The notes beneath the pieces were generated by a model. That model was not told the origin of the DNA, searched no databases, and saw nothing but the letters and a program-made list of their open reading frames with translations. Below are positions 1 to 64,000 of a DNA stretch of 64,000 bases, piece by piece. The DNA comes from Nitrosospira briensis (GTDB lineage Bacteria; Pseudomonadota; Gammaproteobacteria; Burkholderiales; Nitrosomonadaceae). Positions within the stretch are counted from its first letter, which is position 1. Each line of letters begins with the position of its first letter. The stretch covers positions 901,852 through 965,851 of the forward strand of contig NZ_FOVJ01000001.1 in NCBI RefSeq assembly GCF_900115125.1, in the 5' to 3' direction. Position numbers and translations under genes: made by a program.

Positions 1-1170
1 TTCATGGCAGCCAGAGCAGGCGCCTGCTCCCAGCTCGCTAAATGCAGGCGGATTTGCCCAGGTCGATTGGCCAATAGGTGTATATCGTACGCTGGGATCT
101 CGGTTAGTCGGACTGCCGAGAGGAGTGTGTGGATGAACAACAAACGCATTAAAGCCACGATGACACTCGGTGCAATTTTCAGCTAAATTTGAGCCATCTT
201 TTAGTTGATTTATCTGTAGCCGAATCCCTCGGCCCGTGATTCTTCTCCCCGTTGTAGCGTTGAGATTGTCCCAGAAGCATGCTTTACCGGTCGTCTGGCT
301 TTGGCAGATGATCCCTAAAAGGCCAACGGAACCGCTTGTATTTGTACGCGGCAAGGCATAGCACAATCCTGCGTTTCCAGGCGCCACATAAGTCCAAACC
401 TCACTATTCGGGTTAGAAGGAGAACCGGCGAAAGCGTATTCGGATGGCAAGGTCCCCCGGTTTACCCATCCACTATCCGGCCAGTTGGGGGGAATTGGGA
501 CCGAGTTTGATCTGCAAGTCCTCATGTAGCCCGTTTCTACAAAGTTATCTATGCGCAGACTTCCTAGTAGTGCAGCCAGAATCCTGGGGTCAATGTAATT
601 GTTGAGATACCTACTAAAATCAATATCTAAGTTTCTTAAGTCCAACTGAAGGAAGTCAAGTGATCTCTCATGGATGAGATCAAAACGCCATTGATATGCA
701 AGCTTCTCGTCAGGCAGGGCCACATCAATTCCCTTCTGAATGAGTAAGCTTTTGGTTAAAATGCGTTGGTCATCAGAGAACTTGAACCCGGATAACACCT
801 TTTTGACATAGCTTTTTTCCAGGGGTGGCTTTGTTTTTCTATGTTGTTTATAGGGCTTAGCATCCGATTCTTCAGTACTCACTTCAGGCATGGCGGTAAG
901 GCTTTGGATCATCGAATCCTGCAGCTGCTCGATGACCGCTTTGCTCAGCTTGATTTCCCGGAACTGCCTATCGAGCAGAAGCCCGTGATAAGCGTGTGCT
1001 ATATCGAAGTAGGTAATCTTTTCTAGATTAATAGTACTTCCGTTGTCAGGTCCAGCAGGTTGCGTAGTTGTTTTCATTACGCAAGAAGAAATCAATCCCA
1101 AACCGATTATGCAGAAAAAAATAAAGGTTTTCGTGTGCCGATACATTTTCGTTCTTTTTCCTTGCCACAT
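1..1170 (-). CDS. Secreted lipoprotein with two CxxCH haem motifs, partial (3' end beyond window)
   Basis: Reading leftward from ATG at 1170 the frame stays open for 390 codons to base 1, so the C-terminus is outside the window. The start has a strong ribosome site (GGAGG, 6 bases upstream). The N-terminus has a basic stretch, a hydrophobic segment and a lipobox ending in Cys at about residue 30 (ISSC), so the product should be a lipoprotein. The middle part is unremarkable and predicted soluble. Two c-type haem motifs appear late: CTECH at residues 333-337 and CSGCH at 385-389. It is therefore a periplasmic or outer-membrane cytochrome-like protein with at least two haems. More may follow beyond the edge. 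No family was recognised, and the electron-transfer partner is unknown. Confidence 0.8.
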   Translation of the reverse strand, partial: MWQGKRTKMYRHTKTFIFFCIIGLGLISSCVMKTTTQPAGPDNGSTINLEKITYFDIAHAYHGLLLDRQFREIKLSKAVIEQLQDSMIQSLTAMPEVSTEESDAKPYKQHRKTKPPLEKSYVKKVLSGFKFSDDQRILTKSLLIQKGIDVALPDEKLAYQWRFDLIHERSLDFLQLDLRNLDIDFSRYLNNYIDPRILAALLGSLRIDNFVETGYMRTCRSNSVPIPPNWPDSGWVNRGTLPSEYAFAGSPSNPNSEVWTYVAPGNAGLCYALPRTNTSGSVGLLGIICQSQTTGKACFWDNLNATTGRRITGRGIRLQINQLKDGSNLAENCTECHRGFNAFVVHPHTPLGSPTNRDPSVRYTPIGQSTWANPPAFSELGAGACSGCHE

Positions 1171-1639
1171 TTTTTACCTCCATCTATTTAATCCCCCCGA
1201 CGACGTGGGGAGTCTGCTCCAGAATATGCAGAAAAGATTAACCTTACCGTTATTCATAGCAGGGAAAGGCTTCATGTCAATCTTGAGCAACATGGAGAAG
1301 GGCATAAAGAATATACAAAACCGTCTTTCTGGTTTTTATGGCTGCTTTTCTGGGAGCTGAGTTGTAACCCTTTCACGGTAGTTGAGATTTCACAAGACCA
1401 CTCGCCGCAAAACGGACAAAACTGCGAAAGAGTTTGGGATAAGTCTAGGTTGTAATGATGGTACAGCTCTCGATGGATTCTCCCGTATCGGTAATTAGCC
1501 TTTATATGGCCGGATCTCATCTCTCGTTAGGGCTAGCCCTAGTGATAGATCATTTACCCCCCTAAAAGCCTATCACTAGACACATTTTTGACTTCTGATC
1601 GGACCTCTATCACATCATCTTTAATCCGTGTGAGAAAAA
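1171..1639. other. Gene-poor stretch with a 10-bp inverted repeat
   Basis: No convincing gene. An 82-codon frame on the minus strand (1272-1520) has a CxxC pair (FCPFC) but no ribosome site and no recognisable family. At 1539-1548 and 1570-1579 lies a perfect 10-bp inverted repeat, CTAGTGATAG and CTATCACTAG, separated by 21 bases, about 60 bases upstream of the resolvase relic. It may be an old operator or a res-type recombination half-site pair. Confidence 0.45.
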
Positions 1640-1812
1640 ATGATCATTGGCTACGTAAGAACTTCAACTATCGATCAAACGACCGGTTTCGAGGCACAGC
1701 TCAAGGAACTCGAAGGTATCAAGTGTCAAAAAATCTTCCGGGAATAGACTCATCGCTTGGCGTTCGTACACAGCTAGAAACGGCACTGGAGTTCATGCGG
1801 GAAAGCCGACAT
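1640..1812 (+). pseudogene. Serine recombinase (resolvase/invertase) N-terminal relic
   Basis: From ATG at 1640 the translation begins MIIGYVRTSTIDQ, the catalytic N-terminus of resolvase/invertase serine recombinases; the serine of VRTST is the usual nucleophile position. After FRE an in-frame TAG follows (1745-1747). One frame over, from about 1753, the text continues SSLGVRTQLETALEFMRE, which is what follows in intact resolvases. The gene thus carries a nonsense codon and a frameshift and is cut after about 60 codons, with the DNA-binding domain missing. It is a dead remnant of a transposon or plasmid resolvase and marks an old insertion next to the copper oxidase gene. Confidence 0.85.
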
Positions 1813-1841
1813 CGAACGAGGTCCTTTCACGTCCTATATCC

Positions 1842-4800
1842 TCACGAAATAGCGACAAATCTCGCCTCCGATGGCACGCCCTGGTTGTTCACGACAAAGA
1901 GCATGTAAAACCCGGGCGGGGCAATATTGCCATTGGCTGGAGCGGCGGTTTCAAGGGTGGTTGCCGTGCGCGAGTTGATGGGCAGCTTGATGTAGCGCTG
2001 CCCCGCGTCGGTATGGTGCGTAACGGAAATGGGCGCAATCAGCGCGACGCTGCCAATATTTGCTGCCTGCGGCGTTTCGACCGAGAAAGTAGTGCCGTAG
2101 GTCACGCTTGGCGGTGCGGTCGAAATGACAGGACGTGCCCCCAGGCTCAGGTAGCCGGGCGAATACAACTCCAGGGTGTGCTGATCGGGATCAGCCGTGC
2201 CGGGCGCGACTCCTCCGGCGGCAAGAATCCTGCCGTCCGGCAGGAGAATACATACCGAATGATACTGGCGCGGGAAGTTCAGGGAAGCGCCGGGTGTCCA
2301 TTCATCCGTATCCGGGTTGTAGGTTTCGACCGGAAGCACGGGCGTGGGGGACCATTTTTGACCATTGCTGTGGCCGCCAATGATGAGTATCCGGCCGGTG
2401 GGCAGTGCCACCGCGTTGACATTGGTTCGTCCGACATTCATGTCGGCAATGCGCTGCCAGGATGATCCTCCCACGCCGCCGCTGAATTCGATCACTTCGG
2501 CGGTAGCATTGTTGCGCGCCGTGGCCGGGCCGGATACGCCGCCGCCGAAGATGTACAGGCGGGTTCGCTCCGGTGAGGCAGTCGTGTCGATTGTGAGCAG
2601 ACTCATGCCCTCCTGCCGGTCGTAGAATTGCTCCTGCCCATAATCGGTCCAGTTGCCGCTGGTTGGCCCGGTCAAGGTCAGGTAAGCAGTTTGCGTTCCT
2701 GTCGCGCCCGCCCACCCTGCGCGGGTGTAGAAGATTTCTCCTGATGGCAACAGGTGTAGGCCGGGATAAAGCTCCTCAAAGGTCCGATCCGCTCCTGTTA
2801 CCGGAGCCCAGCTTGTGCCATCGTAGACCTCGGCTTCCGCCGCAATGGGATGGCCACCGGAAAAGGCCAGCACACGTCCATCACTCAGGCTGACCGCCGT
2901 CGGGTACCAGCGGGCATGAGCCATGCTGGCCGTTGCCGAGAATGCACCGGCATCCGGATTGGTCGTGTCCGGCGTGAAGATGAAGCAGCGGTTATTGGTG
3001 TGCCCCGCACCGTTGGTATCGCCGCCTACCACGAGCAGACGGCCGTCTGGCAGGAATATGTGGCCGGAACAGAAAAAATCTTCCGGAAGGGTAATGACAC
3101 CCGGCATGATCTGTCTCGTTGTCGGGTCCCAGATGCGGCCTTCCAGGGGATAGTTTCTTTCCGCCGCTCCCGAAAAGAGCAGTACGTGGCCTGTATGCAG
3201 CAGCGCGCCATGAACCGTGAAGATGGGTGAGGAGTCCAGCAGTTCCCAGGAGTCCTCGCCATCGCCCCCGCAAGGGTGGTGACCCACCTCGGGGCATTCG
3301 TGCATGCGTACGTTTGGCAGCTGATAGCAGATCCGCTTCACCTCTTCCTCGCTTAACTCCACTTCCTGGGTGGCGCGCAATATCGCCGCCATGCCTTCCA
3401 TCATGTGCATCTCGACGTGGCAGTGAATCAGGAAATCGCCCTGCAACTGGTATCTTTTGCATTCTCTCCGCCGATCCGGATAGGCGCTGTCGCATTCCCC
3501 GGAATGCTCATGCGAATGTTCGTGCTGGCCTCCGGAATGGGAAGATGGGTCGGATGCCTCAGATTCTAAACGGGAAGGGTGGGAATGGGTGTGTGCCCTG
3601 GCTCCTGCGGCATGCGCAGCGCCGATACGAGCCGGTTGAGCACGGCCTCCATGCTGATTCTCCTCTTCTTCCGCGCCGTGCACAGGTTCATGGCCGGGCC
3701 GGTTCTGGCCATTCTCACGCGGCTTGCAGCAGCAATCCAGTGGAAGGGGTTCGAGAATGACGGGCGGCACGATCGTATCGGCGACGAAGGATTCAGCAGG
3801 GCCGAGCGAGCGAGTGTCAACCCACTCCGTCCCCCAACGCCAGCGCTGCCCGTGCAGATGGAAATTGTGCCATACCATGCTCATGTCCAGGTTGAACACA
3901 TACCAGCGTATGCGCTTGCCGGACTCTGCGACGATTGTAGGTGTATTCCCCACGAAGGTGCGGCCATTGATGGCATAGGACTCCAGCCCCGCTCCCGCAC
4001 GCTCGGTCACGGTATGCGGTTGGTTGCCAGCATGGTTCCAGGTGACCTCCGCCCCTACTCCAACCGTAACGTCATCCAGTTCAAAACGGGCGGGTGTATC
4101 GAGGATATTGATGGTTGCTGTGAGAGGGCCTGCCGCCGTGACCCGCACTCGTCCCTGCATTGGATGAAAACGGCAGTAGTATTCAAAGGTGCCTTCCTCA
4201 TTAAAGACGTGTGCGAAGGTATCGCCGGGGTTGAGGGTATCGCTGTCGAAGGCTGCTTCAGCAATATCGACATTCGCGGTAAGGCGGTGAAAGAAAATGG
4301 GAACTTCGAGGTCCACCTTCTCGCAATGGGGATCACGGACGATAATGCCGCCGAAGAGCCCGCGCTTGACGACCTCCTCGATATGCATATGGTGGTCATG
4401 AAAAGGCCAGCAGCCAATCGTATCTTCCCTGGCATCGAAGATATAACACCACTGCTCGCTGGGGCAAATGGCATCGCTGCGGTTGGGACCCTCATATTCC
4501 TGCACGCCAAAGGGCCACGAGCCGTCCGAGTCGATGCCATAGTGCAGGCCATGGACGTGCAGGCTGTGCGGCTCGATGTCGCCGTTGAGCACATGCACGT
4601 AGAGCCTTTCGCCAGGCTGTGTATAAATCACCGCTCCCGGAATACGCCGCTCCACCCGCGGCTCATTGGCATCGGCGGCAATGAGCGGATCGTCCTTGAG
4701 TATGGTATAGGCTCCATCGAGGTATTCCCGGTAGACAAGGGCGTTGAGCGTGCGCCGATCCACCTCTGCCTCGGGAATGATGGCATCCTCGTGCCCCATG

Positions 4801-4907
4801 TTCCTCATGCAGTCGAGACGGTGCTTGTGATGTTCCGCGTCGTCTGGCGCGACCGGGCTGTAATTGGGTATTTCCTCGATTTTTATGTATATGTGTCTCG
4901 TTTGCAT
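1842..4907 (-). CDS. Multicopper oxidase fused to galactose-oxidase-like copper radical oxidase
   Basis: 1021 residues in two halves. The N-terminal half (about 60-510) is a multicopper oxidase: HSLHVHG at 114-120, HDHHMH at 170-175, HNFHLHG at 347-353 and HCHVEMHMMEGM at 495-506 supply the type 1, 2 and 3 copper ligands. An extra cupredoxin-like site YYCRFHPM sits at 243-250. A His-rich linker (about 405-470) precedes the last ligand block. The C-terminal half (about 555-1021) has Kelch-type repeats (LPDGRLLVVGG and similar) and an E-set end, as in galactose/glyoxal oxidases. Possible radical-copper ligands are Cys613 (FFCSG), Tyr668 (RWYP), Tyr882-His883 (QYHS) and His964 or 965 (VTHH). No signal peptide is visible from the ATG at 4907, which has AGGAG upstream. 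The substrate is unknown. Confidence 0.88.
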   Translation of the reverse strand: MQTRHIYIKIEEIPNYSPVAPDDAEHHKHRLDCMRNMGHEDAIIPEAEVDRRTLNALVYREYLDGAYTILKDDPLIAADANEPRVERRIPGAVIYTQPGERLYVHVLNGDIEPHSLHVHGLHYGIDSDGSWPFGVQEYEGPNRSDAICPSEQWCYIFDAREDTIGCWPFHDHHMHIEEVVKRGLFGGIIVRDPHCEKVDLEVPIFFHRLTANVDIAEAAFDSDTLNPGDTFAHVFNEEGTFEYYCRFHPMQGRVRVTAAGPLTATINILDTPARFELDDVTVGVGAEVTWNHAGNQPHTVTERAGAGLESYAINGRTFVGNTPTIVAESGKRIRWYVFNLDMSMVWHNFHLHGQRWRWGTEWVDTRSLGPAESFVADTIVPPVILEPLPLDCCCKPRENGQNRPGHEPVHGAEEEENQHGGRAQPARIGAAHAAGARAHTHSHPSRLESEASDPSSHSGGQHEHSHEHSGECDSAYPDRRRECKRYQLQGDFLIHCHVEMHMMEGMAAILRATQEVELSEEEVKRICYQLPNVRMHECPEVGHHPCGGDGEDSWELLDSSPIFTVHGALLHTGHVLLFSGAAERNYPLEGRIWDPTTRQIMPGVITLPEDFFCSGHIFLPDGRLLVVGGDTNGAGHTNNRCFIFTPDTTNPDAGAFSATASMAHARWYPTAVSLSDGRVLAFSGGHPIAAEAEVYDGTSWAPVTGADRTFEELYPGLHLLPSGEIFYTRAGWAGATGTQTAYLTLTGPTSGNWTDYGQEQFYDRQEGMSLLTIDTTASPERTRLYIFGGGVSGPATARNNATAEVIEFSGGVGGSSWQRIADMNVGRTNVNAVALPTGRILIIGGHSNGQKWSPTPVLPVETYNPDTDEWTPGASLNFPRQYHSVCILLPDGRILAAGGVAPGTADPDQHTLELYSPGYLSLGARPVISTAPPSVTYGTTFSVETPQAANIGSVALIAPISVTHHTDAGQRYIKLPINSRTATTLETAAPANGNIAPPGFYMLFVVNNQGVPSEARFVAIS

Positions 4908-5464
4908 GGCCCCCGTCTCCTGTCAGTTCGACCATAACCCGATGCCTCATGATTAAAAATAGCGGGTATCCAAGGGAATGCAAGGAGAAACAATTCAACG
5001 CAGAAGTAGCAGGAACAGGAAATGGAAAATTTTTTGCGAGTTCGAAATAAATTTTTATTACTCAGGGCTTCCCCTTAGCCGGCGCTCGCCCTGATTTATT
5101 TCCTGGACGCAACTTGCCTTCAGCTTTTCAAAGACTTCGTTTATGGATATATAACGGGAAAAGGTCACGCGTAGACGCGATTTCCTCACGTGATTATCCG
5201 GAAGGAGCCAGAATCCCCAAGGGGTGTCATTAATCAGCGTTTCCTTAGTTATTTCAGCTTAAAGACGCTGTAGTCTCGGGGCTTGGCTTCACCTTGAAAT
5301 TATCCGGTCCCGGAAGTGAGGGGGTTTTCCTTTTCTATTCCTTAATTTGATTTCGGGTATGGGTTGGTAGCCTCCATGAACCAGACCCTTGGACACCTAT
5401 TAAGTAGGGTCATCCAGAGTGTGCAAGTTCCACGCTTGGGAGTTAAACTAAAAAGGAGAATAAC
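4908..5464. other. Intergenic region without a recognisable gene
   Basis: Between the divergent copper oxidase and the gene at 5465. The stretch is fairly AT-rich around 5030-5060. A weak hairpin, CAGGGC with GCCCTG, occurs near 5063-5092. No coding frame with a ribosome site was seen. The promoters of both flanking genes must lie here, but no clear -35/-10 pair stands out. Confidence 0.4.
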
Positions 5465-5992
5465 GTGACTACCGCTCATGACAATTTTGTATATTTTGAT
5501 ATAAACGGCATGAAAGCTTTCAGTTTTACAGAAACAAGCCATTCGATAACTGCGGAGCAACCGTACCACGGCGTTACATCTGGCATAAAAATGGAGGATG
5601 GCCATGATCAAGCCTACATTCTGGTTAATGCCGGGAGAAAAAAATCGGCTGCCGTCGCAGACTGGTTTAAATCGGCAACCGGCAATGGCCAGACCGTAGT
5701 CTGTGATAGCGCTGGAACTTATCCCAATGAACTGAACTTTGCCGTGCAAGGCACCATGAAGATCACGAACCAGTCCAACCAGGTGATAGTCGTTGACAAT
5801 TTTATTGTCGCCCAGGGACATTTTGCCATGACCAATAACTGGTGGATCTCAAGCCCCACTATGCAGGGTATTCACGTATCCATCTCAGGGGCGGCTACGC
5901 AAGTGTGTTTCGTGGAAAACAGCGTTATACCGGTAATAGCGACTTTTAGCCCGAAGACGCCCTGCGTCAATCATTTCAGCATCGGCATATAA
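5465..5992 (+). CDS. Hypothetical protein, probably beta-rich
   Basis: 175 residues from a GTG start supported by AAGGAG seven bases upstream (about 5454-5459). There is no signal peptide and no transmembrane segment. The sequence alternates hydrophobic and polar residues in short stretches (VIVVDNFIVAQGHF, GIHVSISGAATQVCFVE), with many Asn, Thr and Ser and few charges, which suggests a beta-sandwich. I do not recognise the family. It stands alone, with non-coding DNA on both sides, so context gives no hint of function. Confidence 0.7.
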   Translation: MTTAHDNFVYFDINGMKAFSFTETSHSITAEQPYHGVTSGIKMEDGHDQAYILVNAGRKKSAAVADWFKSATGNGQTVVCDSAGTYPNELNFAVQGTMKITNQSNQVIVVDNFIVAQGHFAMTNNWWISSPTMQGIHVSISGAATQVCFVENSVIPVIATFSPKTPCVNHFSIGI

Positions 5993-6145
5993 AACCAGGA
6001 CGATTTTCCGGAGCGCAGCCCAATCGTGCGGAACACGGGTTAACCCAGTTACATGATTACTGCTCTTCGTCCTGATGTATCCTGGATGCAGCCGCCCTCC
6101 GGCCCAACGTCCTTCGCTTGCTGGCGCCCTACCCTTTACTGCCGT

Positions 6146-6586
6146 TTATATCGGCTCGGATGACAGTTGAGCAAGCGTCGCAGGATCGGGTTCTCCGTTA
6201 AAGTATTTCTGGAGGCAAGCGTTGAAAACCTTGTTGTCAGCGGCGACCTGCGCAAACAAAGTCATCGAAGAGCGGAATTTCAAGTGGTCGGGGTAGCCGA
6301 AAATATCGTCGATTGAACGGCCATTGATGGCAGCAACGAGTTGGCTGCATTCACGCAAGCGGGATCCGAGAACCGGGTGTTCAAGATACGAGGCAGCTTC
6401 CTCTCGCGAAGAGATTGCAAACAATTGCGCCATATTGCTCCGGCCCAAACCCTTTAACTGTGGGAAAATAAACCACATCCAATGGCTTCGTTTGCTGCCA
6501 CTGCCCAGTTCCCGGCGTACGTTTTCGTAAATCGGTCGCTGGGCATCCGCGAAGCGCTGGAGATTGTAGGGATCGCCCATATCCAT
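6146..6586 (-). CDS. DUF1810 family protein
   Basis: 146 residues, the usual length of the DUF1810 family (sometimes mislabelled calpastatin). Family features visible are the N-terminal NLQRFADAQ, the central SHWMWFIFPQLKGLG and the DDIFGYPDHLKFRSSMTLFA block. It is a small cytosolic protein of unknown biochemical role, often encoded alone. The start at 6586 has a poor ribosome site. A second ATG two codons later (6580) is equally possible. Confidence 0.88.
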   Translation of the reverse strand: MDMGDPYNLQRFADAQRPIYENVRRELGSGSKRSHWMWFIFPQLKGLGRSNMAQLFAISSREEAASYLEHPVLGSRLRECSQLVAAINGRSIDDIFGYPDHLKFRSSMTLFAQVAADNKVFNACLQKYFNGEPDPATLAQLSSEPI

Positions 6587-6936
6587 CTCAAATCATCGAA
6601 CGGTTCCAGCCCGGAGTCCAAAACCCTATCAATTGCCGCCCCTATCATAAGCAAGAGAAGTCATGAGAAAATGGCGAGCTAACTGTTTCAGCTCCGGTTG
6701 CACACGCTCCACCCGCAGCCAGGCGTCTTCGCTATGGCAAGCGCGTATATACGTTGTAGCACAGCAATCGGCGCCCATACGTTCCCGCTTTCCATTCATG
6801 GTTTATAATCGGAACATCTTCCGAAGTTATCCAGTCACCCCGGCGAACTGGCACTGCACTTTCTTTGGTCTGCTTGGGTCCCGTAAATTTCCGATACAGA
6901 CCTGAAACATCCGCATTTCATCCTGAAGGAGACCGG
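6587..6936. other. Intergenic region, no gene seen
   Basis: 350 bases between the divergent DUF1810 gene and the leader peptide at 6937. Frames present on either strand have no ribosome site and no recognisable protein. No repeat or strong hairpin was seen. Confidence 0.4.
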
Positions 6937-7008
6937 ATGCACTCGAAAATAACATCGGCAACTACCGAAACGGATTTATTTTCACTGTTTATTTACCGTA
7001 CTCCATGA
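6937..7008 (+). CDS. Leader peptide translationally coupled to the antiporter
   Basis: A 23-codon reading frame that starts with MHSKIT and ends RTP. It has a strong AAGGAG seven bases before its ATG. Its TGA (7006-7008) overlaps the ATG of the antiporter gene (7005-7007) in an ATGA arrangement, while the antiporter start has no ribosome site of its own. The simplest reading is that ribosomes finishing the leader restart on the antiporter, so the short frame sets its expression. This is an inference from the start and stop context. The peptide itself shows no known motif. Confidence 0.55.
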   Translation: MHSKITSATTETDLFSLFIYRTP

Positions 7009-8213
7009 CCTGGTCTGCTTACCTCCCCGGCTGGCCGCTCGAGGTCAGCCCGGCCCTCTGGCTTGCGCTTACGCTCGTTGTCGCGGTGCTGGTAGGAGAG
7101 GTGCTCGTCCGCCACCTGAAATTGCCGCGTATTGTCGGCTATATCGGCATCGGCCTATTGCTGGGTCCCGGCGGACTGGCCTTGATTCCGCAAGTGCCTG
7201 CAACCGAATGGCGGCTGGTGGTTGACCTGGCGCTCGGTATTCTTTTATTCGAGCTGGGAAGCAAGGTAAATCTGCGCTGGCTTAAAGCCAATCCATGGAT
7301 TGCCGCCACCAGCTTGCTGGAAGCGAGCGCAACTTTTGTGGTCGTGTTCTGGCTATTGAAATGGTTTGATGTCCCGGCCATCACCGCAGCCGTTGTGGCC
7401 ACAATTGTGATCGCTACCTCGCCCGCTATTGTCGTGCGCACCGTAACCGAGTCACGTGCCCAGGGTCAGGTTACCGACCGGCTCATGCTCATGACGGCGC
7501 TCAACTGCAGCTATGCGGTTATTTTCCACAAATTTGCAGTCGCGGCAATGTATGGCGAGACCGGCGCCAGCTTAATCCATACCGTGATGCCGCCGCTCTA
7601 CGTCCTTGGCGGTTCGGCTTTACTGGCAGTGCTGTTCGGTGTGACCTTCGAGCGCCTCCATCACCACCTGGGACATCACGAAGAAACATTCTCTTTCGTC
7701 CTGTTCGGCATGATAGCCTTCGCGACCATCATGGCTGCAACGCTCAAGCTTAGCCCCATCCTCGTACTTCTGGCGGCCGGCCTCATTACACGTTATCGCA
7801 GGAAGCGCACCCACACCTTCCCGCCCCATTTTGGTTCGGCAGGCGCGGTCCTCGTGGTGTTGATGTTTATTGCCAATGGGCTCGCGGGCGACCTCGGCGG
7901 GTTCGGCTATAGCCTACTTCTGGTCTTGCTGCTTATTACGGTGCGCGCCATCGCCAAGCTCCTGGCGGTGCTGGCGCTGGCGAATCAGAGCGGTATCGGC
8001 TTGCGGCAGGCCACAGCCCTGGGACTGGCGCTTATACCCATGTCGAGCGTGCCCCTTCTGCTGACGATGGATACCGCCACGGCCTTCCCCGCCTTTGGCT
8101 CGGGACTGGGGCTCGTGCTGATGAGCTGTATCGTAATACTTGAACTCGCCGGACCCATCGTGGTTCAAATGGCCCTGAAGATAACCGGGGAAACGCCGGA
8201 TAAAAAAATATGA
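7005..8213 (+). CDS. CPA2-type cation/proton antiporter, membrane domain only
   Basis: 402 residues, almost entirely hydrophobic, with about eleven to twelve membrane segments. The KefB/CPA2 family pattern is visible: LKLPRIVGYIGIGLLLGPGG near residues 38-57, then ILLFELGSKVNLRWLKANPW, and a long C-terminal membrane bundle. There is no RCK/TrkA-N nucleotide-binding domain after the membrane part, unlike KefB and KefC. It probably exchanges K+ or Na+ for protons across the inner membrane. Its stop overlaps the next start by four bases, so it is co-translated with the carboxylate-amine ligase. KefB/C systems are gated by glutathione, which makes a neighbouring glutamate-cysteine-ligase-like enzyme suggestive. 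Confidence 0.85.
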   Translation: MTWSAYLPGWPLEVSPALWLALTLVVAVLVGEVLVRHLKLPRIVGYIGIGLLLGPGGLALIPQVPATEWRLVVDLALGILLFELGSKVNLRWLKANPWIAATSLLEASATFVVVFWLLKWFDVPAITAAVVATIVIATSPAIVVRTVTESRAQGQVTDRLMLMTALNCSYAVIFHKFAVAAMYGETGASLIHTVMPPLYVLGGSALLAVLFGVTFERLHHHLGHHEETFSFVLFGMIAFATIMAATLKLSPILVLLAAGLITRYRRKRTHTFPPHFGSAGAVLVVLMFIANGLAGDLGGFGYSLLLVLLLITVRAIAKLLAVLALANQSGIGLRQATALGLALIPMSSVPLLLTMDTATAFPAFGSGLGLVLMSCIVILELAGPIVVQMALKITGETPDKKI

Positions 8214-9325
8214 GCCTGATGCCCTTCGCCTCCTCTCGGCCCCTGAGCATCGGAGTGGAGCTAGAATTGCAGTTACTCAGCTGTAATGACTACAACCTGT
8301 CTTCCTCTGCGCCGGATATATTGCGCCGTGTTGAAAAACGCGCTCATCCCGGCGAGATAAAACCCGAAATGACCCGTAGCATGATCGAAATCAACACTTC
8401 GGTGCAACAGGAATATGGAGGGTTGATCAAAGAGCTGAGTGCCTTGCGTGATGTTGTTTCCGATACAGGTCGCTTTCTCAATGTCGCTATTGCGGGCGGC
8501 GGCACCCATCCGTTCCAGCACTGGAGCGAACAGAAGATTTTCGATGCGCCGCGCTTTCACCACTTGTCGGAGCTTTACGGCTACCTGGCCAAACAGTTCA
8601 CGATATTCGGGCAGCATGTCCATATCGGTTGTACCGGGCCGGATGAGGCGCTTCATCTGATGCATATGCTGTCGCGCTATGTCCCCCACTTCATCGCCCT
8701 GTCGGCAAGCTCTCCTTTCGTGCAGGGACATGACACAGGATTTGCCTCGGCGCGCCTGAATTCGGTATTTTCCTTCCCCTTGAGCGGGCGCGCGCCCTTC
8801 GTCTTGCGCTGGGATGAATTCGAGCGGTTCTTTGGAAAGATGGCCGGCACCCGCGTGGTTGAATCAATGAAAGATTTCTATTGGGATATTCGTCCCAAAC
8901 CAGAATTCGGCACGATCGAAGTCAGAGTATGTGATACACCGCTTACTGTTGAAATTGCCGCTGCCATTGCCTGCTACATTCAGGCAATGTCCCGTTACAT
9001 CATGGTAGAGCAGCGCATCGAACCCGAAGAGGACGACTACCTGGTTTATACATTCAACCGTTTCCAGGCCTGCCGTTTCGGCCTTGAAGGCGTGTTCATC
9101 GATCCCCGGACCCACGAACAACGCAGTATTCGCGAAGACATAACGGATATGCTGGCGCGCATTTCCGACCATGCCCAGGAATTGCACGCGGTAGAGGCGA
9201 TGGAGCGTATTCGCGATATTCTTATCGCGGGCAACGGCGCAAGCTGGTTGCGCCACGCTTATGCGCGTGAGCACAATCTAGCCGATGTGATGCAGCTACA
9301 GGCAGAGTTGTGGATGGGAAAATGA
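8210..9325 (+). CDS. Carboxylate-amine ligase of the YbdK / glutamate-cysteine ligase 2 family
   Basis: 371 residues, full length for the GCS2/YbdK family. The N-terminus SIGVELELQLL carries the family's metal-binding acidic residues; further signs are the GGTHPFQHW block, FGQHVHIGC and DIRPKPEFGTIEVRVCDTPL. Such enzymes join glutamate to an amine in an ATP-dependent reaction. YbdK has weak glutamate-cysteine ligase activity and its natural substrate is unsettled. The ATG overlaps the antiporter stop (ATGA). The stop codon lies inside the first unit of a 21-bp tandem duplication. Confidence 0.9.
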   Translation: MSLMPFASSRPLSIGVELELQLLSCNDYNLSSSAPDILRRVEKRAHPGEIKPEMTRSMIEINTSVQQEYGGLIKELSALRDVVSDTGRFLNVAIAGGGTHPFQHWSEQKIFDAPRFHHLSELYGYLAKQFTIFGQHVHIGCTGPDEALHLMHMLSRYVPHFIALSASSPFVQGHDTGFASARLNSVFSFPLSGRAPFVLRWDEFERFFGKMAGTRVVESMKDFYWDIRPKPEFGTIEVRVCDTPLTVEIAAAIACYIQAMSRYIMVEQRIEPEEDDYLVYTFNRFQACRFGLEGVFIDPRTHEQRSIREDITDMLARISDHAQELHAVEAMERIRDILIAGNGASWLRHAYAREHNLADVMQLQAELWMGK

Positions 9326-9355
9326 GATTGTTTAATGGGAAAATGAAGTTGTTTA
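9314..9355 (+). repeat. 21-bp tandem duplication across the ligase stop codon
   Basis: Two adjacent 21-bp units, 9314-9334 and 9335-9355. Both begin ATGGGAAAATGA and end TTGTTTA, and they differ at only two bases. The first unit contains the last codons and TGA of the ligase gene. It looks like a recent slippage duplication. Confidence 0.8.
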
Positions 9356-9523
9356 TTGTAGTGCTTCAGAAATGTTCTATTGTTAATAAATGGACTAAAT
9401 ATAAAAAAGACCGGATGCTGGAAAACGGCTGATTTCGAGGCAGCAATGGAACGAAGCGGGATTGCGGCAATCCGAATTATTTTAAGGCAGTAGTATTCCT
9501 GATGCATTACACCCAGACTAGAA

Positions 9524-10300
9524 ATGACGCGCCCGTTACGTATCGGACTGTCGCCACGTATCCTACATAACCCCCCAGCGGAGCTGGGTTTTCGCAATAA
9601 AACCCTTCAATATCTAGAGCAGACCGTCGCGCACTGGATTATGCGGCGTCACGCACTGGTATTCATGCTGCCGGCAATCGAAACCGGCGGCGTCGAGCGT
9701 TCCAGCGTGCGCATCAGCGATTATGTCAAAGAAATAGATGGGTTGGTGATGCAAGGGGGCGCTGATGTGAGCCCAATTTCGTACGGTGAAACACCGCTGC
9801 GGCCGGAATGGTCGGGCGACCGCGTGCGCGATCTCTACGAAATGGAACTGTTCTGGGAATGCGTTGTACAGGCAAAACCTGTGTTGGGCATTTGCCGCGG
9901 GCTGCAACTGATCAACGTGGCCTTGGGTGGGACGCTCTACCAGGACATCGTCTCCGAACATCCCGACGCCATTTTACATGTGGACGCGGTACTGTACGAT
10001 CAGCACCGCCATACCATTCATATAGCAGAAAACTCGAGACTGGCGGAGTTATACGCAGGTAATGACAGACCCATGGTCAACAGCATTCATCATCAGGCGA
10101 TCAAGCGGCTGGGGCGTGACTCTGTCGTTGAAGCCGTCTCCGATGTCGATGGCGTTATCGAAGCAATACGCATGCGCGGAAACTCCTATGTGACTGCGTT
10201 TCAGTGGCACCCTGAATTCCACGGCGTCGCCAGCGACCTGCTGGACTCTGGGCCCATACTCGACGATTTTCTTGCTGCTGCGGGGAAGCAGCGCATGTGA
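9524..10300 (+). CDS. Gamma-glutamyl hydrolase of peptidase family C26 (PuuD-like)
   Basis: 258 residues with a class I glutamine amidotransferase-like fold. The nucleophile elbow LGICRGLQ places the catalytic Cys at 124, and QWHPE gives His229 and Glu231. QGGADVSP at 77-84 is typical of gamma-glutamyl-GABA hydrolases. The enzyme should hydrolyse a gamma-glutamyl amide in the cytosol. It follows the carboxylate-amine ligase by about 200 bases on the same strand, so a gamma-glutamyl compound made by one and cleaved by the other is plausible. No clear ribosome site precedes the ATG. Confidence 0.88.
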   Translation: MTRPLRIGLSPRILHNPPAELGFRNKTLQYLEQTVAHWIMRRHALVFMLPAIETGGVERSSVRISDYVKEIDGLVMQGGADVSPISYGETPLRPEWSGDRVRDLYEMELFWECVVQAKPVLGICRGLQLINVALGGTLYQDIVSEHPDAILHVDAVLYDQHRHTIHIAENSRLAELYAGNDRPMVNSIHHQAIKRLGRDSVVEAVSDVDGVIEAIRMRGNSYVTAFQWHPEFHGVASDLLDSGPILDDFLAAAGKQRM

Positions 10301-10578
10301 ATCCGGCGTCTGTATGGACGTAAACCAGCGGTTGTATTTATGCGTGAACCGTCCCCATGTGTTGACTTTAATTGCTCCAAATCGTCATTCCCGCGAAAGC
10401 GGTAATCAGGCGGCCAAGCCGATCATATCGCCGCCTTGCATTTTTCCCCCTGAGCGTCAATCAGTATCTCAAGCTGACCCCCGGCATCTTCAAGTTTAAG
10501 CAGTACGCCAACGATGAATTAAACTTGGAGCAGGTACTCCAATAGGAAATGCCCTGAATTCTTGTCAAGGAGGGACCT
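10301..10578. other. Intergenic region with a fragment of a dispersed repeat
   Basis: Non-coding. At 10383-10401 the text CGTCATTCCCGCGAAAGC matches the arm of a repeat type widespread in proteobacteria. A related, longer copy lies at 29244-29329. The radical SAM gene's ribosome site is at its right end (AAGGAGG near 10567). Confidence 0.55.
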
Positions 10579-11967
10579 ATGGGTTATATGACACCTGAAG
10601 CAATCGCCCGGTACTCGCCCGACCGGTTGCCGTCATCGAATGCCAAGGCCATGGACCGCGTGACCCGGACATTGGCTCGCTTGAATTTAGCTGGGCCGAA
10701 TCAACAATCCGGGCAACGCTGGACAATCGGTTGTGTGGCGCTGGAGATTACCCAACGCTGCAATCTGGACTGCACCTTGTGCTACCTCTCGGAAAACTCC
10801 GAAGCGGTTCAGGATATTCCGATCGAAGAGATTTTCCGGCGCATCGACCTGATTCGTGCCCACTTCGGATCAAACACCGATGTTCAAATCACGGGAGGGG
10901 AACCCACGCTGCGCAAGCATGACGAACTCCTGGCAATAGTCCGCAAGGTGCGGTCGCTCGGCCTGCGTCCGACACTGATGACAAACGGGCTGCGAGCGAC
11001 CCGGTCGCTCCTTCGACAACTAGCGAGCGCAGGACTTATGGACGTCGCGTTTCACGTCGATACAACGCAGCAGATCAAAGGTTTTCGCACGGAGATCGAA
11101 CTCAACGTGTTGCGCCGTAAGTTCATTGACCGCGCGAGCGGGCTAGGTCTATCTATCATGTTCAACACGACCGTACACGATAACAATTTCGACGAGATTC
11201 CAGATGTAGTCCGCTTCTTCGCAGCCAACGCTGCCTCGGTTCGCACAGCCTCGTTTCAACTTCAAGCCGATACTGGCCGCGGTGTTCAGCGTGAACGCGG
11301 AGCGCGCATCACTCAGGAAACTTTGGCACGTCAGATAGAGTTGGGGGCGGGTACCTCGATCCGCTTCGACGCGTCCCTGGTTGGGCATCCCTCCTGCAGC
11401 CGCTACGGAATGTGCCTGGAAGCTAATGGGTCGCTCTACGATGCATTTGATGACTCTGATCTAATCGCGCGCGTGCAGGCAGCAACCGCTGATATCAAGC
11501 TGGACCGCGCGAACCCCAGCGCCTCGGTGAAGGCGTTCGCACGCTGGCTCGCATTCAACCCGACTCAATGGTGGCCATTGCTGCATCGGGTGGCCCGAAA
11601 AGCATGGCAGATGAAAGGCGATCTGTTGCGCGCACATGGGCATGTTCATACCCTCTCGTTCGTGATGCACAACTTTATGGATTCGAAGCGATTAGATGAG
11701 GACCGAGTCAGTGCATGCGTTTTCAAAGTAATGACATCGGAGGGCCCGCTATCGATGTGCATGCACAACGCCAAACGGGATAACTACATTTTTCAGCCAA
11801 TACGGCTTTATAGGCGCGAGACGGACCAGTTCTGGGATCCGGTTCTGGCACGGACCACGCATGAACCGCTGGAGGTTGCTATCGGTTCTCTTCCAACCTT
11901 GGCAACCAAGCGCCTCAAAGGCCGGTCCAGAATAAAGGCCCTGCGGCTGAGAAAAACTGATAGATAA
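10579..11967 (+). CDS. Radical SAM protein of unknown substrate
   Basis: 462 residues, ATG preceded by AAGGAGG. The radical SAM signature CxxxCxxC is at Cys61, Cys65 and Cys68 (RCNLDCTLCYLS), followed by the SAM-binding ITGGEPTLR at about 111. The C-terminal half holds further cysteines: CSRYGMC near 273-279, and CVFKVMTSEGPLSMCMHN near 376-393. These could bind a second iron-sulphur cluster, as in SPASM/twitch enzymes. It is flanked by non-coding DNA, with no peptide substrate or maturase partner next to it, so the reaction cannot be named. Confidence 0.82.
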   Translation: MGYMTPEAIARYSPDRLPSSNAKAMDRVTRTLARLNLAGPNQQSGQRWTIGCVALEITQRCNLDCTLCYLSENSEAVQDIPIEEIFRRIDLIRAHFGSNTDVQITGGEPTLRKHDELLAIVRKVRSLGLRPTLMTNGLRATRSLLRQLASAGLMDVAFHVDTTQQIKGFRTEIELNVLRRKFIDRASGLGLSIMFNTTVHDNNFDEIPDVVRFFAANAASVRTASFQLQADTGRGVQRERGARITQETLARQIELGAGTSIRFDASLVGHPSCSRYGMCLEANGSLYDAFDDSDLIARVQAATADIKLDRANPSASVKAFARWLAFNPTQWWPLLHRVARKAWQMKGDLLRAHGHVHTLSFVMHNFMDSKRLDEDRVSACVFKVMTSEGPLSMCMHNAKRDNYIFQPIRLYRRETDQFWDPVLARTTHEPLEVAIGSLPTLATKRLKGRSRIKALRLRKTDR

Positions 11968-12063
11968 CGGTTCATCGATAAAATTAACGCAAAAGGCAAA
12001 GGGTATCCGAAGTACCAAAAATGCGTCGTGACCCTAAAATGCCTTAACATGACTTAACCGGCC

Positions 12064-12480
12064 TCAACAGCGCCCGGTCTTTTCCGGAAAGTTGCAAAAG
12101 GTTTCTTCAGCAAGTTTTATCGACCTTTCCCGATGCAATGCAGCTTCTCTGGTATGAGCCTTCGCTGCCTTGTCGTATGTCCGTGTCAGCGCATGGGTGT
12201 GTCCTTGCAAATCCTGGGCTTGCCTGCCGTAGAGATAGCTTTTAGCCTGGTACTGCTCAAGCAGCCGTTTCTGCTCCTGCACCTTGACTTCCATTTCCAT
12301 GGCGGCATCCTCGTGAAACCTTGCCATGGCTTCATGATTACTTAAGGTAACAGCACTGTGGATCCCTGCATCAGCACCTGCATATTCGGCAGCCTCTATG
12401 GATGAAAACCAGACGGTCAACAGCGTCCCCATCATCCCCAGCACATAGGAAATGCCGAGAAATCTCCCTTTTTTCATCAT
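12064..12480 (-). CDS. Small exported helical protein, YLYGR family member 1
   Basis: 138 residues from the ATG at 12480, chosen because GAAGGAG lies just upstream; an ATG nine codons earlier has no ribosome site. There is an N-terminal signal peptide (KKGRFLGISYVLG... to about residue 30), then a mostly helical charged region. It shares a block with the proteins at 26002 and 32848: HEAMARFHEDAA, an E/K/Q-rich helix, then KSYLYGRQAQDLQGHTHAL and a Lys/Ala-rich helix with many His. No database family comes to mind. It is probably periplasmic, and the repeated His residues allow metal binding, but that is only a guess. Confidence 0.75.
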   Translation of the reverse strand: MMKKGRFLGISYVLGMMGTLLTVWFSSIEAAEYAGADAGIHSAVTLSNHEAMARFHEDAAMEMEVKVQEQKRLLEQYQAKSYLYGRQAQDLQGHTHALTRTYDKAAKAHTREAALHRERSIKLAEETFCNFPEKTGRC

Positions 12481-12743
12481 CCTTTCTCCTTCATTGAAAT
12501 GGCACACTTTCAGTACATCGAAATGTGAAGAAAGTGTGAAGTCTTTGTTATCTTAATGTGAAGACCTCCTTGAGTCAATGGAGTTCTCTCTTCAGGCAGA
12601 AATTTTTCTGGATAGTGGCTTCCAAGCTTGAAATCCAGATTGGGTTTTTACTCTAATGGTGGCAATAGCCCCAACATTGCAAAAAAATCATCCTTTGCTA
12701 TGCTTTAGTGGGTAAACGATGCTCAAAAGCAAGTGGAGGCATA

Positions 12744-13061
12744 ATGCAGGTTCAGATAAACAGTGGTAGCAGCGTAGAGATGGATAGTGAACTTTCACGG
12801 CGTGTTGAATCGACCGTAACCAGGATATTGGACCGGTTCGAAGCTCAAATCACCCGTGTCGAGGTTCACTTGAGCGATGTGAACAACGACAAGTCCGGGG
12901 CTCGGGACAAACGATGTCTAATGGAGGCGCGTCCGGCCGGACTCGATCCGATGGCAGTCACCAATTCAGCGGCCAACGTGGAAGACGCGATCAAAGGGGC
13001 AGCCGAAAAACTGAAGACGGCACTTGAGAACCAGTTTGGCCGCGCAAGGAGCAGAACCTGA
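12744..13061 (+). CDS. HPF/RaiA-like ribosome-associated protein
   Basis: 105 residues from the ATG at 12744 (GGAGG nine bases upstream). It matches the HPF/YfiA/RaiA (sigma-54 modulation protein) family: a small beta-alpha-beta protein with the central RILDRFEAQITRVEVHLSD and a C-terminal helix with Lys and Arg. Family members bind the 30S subunit and promote hibernation or stress protection. Its stop overlaps the next gene's start (TGATG), so it is translationally coupled to a baeRF protein, another ribosome-linked fold. Confidence 0.82.
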   Translation: MQVQINSGSSVEMDSELSRRVESTVTRILDRFEAQITRVEVHLSDVNNDKSGARDKRCLMEARPAGLDPMAVTNSAANVEDAIKGAAEKLKTALENQFGRARSRT

Positions 13062-14212
13062 TGTCGAATTCTCTCACTCGCGATGACCTTACCTTGTTCC
13101 TGGCGGATCAGGATCCCCCTTGCGTATCCCTGTATCAACCCACCCACCGGCGGCATCCGGAGAATCAGCAAGATCCCATACGGTATCGGAATCAGCTCAA
13201 GGTGTTGGAGGAATCCCTCCGGCTAAAATACTCGTCAAAACGGACCGAGGATATCCTGGGCCCATTCCAAAAACTGGCTGATGATGCCAGCTTCTGGAAT
13301 CATACTGAGGACGGTCTTGCAGTTATGGGCAACTCAAACCTGTTTCGCGCCTTCAAACTTCAGCGACCAGTGCCGGAATTGGCTGTGGTAGCAGACAGTT
13401 TCCACGTCAAGCCAATGCTTCGCATTATGCAGTCCATAGACCGGTATCAGGTGCTTAGCCTGAACAGACGGGAGATTAAGCTCTTCGAGGGTAACCGGCA
13501 CGTTCTGGATGAAATCGAATTAACCGATGATGTTCCCGGAACGATCACCGCGGCGTTGGGGCCGGAATTGACGGAGCCACATCAAACTGTTTCATCCTAC
13601 GGAGGCACGGCCTTGGGATCATCGATGCGCCATGCCCACGGTTCCCGGAAAGATGAACTGGATATTGATGACGAGCGATTTTTTCGGTCGGTGGATCGCA
13701 GCATTCTGGAAAAGCATTCGCGTCCATCAGGATTGAAGCTCATTCTTGCGGCGCTGCCGCAGTACCACCACCTGTTCCGGGAAGTCAGCCACAATAATTT
13801 CCTTGTGCCGAACGGAATCGAGATGGACCCCGGGGCGCTCACAATAGACCAATTGCGAGAGAAGGCATGGGAGATTATGGAACCCGAATTCCGGGTACGG
13901 CTGAAAAAACTGACCAGTGAATTCCTTGATGCGAAATCAAAGGGATTGGGGTTCGACCAAATTGAAACGATAGCCGAGGCAGCCATCCAGGGTCGAATCG
14001 AATTCCTATTGGTGGAAGCGGGGCGGCACATACCCGGGCGGGTAGACCAGGCAACGGGCAGCGTCATGCATAGCGAGATGGAGCGCCCCGAAGTTGACGA
14101 CCTGCTGGACGACATGGCAGAACAGGTGCTGAGAAGGGGGGGAGAGGTCGTCGTTGTGCCATCCTCCGAGATGCCGGCCAAAACAGGAGCAGCCGCCAGC
14201 TTCCGGTTCTAG
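13061..14212 (+). CDS. baeRF-type protein (bacterial archaeo-eukaryotic release factor fold)
   Basis: 383 residues. The layout fits the baeRF family: N-terminal DLTLFLADQDPPCVSLYQPT, a central VKPMLRIMQSIDRYQVLSLNRREIKLFEG, and a C-terminal L7Ae-like end with ILEKHSRPSGLKLILAALPQYHHLF and GRIEFLLVEAGRHIPG. Relatives of eRF1 in bacteria are proposed to act on stalled or stressed ribosomes. The start overlaps the stop of the HPF-like gene by one base. The pair probably forms one stress-induced unit acting on ribosomes. Confidence 0.8.
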   Translation: MSNSLTRDDLTLFLADQDPPCVSLYQPTHRRHPENQQDPIRYRNQLKVLEESLRLKYSSKRTEDILGPFQKLADDASFWNHTEDGLAVMGNSNLFRAFKLQRPVPELAVVADSFHVKPMLRIMQSIDRYQVLSLNRREIKLFEGNRHVLDEIELTDDVPGTITAALGPELTEPHQTVSSYGGTALGSSMRHAHGSRKDELDIDDERFFRSVDRSILEKHSRPSGLKLILAALPQYHHLFREVSHNNFLVPNGIEMDPGALTIDQLREKAWEIMEPEFRVRLKKLTSEFLDAKSKGLGFDQIETIAEAAIQGRIEFLLVEAGRHIPGRVDQATGSVMHSEMERPEVDDLLDDMAEQVLRRGGEVVVVPSSEMPAKTGAAASFRF

Positions 14213-14295
14213 GCTGAATTTGAAGGGGATGAGCCGCATCATGGAATCCCTTCGGCCTCTCCCGTTATCGCTCATCTGCAAAAATGGAGGACGCC

Positions 14296-14502
14296 ATGAA
14301 CGATGAATACAAGGGGTACCGGATTACCGCCTGGCCGGAGCGTGACGATGCAACCAAACTCTGGAACGGCCGGTTCCGCATTCTCGACGACAAGGGCGCA
14401 GTTGCGTACGAAAGCTTTGCAGAGCCGGTGGATGATGAAAACAAAGCGCATGAAGCCGCCAGTGCAAAGGCCCGGACTTGGGTCGATGAGCAAGGTCATT
14501 GA
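14296..14502 (+). CDS. Small hypothetical protein
   Basis: 68 residues from the ATG at 14296, preceded by GGAGG five bases upstream. A frame-mate ATG at 14284 lies before that site and is rejected. The sequence (YKGYRITAWPERD, GRFRILDDKG) suggests a small beta-sheet domain followed by an acidic Ala-rich helix. The family was not recognised. It follows the baeRF gene by 83 bases on the same strand and may belong to that operon. Confidence 0.7.
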   Translation: MNDEYKGYRITAWPERDDATKLWNGRFRILDDKGAVAYESFAEPVDDENKAHEAASAKARTWVDEQGH

Positions 14503-14555
14503 CGCCGCTCTCGCCTTGGCAGCCATTCACCGAAACACAGTGAGGCGGGTCTGGG

Positions 14556-15470
14556 TCAGGGAGCTGCCTTCGTGCGCAGCAGCCGCAGGGGCAGCGCGGG
14601 TGATTTCCCCTGTTTATCCTCCCCCGCATATACGGTAATGTGGGGAAACGGAATCTCAATGCCATTCGCATCGAACACGTGTTTCAGACGGCGTAGATAT
14701 TCACGGCGAACCGACCACTGCTCGAGCGGCTTGACCTTGAAGCGGCAGCGGATCATTACGGCCGAGTCCGCCCAGCTGTCAACTCCCGCCATTTCGAGGT
14801 CCTCGAGTATAAGCAATGAGTATATCGGATCTTCCCGCATTTTACGGCCCACCTCGCGCATTATCTCCATTACCTCATCGGTGTTCTCGCGGTACGCCAC
14901 TCCAACATCGATGACCGACTGCGAGAAGCCCCGCGCAAGGTTGACCACGGTGTTAATTTGACTGTTTGGCACGAAATGCACGTTGCCATCGTAGTCACGC
15001 AGTTGCACATAGCGCAGCGTCACCACCTCGACGAAGCCGGCATGCTCGCCCAGTTTGACGACATCCCCCTCGCGAATCTGATTCTCCAGCAGGATGAACA
15101 AACCGGTGAAATAGTCTTTTACCAGGCTTTGCGCGCCAAAACCGACAGCCAGGCCCACTACGCCCGCGGCACCCAGGATAGGCGCCACGGAAATCCCCAG
15201 TTCGCCCAATATCAGCATGCCGGCGATCACTGATACTACCACCAGGGCCAGATAACGGAACACGCGGCCCAGCGTTTCGGCCCGCTTGACCATCTCGGGA
15301 TCGTCAAAGCGGACCGCAATGCGATTGCTGAAGGTACGAATGGCGCGGTGCAGCAGAAAGATCAAGCCCCATGCCAATATGACAATCAATACAATTCGCA
15401 GTGTGGCCGTTACAAGACCGCCGATCTGCGCCCACAATAGTAGTGCCGTATCTACAAAGTCCTTATTCAT
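14556..15470 (-). CDS. MscS-family mechanosensitive channel
   Basis: 304 residues. Three membrane segments cover about 17-40, 70-88 and 95-118. The third holds the pore-lining Gly/Ala pattern GAAGVVGLAVGFGAQSLVKD typical of MscS TM3. After it come the beta domain (ENQIREGDVVKL, VTLRYVQLRDYDGNVHFVPN) and an alpha/beta C-terminal domain. It should open on membrane tension and release solutes during osmotic downshock. It converges with the small gene at 14296 and is transcribed alone. Confidence 0.93.
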   Translation of the reverse strand: MNKDFVDTALLLWAQIGGLVTATLRIVLIVILAWGLIFLLHRAIRTFSNRIAVRFDDPEMVKRAETLGRVFRYLALVVVSVIAGMLILGELGISVAPILGAAGVVGLAVGFGAQSLVKDYFTGLFILLENQIREGDVVKLGEHAGFVEVVTLRYVQLRDYDGNVHFVPNSQINTVVNLARGFSQSVIDVGVAYRENTDEVMEIMREVGRKMREDPIYSLLILEDLEMAGVDSWADSAVMIRCRFKVKPLEQWSVRREYLRRLKHVFDANGIEIPFPHITVYAGEDKQGKSPALPLRLLRTKAAP

Positions 15471-16090
15471 CGCTACTCTCCATCAATGTCCTCAGAAACA
15501 GTTCATTTCTTGATTCCAGTTTTTTATAGCTTCTCTTTCTTCCAGAGGCTCTTTCAATATTGGTTTTTTGCTATATCCGCGTAGCTGCATTTTGTGCCCT
15601 CTTATTGATGGCTTTCAGGCCTTGAAAGCATGTTTGCCGGGATGATACAAAGGTGGCGGGAGCGAACACCAGGGAAGAAAAACAGGGCGATAACACCTGT
15701 TTTCAAGTTTCAATTGACAGAGCGCTTTCCAGCCGAGCCGAAAGAGCGAAGTCTAGTATCCCAGCTTTTGCGGTATTGCACCAGCCCAAGTCATACGCAC
15801 AGCCGTCGCGACCTGGACAAGCGCCAATTTTGAAGCCGCCCAAAAAACAGAGATAAAACAACTCTAACGAGGCCGGTCTTGCTCCTCAAACCCTGCCTTT
15901 TCTATAAAGCTCGAGCAGCAAAAGTAAGCAACGATATCAATTTTCTGGCGCAACTTGGAATCGATACCAAACGCCGGGAAGAGCAGGGAGAAGCCTGGCG
16001 GACGGAAGCGAAAAAGGATTAAGGGCGTGATACATACAAAACGTTATAGTTACAATCCATGGAGGGAGACCGGATCCAGCCAGGATGATT
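15471..16090. other. Intergenic region with a hairpin and a shared sequence block
   Basis: About 620 bases without a supported gene. An 8-bp inverted repeat, AAAACAGG (15679-15686) with CCTGTTTT (15696-15703), could end rightward transcription. At 16028-16057 lies TGATACATA-N7-TTAT-N2-TTACAATC, whose spacing variant recurs at 25864-25895. The frame before it (about 15920-16020) reads as charged helical protein without a start, perhaps a gene tail. Confidence 0.45.
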
Positions 16091-18004
16091 CTAGAAGAAA
16101 TAATTGAATGATAATATTCCCTCGTTATTCTGGTCGTAGCGGTTCAACTCCAGCCTTAGATCCAGATCTTGTGAAAACGCATAGCGAGTAATGAGATGAC
16201 TGGTGAAGAAACGCTTGCTTTCACCGAGGAGAAAAACCTGGTAGCTCCCTGCCAATTTAATTCTTAAGTTTTCTGTCGCGTCGAAGTACATTCCCACTTC
16301 AGCATCGCCACCTAATCGAAAATTTTGTTTCAGGTGATCGGAAAACTCCGCTTTTAGATCAGCAAAGGTATATAGCAGCAAGGGGGAGAAAAAATCCGGC
16401 CGATAGGAAATACCTCTCCCATACGTACCTTTGAAAGAATTGCAATAGTTGCAGTTTCGATCTCTAAGCGTGTCTATTGCCAATTCTGCTCGCCAGGAAG
16501 GTTTGGCAAACAGGGAATCGTAGGGATTGAGTGAAGTGATTGAGAGAAGCTTTGCCTGATCCAGTCGTACCCGTTCGGATTCCAGGTAATAGCGGAGTTT
16601 GAAGTCCATGAAAATAATTTCTGAATTTTTATCATATCCGACGTCCTTGGCCATCAGGTCGTGATATGCCGGGCGATAAGCAAACTCGAGGAAAGGCTCG
16701 CGCTCGTTATGGCCAATTCCGAATTGAAATCGGTCCGTCCCATGGCCTTGGTCTGGCCGACTGGAAAAACCGGTAATTTTAGTATCCTCATCACCAGCAA
16801 CTGGCAAGCGGCTTCTAGCCAATAAAACGGCGCGTGGAATTTTTACTTCATTGCTGCTCTTTTCTTGCATGCTCCAATACTGCAAATAGTCCATATAAGC
16901 ATTCAACAATAGAGCTTGCGATTGAGGGAGGAGGTTTTCAAAAATTGGGCTATCTGCTGTCACTTCCCCTTTAACCATGCTTTTTAATATCTGCTTCTCA
17001 TCATTGTCCATCCTGAGTCGCTTATCGTTCATTTGGCTAAGCACTGAAGGCCGATACACGGTCTGTTTTACCAGCCCCTCCTGAGCCATTGCAATTTTTA
17101 CCGTATCAGTAGGTATCACGCTGAAGAAAAAAGAATCTTTTAATCTTAGATCGGGATTGGCAATCTCTAGCAAGGAAAGCACGTGATATGAGCAATTTTC
17201 CTGGAAATAATAATAATCAAAGTAAGTACCGCCCAGTTCCCACAAATGCAGAAGCATCGTGTTCAACTGATCTTCGGTAAACTCAAGCTCATATTCCCAA
17301 AGATCCCGGCTTTCCCAGTTGTTATATTCCTGCACCTTCGTGTAATAGGGGAAAATCGCGAAGCGTCCTGGAAATGAACCTATTAAACCCTTCACTGCGT
17401 AGAGGAACCCATTCTCCGTATCGGGAACCGCCGCATAGTTGGCGCCATAGTTTATTAAATTATTTCCCTTGCCTGTTCTCCGGCTATCAATTCGCAGCAG
17501 GGTATGGCCAAACATAGAGGCAGGGTTGTTCATGAAGTAAGAGGCGAACACCAACGTTGCTCCGACTGGCGCTAAAGTTTGCATCCAGCGGTTGAGCCGA
17601 TCACATTCTTGTATTTCGAGGCGATTGCGATCGAAGGCCAGTTCGTGATTCAACCACTTGAATCGCGCCGCAAAGTTGCATTGAGGGTGCTCTTTGCCTT
17701 CGGCAACAGCGGATAAGGGCATGAAAAAGCTGGCAAGGGTCGCTTCCAGCTCTGACTCTGGATCAGTCTTTCCCTGCGGAGAATTGAAAAAATCCATTCC
17801 GTCCGCTTCACTCGTAAAACCGAATAATTCTTTTTTGTACTTGAGAAGTAGATGCCATATCCGGGCATCGGCCAACTTTTTTTGTCGGGCTTGAAGCTGT
17901 AGCTCGCCTAGATAATCGGCGGTGCGGGGGCCTTGGGAATGAGCAGTTGCAGGTGAGAAATAAAGGGAGAGAAGTAGCGCGGCGAGAGCGCAAGCATACG
18001 GCAC
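16091..18004 (-). CDS. DUF4105 domain envelope protein
   Basis: 637 residues from a GTG start at 18004. A signal peptide (ACALAALLLSLYFSPATA) is followed by the DUF4105 domain (Lnb N-terminal type) at about 110-320, with NNPASMFGHTLLRID and YYYFQENCSYHVLSLLE. The last 200 residues alternate in the manner of outer-membrane beta strands and end in Phe, as barrels do. It is probably anchored in or attached to the outer membrane. The gene lies 68 bases downstream of a DUF3015 gene on the same strand. I believe the two families often pair, and both are functionally uncharacterised. A perfect hairpin separates the genes. Confidence 0.85.
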   Translation of the reverse strand: MPYACALAALLLSLYFSPATAHSQGPRTADYLGELQLQARQKKLADARIWHLLLKYKKELFGFTSEADGMDFFNSPQGKTDPESELEATLASFFMPLSAVAEGKEHPQCNFAARFKWLNHELAFDRNRLEIQECDRLNRWMQTLAPVGATLVFASYFMNNPASMFGHTLLRIDSRRTGKGNNLINYGANYAAVPDTENGFLYAVKGLIGSFPGRFAIFPYYTKVQEYNNWESRDLWEYELEFTEDQLNTMLLHLWELGGTYFDYYYFQENCSYHVLSLLEIANPDLRLKDSFFFSVIPTDTVKIAMAQEGLVKQTVYRPSVLSQMNDKRLRMDNDEKQILKSMVKGEVTADSPIFENLLPQSQALLLNAYMDYLQYWSMQEKSSNEVKIPRAVLLARSRLPVAGDEDTKITGFSSRPDQGHGTDRFQFGIGHNEREPFLEFAYRPAYHDLMAKDVGYDKNSEIIFMDFKLRYYLESERVRLDQAKLLSITSLNPYDSLFAKPSWRAELAIDTLRDRNCNYCNSFKGTYGRGISYRPDFFSPLLLYTFADLKAEFSDHLKQNFRLGGDAEVGMYFDATENLRIKLAGSYQVFLLGESKRFFTSHLITRYAFSQDLDLRLELNRYDQNNEGILSFNYFF

Positions 18005-18035
18005 GAGTGAACGATAGGGGGAGCTAACGGTATTA

Positions 18036-18066
18036 AAGCGGATATAGGTAAAACCTATATCCGCTT
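18036..18066 (-). terminator. Perfect 14-bp hairpin between DUF3015 and DUF4105 genes
   Basis: Arms AAGCGGATATAGGT (18036-18049) and ACCTATATCCGCTT (18053-18066) with a 3-base loop. On the plus strand it is followed by ATTTTTTTAA. On the coding (minus) strand the T-run is weak (TTTAAT). It may partly terminate the DUF3015 transcript or stabilise its 3' end, lowering DUF4105 expression. Confidence 0.65.
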
Positions 18067-18072
18067 ATTTTT

Positions 18073-18576
18073 TTAATTCAATGCAGACACTTTGATGTCA
18101 CACGATTTAGCAAGGGTAGGATGACTGGTTAATTGACTTTCGAGCTTGCTCAGTAACTCTGCAGAGGTTGTTTGATCGCTCGCCACTAAATTGTCAAACT
18201 TCGACTGCACCATCGATCCGAATTCTTGATGGGTGGCTGCGGGACATTGATACATGCTCGCCAAGGTATAAAGATTTTCACCTTTTCCTTGCGCCATTTC
18301 TTTAACCAGGCTGGTGTAATTCTCTTTTGCAAATACTTCACGCTCCTTGCTCGTCTTCAACAGACCATGATCACCACAATTTGAGGTTCCGGAAGTGATC
18401 CCGAAAGTTTGATTGCCGGAAGTTCCATTAGTAGTTGCAGCGAATATCTGTGAGGCCCCGGGTTTTGATCCCATGACCTCTGAACCTAGCCCACAACCCG
18501 CCGCACCATACCCAGCAGCAAAAACAGAAGCTGGAAGCAGTAAAAAAGAAGCTGCTGCAATCAGACGATATCCCAT
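18073..18576 (-). CDS. DUF3015 family exported protein
   Basis: 167 residues from the ATG at 18576, which has GGAGGG six bases upstream; an ATG four codons earlier precedes that site and is rejected. A signal peptide ends at VFAA. The mature start YGAAGCGLGSEVMG and the CGLGS...C pattern are typical of DUF3015. Four Cys in the mature part suggest disulphides in the periplasm. Function unknown. It is followed on the same strand by the DUF4105 gene. Confidence 0.85.
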   Translation of the reverse strand: MGYRLIAAASFLLLPASVFAAGYGAAGCGLGSEVMGSKPGASQIFAATTNGTSGNQTFGITSGTSNCGDHGLLKTSKEREVFAKENYTSLVKEMAQGKGENLYTLASMYQCPAATHQEFGSMVQSKFDNLVASDQTTSAELLSKLESQLTSHPTLAKSCDIKVSALN

Positions 18577-18603
18577 GTTGCCCTCCATAGAAGTTGCTAA
18601 AAT

Positions 18604-19085
18604 TTAATTGAACAAGCTCGAATATTGAGAGTTGTTTTTTTTAAGCATCAAAGTCAAACACATTAAAGAGGCCCCAGGAAAAACAAATAACTTCGTTCCG
18701 AGAGCGAAGTAAATGTACTTAACGTCCCTTAAGTTGTCAATGGAATATTTATGATGTTTTAATGACCTACGGCCTCTTCTATCAGGATATTCCGGTTTTT
18801 GCTTTTGACGAACAATGTGCAAATTGAGCAACTGCGCTTTATCCGTCGAATTTTGGCGGAATGGACCTCCATAAGTCTCACAAAAGTAGTCTCAAGGCAC
18901 CCGCAGGAACAGGGGGGAACTCCTGCCTGGAGTCTCTCGGGATGTGCCCGGAGGTTCCTCGGTACGCGCTCGCTCGCGCCGCAGCGCGCAAACTCATGCA
19001 TCATCATGCCCTGAATCAAGAGGTTGCTGTCCACCTGCCCAATACGATAGTCATCGTAGCTGTCAAGCACTTTCTCCTGATGCAC
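18604..19085. other. Relic region next to an IS6 fragment
   Basis: Two overlapping minus-strand frames (18604-18831 and 18759-19097) read as charged protein but show no family, and the second is fused into the IS fragment. The upstream region of the DUF3015 gene lies here. It is likely degraded DNA at an insertion boundary. Confidence 0.4.
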
Positions 19086-19310
19086 CGTAGGTTTCATCCA
19101 CCCGCCAACTGTAGCCCATGGAAGGTTTCCAATACCACCTCAGGCGCCTTTCCATTTCCGGCGCGTAATGCTGAACCCAACGGTAGAGCGTCGTATGACC
19201 TACATCAAGACCACGTTCCAGCATCATTTCCTCCAGATCACGATAGCTGATCCCGTATTTGCAATACCACCTGACACAACCCAAAATCAACTCCCCACGG
19301 AAATGACGCC
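19086..19310 (-). mobile_element. IS6-family transposase remnant, N-terminal part
   Basis: On the minus strand the text reads WRHFRGELILGCVRWYCKYG, YRDLEEMMLERGLDVGHTT and WRVDETY. This is the N-terminus of an IS6/IS26-type transposase up to the first catalytic Asp (the D of VDETY). The match then breaks at 19086. No terminal inverted repeat is seen on the right. The inner 98 bases (19086-19183) recur at 25735-25832 with two differences, in the same orientation. Confidence 0.88.
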
Positions 19311-19427
19311 ACTATTCCCTTACAAGCTGTTCACATAAAAGTCACAAAATCAATGTGATAATCTTTTCTGGGCGTCAGGATACACTTTTTATCCTGCTAT
19401 ACCAATCATGACAAATCACTAAACAAG

Positions 19428-19469
19428 CGCCAGCTAAAGCTGGCGGGCTAGAGACAATGACTAAAGTCA
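19428..19469 (+). repeat. Pair of REP-like hairpins
   Basis: CGCCAGCT-AA-AGCTGGCG (19428-19445) is followed after 12 bases by TGACT-AA-AGTCA (19458-19469). Both stems have the same CTAAAG centre. The layout resembles the subterminal hairpins of IS200/IS605 elements or REP sequences. It lies about 70 bases upstream of the efflux operon. Confidence 0.6.
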
Positions 19470-19541
19470 AGGCGCGGTATTCAGATCGACCCACGACAAA
19501 TCCAGGCCGCTGTTTAACCTGTTTCAACCAACCTAAACGGC

Positions 19542-20633
19542 ATGAAAATGGTCACTAAATTATCCGTCGTTCTAGGCTTAATCGCCACTCTGGTATTGAG
19601 TGGATGCCAAAAAACCGAGACACATGAAGAAATGCCAAAATATGCGGCAACCACACCATTCCGTGAGGACACTTCCATCCTGGAACCCTATGTCTGTCAG
19701 ATTCGTGCCATCAGACATATTGAAGTCCGCTCTTTGGAAAAGGGCTACTTAACCCATATTTTTGTAGACGAAGGGCAATGGGTAAAAAAGGGACAGCCCA
19801 TGTTCAAAATCATGCCCAACGTCTATGAGGCAGAACTTCTAACTGCGGAAGCCGAAGCGCAAAATATGAACATCGAATACCTCAATACCAAGGCCTTGGC
19901 TGAGAAAAATATCGTATCAGCCAATGAATTGGCTTTGGCTAAAGCAAAATTAGATAAGGCCAGCGCGCAGGTGAACTTGGCGAAAACCCACTTGGGGTTC
20001 ACCGATATCAGAGCACCTTTTGATGGGATTACGGATCATTTGGCTGTCAGGATCGGCAGCCTTCTTGATGAAGATGATCTGTTGACGGAGCTGTCTGATA
20101 TCGCCCAGTTGTGGGTCTATTTCAACGTCCCGGAAGCTAAATATTTGGATTTTGTAAGGCGCGAAAAAGGCAAGACCAATGAAACAGTGCAGTTAAGGAT
20201 GGCAAATGGCGAAATTTACAATCATACGGGGGTCATTGAGACAATTGTAGGTGATTTCTATAATACCTCCGGCAATATTCAGTTTCGTGCCTTGTTCGAG
20301 AACCCGGACAGAGTTCTCCGGCATGGTCAGACAGGAACAATCCTAATGACCGTACCTTACCCAAACGCCATGCTCATCCCTCAAAAAGCGACGTTCGAAA
20401 TCATGGATAAAATCTATGTCTACGTCGTCAACAAAGAAGAAAAAGTGGAGCAAAGGCTTATCCATATAGAGGCCGAACTGCCCCACATGTTTATTGTTAA
20501 AACTGGCCTGAATGACGGCGACAGGATTTTGCTCGAGGGTATACGCAAAGTTAGTCCTGGAGAGAAGGTGATGATCGATTTAAAGCCACCCCAAGAGGTT
20601 CGCTCAGAGTTGATGAAATTGTATACCGAGTAA
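19542..20633 (+). CDS. RND efflux periplasmic adaptor (membrane fusion protein)
   Basis: 363 residues. A signal peptide with lipobox ends LVLSGC, so it is a lipoprotein tethered to the inner membrane. It has the AcrA/HlyD layout: lipoyl halves (EVRSLEKGYLTHIFVDEGQWVKKG and the later FTDIRAPFDGI), an Ala/Glu/Lys-rich coiled-coil hairpin between them, and a beta-barrel domain. It should couple the inner-membrane pump encoded next to the outer-membrane channel. It is the first gene of a three-gene operon, 21 bases before the pump. The codons look more AT-rich than in neighbours. Confidence 0.93.
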   Translation: MKMVTKLSVVLGLIATLVLSGCQKTETHEEMPKYAATTPFREDTSILEPYVCQIRAIRHIEVRSLEKGYLTHIFVDEGQWVKKGQPMFKIMPNVYEAELLTAEAEAQNMNIEYLNTKALAEKNIVSANELALAKAKLDKASAQVNLAKTHLGFTDIRAPFDGITDHLAVRIGSLLDEDDLLTELSDIAQLWVYFNVPEAKYLDFVRREKGKTNETVQLRMANGEIYNHTGVIETIVGDFYNTSGNIQFRALFENPDRVLRHGQTGTILMTVPYPNAMLIPQKATFEIMDKIYVYVVNKEEKVEQRLIHIEAELPHMFIVKTGLNDGDRILLEGIRKVSPGEKVMIDLKPPQEVRSELMKLYTE

Positions 20634-20654
20634 CCTTTTAGTCAGGATTAAGCC

Positions 20655-23600
20655 ATGTTTGGTATTTTTCTCAAAAGACCTGTGCTGGCGATCGTGTTGT
20701 CGCTGTTGTTCATATTCATGGGCTTGTTAGCAATGAAATCATTGCCCGTTTCCCAGTTTCCGGATATTGCACCGCCCCGGGTCACGGTTTCAGTATCATT
20801 TCCCGGTGCCAGCGCCGAGGTACTGGTGAAATCGTCCCTGATCCTCTTGGAACGCGCTATCAATGGCGTGCCTGGTATGAGATACATCACCTCGGATGCA
20901 ACCAGCGCCGGCGAAGCGACCATTCAAGTATATTTCAATTTAGGCGTCGATCCTAATATCGCGATGGTTAACGTGAAGACGCGCGTGGATCAGATGATGA
21001 GCAGGCTACCCGTACTGGTGCAGTTGGAAGGCGTGATTGTAAACTTCGTCCAGCCCAGCATGCTCATGTATGTCAACCTCTTCAGCAAAGACAAAGACGC
21101 CGATCAGAAGCTTTTATTTAATTATGCCTATGTCAATGTTATTCCGGAGATTCAACGCATTACTGGAATTGCCCAAGCAACCATATTGGGTTCCCGCCAA
21201 TATGCCATGCGGATTTGGATGAATCCGGAACGGATGAGAGCCTATAGCGTCTCGTCAGAAGAGGTGATGAAGGCACTGGCGACTCAAAGCATTATCGGAC
21301 GACCTGGTCGGCTGGGTCAAAGCACAGGCATGCTCGCCCAGTCCAAAGAGTATGTGCTGGTTTATAAAGGACGCTTTAACAAGCCGGAAGAATATGAGGA
21401 CATTATTCTCCGGGCTGCTCCAACAGGCGAGATTCTGCGCCTTAAAGACGTTGCCAAGGTCACTCTGGACAGCGAATTTTATAATATTTTCTCTGATAAG
21501 GACGGATTCCCTTCCGCGTCCATCATACTGAAGCAAAACTACGGCACTAATGCCCAAGTAGTCATAGAGAATGTAAAGAAAAAACTGGAAGAATTGAAAA
21601 AATCCTTCCCGGAGGGCATGGACTACGAAATCAATTACGATGTGTCGCGTTTCGTTGAGGCGTCCATCGAACAAGTGCTGCACACATTGGTGGAAGCCTT
21701 CATTCTGGTCTCCTTGGTGGTTTTCATTTTCCTTGGCGACTGGCGTTCTACCCTGATTCCCGTCCTCGCGGTACCGGTTTCGCTGGTCGGAGCATTTGCC
21801 GTCATGTCTGCGTTCGGGCTTTCCATCAACCTCATCACCTTGTTTGCCTTAGTGTTGGCTATTGGTATTGTTGTCGATGATGCCATTGTGGTAGTGGAGG
21901 CAGTGCATGCAAAAATGGCAGCCGAGCATTGCAGCCCTTATGAAGCCTCGCGAAAAGTGTTGCAGGAAATCGGTGGCGCCATTATAGCGATTACGCTGGT
22001 CATGGTATCAGTGTTCGTCCCTCTTGCGTTTATGCCAGGACCGGTCGGGGTATTTTATCGACAGTTCGCTATCACTATGGCGTCGTCGATCACTATTTCA
22101 GCAATTGTGGCTTTATCGCTCACCCCGGTACTGTGTGCCATGATTCTTAAAAACACTCACGGCCAGCGGAAACGGAAAAACCCGATAAATTTTTTCATCG
22201 ATGGCTTTAACTCTTTTTTCGAAAAGGTCACCGGCCGCTACATCAAATTGCTGAATGTCACGGTCACCCGGCGCATTGTCACGCTTTTGGTATTGGCCGG
22301 GTTTGGCTTCGGCATTTTCGTGGTCGATAAAACCTTGCCTTCCGGCTTTATTCCCGGAGAAGATCAAGGCATGATTTATGCGATTATCCAGACACCGCCC
22401 GGGTCAACCATCGAAGTGACCAACAAAGTGGCACGTCAACTGGAAATGCTGGCCGCAGAAATCGAAGGCGTACAATCGATTTCTTCCTTAGCCGGCTACG
22501 AAGTACTCACCGAAGGCCGTGGATCAAATGCAGGGACTGTTGTTATCAACCTGAAAGATTGGTCGGAACGTAAACATTCGGTAAATCAAGTTATCCACGA
22601 GTTGGAGGAAAAAGCCCATGACCTGGGTGCAATCATCGAGTTTTTTCAACCGCCGGCAGTGCCGGGATACGGTGCGGCATCGGGTCTGGCGTTTCGCTTG
22701 GTGGATAAGACGTTAGACACGGATTACTTCGAATTCGATGAACTTAATAAAAAGTTCATGGATGCGATGCGTGAACGTAAGGAATTGACCGGCTTGTTCA
22801 CTTTTTATGCGGCCAATTATCCGCAATACGAACTGGTCATCGACAATAGGCTGGCCATGCAAAAGGGGGTTACCATCGAAGATGCAATGAATCACCTGGA
22901 CATCATGATCGGCAGTACTTATGAACAGGGCTTTATTCGCTTCAATAACTTTTTTAAGGTCTACACCCAGGCCGCGCCGGAATTCAGGCGAGCCCCTGAA
23001 GATGTGTTGAAATATTTTGTGAAAAATGATAAAGGCGAAATGGTGCCGTACTCTTCCTTCATGACTATGGTGAAAAAGCAGGGGCCCAACGAGCTGACGC
23101 GTTATAACCTCTATAACACTGCGGCGATCCGGGCCGAGCCCGCACCCGGTTATACCACTGGCGCAGCTATCAAGGCAATCGAAGAGGTTGCGGAAGCCAC
23201 TTTGCCGCGAGGTTTTGAAGTTGCCTGGGAAGGCTTGACATTCGACGAAGCCCTCCGGGGCAATGAAGCACTGCTGATCTTCGCCGTCGTTATCCTGTTT
23301 GTCTATCTGGTGCTAGCCGCACAATACGAAAGCTTTGCCTTACCCTTGGTCGTGTTATTTTCGCTACCCCCTGGTATTTTCGGTGCCTTTTTATTGTTAA
23401 AAGGATTAGGGCTTGCCAATGATGTCTATTCCCAACTGGGAATGGTGATGTTAATTGGCTTGCTCGGCAAAAACGCGGTATTGATTGTCGAGTTTGCAAG
23501 CCAGAGGCAAGTCGAAGGCATGACGGTCAGAGAAGCGGCTATTGCGGGCGCAAAAGAGCGTTTTCGGCCGATTTTGATGACTTCATTTGCCTTTATAGCC

Positions 23601-23831
23601 GGGTTGATCCCCCTGGCGATGGCTACGGGAGCTGGAGCGGTCGGCAACAGGACGATTGGTACCTCAGCACTGGGTGGGATGCTTACCGGTACCGTGTTTG
23701 GCGTCATCGTTATTCCAGGACTTTATTATATTTTTGCGAAAATGGCAGAGGGTAAAAAATTAATTCAAGGTGAAGACCTTGATCCTCTAGCCGAAATTTA
23801 TCACTACGGCCCGGATGACAATGAAAAATAA
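20655..23831 (+). CDS. RND multidrug efflux pump (HAE1/AcrB type)
   Basis: 1058 residues, standard for HAE1 pumps: twelve membrane segments with two large periplasmic loops. The N-terminus FLKRPVLAIVLSLLFIFMG and the VARFPDIAPP-like SQFPDIAPPRVTVSVSFPGA are typical. The proton-relay Asp pair is present in TM4 (IGIVVDDAIVVVEA). It exports hydrophobic or amphiphilic compounds, driven by the proton gradient. Substrates cannot be told from sequence. It overlaps the outer-membrane channel gene by 17 bases. Confidence 0.96.
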   Translation: MFGIFLKRPVLAIVLSLLFIFMGLLAMKSLPVSQFPDIAPPRVTVSVSFPGASAEVLVKSSLILLERAINGVPGMRYITSDATSAGEATIQVYFNLGVDPNIAMVNVKTRVDQMMSRLPVLVQLEGVIVNFVQPSMLMYVNLFSKDKDADQKLLFNYAYVNVIPEIQRITGIAQATILGSRQYAMRIWMNPERMRAYSVSSEEVMKALATQSIIGRPGRLGQSTGMLAQSKEYVLVYKGRFNKPEEYEDIILRAAPTGEILRLKDVAKVTLDSEFYNIFSDKDGFPSASIILKQNYGTNAQVVIENVKKKLEELKKSFPEGMDYEINYDVSRFVEASIEQVLHTLVEAFILVSLVVFIFLGDWRSTLIPVLAVPVSLVGAFAVMSAFGLSINLITLFALVLAIGIVVDDAIVVVEAVHAKMAAEHCSPYEASRKVLQEIGGAIIAITLVMVSVFVPLAFMPGPVGVFYRQFAITMASSITISAIVALSLTPVLCAMILKNTHGQRKRKNPINFFIDGFNSFFEKVTGRYIKLLNVTVTRRIVTLLVLAGFGFGIFVVDKTLPSGFIPGEDQGMIYAIIQTPPGSTIEVTNKVARQLEMLAAEIEGVQSISSLAGYEVLTEGRGSNAGTVVINLKDWSERKHSVNQVIHELEEKAHDLGAIIEFFQPPAVPGYGAASGLAFRLVDKTLDTDYFEFDELNKKFMDAMRERKELTGLFTFYAANYPQYELVIDNRLAMQKGVTIEDAMNHLDIMIGSTYEQGFIRFNNFFKVYTQAAPEFRRAPEDVLKYFVKNDKGEMVPYSSFMTMVKKQGPNELTRYNLYNTAAIRAEPAPGYTTGAAIKAIEEVAEATLPRGFEVAWEGLTFDEALRGNEALLIFAVVILFVYLVLAAQYESFALPLVVLFSLPPGIFGAFLLLKGLGLANDVYSQLGMVMLIGLLGKNAVLIVEFASQRQVEGMTVREAAIAGAKERFRPILMTSFAFIAGLIPLAMATGAGAVGNRTIGTSALGGMLTGTVFGVIVIPGLYYIFAKMAEGKKLIQGEDLDPLAEIYHYGPDDNEK

Positions 23832-25386
23832 AACATTTCGGCTTATGGTTTTAGTCGTGTCAGGGCTGATGTTGCAGGGCTGTATTCCTAAAGTAGCAAT
23901 CAAAAAAGCAGATGCCCCTCTTCCTGCTGCTTTTGAACCGGGCGTTTTGGAAACGACCAATACGGCGACTGTCATGCGGAAGGATTTTTTCGATGACCCT
24001 GCCTTATTAGATTTGCTAGACATAGCTGTGGCCAATAATAAAGAAATTAATATCATGCTGCAGCGCATCACCATTGCACAAAATGAAATCCAAAGGCGTA
24101 GAGGCGAATATTTGCCATTTGTAGGTATTCGTGCTGGCGCAGGCGGAGACAAAGTCGGCGAGTTTACGCGCAAGGGCGCTCTTGAAGAGCATCTGCCATT
24201 AGCCGGCCATGCCTTTCCTACGTTTCTTGGCGATTTTCGATTTGAGCTATTTTCAACTTGGGAGGTAGATATATGGAAAAGATTGAGGAATGCGAGACAA
24301 GTGGCTGTGCTGGAGTACATGGCATCGAAAGAAGGTCAAAATTTTTTAGTGACCAACCTGGTAGCTGACGTTGCTCATTCGTACTATGAACTGCTTGCCC
24401 TGGACAACCACCTTGAGAATTTAGAGCAAAATATCAGGATTCAGGAAAATGCGTTGGAGATGGTTAAACAACTTCTGCTGTATGCAAGAACAACTGCACT
24501 TGCGGTCAGACGTTATGAAGCAGAAGTGGCAAAAAACAAGAGCAACATATACAAAATTAAACAGGATATTACGGTTGTTGAAAACCGGATCAACTTCCTG
24601 TTAGGGAGAACGCCGCAGCCTATCCAGCGTGCTTCCAGTGGTTTTATGGAGCAAAACCCCAAAGTACTCATGACAGGTATTCCGTCGCAATTGCTACAAA
24701 ACAGGCCTGATATCAAGCAAGCGGAGCTTGAGCTATCGGCAGCGGAATTAAACATAAAGGTGGCCAGGGCAAATTTCTTTCCCTCCTTTAGCATAAACGC
24801 CGCGGTAGGGTTTGAAGCTTTCGCGGTTAAGTACCTGTTCAATTCCCCACAATCATTGGCGGCCGCTGTTGCCGGAGAGCTAGTAGCTCCACTGGTCAAT
24901 AGGTACGCTATCAGAGCCGAATATAAAAACGCCAGTGCCAGGCAAATTCAGGCAGCTTATGAGTATGAGCAAAGTATTATCAATGCTTATGTGGAAGTAG
25001 CGAATCAAATTTCAAACATCGATAAGCTCAAAAAAAACTATGAGCTCAAGACAAGCCAGGTGGAAGCGCTCGTCCAATCAATCGATGTCGCTAACCAGCT
25101 ATTCAAATCTGCTCGTACGGACTACCTGGATGTGCTATTGACACAAAGGGATACCCTGGATGCCAAACAAGATCTAATTGAAACGCAACAAAAGAAATTT
25201 GACGCAATGGTGGATCTTTATAGATCACTTGGTGGCGGTTGGCAGGATGAACCGATGACCGATGCGCAAAAATCTTATCTAAGTGCGTTAAGTGAAGAGG
25301 CTGGCGAAAAAATGGATGAAAATCTATCCAAAACGGAGGCGGCAAAGAAAATCGATGAGCTCAGCGTAAAACTGGTAGAGGATTGA
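23815..25386 (+). CDS. Outer-membrane efflux lipoprotein (TolC/NodT family)
   Basis: 523 residues. The lipobox LMLQGC near residue 22 marks an outer-membrane lipoprotein of the OprM/NodT type. Two long coiled-coil repeats (outer membrane efflux protein domains) are seen at about 60-270 and 285-465, with ELLALDNHLENLEQNI and IPSQLLQNRPDIKQAELEL as typical signatures. It forms the exit duct for the adjoining RND pump. The start overlaps the pump gene. It ends eight bases before an IS6 terminal repeat. Confidence 0.93.
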   Translation: MTMKNKTFRLMVLVVSGLMLQGCIPKVAIKKADAPLPAAFEPGVLETTNTATVMRKDFFDDPALLDLLDIAVANNKEINIMLQRITIAQNEIQRRRGEYLPFVGIRAGAGGDKVGEFTRKGALEEHLPLAGHAFPTFLGDFRFELFSTWEVDIWKRLRNARQVAVLEYMASKEGQNFLVTNLVADVAHSYYELLALDNHLENLEQNIRIQENALEMVKQLLLYARTTALAVRRYEAEVAKNKSNIYKIKQDITVVENRINFLLGRTPQPIQRASSGFMEQNPKVLMTGIPSQLLQNRPDIKQAELELSAAELNIKVARANFFPSFSINAAVGFEAFAVKYLFNSPQSLAAAVAGELVAPLVNRYAIRAEYKNASARQIQAAYEYEQSIINAYVEVANQISNIDKLKKNYELKTSQVEALVQSIDVANQLFKSARTDYLDVLLTQRDTLDAKQDLIETQQKKFDAMVDLYRSLGGGWQDEPMTDAQKSYLSALSEEAGEKMDENLSKTEAAKKIDELSVKLVED

Positions 25387-25393
25387 AGGAAAA

Positions 25394-25832
25394 GGCTTTG
25401 TTGCAAAAAAAGGACAAACCAGAGAACGATGCGTGTGATCTGATTGATTATGTCCTGTAGATAAGGAATTGCCTTTCAATGAGCCAGATTTCTCCTGTGA
25501 GGCCTTGGCCCCATTTCCAAATGTCCATCTGTCCTTTCTTGAACATCAGCATGAGCTCGAAACCTTTGATGGTGGCGTAGGCTGTTTTCATCGATTTAAA
25601 GCCCCGTACCGGGTTTAACAAGCGTTTGAGCTTGCCATGATCAGCTTGCGAGTAGTGGAGAGATAGAAATCAATCGCATGGCCTTTTTTATCGAGTGTCC
25701 CGGTAGAGATACGTCCACACCCCTCTTATTTTCACGTAGGTTTCATCCACCCGCCAACTGTAGCCCATGGAAGGTTTCCAATACCGCCTCAGGCGCCTTT
25801 CCATTTCCGGCGCGTAATGCTGAACCTAACGG
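25394..25832 (-). mobile_element. IS6-family element remnant with terminal repeat and C-terminal transposase part
   Basis: GGCTTTGTTGCAAA at 25394-25407 is the terminal inverted repeat of IS6/IS26-type elements. On the minus strand the transposase end reads KRLLNPVRGFKSMKTAYATI, then LMLMFKKGQMDIWKWGQ. A second block has VDETYVKIRGVWTYLYR, with stops and a deletion between the blocks. Positions 25735-25832 match 19086-19183 in direct orientation (two mismatches over 98 bases). The other end is missing. Confidence 0.88.
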
Positions 25833-25863
25833 CCGTGGGGTCTGCAGTCAGACTTAAGGTACA

Positions 25864-25895
25864 TGATACATAAGTAAAGCATTATGATTACAATC
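25864..25895 (+). promoter_or_regulatory. Shared block TGATACATA...TTACAATC upstream of small exported gene
   Basis: TGATACATA-N9-TTAT-N2-TTACAATC; the version at 16028-16057 has N7 in the first gap. It lies about 105 bases upstream of the ATG at 26002. It may be a regulatory site or a leftover of a shared element. Function unknown. Confidence 0.35.
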
Positions 25896-26001
25896 AAAAC
25901 ACGTGACTTTTATTTATAGAAATACCAAGTACAATTCTGACATGGACCGCATCAGGATGAAGCGGCTTTCACTTCATCTATTTCATTGGAGGCCATCTGT
26001 C

Positions 26002-26400
26002 ATGAAAAGTGAAATAAGGAAGTTTGTAGCGGCTATATCCACGCTGGGCCTGTTGGCGGCCTGCTCGGGGACCGGTGTAATTGACGCAAAGAAGGACGAC
26101 ACGAGCGTGTCCTCACAAAATCTCGCGCATTTTGTCGACCACGAAGGCCTTGCCAGGCGGTATGAAGACCGGGCCAGGAAACTGCTGGAAATAGCAGCGG
26201 AACACGAGAAACAGCTCCAGTATTACGGGGACAAAAGCTACCTTTACGAGAGACACGGACTGGATCGGCAGGCGCATGCCATTGCCCTGGTGCAAAGATA
26301 CAAGCGTGCAGCAGAGAAAGCCGCCGAAACTGCTTTTCACCACAGGACGGTGGCGCAACTTGCGAAACGCAATTATATTGCTTCGACGGTGTCACATTGA
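26002..26400 (+). CDS. Small lipoprotein, YLYGR family member 2
   Basis: 132 residues from the ATG at 26002, preceded by GGAGG about ten bases upstream. Upstream ATGs in frame add an unlikely N-terminus. A signal peptide with lipobox LLAAC follows, so this member is lipid-anchored, unlike its two relatives. The family block is present: HEGLARRYEDRARKLLE, YYGDKSYLYERHGLD, QAHAIALVQRYKRAAEKAAE. The conserved motif is slightly altered (YLYERHG for YLYGRQA). Probably a periplasmic or outer-membrane helical protein. Function unknown. Confidence 0.78.
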   Translation: MKSEIRKFVAAISTLGLLAACSGTGVIDAKKDDTSVSSQNLAHFVDHEGLARRYEDRARKLLEIAAEHEKQLQYYGDKSYLYERHGLDRQAHAIALVQRYKRAAEKAAETAFHHRTVAQLAKRNYIASTVSH

Positions 26401-26461
26401 TTCGGATTGCTCCAGGAGCAGCGGTGAACCAGACCGGAACTGGATGAAGCGGTAAGACCTG

Positions 26462-26485
26462 AATCTGCGGCACTGGCCGCAGATT
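26462..26485 (+). terminator. 10-bp hairpin after small lipoprotein gene
   Basis: AATCTGCGGC (26462-26471) pairs perfectly with GCCGCAGATT (26476-26485) around a 4-base loop. It lacks a following T-run, so it may protect the transcript 3' end rather than terminate it. It sits 33 bases before the dehydratase start. Confidence 0.5.
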
Positions 26486-26517
26486 AACTGTTCGCATCTC
26501 GTTGGAGATCTCTTTGA

Positions 26518-27453
26518 ATGCCGCTACATATTGAAACACCACTAATCAAATCACTTCCGATCAGCCGTAAAACAGGCCAATCCATTTGGCTGAAAATGGA
26601 GTCTGCGCAACCGTCCGGCTCTTTCAAAACTCGAGGAATCGGCTACGCCTGCGAAGAATATGTAAAGCAAGGAGCAAAACGTTTCATTGCATCATCGGGT
26701 GGTAATGCCGGGCTGGCAGTTGCTTTTGCCGGACGGCGCCTTTCGCTGCCTGTAGTTATCGTGGTACCTGAGACAGCTTCAAAACGGGCTGTAAACTTGA
26801 TGCGTTCAGAGAATGCGGAAGTAATAGTCCAGGGGAAGTCCCTGGATGACGCGCACCGGTTTGCACTATCACTCATGCAACCCGACGATGCATATATACA
26901 TCCTTTCAATGACCCCCTGCTCTGGAGAGGTCATGCCAGTCTGATTGATGAAATATTCCGTGCTGGCCTGAAGCCTGACGCAATCGTGCTCTCAGTCGGC
27001 GGTGGCGGCCTCCTTTGCGGCGTTATAGAAGGTTTGACGCAGAATGGATGGGCAGACGTGCCCGTCATCGCTGTTGAAACGGAAGGGGCCGACTCCTACG
27101 GGAAATCGTTAAATGCAGGATGCCTTGTCGAGCTTGCGAACATATCGAGTATTGCGACGACTTTAGGAGCTCGCATTGTTTGTGAACAAGCACTGGCGTA
27201 CTCCAGGAATCACCATATCGAGAGCGTCGTGTTGTCTGACAAATCGGCTGTTTCTGCTTCTTTGCAGTTTTTGCAGGATCATGACGTCGTCGTTGAGCCT
27301 GCTTGCGGCGTTGCGCTCGCCGCAGTTTACGAAAAAGTTGCAGCGTTATCAGAATATAAAACGGTCTTGGTTATCGTATGCGGCGGCGTTGGCTCTACCG
27401 CCGATGATTTGGTCGAGTGGGCACGTGTGGAATGTGACGTAGCAGAATGTTAA
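26518..27453 (+). CDS. PLP-dependent L-serine/L-threonine dehydratase-like enzyme
   Basis: 311 residues of the tryptophan-synthase-beta fold type II. The PLP lysine is Lys37 in SGSFKTRG, the substrate loop is ASSGGNAGLAVA, and the phosphate-binding loop is SVGGGGLLCG. Length and motifs resemble eukaryote-type serine dehydratase rather than the longer IlvA with its regulatory domain. It should convert serine (or threonine) to pyruvate (or 2-oxobutanoate) and ammonia in the cytosol. It converges with thrC. Confidence 0.88.
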   Translation: MPLHIETPLIKSLPISRKTGQSIWLKMESAQPSGSFKTRGIGYACEEYVKQGAKRFIASSGGNAGLAVAFAGRRLSLPVVIVVPETASKRAVNLMRSENAEVIVQGKSLDDAHRFALSLMQPDDAYIHPFNDPLLWRGHASLIDEIFRAGLKPDAIVLSVGGGGLLCGVIEGLTQNGWADVPVIAVETEGADSYGKSLNAGCLVELANISSIATTLGARIVCEQALAYSRNHHIESVVLSDKSAVSASLQFLQDHDVVVEPACGVALAAVYEKVAALSEYKTVLVIVCGGVGSTADDLVEWARVECDVAEC

Positions 27454-27576
27454 GTATTCAGTGCCCATTCCAGGGAGAAAAAGGGAAAAAACGTTTTGTG
27501 AGAACAATAGCCTGTTTTAAGAAAATAACGGCAAAAGAAGGTGAAGCTCAGTAAATAATCCACTCGAGGGACTTGT

Positions 27577-29028
27577 TCAGGCATTCCTCTGTTCAACCTG
27601 CTCGGTAATGAATGCTTTGACTGCGTCGGCGTCGGCATTCATGACGACATACCGCTGGGGCAGGTTTTCAATATTCTCGTACCCTGCGGGACGCGCGGGC
27701 TCTTCCCCGACAGCTTCAATAATGCTATCGGAAAATTTAACCGGGAGTGCGGTTTCCAGGCAGATTAACGGTATGCCCGCTTCGCGGTATTCGAGTCCCA
27801 CTTTCAGGCCATCGGCCGTATGCGGGTCCACCAAAACGCCATATTGCTCATGAATCCTGCGTATGGTGGCGATGCGCGCCGCGTGATTGCTGGTTCCTGA
27901 AACAAGACCAAATTCCTTCACCTTCTCCCACAAGGGCGTGCCGGCCAGATCAAAAGCACCGCTCCCGGCGCCATTCACTGTCCCGTCTCCACCCTTTTCC
28001 ACTGCTCGCCACAATTCTTTTACCCTGCCCGCGTTCCGCCCCGTCAGATCGAAAATGAAACGCTCGAAATTGGAAGCTTTGGAGATATCCATGGAAGGGC
28101 TGCTGGTGTGCAACGTTTCTTCAGTAGCCCGGGGCCGATAGCTTCCGGTCCTGAAAAACTCATCCAGCACATCGTTCTCATTGGTAGCAAGTATCAGCTT
28201 CCTGATCGGCAACCCCATCATGCGCGCTATATGGCCCGCGCAAATATTGCCAAAATTCCCTGACGGCACGGCGAAGGAAACCTGCTCCGAACTTGAACGG
28301 GTAGCGGCAAAATAACCTTTGAAGTAATAGACTATCTGCGCGGCGATGCGTGCCCAGTTTATCGAATTGACGGTGCCTATCCGAAATTTCTGCTTGAATG
28401 CATAATCGTTGCTGACCGCCTTGACGATATCCTGGCAATCATCAAACACGCCGCGAACGGCAATATTGAAAATGTTGGGGTCCTGCAAGGAAAACATCTG
28501 CGCTGTCTGAAACCGGCTCATCTTCCCTTGCGGAGAAAGCATGAATACCTTGATGCTGCGCTTACCCCTCATGGCATATTCCGCGCTTGGTCCCGTATCG
28601 CCGGAAGTAGCGCCGAGTATATTAAGATTATCCCCCGTTTTCTCGAGGACGTACTCGAACAAATTGCCCAGCAGTTGCATGGCGAGATCCTTGAACGCCA
28701 GTGTTGGCCCATTCGACAATCCAAGAACGTGCAGCCCTGGCTCCAGGGTTTTAAGGGGGGTAATCTCGTCGCTTTGAAATGATTCAGCGGTATAGGTCCG
28801 CGAGATGATGTCGCGCAAATCGGGTGCGGGAATGTCGTCCGCAAAATGCGAGATGATCTCGAACGCCAGATCGGAGTAACTCAGCTCGCGCAGCTTTTCC
28901 AGTTCCCTGAAATCGATCTTCGGATAAGCTTCAGGCATCGCCAACCCGCCGTCAGGCGCAAGCCCGCCGAGGAGAATTTTGGAAAACTTTTTTGGCGGCA
29001 TGCCGCCGCGAGTAGAGATATAGCGCAT
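27577..29028 (-). CDS. thrC: Threonine synthase
   Basis: 483 residues, typical for the proteobacterial threonine synthase with an N-terminal extension (MRYISTRGG). The PLP lysine is Lys113 in LAFKDLAMQ. ATSGDTGPSAEYAM and AVPSGNFGNICAGHIA are family signatures. It converts O-phosphohomoserine to threonine, the last step of threonine synthesis. It lies downstream of hom and alaA on the same strand, with a 359-base gap containing a dispersed repeat, so it may have its own promoter. Confidence 0.96.
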   Translation of the reverse strand: MRYISTRGGMPPKKFSKILLGGLAPDGGLAMPEAYPKIDFRELEKLRELSYSDLAFEIISHFADDIPAPDLRDIISRTYTAESFQSDEITPLKTLEPGLHVLGLSNGPTLAFKDLAMQLLGNLFEYVLEKTGDNLNILGATSGDTGPSAEYAMRGKRSIKVFMLSPQGKMSRFQTAQMFSLQDPNIFNIAVRGVFDDCQDIVKAVSNDYAFKQKFRIGTVNSINWARIAAQIVYYFKGYFAATRSSSEQVSFAVPSGNFGNICAGHIARMMGLPIRKLILATNENDVLDEFFRTGSYRPRATEETLHTSSPSMDISKASNFERFIFDLTGRNAGRVKELWRAVEKGGDGTVNGAGSGAFDLAGTPLWEKVKEFGLVSGTSNHAARIATIRRIHEQYGVLVDPHTADGLKVGLEYREAGIPLICLETALPVKFSDSIIEAVGEEPARPAGYENIENLPQRYVVMNADADAVKAFITEQVEQRNA

Positions 29029-29387
29029 ATGCTTACCAGGAATTCCAGAAAACGCTTTTATATGAAACTTCTACCCCCAATAATCCACATGTCTCATTAT
29101 CACCAGCCAGGTTCTAACGAAGCGGCAGTGGACGTCCAGCCGAGCCATCAACTTCGGCCGGTTGGCAAACAAACTAGCCTGCACGTGAAATTTTGAATTG
29201 CCACTGAGGTGTATTATTGATTCGGCGAGCAAACAGTACTAATGTCATACCGGCGAAAGCCGTATCCAGGGACGTTCGGAGTACGCCATTGCTGGCTTGG
29301 TCTGGGCTCCGGGTCAAGCCCGGAATGACGAGAATTCATAGTGTTCTCCGGCCGAATCAATAGATGTATCGGGGATTGTTTATCGGA
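29029..29387. other. hom-thrC gap with a dispersed repeat
   Basis: Non-coding 359 bases. It contains a repeat copy at 29244-29329 bounded by GTCATACCGG and CCGGAATGAC, near-perfect inverted ends. Otherwise nothing was recognised. Confidence 0.5.
29244..29329. repeat. Short dispersed repeat with inverted ends
   Basis: 86 bases with terminal arms GTCATACCGG and CCGGAATGAC (one mismatch), plus internal CGGCGAAAGCCG and CCGGGTCAAGCCCGG palindromes. It resembles the GTCATTCC-type repeats scattered in many proteobacterial genomes. A fragment occurs at 10383-10401. Confidence 0.65.
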
Positions 29388-30704
29388 CTATTTGCTACTC
29401 AAGTGTTCCAGCCGGATGCGCGTCACTTTACCGGTCGTCAAAGGCAGTTTTTTGATTTTCGCAATAGCGGCATCAATGTTTTTTTCCATCGCCAGATGAG
29501 TAAGCATGATGATGTCGACCTGGTCCTCCCCTTCGCTTGGCTCTTTCTGCACCATCGCCTCGATAGAAATGCCCAGATCGGCAAGTACGCGTGCGATATC
29601 AGCCAGTGCACCCGGTTTGTCGATCACCCGCAACCGGAGATAATATGAAGTCTCCACCTCCTGCATTGCGAGGATAGGGGTATTGGATAGCAGGTCAGGC
29701 TGGAAAGCAAGATGCGGAACGCGGTGCCTGGGATCGGCGGTATGCATGCGAGTTACATCCACCAGATCCGCCACAACCGAACTTGCAGTAGGTTCGGCGC
29801 CAGCGCCGGCCCCATAGTACAAGGTCGCGCCTACCGCATCGCCTTTCACCACGATGGCGTTCATGACGCCTTCCACGTTGGCTATCAACCGCCGCGCCGG
29901 TATCAGCGTGGGATGCACGCGCAATTCGATTCCCCGGCTGGTACGCCGGGTAATGCCAAGCAGCTTGATGCGGTAGCCAAGCTCCTCGGCATAGCGAATA
30001 TCTTCGCGAGTCAGATTTGTAATGCCCTCAGTGTAAGCCCTGTCAAACTGCATGGGAATCCCGAACGCGATAGACGCCATGATGGTGAGTTTGTGTGCAG
30101 CATCGATTCCCTCGATATCGAAAGTGGGATCGGCTTCGGCATAACCCAGCTTTTGCGCCTGCTTGAGCACGGTATCGAATGTCAGCCCCTTGTCACGCAT
30201 TTCCGACAGGATGAAGTTACTCGTACCGTTGATAATTCCGGCTATCCATTCGATCCGGTTGGCGGCCAATCCTTCGCGCAAGGCTTTGATGATCGGAATG
30301 CCGCCTGCTACAGCGGCCTCGAATGCGACCATTACCCCTTTCCTTTGCGCGGCGGCAAAAATTTCGGTGCCATGCGAGGCAAGCAATGCCTTATTGGCCG
30401 TAATGACATGCTTGCCATTCTCGATGGCCTTCAGCGTCAACTCCCTGGCAATGGTAGAGCCGCCGATCAGCTCGACCACAATATCGATATCGGGATTCGT
30501 TACCACCGAATTTGCATCGTCAGTAACGATGACATCATCCGCAGCCAGGTTACGCGCTTTCTCCACGTCGCGATCGGCGATCATGCGGATGACGATCCCG
30601 CGCCCCGCGCGCCGGGTAATTTCCTCCTGATTGCGTTTGAGTACCGCGAAAGTGCCACCGCCGACAGTGCCAATGCCTAACAGCCCTACGTTGATAGGTT
30701 TCAT
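29388..30704 (-). CDS. hom: Homoserine dehydrogenase
   Basis: 438 residues from the ATG at 30704, where the family's usual N-terminus MKPINVGLLGIGTVGGGT (NAD(P)-binding GxGxxG) begins. An in-frame ATG at 30791 adds 29 polar residues and lies 13 bases after alaA; it could be the true start. Signatures are KALREGLAANRIEWIAGIINGT and YAEADPTFDIEGIDAAHK. A C-terminal ACT domain (about 350-430, TSYYLRLRVIDKPGALADIA) suggests feedback control by threonine. It reduces aspartate semialdehyde to homoserine. Confidence 0.95.
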   Translation of the reverse strand: MKPINVGLLGIGTVGGGTFAVLKRNQEEITRRAGRGIVIRMIADRDVEKARNLAADDVIVTDDANSVVTNPDIDIVVELIGGSTIARELTLKAIENGKHVITANKALLASHGTEIFAAAQRKGVMVAFEAAVAGGIPIIKALREGLAANRIEWIAGIINGTSNFILSEMRDKGLTFDTVLKQAQKLGYAEADPTFDIEGIDAAHKLTIMASIAFGIPMQFDRAYTEGITNLTREDIRYAEELGYRIKLLGITRRTSRGIELRVHPTLIPARRLIANVEGVMNAIVVKGDAVGATLYYGAGAGAEPTASSVVADLVDVTRMHTADPRHRVPHLAFQPDLLSNTPILAMQEVETSYYLRLRVIDKPGALADIARVLADLGISIEAMVQKEPSEGEDQVDIIMLTHLAMEKNIDAAIAKIKKLPLTTGKVTRIRLEHLSSK

Positions 30705-30804
30705 ATCTTGCGTAATAACAAAGTTTCCGGAGATATCCGGCATTTCAGCTGAAGGCTCATCGTCTTTTTTCCCTTCCGTGTTCTTGTCCATTTTCAGGTC
30801 CGGC

Positions 30805-32031
30805 TCAAGTTCGATGCCGCTTGCGGTACCGCTCCAGAAACTCTGCAATGCGCCCGATCGCTTCTGTAAGGTCATCGCTGTTCGGCAAAAATACCGCGCG
30901 AAAATGGTCCGGTTGCGGCCAGTTGAAGCCGCTGCCCTGCACCAGCAACACTTTCTCTTCGATGAGCAGATCCAGGACAAACTGCTGATCGTCCTTGATC
31001 GGATACAGTTGCGGATCAAGACGCGGAAACAGATACATTGCCGCCTTCGGCTTATAGCATGTCACGCCCGGAATATCGGTCAATAACTTCCAGGCAAGAT
31101 CACGCTGCCGCATGAGTCGTCCTGTCGGCATTACCAGGTCATTGATGCTCTGGTAGCCGCCGAGAGCGGTCTGTATGCCGAATTGCGAGGGAACGTTCGC
31201 GCACAAGCGCATGGAAGCCAGCATGGTGAGCCCGGCAATATAATCACGGGCAAACTGTTTTGTTCCCGACACCACCGCCCAACCGGAGCGAAACCCCGCA
31301 GCCCGATAGTTCTTGGACAAGCCGTTCAGGGTAACAAACAGCACATCATCCGCCAGCGAGGCGATCGAGGTGTGTGTTGCGTCATCGTATAATACCTTGT
31401 CATAGATTTCATCCGCATAAATGATGAGCTGGTGCTGTCGGGCGATCTCGATGATCCCCAGCAGCACATCATCCGGATAAAGCGCGCCGGTGGGATTGTT
31501 GGGATTAATGACAATGATGGCGCGAGTGTTCGACGTAACCTTCGAACGGATATCTTCCAGGTCGGGAAGCCAGCCGGATTGCTCGTCACATACATAATGC
31601 CGGGCGGTCCCGCCCGCCAACACAACCGCTGCCGTCCACAGTGGATAGTCGGGAGAGGGAATCAGTACCTCATCGCCACTGTTCAGCAGTGCCTGCATGG
31701 CCATCACGATCAATTCGGAAACGCCGTTGCCGATATAAATATCTTCCAGCCGCACATCGGAAATTTGCTTTTCCTGCGTGTAATGCATGATCGCCTTTCG
31801 CGCTGCGAACAGGCCCTTTGAGTCGCAATAACCGGAAGCGGCAGAGAGGTTATGAATTACATCCTGCAGAATTTCCTCGGGCGCATCAAAGCCGAATGAA
31901 GCCGGGTTGCCGATATTGAGCTTGATGATGTAATGCCCTTCCTCTTCCATTTGCCGGGCGTGGTCGAGCACCGGCCCGCGAATGTCGTAGCACACGTTCG
32001 CCAGCTTGCTGGATTTCAGGATGGGCTGCAT
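30805..32031 (-). CDS. alaA: Alanine-synthesising aminotransferase, AlaA type
   Basis: 408 residues of aminotransferase class I/II. The N-terminus SSKLANVCYDIRGPVLDHA, LNIGNPASFGFDAPEEIL and SGYCDSKGLFAARKAI match E. coli AlaA (YfbQ) closely. The PLP lysine is Lys240 in NGLSKNYRAAGFRSGW. It should transfer an amino group from glutamate to pyruvate, giving alanine. It is first in a minus-strand series alaA-hom-thrC, a common betaproteobacterial arrangement. A hairpin with T-runs lies 53-73 bases upstream of its start. Confidence 0.9.
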   Translation of the reverse strand: MQPILKSSKLANVCYDIRGPVLDHARQMEEEGHYIIKLNIGNPASFGFDAPEEILQDVIHNLSAASGYCDSKGLFAARKAIMHYTQEKQISDVRLEDIYIGNGVSELIVMAMQALLNSGDEVLIPSPDYPLWTAAVVLAGGTARHYVCDEQSGWLPDLEDIRSKVTSNTRAIIVINPNNPTGALYPDDVLLGIIEIARQHQLIIYADEIYDKVLYDDATHTSIASLADDVLFVTLNGLSKNYRAAGFRSGWAVVSGTKQFARDYIAGLTMLASMRLCANVPSQFGIQTALGGYQSINDLVMPTGRLMRQRDLAWKLLTDIPGVTCYKPKAAMYLFPRLDPQLYPIKDDQQFVLDLLIEEKVLLVQGSGFNWPQPDHFRAVFLPNSDDLTEAIGRIAEFLERYRKRHRT

Positions 32032-32083
32032 ATATGGGGAGATCGGATCCGCAAAAGCGTTGATGAAGCGTCAGTAAAAAACA

Positions 32084-32104
32084 ACCCCTGTCGCAGGGGT
32101 TTTT
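32084..32104. terminator. Intrinsic-terminator-like hairpin upstream of alaA
   Basis: ACCCCTG (32084-32090) and CAGGGGT (32094-32100) form a tight stem with loop TCG. It is followed by TTTT on the plus strand and by TGTTTTTTA on the minus strand. No gene ends here; both neighbours start nearby. It lies in the alaA leader, so an attenuator role is possible, or it insulates the divergent genes. Confidence 0.6.
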
Positions 32105-32258
32105 GCCATTCAAGAACTTCCTGCTTCAAACTCGAGCCCGGTAAAATCCCCTGGTCCTTACGGTCAATTTTCTGCTTTTTTCAACCAAAAACTTTATTGC
32201 GAAGCAAAAAAGATGTAATGTTACCCGACCCTCCAATCTGCCGCAAATGGAGCCTTGA

Positions 32259-32633
32259 TTGAAGCTGCACCTTTCTACATTTTCCGAGCAAAATATATTT
32301 ACCGGTTACGGAGCCGGCTACGTCCTGGTCAACCGCAAACGCCATGAGCAGAATCTGATCGTATTGCCCGATCGCATCATTGAAAATTGGGAAGCTACTA
32401 CTTTCGAGCAACTCACGGCGGAGCATTTCGATTTTCTGCTCCCGCTGCAACCCGAAATGGTATTGTTCGGCACGGGCGCCAGGCTACGCTTCCCTCATCC
32501 CAAGCTGACCAGGGCATTGATCGGATCAGGCATCGGCGTTGAGGTAATGGACACGAGCGCGGCCTGTCGGACTTACAATATTCTGACCGATGAAGGAAGG
32601 CGTGTGGCAGCTGCGCTGCTCATTCAGGACTGA
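32259..32633 (+). CDS. Mth938-domain (DUF498) protein
   Basis: 124 residues from a TTG start with GGAG six bases upstream. The sequence (GYGAGYVLVNRKRHEQNLIVLPD, PEMVLFGTGARLRFPHP, GVEVMDTSAACRTYNIL) fits the Mth938-like family found across bacteria and in the mitochondrial complex I assembly factor NDUFAF3. The bacterial role is unclear. It is divergent from alaA. Confidence 0.85.
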   Translation: MKLHLSTFSEQNIFTGYGAGYVLVNRKRHEQNLIVLPDRIIENWEATTFEQLTAEHFDFLLPLQPEMVLFGTGARLRFPHPKLTRALIGSGIGVEVMDTSAACRTYNILTDEGRRVAAALLIQD

Positions 32634-32847
32634 ACAGATGTCCTCTACATCGCGGCGCCATGCGCCTGGCGCAACGCGCGGAGACGGCGCGTGTAAATGC
32701 GCTCCTTGATAGCCTGTCTCCCGCCTGGGGCACTTCAACTGGTTTTCCTAATAGTTTTCCTTAGGGTAAAACCAAGGTTTCCCCAATATACTCTTCGCAC
32801 CCATAGAGTTAGGATTAAGTTAACTTATTGGACGATCGGAGGGAATC

Positions 32848-33273
32848 ATGGAAACCAAATTCCTGAGTATGCTCAAGGCCATATCCCTGGCGAGCTTGCT
32901 GGGTATCCTGAGCCCCATCGCGACGGCTGCTGGCCCGCTCGACACCCCCGAGATTGCTGCAGCGGTCGAGACTGCCTCCACGCAAAGTGACCATGAGGCT
33001 GTTGCAAGGCATTATGAAGAAGCCGCAGCCGAATTGCAGGCAAAGCTGGCAGAAAAAGAAGAACTGCTGGAGCACTATGAGGATAAACCCTATCTTTATG
33101 GCAGACGAGCACAAGACCTGCAATCACACACTCATGCATTAATCCGCAATTACAAGAAAACAGTCAAGGAAACCATGCAAGTCGCGGCGACGCACAGGCA
33201 GATGGCTGCAAAGCTCAACACGAATCATGCCGCCAATGATGCTCAACGGCCTGATGCTGTGAGTGGATTATAA
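32848..33273 (+). CDS. Small exported helical protein, YLYGR family member 3
   Basis: 141 residues, ATG with GGAGG seven bases upstream. The signal peptide ends near ATAAG. The mature protein is helical and charged with the family block: DHEAVARHYEEAAAELQAK, then YEDKPYLYGRRAQDLQSH, THALIRNYKKTVKE. It is close to the protein at 12064 (both carry YLYGR-x-AQDLQ-x-HTHAL) and more distant from the one at 26002. Unknown function, presumably periplasmic. Confidence 0.8.
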   Translation: METKFLSMLKAISLASLLGILSPIATAAGPLDTPEIAAAVETASTQSDHEAVARHYEEAAAELQAKLAEKEELLEHYEDKPYLYGRRAQDLQSHTHALIRNYKKTVKETMQVAATHRQMAAKLNTNHAANDAQRPDAVSGL

Positions 33274-33291
33274 GGCTTTTACCTTTCCTTC

Positions 33292-33319
33292 CCTCAGCTG
33301 GCGCTCACCCCAGCTGAGG
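33292..33319. terminator. Hairpin between convergent genes
   Basis: CCTCAGCTGG (33292-33301) pairs with CCAGCTGAGG (33310-33319). It stands between the stops of the genes at 33273 and 33352 and may stop transcription from both sides, although T-runs are weak. Confidence 0.55.
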
Positions 33320-33351
33320 CTTACCAGCCTGTTGCTGCTTCCATCGACGTA

Positions 33352-34674
33352 TCAGAACGGGATGGTGGCATCCAGAGAGAACAGGAATTGGTCCTTCCTC
33401 CCATCAAACGGCCGGAACGCCCTGTTTATGCCATCCGCTCTGTCATAACGGACATTTGGCCTGATATTCAGCTTTTCCAAAAATCTCCAGTTCATTTTCA
33501 GCCTCCTCGCCGGTTTCCAGTTCATGCCTACCGTGACTGCATAATAATTGGCCGGTGCGCTGATAAAAGGTATGTTTCCCGCGTAACTGACGCCTTTGTT
33601 ATTGGTCGCGAATAGAATCCGGTTGGGGGAGGCCACCCGCCAACCGTTCCGATCGGTAAACCGTTCAGCACGAATGCCGATGGACAAATCGCTGAAAAGA
33701 TCGTAAGTCAGGTGCGTGTTGATGCTATACCACTCCGCATTACGGATTCCTCCGGGTAGATTGATGTCGGCGGCCCAGCCATAGGTGTGATGGAGGACCA
33801 TATGGGTTCGCGGCGTGATTCGATGCTGCAGGACGACGCTATACATCATCCACGGATCGTTTGTGGCTGTCTCGCCATAAGTCCCGCCCAAATTGGCCGA
33901 GGTCCTCCTGTCGTCGCTGGTCCAAAGAATGGCGGCCACCCCCCCCCAGTTGCCCCATTGTTTATCAAAGCCTCCATCCCAGCCACCCTTGGCGCTTCCC
34001 GTGGTTGCGCCGCCGATAACGGACCAATTGGCGTCCACCGTATAGTTGCCCAACAGCCCCGTATGGGTAAACGGCTCGCCGCTGGTAACAGTGAAGGTGC
34101 GGGTATAGAAGAAATTGTCGGGAGCAGGAACTGTCTCATAACCGAGCGGCGTATAAAAATGTCCGGCCTTGATATTGAGCCCGTTACCGAAGGGCACGTA
34201 GGCTTCCAGGTAAGCCTGCGGAAGCGCAATGCCATAAGTCCGGGTCGATTTACAGCATAAATCGAGATCCCAGTCGCCTCTGTCCGATGGTGCCCCGGTA
34301 TTTTCGTCGAACGCGGAAATGCCGTAAGCCTGCGTATAAATCGCGTCCGTACCAAACAGAAAATCAAAACGGCCGCCCACACCCCATTCCGCGCCTCCCG
34401 ACGGTACAGGACGCTGAACGAATAAATTAAACTGATTCAGTTGAAACCGATTGGACCGGTCCGCAAAAGTAACAGGACCATTGAAGCCATCCGCGGGATT
34501 ATTTGCGTTATGGGTGGCTCCGCCATTGATCCAGCCTCCCAGTTCAAGACGGCTTTCCTTGAGGTAATTTGTTAAGTTATTGGCGTACGCCGCACCTGCA
34601 GTAAGACCGGCAAACAATAGGAGGCTTATCAGGGCGGATACCGCCTGACCTTTATTATTTACCGGGTGATTCAT
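33352..34674 (-). CDS. Outer-membrane beta-barrel porin, BBP2/OmpL-like
   Basis: 440 residues from the ATG at 34674, with AAAGGA nine bases upstream. A signal peptide ends at AYAN. The body alternates aromatic and polar residues, with Gly/Asn-rich turns and a final strand ending FSLDATIPF, the terminal Phe of outer-membrane barrels. The layout RLELGGWINGG, HFYTPLGYETVPAPDNFFYTR fits the putative beta-barrel porin-2 family. It probably admits small solutes of unknown type. An 18-bp perfect palindrome lies 41-58 bases upstream of the start, so a dimeric regulator may control it. Confidence 0.85.
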   Translation of the reverse strand: MNHPVNNKGQAVSALISLLLFAGLTAGAAYANNLTNYLKESRLELGGWINGGATHNANNPADGFNGPVTFADRSNRFQLNQFNLFVQRPVPSGGAEWGVGGRFDFLFGTDAIYTQAYGISAFDENTGAPSDRGDWDLDLCCKSTRTYGIALPQAYLEAYVPFGNGLNIKAGHFYTPLGYETVPAPDNFFYTRTFTVTSGEPFTHTGLLGNYTVDANWSVIGGATTGSAKGGWDGGFDKQWGNWGGVAAILWTSDDRRTSANLGGTYGETATNDPWMMYSVVLQHRITPRTHMVLHHTYGWAADINLPGGIRNAEWYSINTHLTYDLFSDLSIGIRAERFTDRNGWRVASPNRILFATNNKGVSYAGNIPFISAPANYYAVTVGMNWKPARRLKMNWRFLEKLNIRPNVRYDRADGINRAFRPFDGRKDQFLFSLDATIPF

Positions 34675-35634
34675 TACAAACATCCTTTCAAAACAAGTAC
34701 AAAAGTATCACTCCGTATTCACTAGTGAATACTTCAGACGATCAAACGGGATCGTGATGAGGTGCTCGGGGCAAGCCGCCAGCGGGGATCCGGCAAAGTT
34801 CGCTTTCCCGAGGGGAACGGACGTGAAGAAGTGGTTTACGGAGAAGCAGTCATTGTGTTTCCGAGGCAGGCGGGTGGAGGCTTGGCGGTCAGGAAACCAT
34901 GCCCCCGCGTAGTCTGGTTTTAGCGATGTGTCATTTTACACCCGGCGCGCCAAGTTCACCAGCAGCGCGCTGGACCAACCGGCTTATCGCAATGGTTACC
35001 GAGTTAATTTTTTTGCTGGATTCATCGCGCTATCCCGATACGTTTTCTGACTGCTAGCCACGACATTGAAGTCTAAAGTACTCCGGTTGTGGTGCGACTT
35101 CTCATATCGTATTTACCGCAAATCACTTGTCCTGAACGGCTTGTCCTGAACGCCTGAACCACAATTTTCCCGTCACCCCCCTACTGCGGTGCATTGAAAC
35201 CTTATCGTTTTTCCTCGCCAGGCTTTTTCCCCGCTCGGCGAGCTGCAGCAATCTGTCCCCCCTACTTTCCCTGTTCTTGAACCGCCAGTCCTTTCGCGCC
35301 GGCCCCAGGAATGTTTTTTCCAACCGGCGCCAACTCCTGTTTAAACCCTATTTACAGGTGGTGCTTGTCTTCACGAATTTTTCACAAGGCGTGTGTTAAT
35401 TTGATACCTGAGTAAATTCCTCTGTTATTTAAGTGAATGAATCCTTAAATAAAGGTGGCCTTTCCCAAGCCACGGAGGATGCGATTGGGGCGATCGAATA
35501 TATCCAGCTGTCAATCCCGGCACGGGGACCGAAAGCAAGCGATAACGCATGATGAATTATTTGGCAGACTCAGGGTCAAACTCAGCAATATTGCAGGACC
35601 GGCAGACTGCGTTAATCCTTCGAGAGTAATCAAG
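34675..35634. other. Long intergenic region
   Basis: About 960 bases without a supported gene. It holds the porin's upstream region and palindrome (34715-34732) and a short direct repeat CTTGTCCTGAAC near 35127-35152. A 66-codon minus-strand frame at 35123-35323 has no ribosome site. The right end leads into the SmbP-like gene. Confidence 0.45.
34715..34732. promoter_or_regulatory. 18-bp perfect palindrome, probable operator of the porin gene
   Basis: GTATTCACTAGTGAATAC reads the same on both strands and lies 41-58 bases upstream of the porin ATG. A possible -10 (GATACT) lies just downstream on the minus strand. The size suits a TetR- or MarR-type dimer. No regulator gene is adjacent. Confidence 0.6.
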
Positions 35635-36018
35635 ATGAAGATGTCTGCTTATGGCTTGATCATGGTTTTGGCTACTTTTGTTGCGGCCCCTGATACGGTT
35701 CACGCGGAGGACCATATCAAGAAGACCGGGGAGCATTTGGAAGAGGCGATCAAGAGCGCCAGGGAAGGCAGTCCGCAAGCCGTGGTCAGGCATACCGAAG
35801 AAGCCCGAAAGAAATTAATAGAGCACAATAAAGAACATCCTTATACCAACCTTCAGAAATCGATATACGGGGAGCGCAAGAAGGCGGGGCACGACAAGGA
35901 AGTTTTCGAGGCGATGGAGATTGCCATTGGTGAAGCCCGGGAAGGGTATGTCCAGCAAGCTGTCGAAGCCTTGGAACAGGCCTGCTTTCATTTGCGGGAA
36001 AAAGAGCAGGCAAAATAA
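35635..36018 (+). CDS. SmbP-like small His-rich periplasmic protein
   Basis: 127 residues from the ATG at 35635; the frame is open upstream but only from here is there a signal peptide (YGLIMVLATFVAAPDTVHA). The mature part is a set of amphipathic helices in heptad-like spacing with seven His (DHIKKTGEHLEEAIKSAREG, RHTEEARKKLIEHNKEH). This resembles SmbP, the periplasmic copper/metal-binding four-helix protein described from Nitrosomonas europaea. It has fewer His than I recall for SmbP. A role in binding Cu or other metal ions is likely but not proven. Confidence 0.75.
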   Translation: MKMSAYGLIMVLATFVAAPDTVHAEDHIKKTGEHLEEAIKSAREGSPQAVVRHTEEARKKLIEHNKEHPYTNLQKSIYGERKKAGHDKEVFEAMEIAIGEAREGYVQQAVEALEQACFHLREKEQAK

Positions 36019-36333
36019 GGATGCTGAACATCGTAATACCCGGGCTTGGGCAGGAACAGCCATCACTCCGGACAAGGGGATCAAGACTCCGCTTGCGATC
36101 GCCCGGCAGGTTGTAGCGAAGGCAAGCTTAAAGTTGACAATAGGCAACCCCGCTTCTCCCGGCTGCTTTCGCATGCCACGCCTTTATTTTGGCCATCCAG
36201 TCACTTCCTTTTGCAGCATCCCATACAGATTTTCGCGCTCCGCGAACCCCCCTATCCCGCTCTTTGCTGTCAAGCCGCACTTGGTATATATTACTCAAAT
36301 GAGCTATGATGAATGCTCGGATGGAGTAATGAT
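36019..36333. other. Intergenic region carrying the toxin-antitoxin promoter
   Basis: No gene seen. A good promoter for the antitoxin gene lies at 36264-36292. The rest has no notable repeat. Confidence 0.45.
36264..36292 (+). promoter_or_regulatory. Sigma-70-type promoter of the Xre/RES operon
   Basis: TTGCTG (36264-36269) and TATATT (36287-36292) are 17 bases apart. Just downstream CTCA-AA-TGAG forms a small inverted repeat, a candidate binding site for the antitoxin. Confidence 0.55.
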
Positions 36334-36867
36334 ATGACTACCGATATTGAGAAACCCGTGGCAGGGGTAAAGGTACTGAAACGTTCCCGTGCGGCGGTTA
36401 CCGGCACGCATGTTATTGAAACCAGGAAACCCCTGAGCGTGACCAACTTTTCCGATGTGTACCGCCTGGGGCCTGTGGAGCGCATCGAGATCATCAAAAG
36501 AGGCGTACCGGCTGGCGAAGTGGCGAAGATCGCCAAGACCATCGGGAGGCCCAAGGAACGCCTTTTCAAAGTGCTGGGCTTGCCTCGAGCCACCGTCGAC
36601 CGCCGGGCACGGTCGAAGCAGCAGCTTTCGCCAGACCAGGGTGAACGGGTGTTGGGATTCTCGAAGCTCGTTGGGCAAGTCCAGGTAATGGTCGAGCAAT
36701 CCGGAGATGCGAGCGGCTTCGATGCAGCCAGGTGGGTGGCCGACTGGCTCGACACGCCAGCACCAGCGCTTGGGGGCCAGTGTCCTGCCGAGTATATGGA
36801 TACCGCGGAGGGTCAGGAGCTTGTGTCCGGCCTGATCGCCAGGATTCAAAGCGGAGCTTACGCTTGA
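36334..36867 (+). CDS. Xre/MbcA/ParS-type antitoxin
   Basis: 177 residues from the ATG at 36334 (GGAG seven bases upstream). The first part has an Xre-like DNA-binding region (VERIEIIKRGVPAGEVAKIAKTI). The C-terminal part has the DUF2384/MbcA toxin-binding region (LGFSKLVGQVQVMVEQSG, ARWVADWLDTPAPALGG). Such proteins neutralise RES toxins and repress their own promoter. The stop overlaps the toxin start by four bases. Confidence 0.9.
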   Translation: MTTDIEKPVAGVKVLKRSRAAVTGTHVIETRKPLSVTNFSDVYRLGPVERIEIIKRGVPAGEVAKIAKTIGRPKERLFKVLGLPRATVDRRARSKQQLSPDQGERVLGFSKLVGQVQVMVEQSGDASGFDAARWVADWLDTPAPALGGQCPAEYMDTAEGQELVSGLIARIQSGAYA

Positions 36868-37337
36868 CCGTTCTGGTCTGGCGTATTGGTATCGATACCC
36901 CCGATTACGGCGCGGACGACCTGAGCGGAGAAGGCCCCCGCCGCACAGGTGGACGATGGAATCGCCCTGGTACACCGATGATCTACACCAGCAGTTCGGT
37001 TGCGCTGGCCTGCCTGGAGACGATTGTGCATCTGGTTGCGGGTGATTTACCTCTCAACCGCTACCTGGTTTCTGTCGAGATCCCGGATGATGTCTGGAAA
37101 ACAGCAACCGCCCTGGAAACCAGGGACCATGTGGGCTGGGATGCAATTCCGGCCGGCATAACCAGTTTGCAGGCGGGAAACCGGTGGGTCACGGCTGGAA
37201 CATCTGCCCTTTTGCTCGCACCATCCGTAATTGTGCCGGAAGAAAACAATATCCTCATCAATCCGGCTCATCCGGCCGCTACCGGGATTCGCGCGAAAAA
37301 GCTGCGGCGCTGGACATATGATGCCCGTTTGCGATAA
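36864..37337 (+). CDS. RES-domain NAD+-degrading toxin
   Basis: 157 residues from a TTG start overlapping the antitoxin stop (TTGA), with GGAG seven bases upstream. Longer upstream frames would lie inside the antitoxin. RES landmarks are visible: GGRWNRPGTPMIYTSSS (Arg and Tyr of the active site), ALACLETIVH (Glu) and the late GTSALLLAPS, NILINPAHP. RES toxins of this type break down NAD+ and halt growth when not bound by the antitoxin. Confidence 0.92.
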   Translation: MTVLVWRIGIDTPDYGADDLSGEGPRRTGGRWNRPGTPMIYTSSSVALACLETIVHLVAGDLPLNRYLVSVEIPDDVWKTATALETRDHVGWDAIPAGITSLQAGNRWVTAGTSALLLAPSVIVPEENNILINPAHPAATGIRAKKLRRWTYDARLR

Positions 37338-37456
37338 CAGCTTTTGACTCAAAGCATCCTGACAGGGCAAGGCATTTGCCCGACGCAGAGGAAATTCCTT
37401 GTGTTTCAGGCGCCACGGACGCAGGGTTCAAGATTTGTCTTCAACAACCGCAACGT

Positions 37457-38686
37457 TCACTTCAGCTTGCCGGCAATCAGTGACTCTTTTTGTACCCGCT
37501 CCCGCCAACTCTCAATCCAGCCGGGCAGATGTTCAGGCAGCATGGGCGGGGAAACAAAAGCGCCCTGAGCAAGATCGCATCCCGTGCGACGCAGAAGATC
37601 CCAGTCGTCCCGGTCTTCAACGCCTTCTGCAACGACTTCCATGCCTAATTGTCTTGCCAGAGCCAGGCTGGCATCGTACATCGCCCGTAATGTTTCGTCC
37701 TTCCAGGCGCGATGCACGAAACCTTGATCAATCTTGAGTTCGTCAAAAGGAATATCACGCAACTGAGCGAGCGAAGAGTGTCCCGTGCCGAAATCATCAA
37801 TGGAAAGGCGGAAACGCTTCAAGCGCAAGCGAGTGAGAATCTCCAGCGGAGCGCGCGTATCCTGCATCAACCGGCTCTCCGTCACCTCCAGCACTACGTT
37901 ATGAGGTGCAATTCCCAGCGTGGCTGTGGCATCGGCAACAAAATTGAGAAAATTCAGAGATGCCAGATTATCCATCGACACGTTGACCGCCACCCGGAGC
38001 GCCAGCTGCGCGTCTTGCCAGGCTTTTGCCTGCGTTATTGCGGCAGTGAGCACGACTTGAGTCAGGGCGTCGATCAAACCAGCCGCTTCAGCCACACTGA
38101 TGAATTGATCGGGAAAAATGATGCCATCCACCGGGTGCCGCCACCGCACCAATGTTTCGACGCCAACCACGTCGCCGGTGGTAACCGCTACCTTGGGCTG
38201 ATAGTAATTGACCAGTTCGCCTTTTTCGATAGCGGCCCGCAAATCATCCGCAACGTATACTTTCTTCGTCGATCCCTTCGCTTCAGCTTGAGGAGGAGTC
38301 CATTTCTCAAGCAGCGCAGCTAACGCATCCGGCTTGACGGGCTTATGCAGGTAACCAAGTATCGGAATTTTGTGCGCGCGAACCAGTTTTTCGGTGGTCT
38401 GCAATATGCGCTCATCCTCGCCGCTGACAAGGATGAGGCTTCCGGCATAACGGCGGTCCACCAGGTGCCGCACGAATTCGATTCCATCCATTTCCGGCAT
38501 GTTGAGGTCCAGCAGGATCACGTTGGGCGCCCCATCCGCGGCAGCGGCGCGCTCCAGGGCCGCACGCCCGCTATCGCAAAGCGTGACCGACGTAAACCCC
38601 AGATTCGAGAGAATGCGCTTCAGCAGCTTGAGCATGAAGTCCTCATCGTCAAGCACCAGAATTCTGACTTCGGATCGTTCTGTCAT
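37457..38686 (-). CDS. Response regulator with EAL c-di-GMP phosphodiesterase output
   Basis: 409 residues. An N-terminal receiver domain (1-125) has phospho-acceptor Asp60 in ILLDLNMPEMDG and Lys115. An EAL domain (about 150-395) carries most catalytic landmarks: E177 in ETLVRW (Thr replaces Ala of EAL), VNVSMDNL, EVTES, DDFGTG, KIDQGF, EGVED and AQG. It should hydrolyse c-di-GMP when phosphorylated or released. It follows the hybrid kinase by 85 bases on the same strand and is its likely output. Confidence 0.93.
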   Translation of the reverse strand: MTERSEVRILVLDDEDFMLKLLKRILSNLGFTSVTLCDSGRAALERAAAADGAPNVILLDLNMPEMDGIEFVRHLVDRRYAGSLILVSGEDERILQTTEKLVRAHKIPILGYLHKPVKPDALAALLEKWTPPQAEAKGSTKKVYVADDLRAAIEKGELVNYYQPKVAVTTGDVVGVETLVRWRHPVDGIIFPDQFISVAEAAGLIDALTQVVLTAAITQAKAWQDAQLALRVAVNVSMDNLASLNFLNFVADATATLGIAPHNVVLEVTESRLMQDTRAPLEILTRLRLKRFRLSIDDFGTGHSSLAQLRDIPFDELKIDQGFVHRAWKDETLRAMYDASLALARQLGMEVVAEGVEDRDDWDLLRRTGCDLAQGAFVSPPMLPEHLPGWIESWRERVQKESLIAGKLK

Positions 38687-38771
38687 ATCACATCACGTGT
38701 CTTGACGGTTATCGAGTTGACCAGGGCCTTGCGAGTGCGCAGGCAAAAATAATGTCCCATACATAGCATAA

Positions 38772-41700
38772 TTATGCCAATGATTCGATATATTTATCCA
38801 CAGCGGCCAGTTCAGACTCGAAACTTGGCAATAGTGCATTTAATTCCCGCATGTCTCCTGCCTTTCCTGCCCGCTCCATTTCCGCACATCGTTCCCCCAA
38901 GGCCAAAGCACCGACCGAGCGCGCCGACGACTTGAGCTTGTGGGCTGATGCGCCAGCGGCTTCCGCCTGTCCCGCCTCACAGGCGGCGCGTAACTCCGCT
39001 GCTATTTTCCCCGAACTGGTACGGAAATCCTGCAAAAATTCACTGATTACCGGCGGATCGTTACCTACGAGCGCCTCAAGGACGCTTACGTCCACCGGTT
39101 TTTCCCCGGCAGGAGCTGTCGCGGGGGCGATACCGGTGGCGGATGCCGCCGGAGTGGCGAGCGCGAGCAATTCGGTACTCGCAGGAGGCGGCAGCCATTT
39201 ATGCAGGACTGCTCTCAGGTGCGCAAGCTGGACGGGCTTGCTCAGGTAGTCATCCATGCCGACTGCGCGGCAATGCTCGGCCTCGCCCTTGAGAGCGTTT
39301 GCAGTAAAAGCGATGATGGGATGCCTGACCTTGCCTTGCTCGGCAAGCCTGACCGCCGCGGTCAACTGGTAGCCGTCCATTTCAGGCATATGCAGATCGG
39401 TGAGCAGCAGCGCATACTCGCCGCCCTCCCAGCGTTTTAGCGCTTCACGGCCATCACGTGCGATGTCGGCGGCATAACCCAGCAAAGTAAGCTGCTGACG
39501 GATGACTTTCTGGTTGATTTCACTGTCTTCGGCGACGAGGATGAGTCTCCCCTCCCTTCGAGCTTCCTCGCGCGAGGGCGCGATCACCGGCTCGACCTGG
39601 TCTGGTTGGACCGCTTCCACTTCTTCATGTGCCCGCCCCGCCGCGATGGCCACCGCTCGCAGAAACGCTTCGCGATGCATGACGTCGCCATCCAGCGTAA
39701 CCGTGTCCACCGTTTCAGTGCGCTCATGACGGCGTCGCCCGCGCTTGATGACAACGAAGCGAGGCTCAATGTCAGGCTGGTGATGCCCATGCTCCAGAAC
39801 GACGAAATGCGAGTCCAGGTCGGGCCGGGCATGGCAGGCGGCGCGAAGTTCCTCAAGCGGTGGAACGTCATGCCCCGCATCGATGATCAGTAGCCATAAA
39901 CCTGGCGGAAGCGCTTCTATCCGCTTCGGAGCGGCCCTGAAATCCGTCTCCCGCTCGACCGTAGCGCCGCTATATCTCAAATATACCGCCAGATCGTCGC
40001 CAAGGCCCTTTTCGTCACCGATCACCAGACAGGATATCCCCGTCAAGTCGACAACCTTGCTCAGGGCGGGTGCCGCGGGCAGTTGAACGAACGACATGCG
40101 AACGGTAAAAACAGAGCCTTGAGCCAGTGCGCTCTTCACCCTGATTTCACCGCCCATGGATTCAACCAGATAATGCGAGATTGCCAAACCCAACCCGGTG
40201 CCGCCAAATCGGCGGGTGGTGGAGGTATCGCCTTGAGTAAAGGGAGTGAACAGCCGCGCCTGGGTCTCCTCGCTCATGCCGATGCCATTGTCGATGATCT
40301 GAAACTCGACCGTCACCTGATCCGGCGTGCGGTCTGCCAGCACAGCGCGTACTGATACCCGGCCGGGTTCTTTCTGTCCACTGGAAAACTTGATGGCGTT
40401 ATTGGTAAGGTTGACCAGCACCTGACGCAAGCGCAACGCATCGCCCAGCACCTCTTCCGGCATGGCCGGATCGAGAAACAAGGTGAGTTCCACTCCCTTT
40501 CTCGCAGCCAGGCTTTCGAGCATGGCGCAAGCTTTTTCCACCACACTCACGATCGACATCGGCGCCTTCTCGAGTTCCAGCCGGCCTGCCTCGATCTTGG
40601 AGAAATCGAGAATATCCTCGATGATTTCCAGCAGGGCGAAGGCGGATTCGCGGATGAGATCGACCATCTCCATCTGATAGCCACTGAGACTGGTTTGTTG
40701 CAAGACGTCCGCCATACCGATCACGCCGTTCATCGGGGTGCGTATCTCATGGCTCATTGCCGCAAGAAAGACCGATTTCGCCTGATTGGCCTGCTCCGCC
40801 TCATGGCGGGCCTGCTCAAGATCCGTCAGGATACGCATCCTTTCGCTGATATCGATGCCGGAAGGTATCAATTTGACCACTTGACCTCTGGCGTTGCGAA
40901 CCGGCACAAGCATGAAATCGATTGTCATGAGCGTGCCGTCAGCCCGGCGTATCTCGAGATCATGCCGTACTATCTCGCCAAGCAGAGCCGCCTCCACGTC
41001 CTTGCGGACCCGCGCCTTCACTTGCGGGCTGTAAGAAAACCATCCTGTCTCGTCAAGACGCTTGCCTATGACATCTTCGCTCCGCAGGCCGCCCAGATCG
41101 AGGGCCGTGCGGTTAATCTCGACCAACACCCCGTCGGTCGACAGTTCCCCGACGAATGCCGCCAGATTATCCACAATCGCCCGCAAGCGCTCTTCGCTGC
41201 CGCGCAAGGCCTGCTCCGCCTGCTTGCGTTCGTGAATATCACGCAGGACACCGGTGAAATAGCGCTTGCCCCCAACGAAATATTCGCTCACGGCAACGTA
41301 GAGATCGACCAGTTCTCCATTCTTGTGCCGCCCCTCTACTTCACGGCCCATGCCGATGTTATGCACCCCCTCGACTTCAAGTCTGAGAATATGGTCGAAT
41401 TCGCACCGGCCTCGTCCGGTCCGGTAATACCTGTCTATGTAATTCTGATGAGCACCGTGATGGGGTTCGGGCATGAGCATCGAAACGTTCTGGCCGATCA
41501 CCTCCTCCCGAGTGTAGCCGAAAAGTTTTTCTATCACTGGGTTTACCGACCGGATGATTCCCTTATCGTCTATGGTAATGATGCAATCGACCATGTGTTC
41601 GACAATGGAGCGCGTTTCCTCTTCCTTGCTGATCAGCGCGGCATTCGCGCGCTCGAGGTCGGCGGTTCGCGCAACGACCCTGTTCTCCAGGTCCTGGTTG

Positions 41701-42911
41701 AGCTGCCGCAGATCGTCTTCCGCAACGTCCCGTTCACGGTTGCTGACATTCAGGCGTTCCGTCATGGTGTTGAAGGTGCTTGCGAGCTCCCCTATCTCGT
41801 CCCATCCCTTTACCGGTACGCGCTGCTGCAAGTTGCCCGCGGCAATATGATGGGCTCCATGGCTGAGCTTTTTCAGTGTGGTAACGACGCGCCGGCTGAA
41901 TAAAAGCGCACCCAGCATAGCGGCAAGAAGCGTGAGGCCGAGAATCAGCAAACCGAGATCGCGCACGCGTTTCACCGAAGCAAACACCTCGTCCGCGTCC
42001 ATTTTGACTTCGATGCCCCAATTCATGCGAGGCAGATAACGCCATGCCGCGACGACTTCCTTGTCGCGATAATCCATTTTCAAACCGCCTCCGCGTTCGC
42101 CGTGCAGCCCGCTTTGTATCGCAATCGAAAAAGGCGGGTTATTGAGAGGAATCTCGTACTCAAGCGCAGCATCGGGCTCATGTTTCAGAGGCGCCATTAC
42201 CAGGGCCTTGTCCTCGTTCAAAAGCCGCGTAACCACTGTTTCCCCGCTCGCTCCCAGCCCCACGTTATCGGTCACGACCTGAAACACCTGCTCGCTATAG
42301 ATCTGCAGCGCAACCACGCCTTCAAGCTTTCCCTCAACCACGACGGGAAAGGCCATGAAAGCAGCGATCGCCCCCTTCGATGGCGGATAATATTCAAAAT
42401 CCGACACACCGTTCTGCAATGTATTCAGCGCGTTCCGCGTAATACGGCCTAAACCGCTGTTTTTATATGGGCCGCTGATGAGGCTGGTGGCAAAATCGTC
42501 TTCTTTCGCCTGGCTATAGACAATTTCACCCTGAGGGGAAATAAGAAACAGGTCGTAATAACCCGCGTCCTCGACAAAGCGTTTGAAGTGTTCGCGGTAA
42601 AAGGCGTCCAGTTCACGGTAGTTGGCTGATCCCACACCGTTTCTGGCATATGCACGCGCAAAATCGCGCATCGCCAGGCGTGTAGTACTGGCAGTCTGGA
42701 TAACCCGGGCGTCGAGAAGGCGCTCCCGCAGATAGCTATCTATCTGTTCCGCCTTCATGTCGGCTATGGCCGAGACCTGGCGGATCGCGGTACGCTGCGT
42801 TTCGGTTTCAAAAGTGCGAAGAAGGCTGAATCCAATGATCAGGATAGGTAGCACGGAGACCGCCACGAACCACACCGCAAAACGCTGCGTAAGCGAGGTA
42901 AATCTCATCAT
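38772..42911 (-). CDS. Hybrid sensor histidine kinase (Cache-HAMP-PAS-PAS-HisKA-HATPase-REC-Hpt)
   Basis: 1379 residues from the ATG at 42911, which overlaps the stop of the binding-protein gene (ATGATGA). TM1 is at 10-31, a periplasmic Cache-type sensor at about 35-315, TM2 at 318-338 and HAMP at 339-395. Two PAS domains (432-560, 572-690) come next. HisKA has His721 in AAMSHEIRTPMNG. The HATPase N, G1 and G2 boxes are clear (NAIKFS, DNGIGMSEETQ, GTGLGLAI). A degenerate receiver lacking its acidic pocket precedes a good receiver (LLLTDLHMPEMDG) and a C-terminal Hpt (AHKLKSSARSVGA). It is a phosphorelay kinase acting on the receiver-EAL protein. Confidence 0.94.
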   Translation of the reverse strand: MMRFTSLTQRFAVWFVAVSVLPILIIGFSLLRTFETETQRTAIRQVSAIADMKAEQIDSYLRERLLDARVIQTASTTRLAMRDFARAYARNGVGSANYRELDAFYREHFKRFVEDAGYYDLFLISPQGEIVYSQAKEDDFATSLISGPYKNSGLGRITRNALNTLQNGVSDFEYYPPSKGAIAAFMAFPVVVEGKLEGVVALQIYSEQVFQVVTDNVGLGASGETVVTRLLNEDKALVMAPLKHEPDAALEYEIPLNNPPFSIAIQSGLHGERGGGLKMDYRDKEVVAAWRYLPRMNWGIEVKMDADEVFASVKRVRDLGLLILGLTLLAAMLGALLFSRRVVTTLKKLSHGAHHIAAGNLQQRVPVKGWDEIGELASTFNTMTERLNVSNRERDVAEDDLRQLNQDLENRVVARTADLERANAALISKEEETRSIVEHMVDCIITIDDKGIIRSVNPVIEKLFGYTREEVIGQNVSMLMPEPHHGAHQNYIDRYYRTGRGRCEFDHILRLEVEGVHNIGMGREVEGRHKNGELVDLYVAVSEYFVGGKRYFTGVLRDIHERKQAEQALRGSEERLRAIVDNLAAFVGELSTDGVLVEINRTALDLGGLRSEDVIGKRLDETGWFSYSPQVKARVRKDVEAALLGEIVRHDLEIRRADGTLMTIDFMLVPVRNARGQVVKLIPSGIDISERMRILTDLEQARHEAEQANQAKSVFLAAMSHEIRTPMNGVIGMADVLQQTSLSGYQMEMVDLIRESAFALLEIIEDILDFSKIEAGRLELEKAPMSIVSVVEKACAMLESLAARKGVELTLFLDPAMPEEVLGDALRLRQVLVNLTNNAIKFSSGQKEPGRVSVRAVLADRTPDQVTVEFQIIDNGIGMSEETQARLFTPFTQGDTSTTRRFGGTGLGLAISHYLVESMGGEIRVKSALAQGSVFTVRMSFVQLPAAPALSKVVDLTGISCLVIGDEKGLGDDLAVYLRYSGATVERETDFRAAPKRIEALPPGLWLLIIDAGHDVPPLEELRAACHARPDLDSHFVVLEHGHHQPDIEPRFVVIKRGRRRHERTETVDTVTLDGDVMHREAFLRAVAIAAGRAHEEVEAVQPDQVEPVIAPSREEARREGRLILVAEDSEINQKVIRQQLTLLGYAADIARDGREALKRWEGGEYALLLTDLHMPEMDGYQLTAAVRLAEQGKVRHPIIAFTANALKGEAEHCRAVGMDDYLSKPVQLAHLRAVLHKWLPPPASTELLALATPAASATGIAPATAPAGEKPVDVSVLEALVGNDPPVISEFLQDFRTSSGKIAAELRAACEAGQAEAAGASAHKLKSSARSVGALALGERCAEMERAGKAGDMRELNALLPSFESELAAVDKYIESLA

Positions 42912-44170
42912 GGCGTCAACCCCGGGATGGGTTTCAGCAGCTCGTCCCATTCTTCGCGGGAGCGGTATGTCGGGAAGGGAGCCGGCTCAAGCGGCCGCTC
43001 GGAATCCCAGACTACATCGAACTGCCCATCTTTGCGGGCTTTGCCTATGCGTGCCACTTTCCATACATGGCCCGTCACTGGATCGAGTGAAACCACGCCT
43101 TCAGGAGCGGGAAGGCTCTGGCGCAGAATAGTGCGTTGCACCTTGCCCAGATCGCCCGAACCGGCTTCGAGCGCCGCCTGGATCCACATTCTCATATTGA
43201 TGTAGGAAGCCTCCATCGGGCTATCGATGATGGCGCTCTCACCGAAGCGGTGGCGAAACCGGTTTACGAAAGATTGATTCTGATGTGTTGGTATTGTCTG
43301 AAAATAATTGCGCGCAGCGTAGTGGCCCGCCATTGGCACGGTATCAAGAGATGTCAGGCCTATCTCGGTCACGCTGAACGATAAAACCGGCATCTCGTCC
43401 GGCGTGATTCCATTTTTCTTGAGGGTTCTAAAAAATACGGCATTATCCGTGCGGCTGATGGTATTCAATACGATATCCGGCTGCTGCCCGGCAATATCCG
43501 CCACCAGATCGTCCACGACAGCAGATCCCAGAGGAAGGTACCGTTCCCCTACGACTATCGCGTCGTGCGCAAGCAGTAAATCCTTGATGAGTATATTCAC
43601 AACGCGGGAATATACGTAATCCGATCCGACGAGATACACGCGTTTGCGGCGCGAGTGCGTAGCGCCCGGCTTGCCGAGATTTTCCAGGGCCCAGTGTACG
43701 GCGGGCATGACCAACTGGTTGGGTACAGTGCCACCGTAGACGATATTCGGCGACTGTTCCATACCTTCATACCGAAGTGCATAAAAAAGCAGGTGATTAT
43801 GTTCCTCGACTACTCGTTTCACCTGTTTTCGGCAATCCGAGTTCCAGCAGCCGAACAAGGCCTGCACCTGCTCTTCCTTGATCAGGCGCTCAGCCTCCTT
43901 CGCGCAATAGGCCGCGTCGGATCTGCAATCCGCCACTACCGCTTCGATCTTCCTGTCATTGATACCATCTGCCGCATTGGCCTCTTCGATGGCGAACCGG
44001 ATAGCGTCGACCAAGGGTTTTTCGCTTTCCGCCATAGAGCCCGACAAGGAATGCAGCACACCGATCCTGATGTTCTCCTTGGGACCCGCATATTTTTTCC
44101 ATATCATGAAGGCGACGATCACCAGAATGATCAGCAGAACAAGAACGCGCAATATATGGCTAACCTTCAA
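42908..44170 (-). CDS. Membrane-anchored urea/amide-type periplasmic binding protein
   Basis: 420 residues with a membrane anchor at 6-27 (LRVLVLLIILVIVAFMIWKKY) and no cleavage site. The rest is a type I periplasmic binding fold close to the UrtA/AmiC/FmdD group: IRIGVLHSLSGSMAESEKPL, ADCRSDAAYCAKEAERLI, ALFGCWNSDCRKQV, NTISRTDNAVFFRTL. It is encoded with a sensor kinase and not with ABC permease or ATPase genes, so it probably presents the ligand to the kinase. Urea or short amides are plausible ligands for an ammonia oxidiser, but this is inference. Confidence 0.85.
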   Translation of the reverse strand: MKVSHILRVLVLLIILVIVAFMIWKKYAGPKENIRIGVLHSLSGSMAESEKPLVDAIRFAIEEANAADGINDRKIEAVVADCRSDAAYCAKEAERLIKEEQVQALFGCWNSDCRKQVKRVVEEHNHLLFYALRYEGMEQSPNIVYGGTVPNQLVMPAVHWALENLGKPGATHSRRKRVYLVGSDYVYSRVVNILIKDLLLAHDAIVVGERYLPLGSAVVDDLVADIAGQQPDIVLNTISRTDNAVFFRTLKKNGITPDEMPVLSFSVTEIGLTSLDTVPMAGHYAARNYFQTIPTHQNQSFVNRFRHRFGESAIIDSPMEASYINMRMWIQAALEAGSGDLGKVQRTILRQSLPAPEGVVSLDPVTGHVWKVARIGKARKDGQFDVVWDSERPLEPAPFPTYRSREEWDELLKPIPGLTP

Positions 44171-44291
44171 CGCCTGGTCTCCCTGATATGGAGGTACAAA
44201 TGCAGTGTGGCAAATCCGTTACTATGCTAATCATAGACACAATAGCCGCGTTACGAAACAATTCCGGAGCAAAATCCGTGCGCATCGATTA

Positions 44292-45224
44292 TCAGGAATC
44301 GCTGAGCACTCTCAGGTGAGCAGCTGCGCTCCGTCCCAGGGCGGGCAACGCGTATCCCCCTTCCAGAGACGAAACAATCCGGTTGGCGGCATGAACCTGC
44401 GCTACCTCTCTGATTCTTTCCGTGACCCATGCGTAATCACTTTCCACAAGATTCAAGGAAGCAAGATCATCGTCGGTGTGAGCGTCGAAACCGGCCGAAA
44501 TAAATAGCATCTGCGGTTTGAATCTTTCAAGCGAGGGCAGCCAGAATTCGCTCACCACCCTGCGGAATATTTCCCCGCCGCTGCCCGCCGCCAGCGGAAT
44601 ATTGACCATGCGTTCCGACCGTCCCGTGAGGCCGCCATAGGGATAAAAGGGATGCTGGAATATCGAAACCATCATGACCCGGGGGTCATCCCGAAAAATA
44701 TCCTCTGTGCCGTTGCCGTGATGCACATCGAAATCCACCACTGCAATACGCTCCAAAGCATGCGCGTCCATTGCGTGGGCGACTCCGGCCGCAATATTGT
44801 TTAACAGGCAGAAACCCATCGCCCTGTCCCGTTCTGCATGATGGCCCGGCGGGCGAACACTACAAAAGGCATTGTCCGCCTTCTTTCCCATCACCAGGTC
44901 CGCCGCCAGTATTACCGCCCCGGCAGCGCGATAAGCCGCTTTCAAGCTGTGCTGGTTCATCGCCGTGTCCGGATCAAGATATGCCAGGCCGGAGGAACGG
45001 GCCCTGGACGAACTGACGTCGAGCGAAGCAATATAACCGGGTGTGTGCACGCGTTCCAACTGCTCCCGTGTGGCCAATGGCGCAGCATGGCGCTCCAGCT
45101 TGTCCATGAGGCCGCAAGCAGTCAGCGCATCCTCTATTGCCTTGAGCCGCGCAGGGCTTTCAGGATGATAGGGACCCATATCGTGAAGCAGGCAATCGGG
45201 GTGCGAAATAAAAGCGGTGTGCAT
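44292..45224 (-). CDS. Histone-deacetylase-family amidohydrolase
   Basis: 310 residues of the class II HDAC/acetoin utilisation (AcuC/AphA) family. The active site is intact: RPPGHHA (His128, His129), zinc ligands Asp166 and His168 (DFDVHHGNG), and Asp247 (SAGFDAH). Bacterial members deacetylate small acylated amines or proteins in the cytosol. It lies about 120 bases upstream of the binding-protein gene on the same strand. No functional link is evident. Confidence 0.93.
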   Translation of the reverse strand: MHTAFISHPDCLLHDMGPYHPESPARLKAIEDALTACGLMDKLERHAAPLATREQLERVHTPGYIASLDVSSSRARSSGLAYLDPDTAMNQHSLKAAYRAAGAVILAADLVMGKKADNAFCSVRPPGHHAERDRAMGFCLLNNIAAGVAHAMDAHALERIAVVDFDVHHGNGTEDIFRDDPRVMMVSIFQHPFYPYGGLTGRSERMVNIPLAAGSGGEIFRRVVSEFWLPSLERFKPQMLFISAGFDAHTDDDLASLNLVESDYAWVTERIREVAQVHAANRIVSSLEGGYALPALGRSAAAHLRVLSDS

Positions 45225-45600
45225 AGAGAATCTCCAGTAATCCTTCGTGCTTCATGGAACACTCTTTAACAACGGAGGTGCATAAGCGATCTGCTCACGA
45301 GCTGCCCGCATATGGCAGGCCGAGACGACGAAAGAATCGCCAAGCCTGTCTCCAATACGATTGATACGCAGGGTATTGCCTCACAACCGCTTTTGGCGCC
45401 AGGCGTCCCTGCTTGCTCTTTCCGCATCTGCCGCTTCTTCATTGCCTTGATTTCCTGCAAAATTGAAACGATCGTCCAGTCCGTGATAATCTCGGGGCAC
45501 CGATGAAATATTCAAATAACGCCGCTGTTGCGTCCCTAAAAGGCAAATCGGGGACTGATCCAGAGTTATTCAGAGGCTTCCTAAAATAATAAGGCATTCA
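45225..45600. other. Divergent intergenic region
   Basis: 376 bases between the deacetylase and the LapD-like gene. Overlapping short frames on both strands (45266-45506) have no ribosome site. Nothing else was recognised. Confidence 0.4.
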
Positions 45601-47895
45601 ATGTCTCTTTCCCGGCAACTCTGGCTGACTGTCATATTGGTAACGCTGACCAGTTTTACTGGCGGCTTTGCCATAAGCCTGCTCAGCACGCAAAGCTATC
45701 TCGAGCAGCAACTCCATCGGAAAAATATCGATAGCGCCAATTCCCTCGCGCATTCCATCTCCCAGCTAAGCAAGGACCCGGTCACGATCGGTTTGCAGAT
45801 CGCGGCACTTTTCGACAGCGGCCAATACGAAACGATCTCGATCACCTCGCCCGATGGCAGAGTGATTACAGAAAGGGTCCAAGACCGGGTAGACATTACT
45901 GTTCCCGAATGGTTTGTTGATCTCTTCCCTATTCGCGCTGAACCGGGCCAGGCTCAGATCTCTGACAGCTGGATGCATTTTGGTGTCATCAAGGTAGTAA
46001 GCCAGACCCGGCTCGCCCATCTGGCCCTGTGGAATCAAGCGGAAACCCTGCTACTCTGGTTTCTGGCTGCTGGCCTCTCCTGCGGGCTCATCGGCATGCT
46101 GATGCTCCAACGCATCAAAAAACCGTTGTCCACGATGGTCGAACAGGCTGAAGCTATTACCGAACGCCGCTTTCTCACCATTTCCGAGCCTCGCATACCC
46201 GAACTCCGCAGCATTGCACGGGCCACGAACGACATGATAAGACGTCTGCATAACAGGGCCATTGAGGAAACAGCCCGGCTGGAAACCTTGCATAAGCAGA
46301 TAAATTACGATCCGGTCACTGGCCTCGCCAATCGCGAGTACTTCATGAACCGGCTTGCCGAAATTGTGGGCGGCGGAGATACCCCTGACCATGCAGGGGA
46401 AAAAGAAGCTGCACCCGGCACAAGCATAAGCGGGGAAGATGTCACCCCTGGAGTGAGCGCAAGGGTTGTTGCCGGAAGCGGAGACGAGGCACCCGCCGCC
46501 CCGGGCACTGGAAGTGAAGTCGCTGCTACCGCAAGCGCTACCGAAGGCGCCTCAACCGGGGCAACCGCAGCAAGCGAGGGAGATGAAGCGGCCATCCCAG
46601 CCGAGGGTATTGAAGCGGCTCCTGAAGTTATTATCCCGGTCGAGCGCGGTCAGCTTATCGCTCCAAATGAGAATGGCAAAGCTGTCGCCGAACCGGATCA
46701 AGAGGAAGCTGTTCGAGAACATATAGCGGCAGAGGCGAGCAAGCGGCAAAATGGTATTCTTTTCCTCGTACGCCTCAATAATCTGCAAGAGATCAACCAG
46801 AAACTGGGACGCACAGAGACAAACAACCTGCTCCGGCAGGTAGCGGCCCTCATGGGCAAGACCGCCGCCGAAGCCTCTTCGGATAATGAATCTTCCGCTT
46901 CTCTCGCCGCCCGCCTGAATGGATCGGATTTTGCACTTCTCATCCCCGACATGGATGATGCGGGCCGCATCGCCAACCAGTTGACAAGGGAACTCACCGC
47001 TCTGTCCCTACAAACGGGGGAGGCCGTGAAGGATCTGTATCACATTGGCGCCGTTCGCTACCAGCGCGGCGATAAGCTTGGCGAGCTCTTCGCCAAGGCT
47101 GACCTTGCACTGAGCACCGCCGAGCAAACGGGCGTCAATGCCTGGCATGCTATTGCCGCGCAACCCGGTCATCCACCTGCTCCGGCCGTCAATATCGGCG
47201 ATTGGCGGCATATTTTCAAGGATGCATTTGCAGAAGATCGCTTCACGCTGGCTCTTTACCCTGTCGTGGGACGCAGTGGCGCGCCATTGCATCAGGAAGC
47301 GTTTGTTCGCATGCAGGCCCAGCGCAATGGAGGCTGGCTGGAGGCAGGCGACTTCGTCAATATCGCAGTTCGCCTCAGTCTCACCGGCCCCCTGGACATG
47401 GCGGTCATTCGCCATGCAATTGAATCATTGCAGTCGGGTACCGATGACCTCGCGGTCAACCTCTCGATTGAAACCGTCGCTAACTGGGAGTTCCGGAATA
47501 AACTGGCAGCGTTGCTGGGCCAGTTTCCGGATCTGTGCCGGCGGCTCTGGATTGAAGTACCGGAGTATGGCGCCTTTCGCAAATTTGAAGCGTTTCGTGA
47601 TTTCTGTCATACCTTCGGATCGCTCGGCTGCCGCACGGGCATCGAGCATTTTGGTCACCAGTTTAGCGAGCTTCGGCAACTCACGGGTCTCGGCCTGGGT
47701 TATATCAAGGTAGACGCCGCCTTCGTGCACGGCATCCATCAGAACAAGAATAACCAGCGCTTTCTGAAAAACTTGTGCAGGCTGGCGCACGACCAGGGCG
47801 TTGTCGTAATTGCACTGGGCGCACAAGCTGAAGCTGAGCGGAAGGCATTGGTAAAGCTCGGCTTCGATGGCGTTACCGGACCCGGCATACGATAA
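45601..47895 (+). CDS. LapD-like degenerate GGDEF-EAL membrane receptor
   Basis: 764 residues. TM1 is at 8-28, a periplasmic LapD/MoxY-type domain at 30-145, TM2 at 148-168, then HAMP at 170-222. A GGDEF domain follows (YDPVTGLANREYF at 236), but its signature is NGSDF at 440-444, so cyclase activity is unlikely. The EAL part is also degenerate (EAFVRMQ; no DDFG). Such proteins bind c-di-GMP without turning it over and signal outward, as LapD does to LapG. An Ala/Glu/Gly-rich insert of about 125 residues (257-383) splits the GGDEF domain after its first helix. No lapG is adjacent. Confidence 0.87.
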   Translation: MSLSRQLWLTVILVTLTSFTGGFAISLLSTQSYLEQQLHRKNIDSANSLAHSISQLSKDPVTIGLQIAALFDSGQYETISITSPDGRVITERVQDRVDITVPEWFVDLFPIRAEPGQAQISDSWMHFGVIKVVSQTRLAHLALWNQAETLLLWFLAAGLSCGLIGMLMLQRIKKPLSTMVEQAEAITERRFLTISEPRIPELRSIARATNDMIRRLHNRAIEETARLETLHKQINYDPVTGLANREYFMNRLAEIVGGGDTPDHAGEKEAAPGTSISGEDVTPGVSARVVAGSGDEAPAAPGTGSEVAATASATEGASTGATAASEGDEAAIPAEGIEAAPEVIIPVERGQLIAPNENGKAVAEPDQEEAVREHIAAEASKRQNGILFLVRLNNLQEINQKLGRTETNNLLRQVAALMGKTAAEASSDNESSASLAARLNGSDFALLIPDMDDAGRIANQLTRELTALSLQTGEAVKDLYHIGAVRYQRGDKLGELFAKADLALSTAEQTGVNAWHAIAAQPGHPPAPAVNIGDWRHIFKDAFAEDRFTLALYPVVGRSGAPLHQEAFVRMQAQRNGGWLEAGDFVNIAVRLSLTGPLDMAVIRHAIESLQSGTDDLAVNLSIETVANWEFRNKLAALLGQFPDLCRRLWIEVPEYGAFRKFEAFRDFCHTFGSLGCRTGIEHFGHQFSELRQLTGLGLGYIKVDAAFVHGIHQNKNNQRFLKNLCRLAHDQGVVVIALGAQAEAERKALVKLGFDGVTGPGIR

Positions 47896-48009
47896 TTTCC
47901 CTGCTTTCCATTGCAATTCATTGCAGCGCCAACCTTCATTATTGCAATGCCCGGATGTTAAGTCTATAACTCAATAGCCCTTACAAATTAATAATACCAA
48001 GGAGAAAGC

Positions 48010-50160
48010 GTGGCCACCTCACACACATGGAAATTTTTCCGGGCTGGCGGTTTTGATCAGGTGCAAATCGATAACGGCGCGGACTTGCTGGCTTTAAAAG
48101 AGCTGGATCAAAAGTTGTGGGTAGCATTGAGTTGCCCGACGCGCGGCATAGAGTTCGATACCAAAACCCTCGACTTGATCGACCATGATGACGATGCCCG
48201 TGTGCATGCGACCGAGGTGCTGGCAGCTATCGCATGGGCTGGCAATTTGCTGAGGAATCCCGATTTGCTGATCGAGGGTTCGGATCGTGTCGCGCTGGCC
48301 GACATAAACGATAATAGCAAAGAAGGGCGACAGCTGCTTGCTTCAGCGCAATACATCCTGAAAACGCTGGGCAAAGCCGATGCCGCAGAGATCTCTCTCG
48401 CGGATATGTCCGACATCGAGAAGTTTGTTGCGGGCCTGGAATTTAACGGGGACGGTGTAATTCCTGCCGGACAGAGTGCGGATGCCGCGTTGCGCGCAAC
48501 GATTGAGGACATAATCAAATGTCGTGGCTCGGTAGCGGACAGGAGTGGAAAAGCCGGGATTGACCAGGAAACCACCGATGCTTTTTTTGCGGAAGTTGCC
48601 GCCTATTCCGAGTGGCAGGCGAAGGGCGACGGTGATGCACATATCAGGTTTCTTGAGGAAAAAACCCTGGAGGCCGCGGATGCCTTCCGTGCTGTCAAAG
48701 AGAAAGTCAGCGACTATTTCACCCGCTGCCAACTGGCCGCTTATGACGGGCGCGCCGCGACGCCGCTGAGCCGCTCCGCCGATGATTACAAGAGTATTGC
48801 AGCACAAACGTTATCGTCACACAACACAGATATAGCAAGTTTCCCGCTGGCGACGGTGGAGCCGGACAAGCCTTTGCCACTGATTTCAGGCCTGAACCCG
48901 GCATGGCAAAAACAGATAGACGCGTTACGGACGCAAGCTATTGTGCCACTATTTGGCGAAAAGCAGGTTCTGCTGGCTTCGGAGTGGGATGCGCTTTGCG
49001 CCAAGTTTGCGGCGTTTGAAGCATGGCAAAGCGCCAAGCCGGCTTCCAGTATCGAACAATTAGGCAAGGCACGTTTGAGGGAGATATCCGGCAGCAACCA
49101 TCAAGAAGTAATCAATGATCTGATTATCCAGGATAAAGCGGTGGAAAACGAGGTAAAGGCGATACGTTCAGTGGAACAACTGCTGCGCTACAGCCGCGAC
49201 CTCTTCAAACTGATAAACAATTTTGTTTCGTTCCGCAGCTTTTATACGGGGAGAGATAAAGCGATTTTCCAGTTGGGCACGCTGTATCTCGATGGGCGCA
49301 GTTGTGATCTGTGCTTAAGAGTAGAGGATATTGGCAAACACGCGGAGTTTGCCAATATGAGCGGCCTGTATCTCGCCTATTGCGATTGCATACGCAAGGG
49401 CGGTACGGAAAAAATGAGCATTGCGGCTGCCTTTACCGATGGCGATTCGGATTTTCTGATGGTAGGCAGAAATGGAATTTTTTATGACAGGAAAGGCCAG
49501 GATTGGGATGCCACCATCGTGCGGATTGTGGACCATCCGATCAGCATCCGCCAGGCATTCTGGTCGCCATACAAGAAGCTGATCAAGTTTATCAACGAGC
49601 AACTGGAGAAACTGGCTGCGCAGAAAGCAGCCGCAGCGGATCAAAAGCTGTTAGCTGCCGCGGTGATGCCGCCCCCGCCCGCTGCACCGGGTGCGCCTCC
49701 TCCTGCACCGCCAAAAACACCTTTCGATGTAGGAAAATTTGCCGGGATTTTTGCAGCGATAGGGCTGGCGCTCGGTGCTATCGGTGGAATTCTTGCGTCA
49801 CTGGTCAGCGGGATATTGGGCTTGCAATTCTGGCAGATACCGTTGGCGATAATCGGCCTGATATTATTGATTTCCGGCCCGTCCATGATCGTGGCATGGT
49901 TCAAGTTGAAGAAACGCAACCTTGGCCCCGTGCTGGATGCCAATGGCTGGGCGATCAATGCGCGGGCGCGCATCAATATTCCGTTTGGCAAGTCTTTGAC
50001 CAAGATGGCGAATCTGCCGGAAGGTTCGCGCCGCTCGTTGTCCGACCCGTACGCGGAGAAAAAACCGGTATGGCCATACCTTGTTTTGATTGCGGGAGTC
50101 ATCGTCGCTTTGCTCATTGTGTGGCAGATGGGCTTTTTCGGAGTACGCCCGATCGAATAA
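48010..50160 (+). CDS. Large hypothetical membrane protein with EF-hand-like loops
   Basis: 716 residues from a GTG start with AAGGAG seven bases upstream. The N-terminal part has a canonical-looking EF-hand loop, DHDDDARVHATE at about 58-69, and a second looser one, FNGDGVIP near 149-156. The middle is long, helical and soluble. A Pro/Ala-rich linker (about 555-575) leads to three membrane segments near 582-605, 612-638 and 692-712. I do not know the family by name. Calcium binding is suggested only by the loops. The bulk probably faces the cytosol, as there is no signal peptide. Confidence 0.72.
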   Translation: MATSHTWKFFRAGGFDQVQIDNGADLLALKELDQKLWVALSCPTRGIEFDTKTLDLIDHDDDARVHATEVLAAIAWAGNLLRNPDLLIEGSDRVALADINDNSKEGRQLLASAQYILKTLGKADAAEISLADMSDIEKFVAGLEFNGDGVIPAGQSADAALRATIEDIIKCRGSVADRSGKAGIDQETTDAFFAEVAAYSEWQAKGDGDAHIRFLEEKTLEAADAFRAVKEKVSDYFTRCQLAAYDGRAATPLSRSADDYKSIAAQTLSSHNTDIASFPLATVEPDKPLPLISGLNPAWQKQIDALRTQAIVPLFGEKQVLLASEWDALCAKFAAFEAWQSAKPASSIEQLGKARLREISGSNHQEVINDLIIQDKAVENEVKAIRSVEQLLRYSRDLFKLINNFVSFRSFYTGRDKAIFQLGTLYLDGRSCDLCLRVEDIGKHAEFANMSGLYLAYCDCIRKGGTEKMSIAAAFTDGDSDFLMVGRNGIFYDRKGQDWDATIVRIVDHPISIRQAFWSPYKKLIKFINEQLEKLAAQKAAAADQKLLAAAVMPPPPAAPGAPPPAPPKTPFDVGKFAGIFAAIGLALGAIGGILASLVSGILGLQFWQIPLAIIGLILLISGPSMIVAWFKLKKRNLGPVLDANGWAINARARINIPFGKSLTKMANLPEGSRRSLSDPYAEKKPVWPYLVLIAGVIVALLIVWQMGFFGVRPIE

Positions 50161-50254
50161 GCGGACTGAACAGCAACTTATTCAGCATCGTCTATGGACA
50201 CCTTCTCCGGCTCCCCGTAATTAAATTTTCACCTTTACAGGAGGACAGGAGCCC

Positions 50255-51277
50255 ATGAATATTGATGAACTCAAGTCGGTTGCACAGGCCATTGTTGCAA
50301 GGCAGAAGGGTATTCTGGCGGCGGATGAAAGCAATCCCACCATCAAGAAACGCTTTGATCCGATCGGGGTTGAGTCGACTGAGGAAAATCGCCGTCGATA
50401 TCGTGAAATACTATTCACCACAGAGGGTATTGAGCGCTATATTGGCGGCGTCATCCTTTTCGATGAGACATTGCGGCAGAGCTCCCGTGACGGCATTCCT
50501 TTCGCACACCTGCTGTCGGGGCGGGGCATCATACCCGGCATCAAGGTCGATAAAGGCGCAAAGGCGCTGGCACTGCATCCCGGTAACAAAGTCACCGAGG
50601 GCCTGGACGGTTTGCGCGACCGGCTTGCGGAATACAAACAGCTGGGGGCGAAATTCGCAAAGTGGCGGGCGGTGATCGAGATCGACGAGCAGAATGTGCC
50701 ATCCGCATACGCCATCCGCGCAAATGCCCACGCGCTTGCGCGCTATGCCGCCCTTTGCCAGGAAGCTGATATCGTGCCTATCGTAGAGCCGGAAGTGCTC
50801 ATGGATGGCGCCCATGACATCCAGCGGTGCAACGTCATTACCTCGCAAATGCTTGAGAGCGTATTCTCGGAGCTTAACGCGCATGGCGTGCTGTACGAAG
50901 GCATGTTGCTCAAACCGAATATGGTGATTCCAGGGATGAAGTGCCCCCAGCGGACCAGTGCAGAGGAAGTGGCTCAAGCTTCTGTCCGTTGTTTGCGGCG
51001 TTATGTACCGGCGGCGGTTCCGGGTATCGTATTTCTTTCCGGTGGCCAGAGTGCGGAAGACGCAACGGACAATCTGAACGCCATGAACGCCATGGATGCC
51101 AATCCGCCATGGCAACTAAGTTTCTCTTATGGGCGGGCGCTGCAAGCGCCGGTTCTCACCGCCTGGAAAGGGCAGGAAAGCAACGTGGCCGAAGCGCAGC
51201 GCGCATTCTCCAAACGCTGCCAGCTTAACGGTTTGGCTCGGGAAGGAATATATAGCCGGGCAATGGAAAACAGATAA
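50255..51277 (+). CDS. Fructose-bisphosphate aldolase class I
   Basis: 340 residues, the eukaryote-type class I aldolase. The Schiff-base lysine is Lys220 in MLLKPNMVIPG. Other landmarks are GILAADESNPTIKKRF, WRAVIEID and VFLSGGQSAEDA. It cleaves fructose-1,6-bisphosphate into triose phosphates reversibly in glycolysis, gluconeogenesis or the Calvin cycle. AGGAGG lies eight bases upstream. It is followed at 21 bases by crcB on the same strand. Confidence 0.96.
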   Translation: MNIDELKSVAQAIVARQKGILAADESNPTIKKRFDPIGVESTEENRRRYREILFTTEGIERYIGGVILFDETLRQSSRDGIPFAHLLSGRGIIPGIKVDKGAKALALHPGNKVTEGLDGLRDRLAEYKQLGAKFAKWRAVIEIDEQNVPSAYAIRANAHALARYAALCQEADIVPIVEPEVLMDGAHDIQRCNVITSQMLESVFSELNAHGVLYEGMLLKPNMVIPGMKCPQRTSAEEVAQASVRCLRRYVPAAVPGIVFLSGGQSAEDATDNLNAMNAMDANPPWQLSFSYGRALQAPVLTAWKGQESNVAEAQRAFSKRCQLNGLAREGIYSRAMENR

Positions 51278-51298
51278 CTTGCAAGAACCGATGAACTG

Positions 51299-51685
51299 AT
51301 GGGTGTCTACGCGATAGCGGCAGTAGGGGCTGGCGCGGCGCTTGGTGCATGGTTGCGCTGGTGGTTTGGCATAGCCTTGAATCCGGTCTTTCCCACCCTT
51401 CCGCTGGGCACGCTGACAGCCAATCTGGCTGGGGGTTATCTCGTCGGCATTGCCGTTGAATATTTTCATCATAACACCGTCCTTCCACCCGAAGCGCGGC
51501 TATTCATTATCACCGGATTTCTTGGCGGGTTGACCACCTTTTCCACTTTTTCGGCTGAAACGGTTACGCTGCTGTTACGGGAGCAATATGGCTGGGCCTG
51601 CATTATTGTTTTTTCGCACCTGGCTGGTTCCTTGACAATGACAGTCCTGGGGATAATGACGATCAAATGGCTGGCGCAGCAATAA
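51299..51685 (+). CDS. crcB: CrcB/Fluc fluoride channel
   Basis: 128 residues with four membrane segments. Fluc signatures are GAWLRWWFG, PLGTLTANLAGGYLVG (pore Asn) and ITGFLGGLTTFSTFS (Phe box). It exports fluoride passively as a dual-topology dimer. The next gene is a DUF190 protein, a usual companion. I saw no fluoride riboswitch upstream, and the aldolase gene precedes it closely. Confidence 0.94.
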   Translation: MGVYAIAAVGAGAALGAWLRWWFGIALNPVFPTLPLGTLTANLAGGYLVGIAVEYFHHNTVLPPEARLFIITGFLGGLTTFSTFSAETVTLLLREQYGWACIIVFSHLAGSLTMTVLGIMTIKWLAQQ

Positions 51686-51753
51686 TACGGGAGGCCATGG
51701 GCAGGTTGGCCTGAAAGCTGAAGTGGGGGGACGAAAACGGAAAGGAGGAGACC

Positions 51754-52083
51754 ATGCAGGGGACCTTTCTCAAATTCTACGTAAGCGAATACCGCGAACA
51801 CAAGGGCATTCTTTTATTCGAGTGGCTCCTGGAACGCGCAAAAAGATTCGGCTTTAACGGTGGCACGGCCATGCGCGCGATAGCCGGTTTCGGGCGTCAT
51901 GGAGTGTTGCACGAAGAAACCTTTCTTGAGCTCTCGGCTGACCTTCCGGTCGAGGTGAGCTTCGTCCTGAGCGAGGAGGAAGCCGCGCAGTTTCTCGATT
52001 TGCTGCAGGCAGAAGACGTGGACCTGTTTTACGTCAAATTCCCCGTTGAGTACGGATTTTTGCCATTCATAATACAAGATTAA
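51754..52083 (+). CDS. DUF190 family protein
   Basis: 109 residues, PII-like fold family DUF190. Signatures are FYVSEYREHKGILLFEWLLERAKRFG, GGTAMRAIAGFGRHG and a C-terminal FYVKFPVEYGFL. These small cytosolic proteins are frequently encoded beside crcB and are thought to regulate transport. GGAGG lies nine bases before the ATG. Confidence 0.92.
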   Translation: MQGTFLKFYVSEYREHKGILLFEWLLERAKRFGFNGGTAMRAIAGFGRHGVLHEETFLELSADLPVEVSFVLSEEEAAQFLDLLQAEDVDLFYVKFPVEYGFLPFIIQD

Positions 52084-52141
52084 ATAATGATGCCGGACTC
52101 CCGCCGGTCTGGCGTGGTTGTAAGCTGATGAAAAAAATCTT

Positions 52142-52273
52142 TTACTTTTTTCCGGCTTGCACCCATGCGAGAGTGGAACGAATGGGGGAATCGCCCTCAG
52201 GCGCGGTGGATGTTCGTTCCCCACTCCACGTCATGCCAATTACCAGTGCCACGATAATGATTTTCACGCGCAT
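52142..52273 (-). CDS. 43-residue exported peptide, copy 1
   Basis: From ATG at 52273: MRVKIIIVALVIGMTWS, a short hydrophobic signal-like segment, followed by a hydrophilic variable tail ending in KK. Length and N-terminus match the peptide at 52948-53079 exactly (both 43 residues, shared IIIVALVIGM). The tail is diverged, which supports a translated gene pair. The ribosome site is weak (GGAAA). It is preceded by a terminator and a structured leader. The product is probably inserted in or exported across the inner membrane. Function unknown. Confidence 0.6.
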   Translation of the reverse strand: MRVKIIIVALVIGMTWSGERTSTAPEGDSPIRSTLAWVQAGKK

Positions 52274-52318
52274 GTTTCCATTGTTGAACAACATTATTAC
52301 AATTTGAGCGGTGTACGT

Positions 52319-52353
52319 AAAAAAAGCCCGGCGCAGGGTCACTGCTGCCGGGC
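52319..52353 (-). terminator. Intrinsic terminator inside leader, copy 1
   Basis: On the minus strand GCCCGGC and GCCGGGC (52326-52332 and 52347-52353) pair and are followed by seven T. It ends the structured leader about 45 bases before the 43-residue peptide. Confidence 0.8.
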
Positions 52354-52483
52354 CGTGGCGTTTGCTGCAGTGGGGAAGTTGGCTCTTGCCGCCAGCCCAT
52401 CCCCAATTGCATCTTACCCTTTCGAGGCGGCTTGCCTATTGGACTAAGGTACTACTCTGGAGTAGTTGGATAGTGTAAGGTTC
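52354..52483 (-). ncRNA. Structured leader or small RNA, copy 1
   Basis: Shares ordered blocks with 53161-53284: GAACCTT, GTCCAATAGGCAA, GGTAAGATGC and CAAACGCCAC, all before a terminator. The plus-strand arms TGGGGA (52371-52376) and TCCCCA (52400-52405), and the inner GGCT (52381-52384) and AGCC (52394-52397), can pair. The second copy keeps the pairing with different bases. It may be a riboswitch controlling the downstream peptide or a free small RNA. No known class was recognised. Confidence 0.6.
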
Positions 52484-52947
52484 GAGGAAGCTTCGTAATG
52501 ATGCGAAGCTGACACTTCGCAGGGGTACAACTGAGTAGACCGGGTTATGCCCGGGTATCAAAAATGTCGGGGTGCGGCGACGGAAATCGTCCACATTCTG
52601 AAAGATCGATAGCGGTACGCCAAATATATTGACGTACTGGTTTCCGGGATTTTCTGGGGCTCCAGATTGAATTCTGCGTTATTTGAGTCCGACTGTTTCA
52701 GCATTGCACCATCCTGATTAGGTCGTTCCGTTCATGCTATATTTTCCGCGTCATGTTCACCCCGCGCCCCTCCGCAGGGTATGACAACGAGATCAATCCC
52801 CAATGTGGGAGTCAGCGCCACGTAACGCAATCGTACCTGAAAATTCAGCATGGCAATTCAATCCTGCTTAATTGGTCGCGCTACCGACATCAAAGGCCAC
52901 GTAATCGCCTGTAAGTAAAAATTGAGTAGCTTACCGTTCCTGCCAAT
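52484..52947. other. Spacer between the two copies
   Basis: No gene recognised. A 7-bp inverted repeat AGCTTCG...CGAAGCT lies near 52488-52509. The promoter of copy 1 should be at the left end of this stretch on the minus strand. Confidence 0.4.
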
Positions 52948-53079
52948 CTACTTCTTTTCCCCCTGCCCCGACGCGAGGGCGATACGAACCGAGGCACCGC
53001 CATCCGCTTTACTCGACGCTTGCTCATTACTCCATACCATGCCGATTACCAATGCCACGATAATGATCTTTGCACGCAC
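52948..53079 (-). CDS. 43-residue exported peptide, copy 2
   Basis: From GTG at 53079, with AGGAG seven bases upstream: MRAKIIIVALVIGMVWS followed by a Ser/Ala/Gly-rich tail ending EKK. It is the same length as copy 1, with a conserved hydrophobic N-terminus and a diverged tail. The good ribosome site argues that this frame is translated. The upstream in-frame ATGs lack a ribosome site. Confidence 0.65.
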   Translation of the reverse strand: MRAKIIIVALVIGMVWSNEQASSKADGGASVRIALASGQGEKK

Positions 53080-53126
53080 GCTGCTACTCCTGAATGACAT
53101 TATGACTATAACGGCAGGAAATCGAG

Positions 53127-53160
53127 AAAAAAAAGCCCGGCGCAAGATCGTTGGCCGGGC
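53127..53160 (-). terminator. Intrinsic terminator inside leader, copy 2
   Basis: GCCCGGC (53135-53141) and GCCGGGC (53154-53160) pair and are followed on the minus strand by eight T. The stem is identical to copy 1 while the loop differs. Confidence 0.8.
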
Positions 53161-53284
53161 AGTGGCGTTTGTTGCAACCGGGTCAGCTATTTCTCCCGTT
53201 AGCCATACCCAAGCCGCATCTTACCCCTTCTGGGTTTGTTGCCTATTGGACTGAAGTACACTCTCGCGATCCACCGAAAGGTTC
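53161..53284 (-). ncRNA. Structured leader or small RNA, copy 2
   Basis: Same block order as copy 1. GGGT (53180-53183) pairs with ACCC (53207-53210), replacing GGGGA/TCCCC of copy 1. An inner stem (53085-like spacing, at 53185-53189 with 53200-53204) is 5 bp on the minus strand including one G-U. A short hairpin with CCC/GGG replaces CCT/AGG. These compensatory changes support a conserved RNA fold on the minus strand. Confidence 0.6.
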
Positions 53285-53456
53285 TCCTGACTACCGCCCC
53301 CATATAGTTGAAGTCATTACGAAGCCGATTTTCCATTGGTGACCCGCCTTAGCTTTTACGGGTTTTTATGCTATACATAATTGCCACTCTACCACTCCAT
53401 ACGGCCTGAAACCGGTCAAGCACGGCACGGCGCCGCCGGAACGAAAGGCCAACCCT

Positions 53457-56400
53457 ATGGCGGAACAGCAAGACGAGAAACCCAGACTGCCGCTAGCCGG
53501 GCTCGCTATCCTGGTGACGATGATAGGAGGCTTGCTCGTCTATCAGGACTTCGCGCTTAAAACCTCCCGGCCAGTCGACAAGGAAAAGACGAACTATCTA
53601 TCCCTGGACAAGGACCAGGTGCAGGCGCGCCTTTGGCAAGACCCATTCGAGGCTGTCGCGACACATCGTATCAATGAGCAAAAGCGGTCCAGCGAGTCCG
53701 GTAAAACAACCGGACCGGCAACTATTAATGATTTAAGCATCAATGATTTCATTACCCGCATCAAGGAATCCATAGGAACCTTCCGGGAAGTTCGTATCCT
53801 GCCGGTGTTTGTGGACGGGAGCCCATATTCCAGCGGCGCCGAATCAAGGCTCAACGACCGATATGCCCTCATATCGGCGTTGGGCGCGGCGGGCTATGTG
53901 CCGGAATCAGGGGACCACATCCATGTTTTCAGGTGGGATCGGGAGGAAGAGAGAAAGAAGACAGCGCGACAACAGAGGGATGAATCGAGCGTACTTGTTC
54001 CCGTGGAGTTGTTTCACCCGAAGGCAAAAATCCGGGATGAACCATATGGCAAGCAGGTTCTCGTTTTATGGCTCAAAGCCCAGGATTTCAGCGAGAAACC
54101 GCTCCAGTCCCTGAATGCGCTTCTGGAAGAGTTGAATAGAGCGTTCATCAAAACTCCGCCTGAAATAAAACCAATGTATCGCATACTGGGGCCCCGGTTT
54201 TCGACCGGGCTGAGCGCCATGATGAAAGAACTGCAGGCCATCCAGGCCGGGGCTTGTATTCCTCAATTCAGGCAACTGAACGACGCGAAATTCTATTCCC
54301 CCTGGGCAACGGCGGACGGTACCTTTTTACTGGATTATTCGCTCGATCCGCCTGACTTGGATCAGGCTGGCAATGTCAAAGAAACAGGCAGGACCGTCAA
54401 GGAAATATTCGAGTGCGCAGGAATCGATTTGACCAGGACGATCAAGACTGACACCGTGCTGGCAGAGCAGCTTTTCGAGGAATTGAAACGCCGTGCGGTG
54501 GATTTGCAGGACTGTCCAGCCAATACCTGTAAACATAGGGTCGCACTGATTTCAGAATGGGACACCCTTTATGGGCGCTCTTTGCCACGCATATTTGCCG
54601 CTGTGGTCCAGAATAACGGTCTCGGCAAAAGCCCTGGAATCACCGCCCAAGTCAATAAACTACGCGAAGACGAGTGGCCCGACTGGGTTTCCCGATACTC
54701 GTACCTGATGGGATTGGATGGAGAATTGCCAGCCAGGACAAGTGACATGGAATCAGGGCCAACTCAGGCAACAAACCTGCTGGAGCACCAAAATCAGCAG
54801 TCCCGGCAAATGCCGGCCGAGATGCCTGAAGGCCGTAGTCAGCTAGATTACGTTCGCAGGCTTGCGTTGTCCCTGAAGCAAGAGCAGGAGCAGCGTGGCG
54901 AGGAATTCAGGGCAATCGGCGTACTGGGCAGCGATGTGTATGATAAGTTGTTAATATTGCAGGCATTGCGTCCGATATTTCCACGCGCGATCTTCTTTAC
55001 CACCGATCTGAATGCCAGGCTGACCCATCCCTCGCAATGGCAATGGACGCGCAATCTCATCGTTGCGTCGCACTTCGGACTGGAACTTCAACAGGATCTT
55101 CAAACTCCTATTCCGCCGTTCCGGGATAGTTACCAGACCTCGTTGTTTTACGCCTCGTTGTGGGCTCTGGATCACTTCAGATCGCCCGGCCGCGCGGATT
55201 ATTTCCAGCTGAGGATGGGAGAAGATGCCGATAAAAAATTCTCCAGGAACACGGACCCACGATTGTATGAAGTCGGGAGGCACGGCGCTTTTGACATCAG
55301 TCCCGGTGCGAACTCCGCGTCCGGGGATTATTCAAGCATTCATCCACCGCGGCCCGATCTAAATTCCGACCCATGGCAGAGCCTGAAGCGGGCGGGCCTA
55401 GAGTTCATCACGGTCATCTCTCTCATCCTGGCCGCTATGCTGACCAGTAGCGTGGCGGCAAATGTCTTTACCAAACTGGCCTGGAAACTGTTCGGAATGG
55501 CCATCGTTATTGGAACAATCTGTTACGGCCTGGTGCTGTGGATCAGATGGACGATACCGAATGTCGCAGAAAACGAGCCCTTTGTGTTGAATGAAGGAAT
55601 CAGTGCGTGGCCAACGGTGGTAATTCGCCTGTTCGCTATTGCCATGACCCTTGTATTTCTCCGGTATTCCTGGCAAAAGTTGAAGGATAACGAAAAAGCC
55701 CTGGCGCGTGCCTTCGGATTCGAAGACAAGGATAAGCTCGCGGATAGACTCGATCCCATCCCTCTGATATTTTCCGCCAGGTTCCTTGACTGCTGTGTAG
55801 GACTGCACAGGTGGCATCCGCAAGCTGGCGGCCAGATTGACGCTGCGCTTCTATGGTGGAGAAGCGCAATGCATAGCGAAATCAGAATGGTCGCAGCGCG
55901 GATTGTGCCACAGGTTGCCATTGCTTTCGCTGTCGCTTGGCTGTTGCTGGAACTGTTCGGTTTTCCCTATATACCTTGCCGGGGCGAGGCCTGCGCAAAA
56001 ATCAATTATGTGAGCACGGTGTTCAGTTCGGTTGCGATGCTCGTCCTGATATTCTACGTGATCGATGCCACCAGAATTTGCCTGAAATGGGTTGACTGCA
56101 TTGGCATGGGGAAAGTTTTGTGGTCCGACGGCACCCGGCTAAAAATAGCCAAGGAGCGAGGCGTTAGCGAGAAGAACCTGGATGAATGGCTGGGCATCGA
56201 ATTGATTGCGGAACGCACTGCCCTCCTCGGTAAGTTTATTTACTTTCCTTTCATTATCATGCTGTTGCTAGGCGTTGCGCGCCACACCTACCTCGATAAC
56301 TGGGATTTTTCGACTGCGCTCGTCATTATCTTTACGCTCAGCGCGATACTTATTTTCCTGAATAGCATGTTATTACGACGGTCGGCCGAAACAGCCAAAT

Positions 56401-56630
56401 GGCGAGCCATCGAACGCCTTGAAGCCAGGCTTATCGGATTGTCTGACCAAACACCGGATGAGCGAAAAGAGAAGCGGCAGATCGAGTGGGTAATCGCCGC
56501 GATCAAAAACAACCGTAGAGGCGCCTTTCTTCCCTTTACTCAGCATCCGGTATTCGGCGCCGCGATAGCTTTGCCATCCGGCGCATATGGCATTGTGCTC
56601 TTGCTCGAGTATCTGGCAACGAGTTTCTGA
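53457..56630 (+). CDS. Large hypothetical membrane protein with periplasmic receptor-like part
   Basis: 1057 residues. TM1 is at about 11-30, then about 600 residues outside the membrane, then seven or eight TM segments in the last 400 residues. The external part contains segments reminiscent of type I periplasmic binding folds (RVALISEWDTLYGRSLP near 361, IGVLGSDVYDKLLILQAL near 485, AIFFTTDLNARL near 510). It could be a sensor or a transporter-like receptor. No catalytic motif was found. There is no clear ribosome site before the ATG. The two following genes on the same strand probably belong with it. Confidence 0.72.
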   Translation: MAEQQDEKPRLPLAGLAILVTMIGGLLVYQDFALKTSRPVDKEKTNYLSLDKDQVQARLWQDPFEAVATHRINEQKRSSESGKTTGPATINDLSINDFITRIKESIGTFREVRILPVFVDGSPYSSGAESRLNDRYALISALGAAGYVPESGDHIHVFRWDREEERKKTARQQRDESSVLVPVELFHPKAKIRDEPYGKQVLVLWLKAQDFSEKPLQSLNALLEELNRAFIKTPPEIKPMYRILGPRFSTGLSAMMKELQAIQAGACIPQFRQLNDAKFYSPWATADGTFLLDYSLDPPDLDQAGNVKETGRTVKEIFECAGIDLTRTIKTDTVLAEQLFEELKRRAVDLQDCPANTCKHRVALISEWDTLYGRSLPRIFAAVVQNNGLGKSPGITAQVNKLREDEWPDWVSRYSYLMGLDGELPARTSDMESGPTQATNLLEHQNQQSRQMPAEMPEGRSQLDYVRRLALSLKQEQEQRGEEFRAIGVLGSDVYDKLLILQALRPIFPRAIFFTTDLNARLTHPSQWQWTRNLIVASHFGLELQQDLQTPIPPFRDSYQTSLFYASLWALDHFRSPGRADYFQLRMGEDADKKFSRNTDPRLYEVGRHGAFDISPGANSASGDYSSIHPPRPDLNSDPWQSLKRAGLEFITVISLILAAMLTSSVAANVFTKLAWKLFGMAIVIGTICYGLVLWIRWTIPNVAENEPFVLNEGISAWPTVVIRLFAIAMTLVFLRYSWQKLKDNEKALARAFGFEDKDKLADRLDPIPLIFSARFLDCCVGLHRWHPQAGGQIDAALLWWRSAMHSEIRMVAARIVPQVAIAFAVAWLLLELFGFPYIPCRGEACAKINYVSTVFSSVAMLVLIFYVIDATRICLKWVDCIGMGKVLWSDGTRLKIAKERGVSEKNLDEWLGIELIAERTALLGKFIYFPFIIMLLLGVARHTYLDNWDFSTALVIIFTLSAILIFLNSMLLRRSAETAKWRAIERLEARLIGLSDQTPDERKEKRQIEWVIAAIKNNRRGAFLPFTQHPVFGAAIALPSGAYGIVLLLEYLATSF

Positions 56631-56689
56631 CGACTGTAACGCGCTGCACAAGAATCTGGATATTCCTGTTTGTTCCGGAATCGATTAAC

Positions 56690-57028
56690 ATGAATAATAG
56701 AAAACTCTTGTTTACACTTGCGTTTCTTCTGCTTGCGCCACCCATCCTTGCACAGGAACCGCCTCCGCAAGGCAGCGTTAACGGGAATGCGAGTTCGCAA
56801 CCGCAGCCCCCGCATCAGCCGCAAAGTAAAAATATAGCATCCCGCTCAACTTCCGATACTTTATCAGCAAGCTTCGAGGGTATTGTTGTCCAGGTGGAAC
56901 CCCTGGAGGTGAAATCAGTGAGCGGGCAGGTACGGCAATTTCTTCCCGGAAAAAAGCTCTCAATGGTTCAGCCAAGGCGCGGCGATCTGGTTTGGCTATC
57001 TTACGAGCCTGGCCCAACGGTAATATAG
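56690..57028 (+). CDS. Small exported hypothetical protein
   Basis: 112 residues with a signal peptide (KLLFTLAFLLLAPPILAQ), a Pro/Gln/Ser-rich linker and a C-terminal beta-like part (FEGIVVQVEPLEVKSVSG). It lies 59 bases after the large membrane protein gene. No family recognised. It may be an accessory periplasmic subunit of that protein. Confidence 0.6.
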   Translation: MNNRKLLFTLAFLLLAPPILAQEPPPQGSVNGNASSQPQPPHQPQSKNIASRSTSDTLSASFEGIVVQVEPLEVKSVSGQVRQFLPGKKLSMVQPRRGDLVWLSYEPGPTVI

Positions 57029-57095
57029 TCCACGAAACCCGGGGCATCGGTAAGACCATTGTCGGAACAATCAAGAAAATAGCCGCCGTTATGTC

Positions 57096-57884
57096 ATGGC
57101 TATAGTTCGAACTCGGCAGCCCGACAAACCGGAGAACGAGGTTAACGTACCGCTCCAGGCATCTGCGCAATTCCAGCCGCTTGTGTCCGCAATGCGCCTT
57201 GGGGACGGGATAAATGCAACTTACATTCGCGATGGTGGCATCGACGCAGTGGATGGAATCAACCACTTGAAATCTCTGGAATGGCAGGGCAAGCCGGTGA
57301 GCCGGGCTGCACGCTGGTCTTCGCTTTTGGGCGCACTGATATTACTTTTGATTATCGCTTTCGTTTTCATCAGGGGCCATCCGACAGAACTATTTCTGGG
57401 GGAGGACAACCGCTACAGCAGTCCCAAATTCCAGACGGTTCTCTGGTTCTCGCTCGTTATCAGCGCGTATGTCGCCATCGTATCTCATCGCATCGCCGCA
57501 GCTGGCTGGAACTATATCGGCGAGGTGGATATTCCGCAGAATCTGCTTATTCTTTCCGGCATCAGCGTGCTCGCGTTTACCGCAGCAAAGGCGATCACAA
57601 CAGGCAAGGCCGAAGGTAAACCCGATATGAAAGCTCCGGCTCCCCAACCGAGAGCAATCAATCTAATAACCGACGATGCCGATAAAACCGATTTGGGAGA
57701 TTTCCAGATGGTGGCAATCACGATCCTCGCGGTGATTATTTACGCGATATCCGCTGTCGAGTTCATGGAGCAGATCGAGTTCCGCCGGGTCGTTACGATG
57801 CCGGATGTCGATGCAACGCTGCTTTCCATATTCGGTCTTAGGCAGGCCGCGTATCTGGGCAAGAAGGCGGCGGGAGAACGGTAG
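57096..57884 (+). CDS. Hypothetical four-TM membrane protein
   Basis: 262 residues. Membrane segments are near 76-94, 113-130, 147-165 and 205-222, with a cytosolic N-terminal region of about 70 residues and a polar loop between TM3 and TM4. No known motif. The start at 57096 has no ribosome site; MRLGDG at 57192 is a possible later start. Third gene of the run beginning at 53457; it converges with the WD40 protein. Confidence 0.62.
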   Translation: MAIVRTRQPDKPENEVNVPLQASAQFQPLVSAMRLGDGINATYIRDGGIDAVDGINHLKSLEWQGKPVSRAARWSSLLGALILLLIIAFVFIRGHPTELFLGEDNRYSSPKFQTVLWFSLVISAYVAIVSHRIAAAGWNYIGEVDIPQNLLILSGISVLAFTAAKAITTGKAEGKPDMKAPAPQPRAINLITDDADKTDLGDFQMVAITILAVIIYAISAVEFMEQIEFRRVVTMPDVDATLLSIFGLRQAAYLGKKAAGER

Positions 57885-58054
57885 TCTTTTTATATTTCTA
57901 TTGGCTTTAGAGTTACTGAATTAAGAGCATCCCGCCATTAAGCTTGTCCGGGATCTCATCAGCCTCTTATCTTGTCGCGCACGAGGCCGAAATTTTGATG
58001 GATTAGACTACGCTTTATTGTGTGCAATTTCATGCTCCTACCAATAAAGTGGTG

Positions 58055-61000
58055 TTAAATGTTAAACAAATACCTGCACATCATAATTCCACTCCAAGTG
58101 GCTACAACAAGGCTAGCATTAGGCCCAACTTCAATATCTGTTACCACTGAACCGCAGTCAATAACAGTTGTAACTCTACCATCCCATACCCGCACAGTGT
58201 TATCCCTTCCACCGGAAACAATTACCCGCCGATCACCCAGCTTAACCACAACAATGGCAGTCACGGCACCTATATGACCCTTCAATGGCTGGCCGAGGGG
58301 TGCCCCGGAGGCCAAGTCCCATATACGAATGGTTTTATCCCCGCCGCCTGAGACAATCACCGGCCGACCATCAAGCGTACTAACAGTCAAGGCATACACG
58401 CTGCCCCTATGGCCCAACAATGGTTTGCCCAAGGGTGCGCCCGCAGCTAAATCCCATACCCGCACGGCGCTATCCTCTCCGGCAGAAACGATTACCGATC
58501 GACCATCAAGTACACCCACGGTCACCGCATACACGCTGCCTCCATGGCCCCGCAATGGATCACCCAAGGGGGTGCCCGCACCCAAATCCCATACCTGCAC
58601 GGTGCTATCCTCTCCGCCAGAAACGATTACCGATCGACCATCAAGCAGACTCACAGTCACAGCATTCACGCCGCCGTGATAACCCCCAAATGTCTGGCTC
58701 AAGGGTTTGCCCCCCGCCACATCCCATACCTGCATGCTATCCCAACCACCAGAAACAATTACCAGCCGACCATTGAGCGTGCCCGCCGCTAGGGTAACGC
58801 AACGTTGATCACTCTCAAATGGGTCACCGATGGGAGTGCCCGCTCCCAAATCCCACACCCTCACAATACCATCCCAATCACCTGTGATAGCAACTGATCG
58901 GCGATCGAGCGTACCCACAGCTACGGTATTCACGATATTCTCGATATTTTGATGATGCCTCGATCGTTCACCGATGGGTGTTTCCACCGCCAAATCCCAT
59001 ATCCGCACCGTATTATCCCAACTACCAGAGACGATCATCGGCCTGTCATTCAGTGTACTTACGGCCACGGCCTCTACGCTGCCTTGATGACCCTCTAGTG
59101 GCTCGCCGACGGGTACGCCCGCTGCTAAATCCCATACCCTTACGGTTTTATCCCCCTCGCCGGTGATGATCACTGGTCGGCCATCGAGTGTGCCCACGGT
59201 TATGGCATTCACGCCGCTTTGAGCCTTTAATGGCTCTCCGAGCGGCGCGCCCTCAACCAAATCCCATAGACGCACAGTTTTATCCGCGCTGCCAGATATC
59301 GCTACAGGACTGCCATTGAGGATAGCCACAGCTACAGCATCCACACGGCCTTCATGACCCTCTAATGGCTTACCAACGGACGTGCCATCAGCCAAATCCC
59401 ACAGGCGTACGGTTTTATCCTCACCGCCAGAAACGATCATTGACCGACCATTGAGCATACCTATGGCAAGGGCATATACGCTGCCATCATGACCCTCCAA
59501 TGGCTCCCCGATAGGTGTGCCAGCAGCCAAATCCCATAGCTGTATGGTTTTATCCTCACTGCCAGAAACGATTACAGATCGACCATTGAGCGTACCTGCG
59601 GCTATAGCAAGCACGCTGCCCCGATGGCCCCACAATTCGCGCAGGGGAATGCCCAGGGCTAAATCCCACACTCTCACGGTCCTATCCCAACCGCCAGAAA
59701 TGATTACTGGTCGGCCATCGAGTACGCTCACAGTCACGGCAAACACATCACCTAAGTGACCCCTCAATGGCTCGCCCACGAGCGTGCCCGCAGCCAAATC
59801 CCAGACTCGGATGGTATTATCTTGACCACCGGAGATGATTACCGGTCGGCCATTGTAAGTAGCGGTAACAATCGCATGTACTTCACCTCTATTCCCTTTT
59901 AGGACACGATGAGCCACGCTGTGCTGCCACCGAGCCCACACGACCCTCCATGTCTGGCCGAGCCGCAATTGCGCAAACCCATCTGCGAAAATATTTTCCG
60001 TAAGTTGCCGCGCTGTCATCTCAAGATAGGAGGCACGTTCAGCAGCAGCACTAGTGCTCATGTAATGAAAACCTGTTTGATATACGCGTGTTGGCGCGTC
60101 AGGCAATTGCTCATGGGTTAGCTGTATCGCTCGTAGCAGCCGATTTGGCTCGGCCGCTACGAGGTAAAGAGGAAGATCTATCAATCCACTTAGCTTGCTC
60201 GCTGCCGCTGCATGTGTGGATAGGTAATTTCGGGTATATGCTGGCGCGCTCACCCAATCCCTGCTCTCGTTGCAGGAATTCATTGGTACCAGACCAACAA
60301 GTGTGTTAACGATGCAAGTCTGAATTTCCTTTGAACGTTTCTCATCCCGTAGATATTCAGCCAGCGCTTCGTGATACAAACGGTAAACTGAGATGCCGCC
60401 TTCCCGAGCCTCGACGACGTAAGCGCCAACATGATCGAGTAGCAAACCGATATCGTCGTTGTCATAGGCTCCCGACGCTGACTGCCCCCGTCCGGCAATC
60501 GCGTTAGCGAGAGGTAACCAAAGATTTTCCCACGGGATGCCTTCACCTTCGGCATATGCGAGCGGTCGCAGTAAGGCCATCACTTTCTTGCGGTCGAGAT
60601 CAATATCCTTCCGTGAATTGAAGCGTTCAAGGTCCACCCAAAAGGCCTCGCCTACCTCATCAGGAAATTTGTAACGGTCGGTATCAACCGGCTCATCGCT
60701 CTCAGTCAGGGTCGACACAACGATCCGCGCTATCAGAAACACTTTTCCTGCTTTTGCGGCTACGATCTCAGCAACCCTGCGTGCAAGTTGTGGTCGATTA
60801 CGATACGGCGTAGCGCGGGCTGGTTCATCCACTGCTAAAAGCCGTTGCATCACATAACGGGCGATGTCCTCCCTGCCCAGATATTTTTCATCATTCAGGT
60901 TGATCTCAATCGTTCTGCCCCCTAGTTTTTGAACACAGCGCCCAGGATGGTCTGGCCGGGTATCAGGCCGCGTCCCGATCAGGAGCCAAAGATGCGGAAA

Positions 61001-62371
61001 TCCAGTAAGTCTTCTTAATAATCGTTCGGCTATCTCATCACGCTCTTTTGCCTCATCCAGGGCGTCAATGACGATGGTACAGCGCTTATTACGCTTTGCC
61101 AGGACTTCAACTAGTTCATCTACCCGGTTTGTCTTCAGTCCCGTGGCTGCCGCAATAATCCTGACCACTTCATCCAGCGACTTCTGGCGCGCATGGACTG
61201 CAATATCAACAACGCCTTGAGGAGGAACGGTATCTTCTGGAACAGCTTTAAGAGCACCCATGTTTTCCATGGGTTCGCGATATTGCGGATCAGAAAGCGT
61301 TACAAGGCGGGCGAGAAGCGCTGATTTACCTGTACCAGGTCCGCCGGTCACAACATGGGCTTTACCGCCAGATTGCGTAGCTTTAAGCCACTGCACCAAC
61401 TCCCGCAAAGCTGCTTCACGACCGGTGAAATATGAAACCTCCCCATAGACTTCTGCACCACGTGCGCGCGGAACCCAATGATCAATTAGGTCGCGCTGCC
61501 GTTGAGATTCAATATCAATACCTTCGGGAGTAGATGAATCGTAGCGCGGGTTGGGAAGGAAGCGCGGAAATTCTCTTAGTGGTGGGGCCACACTCCAGAC
61601 CGCGCTCTGATGAGGATGGCGCTGATCAAATATCTCGTTCACGTATTTAATCAACGATGGAGCTTCGAGATACTCTTGAGTTCTGCCGCCAAATTGTCCC
61701 TTGGGGTTACGAATGGCTTCTGTGAAGGCGTTTGCGAAGGCGCCCTGTGAAGCTTCATCTTTAGCACGAGCAGCTGAGATAAAAACGAAGCCGAAAGGTA
61801 TTTCAGCTTGCCAAGCGCGGGAACATGTTACCTTACCCGCTAGTGAAGTCAGGTCAATAATCCCCTGACCTGCATAACAGGTATCCAATATGATCATGAC
61901 CTGCTGGACCGGGGAATCGAGAATAATTCGAACGAGTTCTTCCGCTGGGAACGCGGTGGAGGCTAGCCGATTTAACCTGGAATCAGAGGTTAGTAAATAA
62001 TGCCTATCCTGATGCGTTTCGCCGTGGCCAGAGTAGTAAACCACTACCCTATCCGCCGGGGTTCGCCTTGGCTCACCAAACCATGCGCCAAGCGCTTCCT
62101 TTAGCCCAGTTGAGGTAGGGTCCGTGCCCAGTTCAGGCAACACCCTCGTATAACCGAGCGCGTTACTCGTTAAACAGTCGACGATTAAATTAATGTCATC
62201 ATTTACTGACGCCAGGTCGGCATCTTCAATGTAAGAATAGTGCGATGTGCCGGCCGCAATGAGATATGCCGTTTCATTTTTTAAGCTATCGTTCGCCGAT
62301 TGCTGCCGCAATGGCACGTCCCGTTTCTTGGGCAGTGAGGTAGGGCCTGATGTCGTGGGCGGTTGCACCAT
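58055..62371 (-). CDS. Caspase-like protease fused to STAND NTPase and WD40 repeats
   Basis: 1438 residues. Residues about 30-260 are a caspase-like (C14) domain with His116 in YYSGHGE and Cys165 in LDTCYAGQG. A STAND/NACHT-like NTPase follows: P-loop GGPGTGKS at 343-350, Walker B TIVIDALDE at about 432-440, GTRPD at 466. A helical region leads to 13 WD40 repeats plus a partial fourteenth from about residue 845, enough for two seven-blade propellers. This is the build of signal-triggered proteases in bacterial conflict or regulated cell death: the repeats sense a ligand, the NTPase oligomerises, the protease cuts. The start overlaps the hydrolase gene by 86 bases. Confidence 0.93.
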   Translation of the reverse strand: MVQPPTTSGPTSLPKKRDVPLRQQSANDSLKNETAYLIAAGTSHYSYIEDADLASVNDDINLIVDCLTSNALGYTRVLPELGTDPTSTGLKEALGAWFGEPRRTPADRVVVYYSGHGETHQDRHYLLTSDSRLNRLASTAFPAEELVRIILDSPVQQVMIILDTCYAGQGIIDLTSLAGKVTCSRAWQAEIPFGFVFISAARAKDEASQGAFANAFTEAIRNPKGQFGGRTQEYLEAPSLIKYVNEIFDQRHPHQSAVWSVAPPLREFPRFLPNPRYDSSTPEGIDIESQRQRDLIDHWVPRARGAEVYGEVSYFTGREAALRELVQWLKATQSGGKAHVVTGGPGTGKSALLARLVTLSDPQYREPMENMGALKAVPEDTVPPQGVVDIAVHARQKSLDEVVRIIAAATGLKTNRVDELVEVLAKRNKRCTIVIDALDEAKERDEIAERLLRRLTGFPHLWLLIGTRPDTRPDHPGRCVQKLGGRTIEINLNDEKYLGREDIARYVMQRLLAVDEPARATPYRNRPQLARRVAEIVAAKAGKVFLIARIVVSTLTESDEPVDTDRYKFPDEVGEAFWVDLERFNSRKDIDLDRKKVMALLRPLAYAEGEGIPWENLWLPLANAIAGRGQSASGAYDNDDIGLLLDHVGAYVVEAREGGISVYRLYHEALAEYLRDEKRSKEIQTCIVNTLVGLVPMNSCNESRDWVSAPAYTRNYLSTHAAAASKLSGLIDLPLYLVAAEPNRLLRAIQLTHEQLPDAPTRVYQTGFHYMSTSAAAERASYLEMTARQLTENIFADGFAQLRLGQTWRVVWARWQHSVAHRVLKGNRGEVHAIVTATYNGRPVIISGGQDNTIRVWDLAAGTLVGEPLRGHLGDVFAVTVSVLDGRPVIISGGWDRTVRVWDLALGIPLRELWGHRGSVLAIAAGTLNGRSVIVSGSEDKTIQLWDLAAGTPIGEPLEGHDGSVYALAIGMLNGRSMIVSGGEDKTVRLWDLADGTSVGKPLEGHEGRVDAVAVAILNGSPVAISGSADKTVRLWDLVEGAPLGEPLKAQSGVNAITVGTLDGRPVIITGEGDKTVRVWDLAAGVPVGEPLEGHQGSVEAVAVSTLNDRPMIVSGSWDNTVRIWDLAVETPIGERSRHHQNIENIVNTVAVGTLDRRSVAITGDWDGIVRVWDLGAGTPIGDPFESDQRCVTLAAGTLNGRLVIVSGGWDSMQVWDVAGGKPLSQTFGGYHGGVNAVTVSLLDGRSVIVSGGEDSTVQVWDLGAGTPLGDPLRGHGGSVYAVTVGVLDGRSVIVSAGEDSAVRVWDLAAGAPLGKPLLGHRGSVYALTVSTLDGRPVIVSGGGDKTIRIWDLASGAPLGQPLKGHIGAVTAIVVVKLGDRRVIVSGGRDNTVRVWDGRVTTVIDCGSVVTDIEVGPNASLVVATWSGIMMCRYLFNI

Positions 62372-63140
62372 TATAGATTAGCTCATCATGGACCCTATTG
62401 CCAAACCTGGAACGTAATTCTTTTTCAAGCGCCACTATATCGCCACCGTCGGCGATATTAATCCATTGTTGAGTATTGCCCGGCCAAATACCCATACCTT
62501 CCGCTGGCGATGGCCGCAAGCGATCAAAGATGAGATTACGGATGCCGAGTGGCGATCCCAACGTAATAAATGTTTGAATGGACCATTCCGGGTGTGCGCA
62601 CAATGCCTCATAGGCGACAATGCTGCCTAGCGAGTGGCCGATGAGGACCTTAGAGTCGGATTGCATTACATTGACAATGCGTTCTTGAATTTGCTCGCGA
62701 ACACTTTGATCTTCAAGGTAGCTACGCACTTGTTTGAGATCGCCGATCATCGCGCGCTCCGCTACTTCAGTGAAAAACTTTGATTTACTGAGCGCGTTGA
62801 GTGCGCGCTGAATGGTATTGGGCGCGCGTGATTTGGTCTGCGAGTAGGGTCCGGGGACCTGGGACTCAGATTGTGCGGCTTCCTGCCACCATAACGCTAA
62901 TAAGTCCTGCTCTAATCCTTCACTAACATCCACAGCCTCATATGGAGGATGCATAAGGCTCTTTGTGCTCTTTTTGCGAAACAGATCGCCGTAGAAAGCA
63001 CATACCAAATCTTCGGGCTTGGAAAAATCCACCCCGACGCGATCGAGGCCGTCACGCAGCGCTGGCAAAAACGCTTCGTGAAGAGTATGCGAGCCTTTAA
63101 ATTGCTGTCCGATACCATGTACTATGACAATACGCCCCAT
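62286..63140 (-). CDS. Alpha/beta hydrolase (lipase-like) overlapping the caspase gene
   Basis: 284 residues. HGIGQQFKG at 8-16 is the oxyanion region, the nucleophile elbow IGHSLGS puts Ser170, and the likely acid and His are Asp231 or Asp234 (DGGD) and His262 (TAHDIRPYL). The acyl or peptide substrate is unknown. Its last 86 bases overlap the caspase-STAND gene, so the two are almost surely co-translated. It may be a second effector or a maturation factor in the same system. AGG sits unusually close to its ATG. Confidence 0.85.
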   Translation of the reverse strand: MGRIVIVHGIGQQFKGSHTLHEAFLPALRDGLDRVGVDFSKPEDLVCAFYGDLFRKKSTKSLMHPPYEAVDVSEGLEQDLLALWWQEAAQSESQVPGPYSQTKSRAPNTIQRALNALSKSKFFTEVAERAMIGDLKQVRSYLEDQSVREQIQERIVNVMQSDSKVLIGHSLGSIVAYEALCAHPEWSIQTFITLGSPLGIRNLIFDRLRPSPAEGMGIWPGNTQQWINIADGGDIVALEKELRSRFGNRVHDELIYNGATAHDIRPYLTAQETGRAIAAAIGER

Positions 63141-63244
63141 TCCTGAATTCGCTTTTCGTTATATAAAGATGCAATAATAAATATCAATTTGTAGAAGAGG
63201 AAACCCCCGGAATCTAAAACGACGAATTGTGGAAAAACTGGCAT

Positions 63245-63257
63245 CTATACAGTATAG
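63245..63257. promoter_or_regulatory. Palindrome in the divergent promoter region
   Basis: CTATAC-A-GTATAG is a perfect odd palindrome 52-64 bases upstream of the RHH-like gene. It overlaps a plausible -10 (TATAGT), with TTGTGG about one spacer upstream. It suits binding by a small dimeric repressor such as the product of the next gene. Confidence 0.5.
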
Positions 63258-63308
63258 TATCTTGTGTCGGACTCCATATCTGGTGCTCCATACTTCAGGA
63301 GGTATATC

Positions 63309-63524
63309 ATGGCCCAGCCTAACCAGAGTTTCGAACTCGATGCAGGCACAGCCAAAGCAATCGAAGATCTCAAGGAAGTCTTTGGCGTGAAAACCAATGC
63401 GGACGTCATCCGCAAAGCCATTGCCCTTTCTCGTATTGCTGCACGCAACAGCAATCGTGACGATCATACCATTACGCTTCAATCACCCGATGACAAGCAG
63501 GTAAAGATCTCTCTAATCGAGTAG
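63309..63524 (+). CDS. Small ribbon-helix-helix-like protein
   Basis: 71 residues, ATG with AGGAGG six bases upstream. The pattern FELDAGTAKAIEDLKEVFG followed by NADVIRKAIALSRIAA is a beta strand plus two helices, as in RHH repressors and antitoxins. The tail (HTITLQSPDDKQVKISLIE) is strand-like. It is divergent from the hydrolase/caspase pair and 4 bases before a membrane protein gene. It could regulate both through the palindrome upstream. Confidence 0.72.
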   Translation: MAQPNQSFELDAGTAKAIEDLKEVFGVKTNADVIRKAIALSRIAARNSNRDDHTITLQSPDDKQVKISLIE

Positions 63525-63528
63525 CGGA

Positions 63529-64000
63529 ATGATTGAACCGGAGATAAAGGATGGCGGAGCCAGAAAAGAGAAGAAGTCTGATTTGGCAGCCGAAAGCGAA
63601 GCGCCCGGATCAGCAGACGAAGTTCAACAGTTCAGCTTAAACGACGAAATCGAGCTGGTTGGGTCAGCTTCAACTCAAACAAATAAATCCGCGGTCGCGG
63701 TCGGTTTAAACAAGGAAATTGAGAAGTTTTCCACATCAGACCAGATTGCGCTGGGCGATCTCGAAATACGAAAGCAGTTTGCTTCCAAAATCGTCTGGTT
63801 GTTCATCGGGTCCAATATTTTTGTCATGATTGCGTTAGGTACCGGCTTCTGGTCGGATTATTCTCAGTTGGCCTCGAGGATTATCACTCAGGATCATCGC
63901 ATCATTGATAATAAGGTCATCATGACCTTACTCGGCGCGACAACTGTTCAGCTAGGGGCAGTAATTTACACCATGACTCAGGCAATCTTTCCCACGCAAA
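63529..64000 (+). CDS. Membrane protein, partial (runs off the right edge)
   Basis: From ATG at 63529 the frame is open to the window end (157 codons). A polar, acidic N-terminal region of about 85 residues is followed by a membrane segment (IVWLFIGSNIFVMIALGTGF) and a second one (VIMTLLGATTVQLGAVIYTM). The pair of TMs after a cytosolic tail resembles small membrane partners found in bacterial conflict operons, but I cannot name the family. It starts 4 bases after the RHH-like gene, so it is probably co-transcribed. Confidence 0.7.
   Translation, partial: MIEPEIKDGGARKEKKSDLAAESEAPGSADEVQQFSLNDEIELVGSASTQTNKSAVAVGLNKEIEKFSTSDQIALGDLEIRKQFASKIVWLFIGSNIFVMIALGTGFWSDYSQLASRIITQDHRIIDNKVIMTLLGATTVQLGAVIYTMTQAIFPTQ

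Follow-up and report, generated by a model that had tools for sequence, protein, structure and literature searches.

We found that a duplicated element of Nitrosospira briensis is likely to encode two trans-acting small RNAs (sRNAs) that are co-expressed with a biofilm/exopolysaccharide regulon, each followed by an optional membrane peptide gene. The reading draws on a promoter whose sequence and geometry are shared by a genus-wide regulon, the architecture of a terminated RNA, coding constraint on the peptide, and a conserved gene neighborhood. The sRNA family, its promoter signature, and its link to PEP-CTERM and LapA-type matrix genes are absent from Rfam and from the literature searched, and to that extent are previously undescribed. 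The literature search, which did not extend to most subscription papers, returned nothing relevant on Nitrosospira sRNAs or on sRNAs with PEP-CTERM/exosortase systems.

Two copies of one arrangement

The window, i.e., the whole stretch of DNA that was analyzed (64,000 nucleotides), contains two copies of one arrangement in the same orientation on the minus strand, 807 bp apart (Table 1). A preliminary description had recognized both, and their similarity (BLAST E = 2.1e-14) is not due to chance. Each copy consists, in order, of a box GTAC(C/T)T(T/C)AGTCCAATAGGCAA, a spacer, the hexamer TAAGAT, a hairpin, the linker CAAACGCCAC, a terminator, about 50-60 nt, and a 43-codon open reading frame (ORF). 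The order described earlier (box, GGTAAGATGC, larger stem, linker, terminator, ORF) is present in both. The terminator is GCCCGGC...GCCGGGC followed by seven or eight T in both copies. The larger stem is GGGGA/TCCCC in copy 1 and GGGT/ACCC in copy 2; the other pairs cited earlier, CCT/AGG against CCC/GGG, sit in the promoter spacer. A DUF190 gene flanks the locus on one side and the gene for a 1057-aa protein on the other; a Pfam search with the latter gave no significant match. Elsewhere in the window, positions 58055-62371 (minus strand) encode a 1438-aa protein with WD40 beta-propeller repeats; by eye, its N-terminus looks caspase-like.

Table 1. Features of the two copies and their flanks, with positions in the window (R1, promoter model; R2, sRNA covariance model)
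Feature	Position	Strand	Basis
DUF190 gene, CrcB gene beyond	51754..52083	+	Pfam DUF190 E = 2.7e-20; adjacent in orthologous loci
Copy 1 peptide ORF, ATG start, MRVKIIIVALVIGMTWSGERTSTAPEGDSPIRSTLAWVQAGKK	52142..52273	-	Orthologues; dS >> dN in membrane segment
Copy 1 predicted sRNA	52319..52404	-	Folding; R2 E = 1.7e-15 (copy in R2 training set)
Copy 1 sRNA, 5' hairpin	52404-52373	-	
Copy 1 sRNA, CAAACGCCAC	52364-52355	-	
Copy 1 sRNA, terminator	52354-52319	-	
Copy 1 -10 hexamer TAAGAT	52411..52416	-	Spacing identical to copy 2
Copy 1 regulatory box GTACCTTAGTCCAATAGGCAA	52432..52452	-	R1 E = 2.1e-10
Copy 2 peptide ORF, GTG start, MRAKIIIVALVIGMVWSNEQASSKADGGASVRIALASGQGEKK	52948..53079	-	Orthologues in 9 other genomes; dS >> dN in membrane segment
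Copy 2 predicted sRNA, about 85 nt	53127..53211	-	Folding; R2 E = 9.7e-14 (copy in R2 training set); terminator with 8 T; start inferred
Copy 2 sRNA, 5' hairpin	53210-53180	-	
Copy 2 sRNA, CAAACGCCAC	53171-53162	-	
Copy 2 sRNA, terminator	53160-53127	-	
Copy 2 -10 hexamer TAAGAT	53218..53223	-	Box start 36 bp away in almost all homologues
Copy 2 regulatory box GTACTTCAGTCCAATAGGCAA	53239..53259	-	R1 E = 4.7e-13 in own genome; invariant spacing to -10
1057-aa protein gene, divergent, conserved flank	53457..56630	+	tblastn 43-84% identity in orthologous loci

A promoter shared across the genus

With copy 2 as the query, many short matches limited to the box were found in all but one of the genomes of the genus set (23 Nitrosospira/Nitrosovibrio genomes). 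The aligned boxes give a 22-bp, activator-like consensus, TGTACTTCAGTCCAATAGGCAA. TAAGAT or a close variant lies 36 bp from the GTAC of the box, a distance that is invariant or nearly so among homologues. No recognizable -35 hexamer was detected in the aligned promoters and the box covers the -35 position, which is what a class II activator site would show. Box and predicted -10 stand at a fixed distance before the hairpin in all members of the genus, a pattern that suggests a promoter of its own for each RNA.

A sequence-only promoter model of 50 nt (R1) matches 23/23 genomes of the genus, at 5-23 sites each, and none of 199 other genomes of the order. None of 397 other genomes contains the exact 17-mer of the box or a reversed control 17-mer. 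Because the exact box is absent from other genomes of the order and occurs only rarely outside the genus, it is mostly a genus-level signal.

Judged by these alignments, the first half of the repeated block is a predicted promoter shared by the whole regulon. The preliminary description had read this block, from GTCCAATAGGCAA through a small hairpin to GGTAAGATGC, as RNA; it is promoter and not transcribed RNA core. Similarly, GTCCAATAGGCAA and GGTAAGAT, once taken for RNA parts, are promoter parts that occur before protein genes too. The small hairpin (CCT/AGG, CCC/GGG) falls before the -10 hexamer, and only 4.5% of the 111 homologous promoters form its three pairs. Overall, 3-bp hairpins are found in the spacers of 43/111 promoters, versus 40.5 expected from shuffled spacers. 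We rejected it as an RNA structure, given pairs no better than those of shuffled sequence and not kept in promoter homologues. The motif GAACCTT was also dropped as part of the element: its distance to the box differs between the copies, it has no fixed position, and it is missing in the nearest relatives.

Genes under the box

We collected 111 distinct promoters across the genus. About 40 lead within roughly 160 nt to an intrinsic terminator; the remainder precede protein genes. The latter include genes for several PEP-CTERM proteins, two of which carry the TIGR02595 sorting domain above its cut-off, and for a subtilase, acetyltransferase-like proteins, and Gly/His-rich secreted proteins. The seven strongest R1 sites in the N. 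briensis genome include copy 1, copy 2, and a third sRNA (C10:862671). The other four precede a PEP-CTERM gene (C10:771447), an acetyltransferase-like gene (C13:143074), the gene for a secreted Gly/His-rich protein (C16:22381), and that for a protein of an unknown family (C17:108566).

Genes for one family of small proteins (...TAYVFEESE..IRESGLVPEWV..., about 127 aa) lie immediately below the box in many species (loci L063, L086, L103, L121, L125, L155, L157, L169, L172, L175, and L177); an NCBIfam search with one member gave no match. At three further loci (L180, L092, and L093), an sRNA gene with a CCUCC loop lies near a second box and a PEP-CTERM protein gene (...VPEPTTFALLGLGLAGLGFSRRKKS).

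A family of predicted small RNAs

About 40 paralogues and orthologues across the genus are alike in promoter and terminator and vary in their 5' domains, and they usually lack a shared gene downstream. The predicted terminated products are 70-150 nt, with a hairpin near the predicted start, and the family-wide terminator is GCCCGG...(GCAG-loop-CTGC)...CCGGGC. Three branches of RNA were distinguished. The first, to which the window copies belong, carries an invariant (C)AAACGCCA(C) and occurs in 14 genomes, counting near-identical loci. The second is found at another conserved locus, and the third has the loop UUUCCUCCAU. CCUCC is present in 15/41 of the 5' domains, often in a loop, versus 1.9 expected from shuffles; the window copies are without it. 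In genome G021, a family sRNA (L023, about 1510-1800, plus strand) is interrupted by a MITE-like insertion with inverted ends GGGCCTGTTAACACTTATTTCGCA ... TGCGAAATAAGTGTTAACAGGCCC.

Stems are retained despite differing sequence (GGGGA/UCCCC, GGGU/ACCC, GGGAGU/ACUCCC, and AAGGAAGAU/AUCUUCCUU). In the H1 and terminator stems, both-side changes keep the pairing in a few pairs, in alignments that are short and in which H1 aligns poorly. Because the 5' H1 hairpins do not align, formal covariation is thin, and when mixed RNA classes are folded to a consensus, mainly the terminator emerges. The folding energy of the 5' domains is modestly better than that of shuffles (mean z of -1.15; -0.34 and -0.51 for the window copies).

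We built an sRNA covariance model (R2) without promoter sequence, with base pairs that cover the terminator only. R2 scores promoter-linked RNAs outside its training set (e.g., E = 2.0e-15 in G001, 5.5e-15 in G020, and 9.3e-15 in G011). It matches 22/23 genomes of the genus versus 1/59 others, the latter weakly. Weaker matches include terminators without a listed box nearby, and these may be ordinary terminators.

The preliminary description knew no matching class, and this stands: a search of 4227 Rfam families gave no match at the gathering score and only chance-level matches at a relaxed score. As grounds for refuting its reading, it had named a lack of further copies and a match to a known riboswitch family; neither applies, as all genomes of the genus contain further copies and Rfam was negative. 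In the N. briensis genome, a perfect complement to the linker (GTGGCGTTTGYTG) is present only in the two copies themselves, and no target was found. Across the genus, its search returned self matches and scattered single sites.

The downstream peptide and alternative readings

The 43-residue peptide ORF is present in 10/23 genomes of the genus, always downstream of a branch-1 RNA and on the same strand. In codons 2-17 (R-x-KIIIVALVIGMVW..., the membrane segment), synonymous differences per site (pS) are 0.55 and non-synonymous differences (pN) 0.12, so translation and selection of this segment are very likely. The tail is variable in both sequence and length; in genome G003, ATC stands where the start codon would be. 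The peptide is small and hydrophobic, with one predicted membrane span and a polar tail; a Pfam search gave no match. sRNA orthologues in at least four genomes (G011, G015, G016, and G022) have no peptide match. Given this distribution, the peptide is probably an accessory single-span membrane peptide, produced by read-through or from its own weak promoter.

These observations bear on the proposal, made in the preliminary description, of a conserved leader RNA with transcription control, taken here as attenuation or a riboswitch in which a conditional terminator would control the peptide gene. The strong terminator, the identical order in both copies, and an ORF about 60 nt past the terminator on the same strand in 10 genomes are what such a leader predicts. 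However, the RNA is kept in genomes that lack the peptide, paralogues with equal promoter and terminator have unrelated genes or none downstream, and Rfam holds no match. Moreover, the 5' domain varies strongly among paralogues, unlike a ligand-binding aptamer. With no downstream gene common to the family and a 5' domain that is not aptamer-like, we consider this reading unlikely. The many terminated relatives without a common downstream gene are better accounted for by a family of small RNAs than by a leader or riboswitch.

The same early proposal had as its second form a small RNA plus a toxin-like peptide. Its first part fits our results, and the "toxin-like" label is unsupported. Applied strictly, the label would imply a type I toxin-antitoxin-like unit with the peptide as membrane toxin and the RNA as antitoxin, for which a small hydrophobic peptide with a single span and polar tail, an adjoining small RNA, and tandem duplication could be cited. 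Yet the RNA lies on the strand of the peptide and is not antisense to it, it is retained where the peptide is absent, and its promoter is part of a matrix-gene regulon. Short complementarity between linker and ORF (GCCAC/GTGGC) is missing in orthologues, and we rejected it as a pairing because it is not conserved. Given an RNA that is not antisense and persists without the peptide, this reading is very improbable.

Least credible of all is a mobile or selfish repeat (MITE/REP-like) spread by transposition: there are several copies per genome and a tandem duplication in the window, but no terminal inverted repeats were found, and conserved gene neighborhoods across species, together with a box placed before the start codons of different genes at fixed -10 spacing, disfavor it.

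The box outside the genus and a candidate regulator

In a collection of 84,980 species, the 21-mer GTACTTYRGTCCAATAGGCAR was found outside the genus on three MAG contigs (Parasulfuritortus, Propionivibrio, and Burkholderiaceae). All three occurrences lie <100 bp before a gene for a giant retention-module/T1SS (LapA/BapA-type) adhesin. NCBIfam retention_LapA was confirmed in two of the adhesins (E = 3e-33 and 1.6e-29), and the N-terminal pattern of the third matches by eye. Matrix and surface genes thus share the box, PEP-CTERM genes within the genus and LapA-type adhesins outside it.

In two of the three cases, the gene directly upstream of the box encodes a GerE (LuxR-type) regulator. At loci L184 and L185, a LuxR-type regulator gene is followed by the box and then by a LapA-type adhesin gene; L184 also has LapD close by. 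Homologues of this regulator were identified in 23/23 genomes of the genus, one of them at G000:C9:76360-76788; those whose context was examined lie near a TIGR03013-family XrtA/PEP-CTERM glycosyltransferase gene. The box is beside the regulator gene in only 1/30 loci. Because the box precedes PEP-CTERM and adhesin genes and a regulator gene adjoins it outside the genus, it is most likely the site of a biofilm/exopolysaccharide regulator. Gene neighborhood points to the LuxR-type protein as a candidate binder. The outside LuxR-type gene resembles known regulators in scoring to the models for NarL, EpsA (XrtB/PEP-CTERM-associated, 2.7e-14), and CsgD (5.7e-14). However, none of its scores reaches the curated cut-off; the gene is therefore not orthologous to EpsA or CsgD.

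At 45601-47895 (plus strand), the window encodes a LapD-like c-di-GMP receptor (Pfam LapD_MoxY_N 4.7e-35) with GGDEF and EAL domains and a long insertion, which fits a Lap-type adhesin system in this genome; no adhesin gene was identified in the window.

Proposed mechanism

The preferred reading, sRNAs expressed along with a matrix regulon, leads to a mechanism in which we infer transcription, the identity of the activator, action by base pairing, and the expression and function of the peptide. Each copy would be an independently promoted, Rho-independently terminated sRNA gene of about 85 nt, optionally followed by the gene for a 43-residue single-span membrane peptide. An activator, which is most likely of the LuxR/FixJ type and a regulator of biofilm or exopolysaccharide, would bind the 22-bp box over the -35 region and drive the TAAGAT promoter. 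The same activator would also turn on the genes for PEP-CTERM and other surface proteins. Made along with this regulon, the RNAs probably base-pair in trans. Candidate seeds are the UUUCCUCCAU loop in one branch, which is complementary to Shine-Dalgarno sequences, and the invariant, putatively unpaired linker CAAACGCCAC in the branch of the window. The peptide may be produced via terminator read-through or from its own weak promoter.

More tentatively, a master regulator of biofilm or exopolysaccharide could run this multi-copy family in Nitrosospira so that it retunes translation via anti-Shine-Dalgarno or linker seeds, with the crcB-DUF190 locus as a dual unit in which read-through also yields the membrane peptide. 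We regard this extended version as possible, but doubtful. If the preferred reading is true, it would supply the biofilm/matrix program of an important soil ammonia oxidizer with a small-RNA arm, together with a defined promoter signature and a list of target genes. In addition, a candidate LuxR-type regulator would be connected with the box that other Betaproteobacteria use upstream of LapA-type adhesins.

Comparison with known systems

The riboswitches and leaders of Rfam likewise combine a hairpin, a conserved single-stranded stretch, and a terminator before an ORF. The element differs from them in matching none of the 4227 families, and its conserved block is partly promoter DNA. Multi-copy sRNAs driven by a regulator are of a known kind, which includes Qrr, RsmX/Y/Z, and the cuckoo RNAs. 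The alphaproteobacterial "cuckoo" sRNAs are short, intrinsically terminated stem-loop RNAs present in several copies per genome, with C-rich loops. The family described here is also short, terminated, and multi-copy, and the loops of its CCUCC branch could pair with Shine-Dalgarno sequences. However, it belongs to another bacterial class, has another promoter, and lacks an Rfam match, and the window copies have no CCUCC loop. In Vibrio (Qrr) and Pseudomonas (RsmX/Y/Z), several sRNA genes are controlled by one transcription factor through an upstream box, and here too several sRNA genes share one upstream box. In contrast to the Rsm RNAs, no GGA-rich CsrA-type architecture was noted in a non-systematic look. 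The box is without sigma-54 elements and is not a GacA box, and the sRNAs beneath it are predicted to be co-regulated with PEP-CTERM and adhesin genes.
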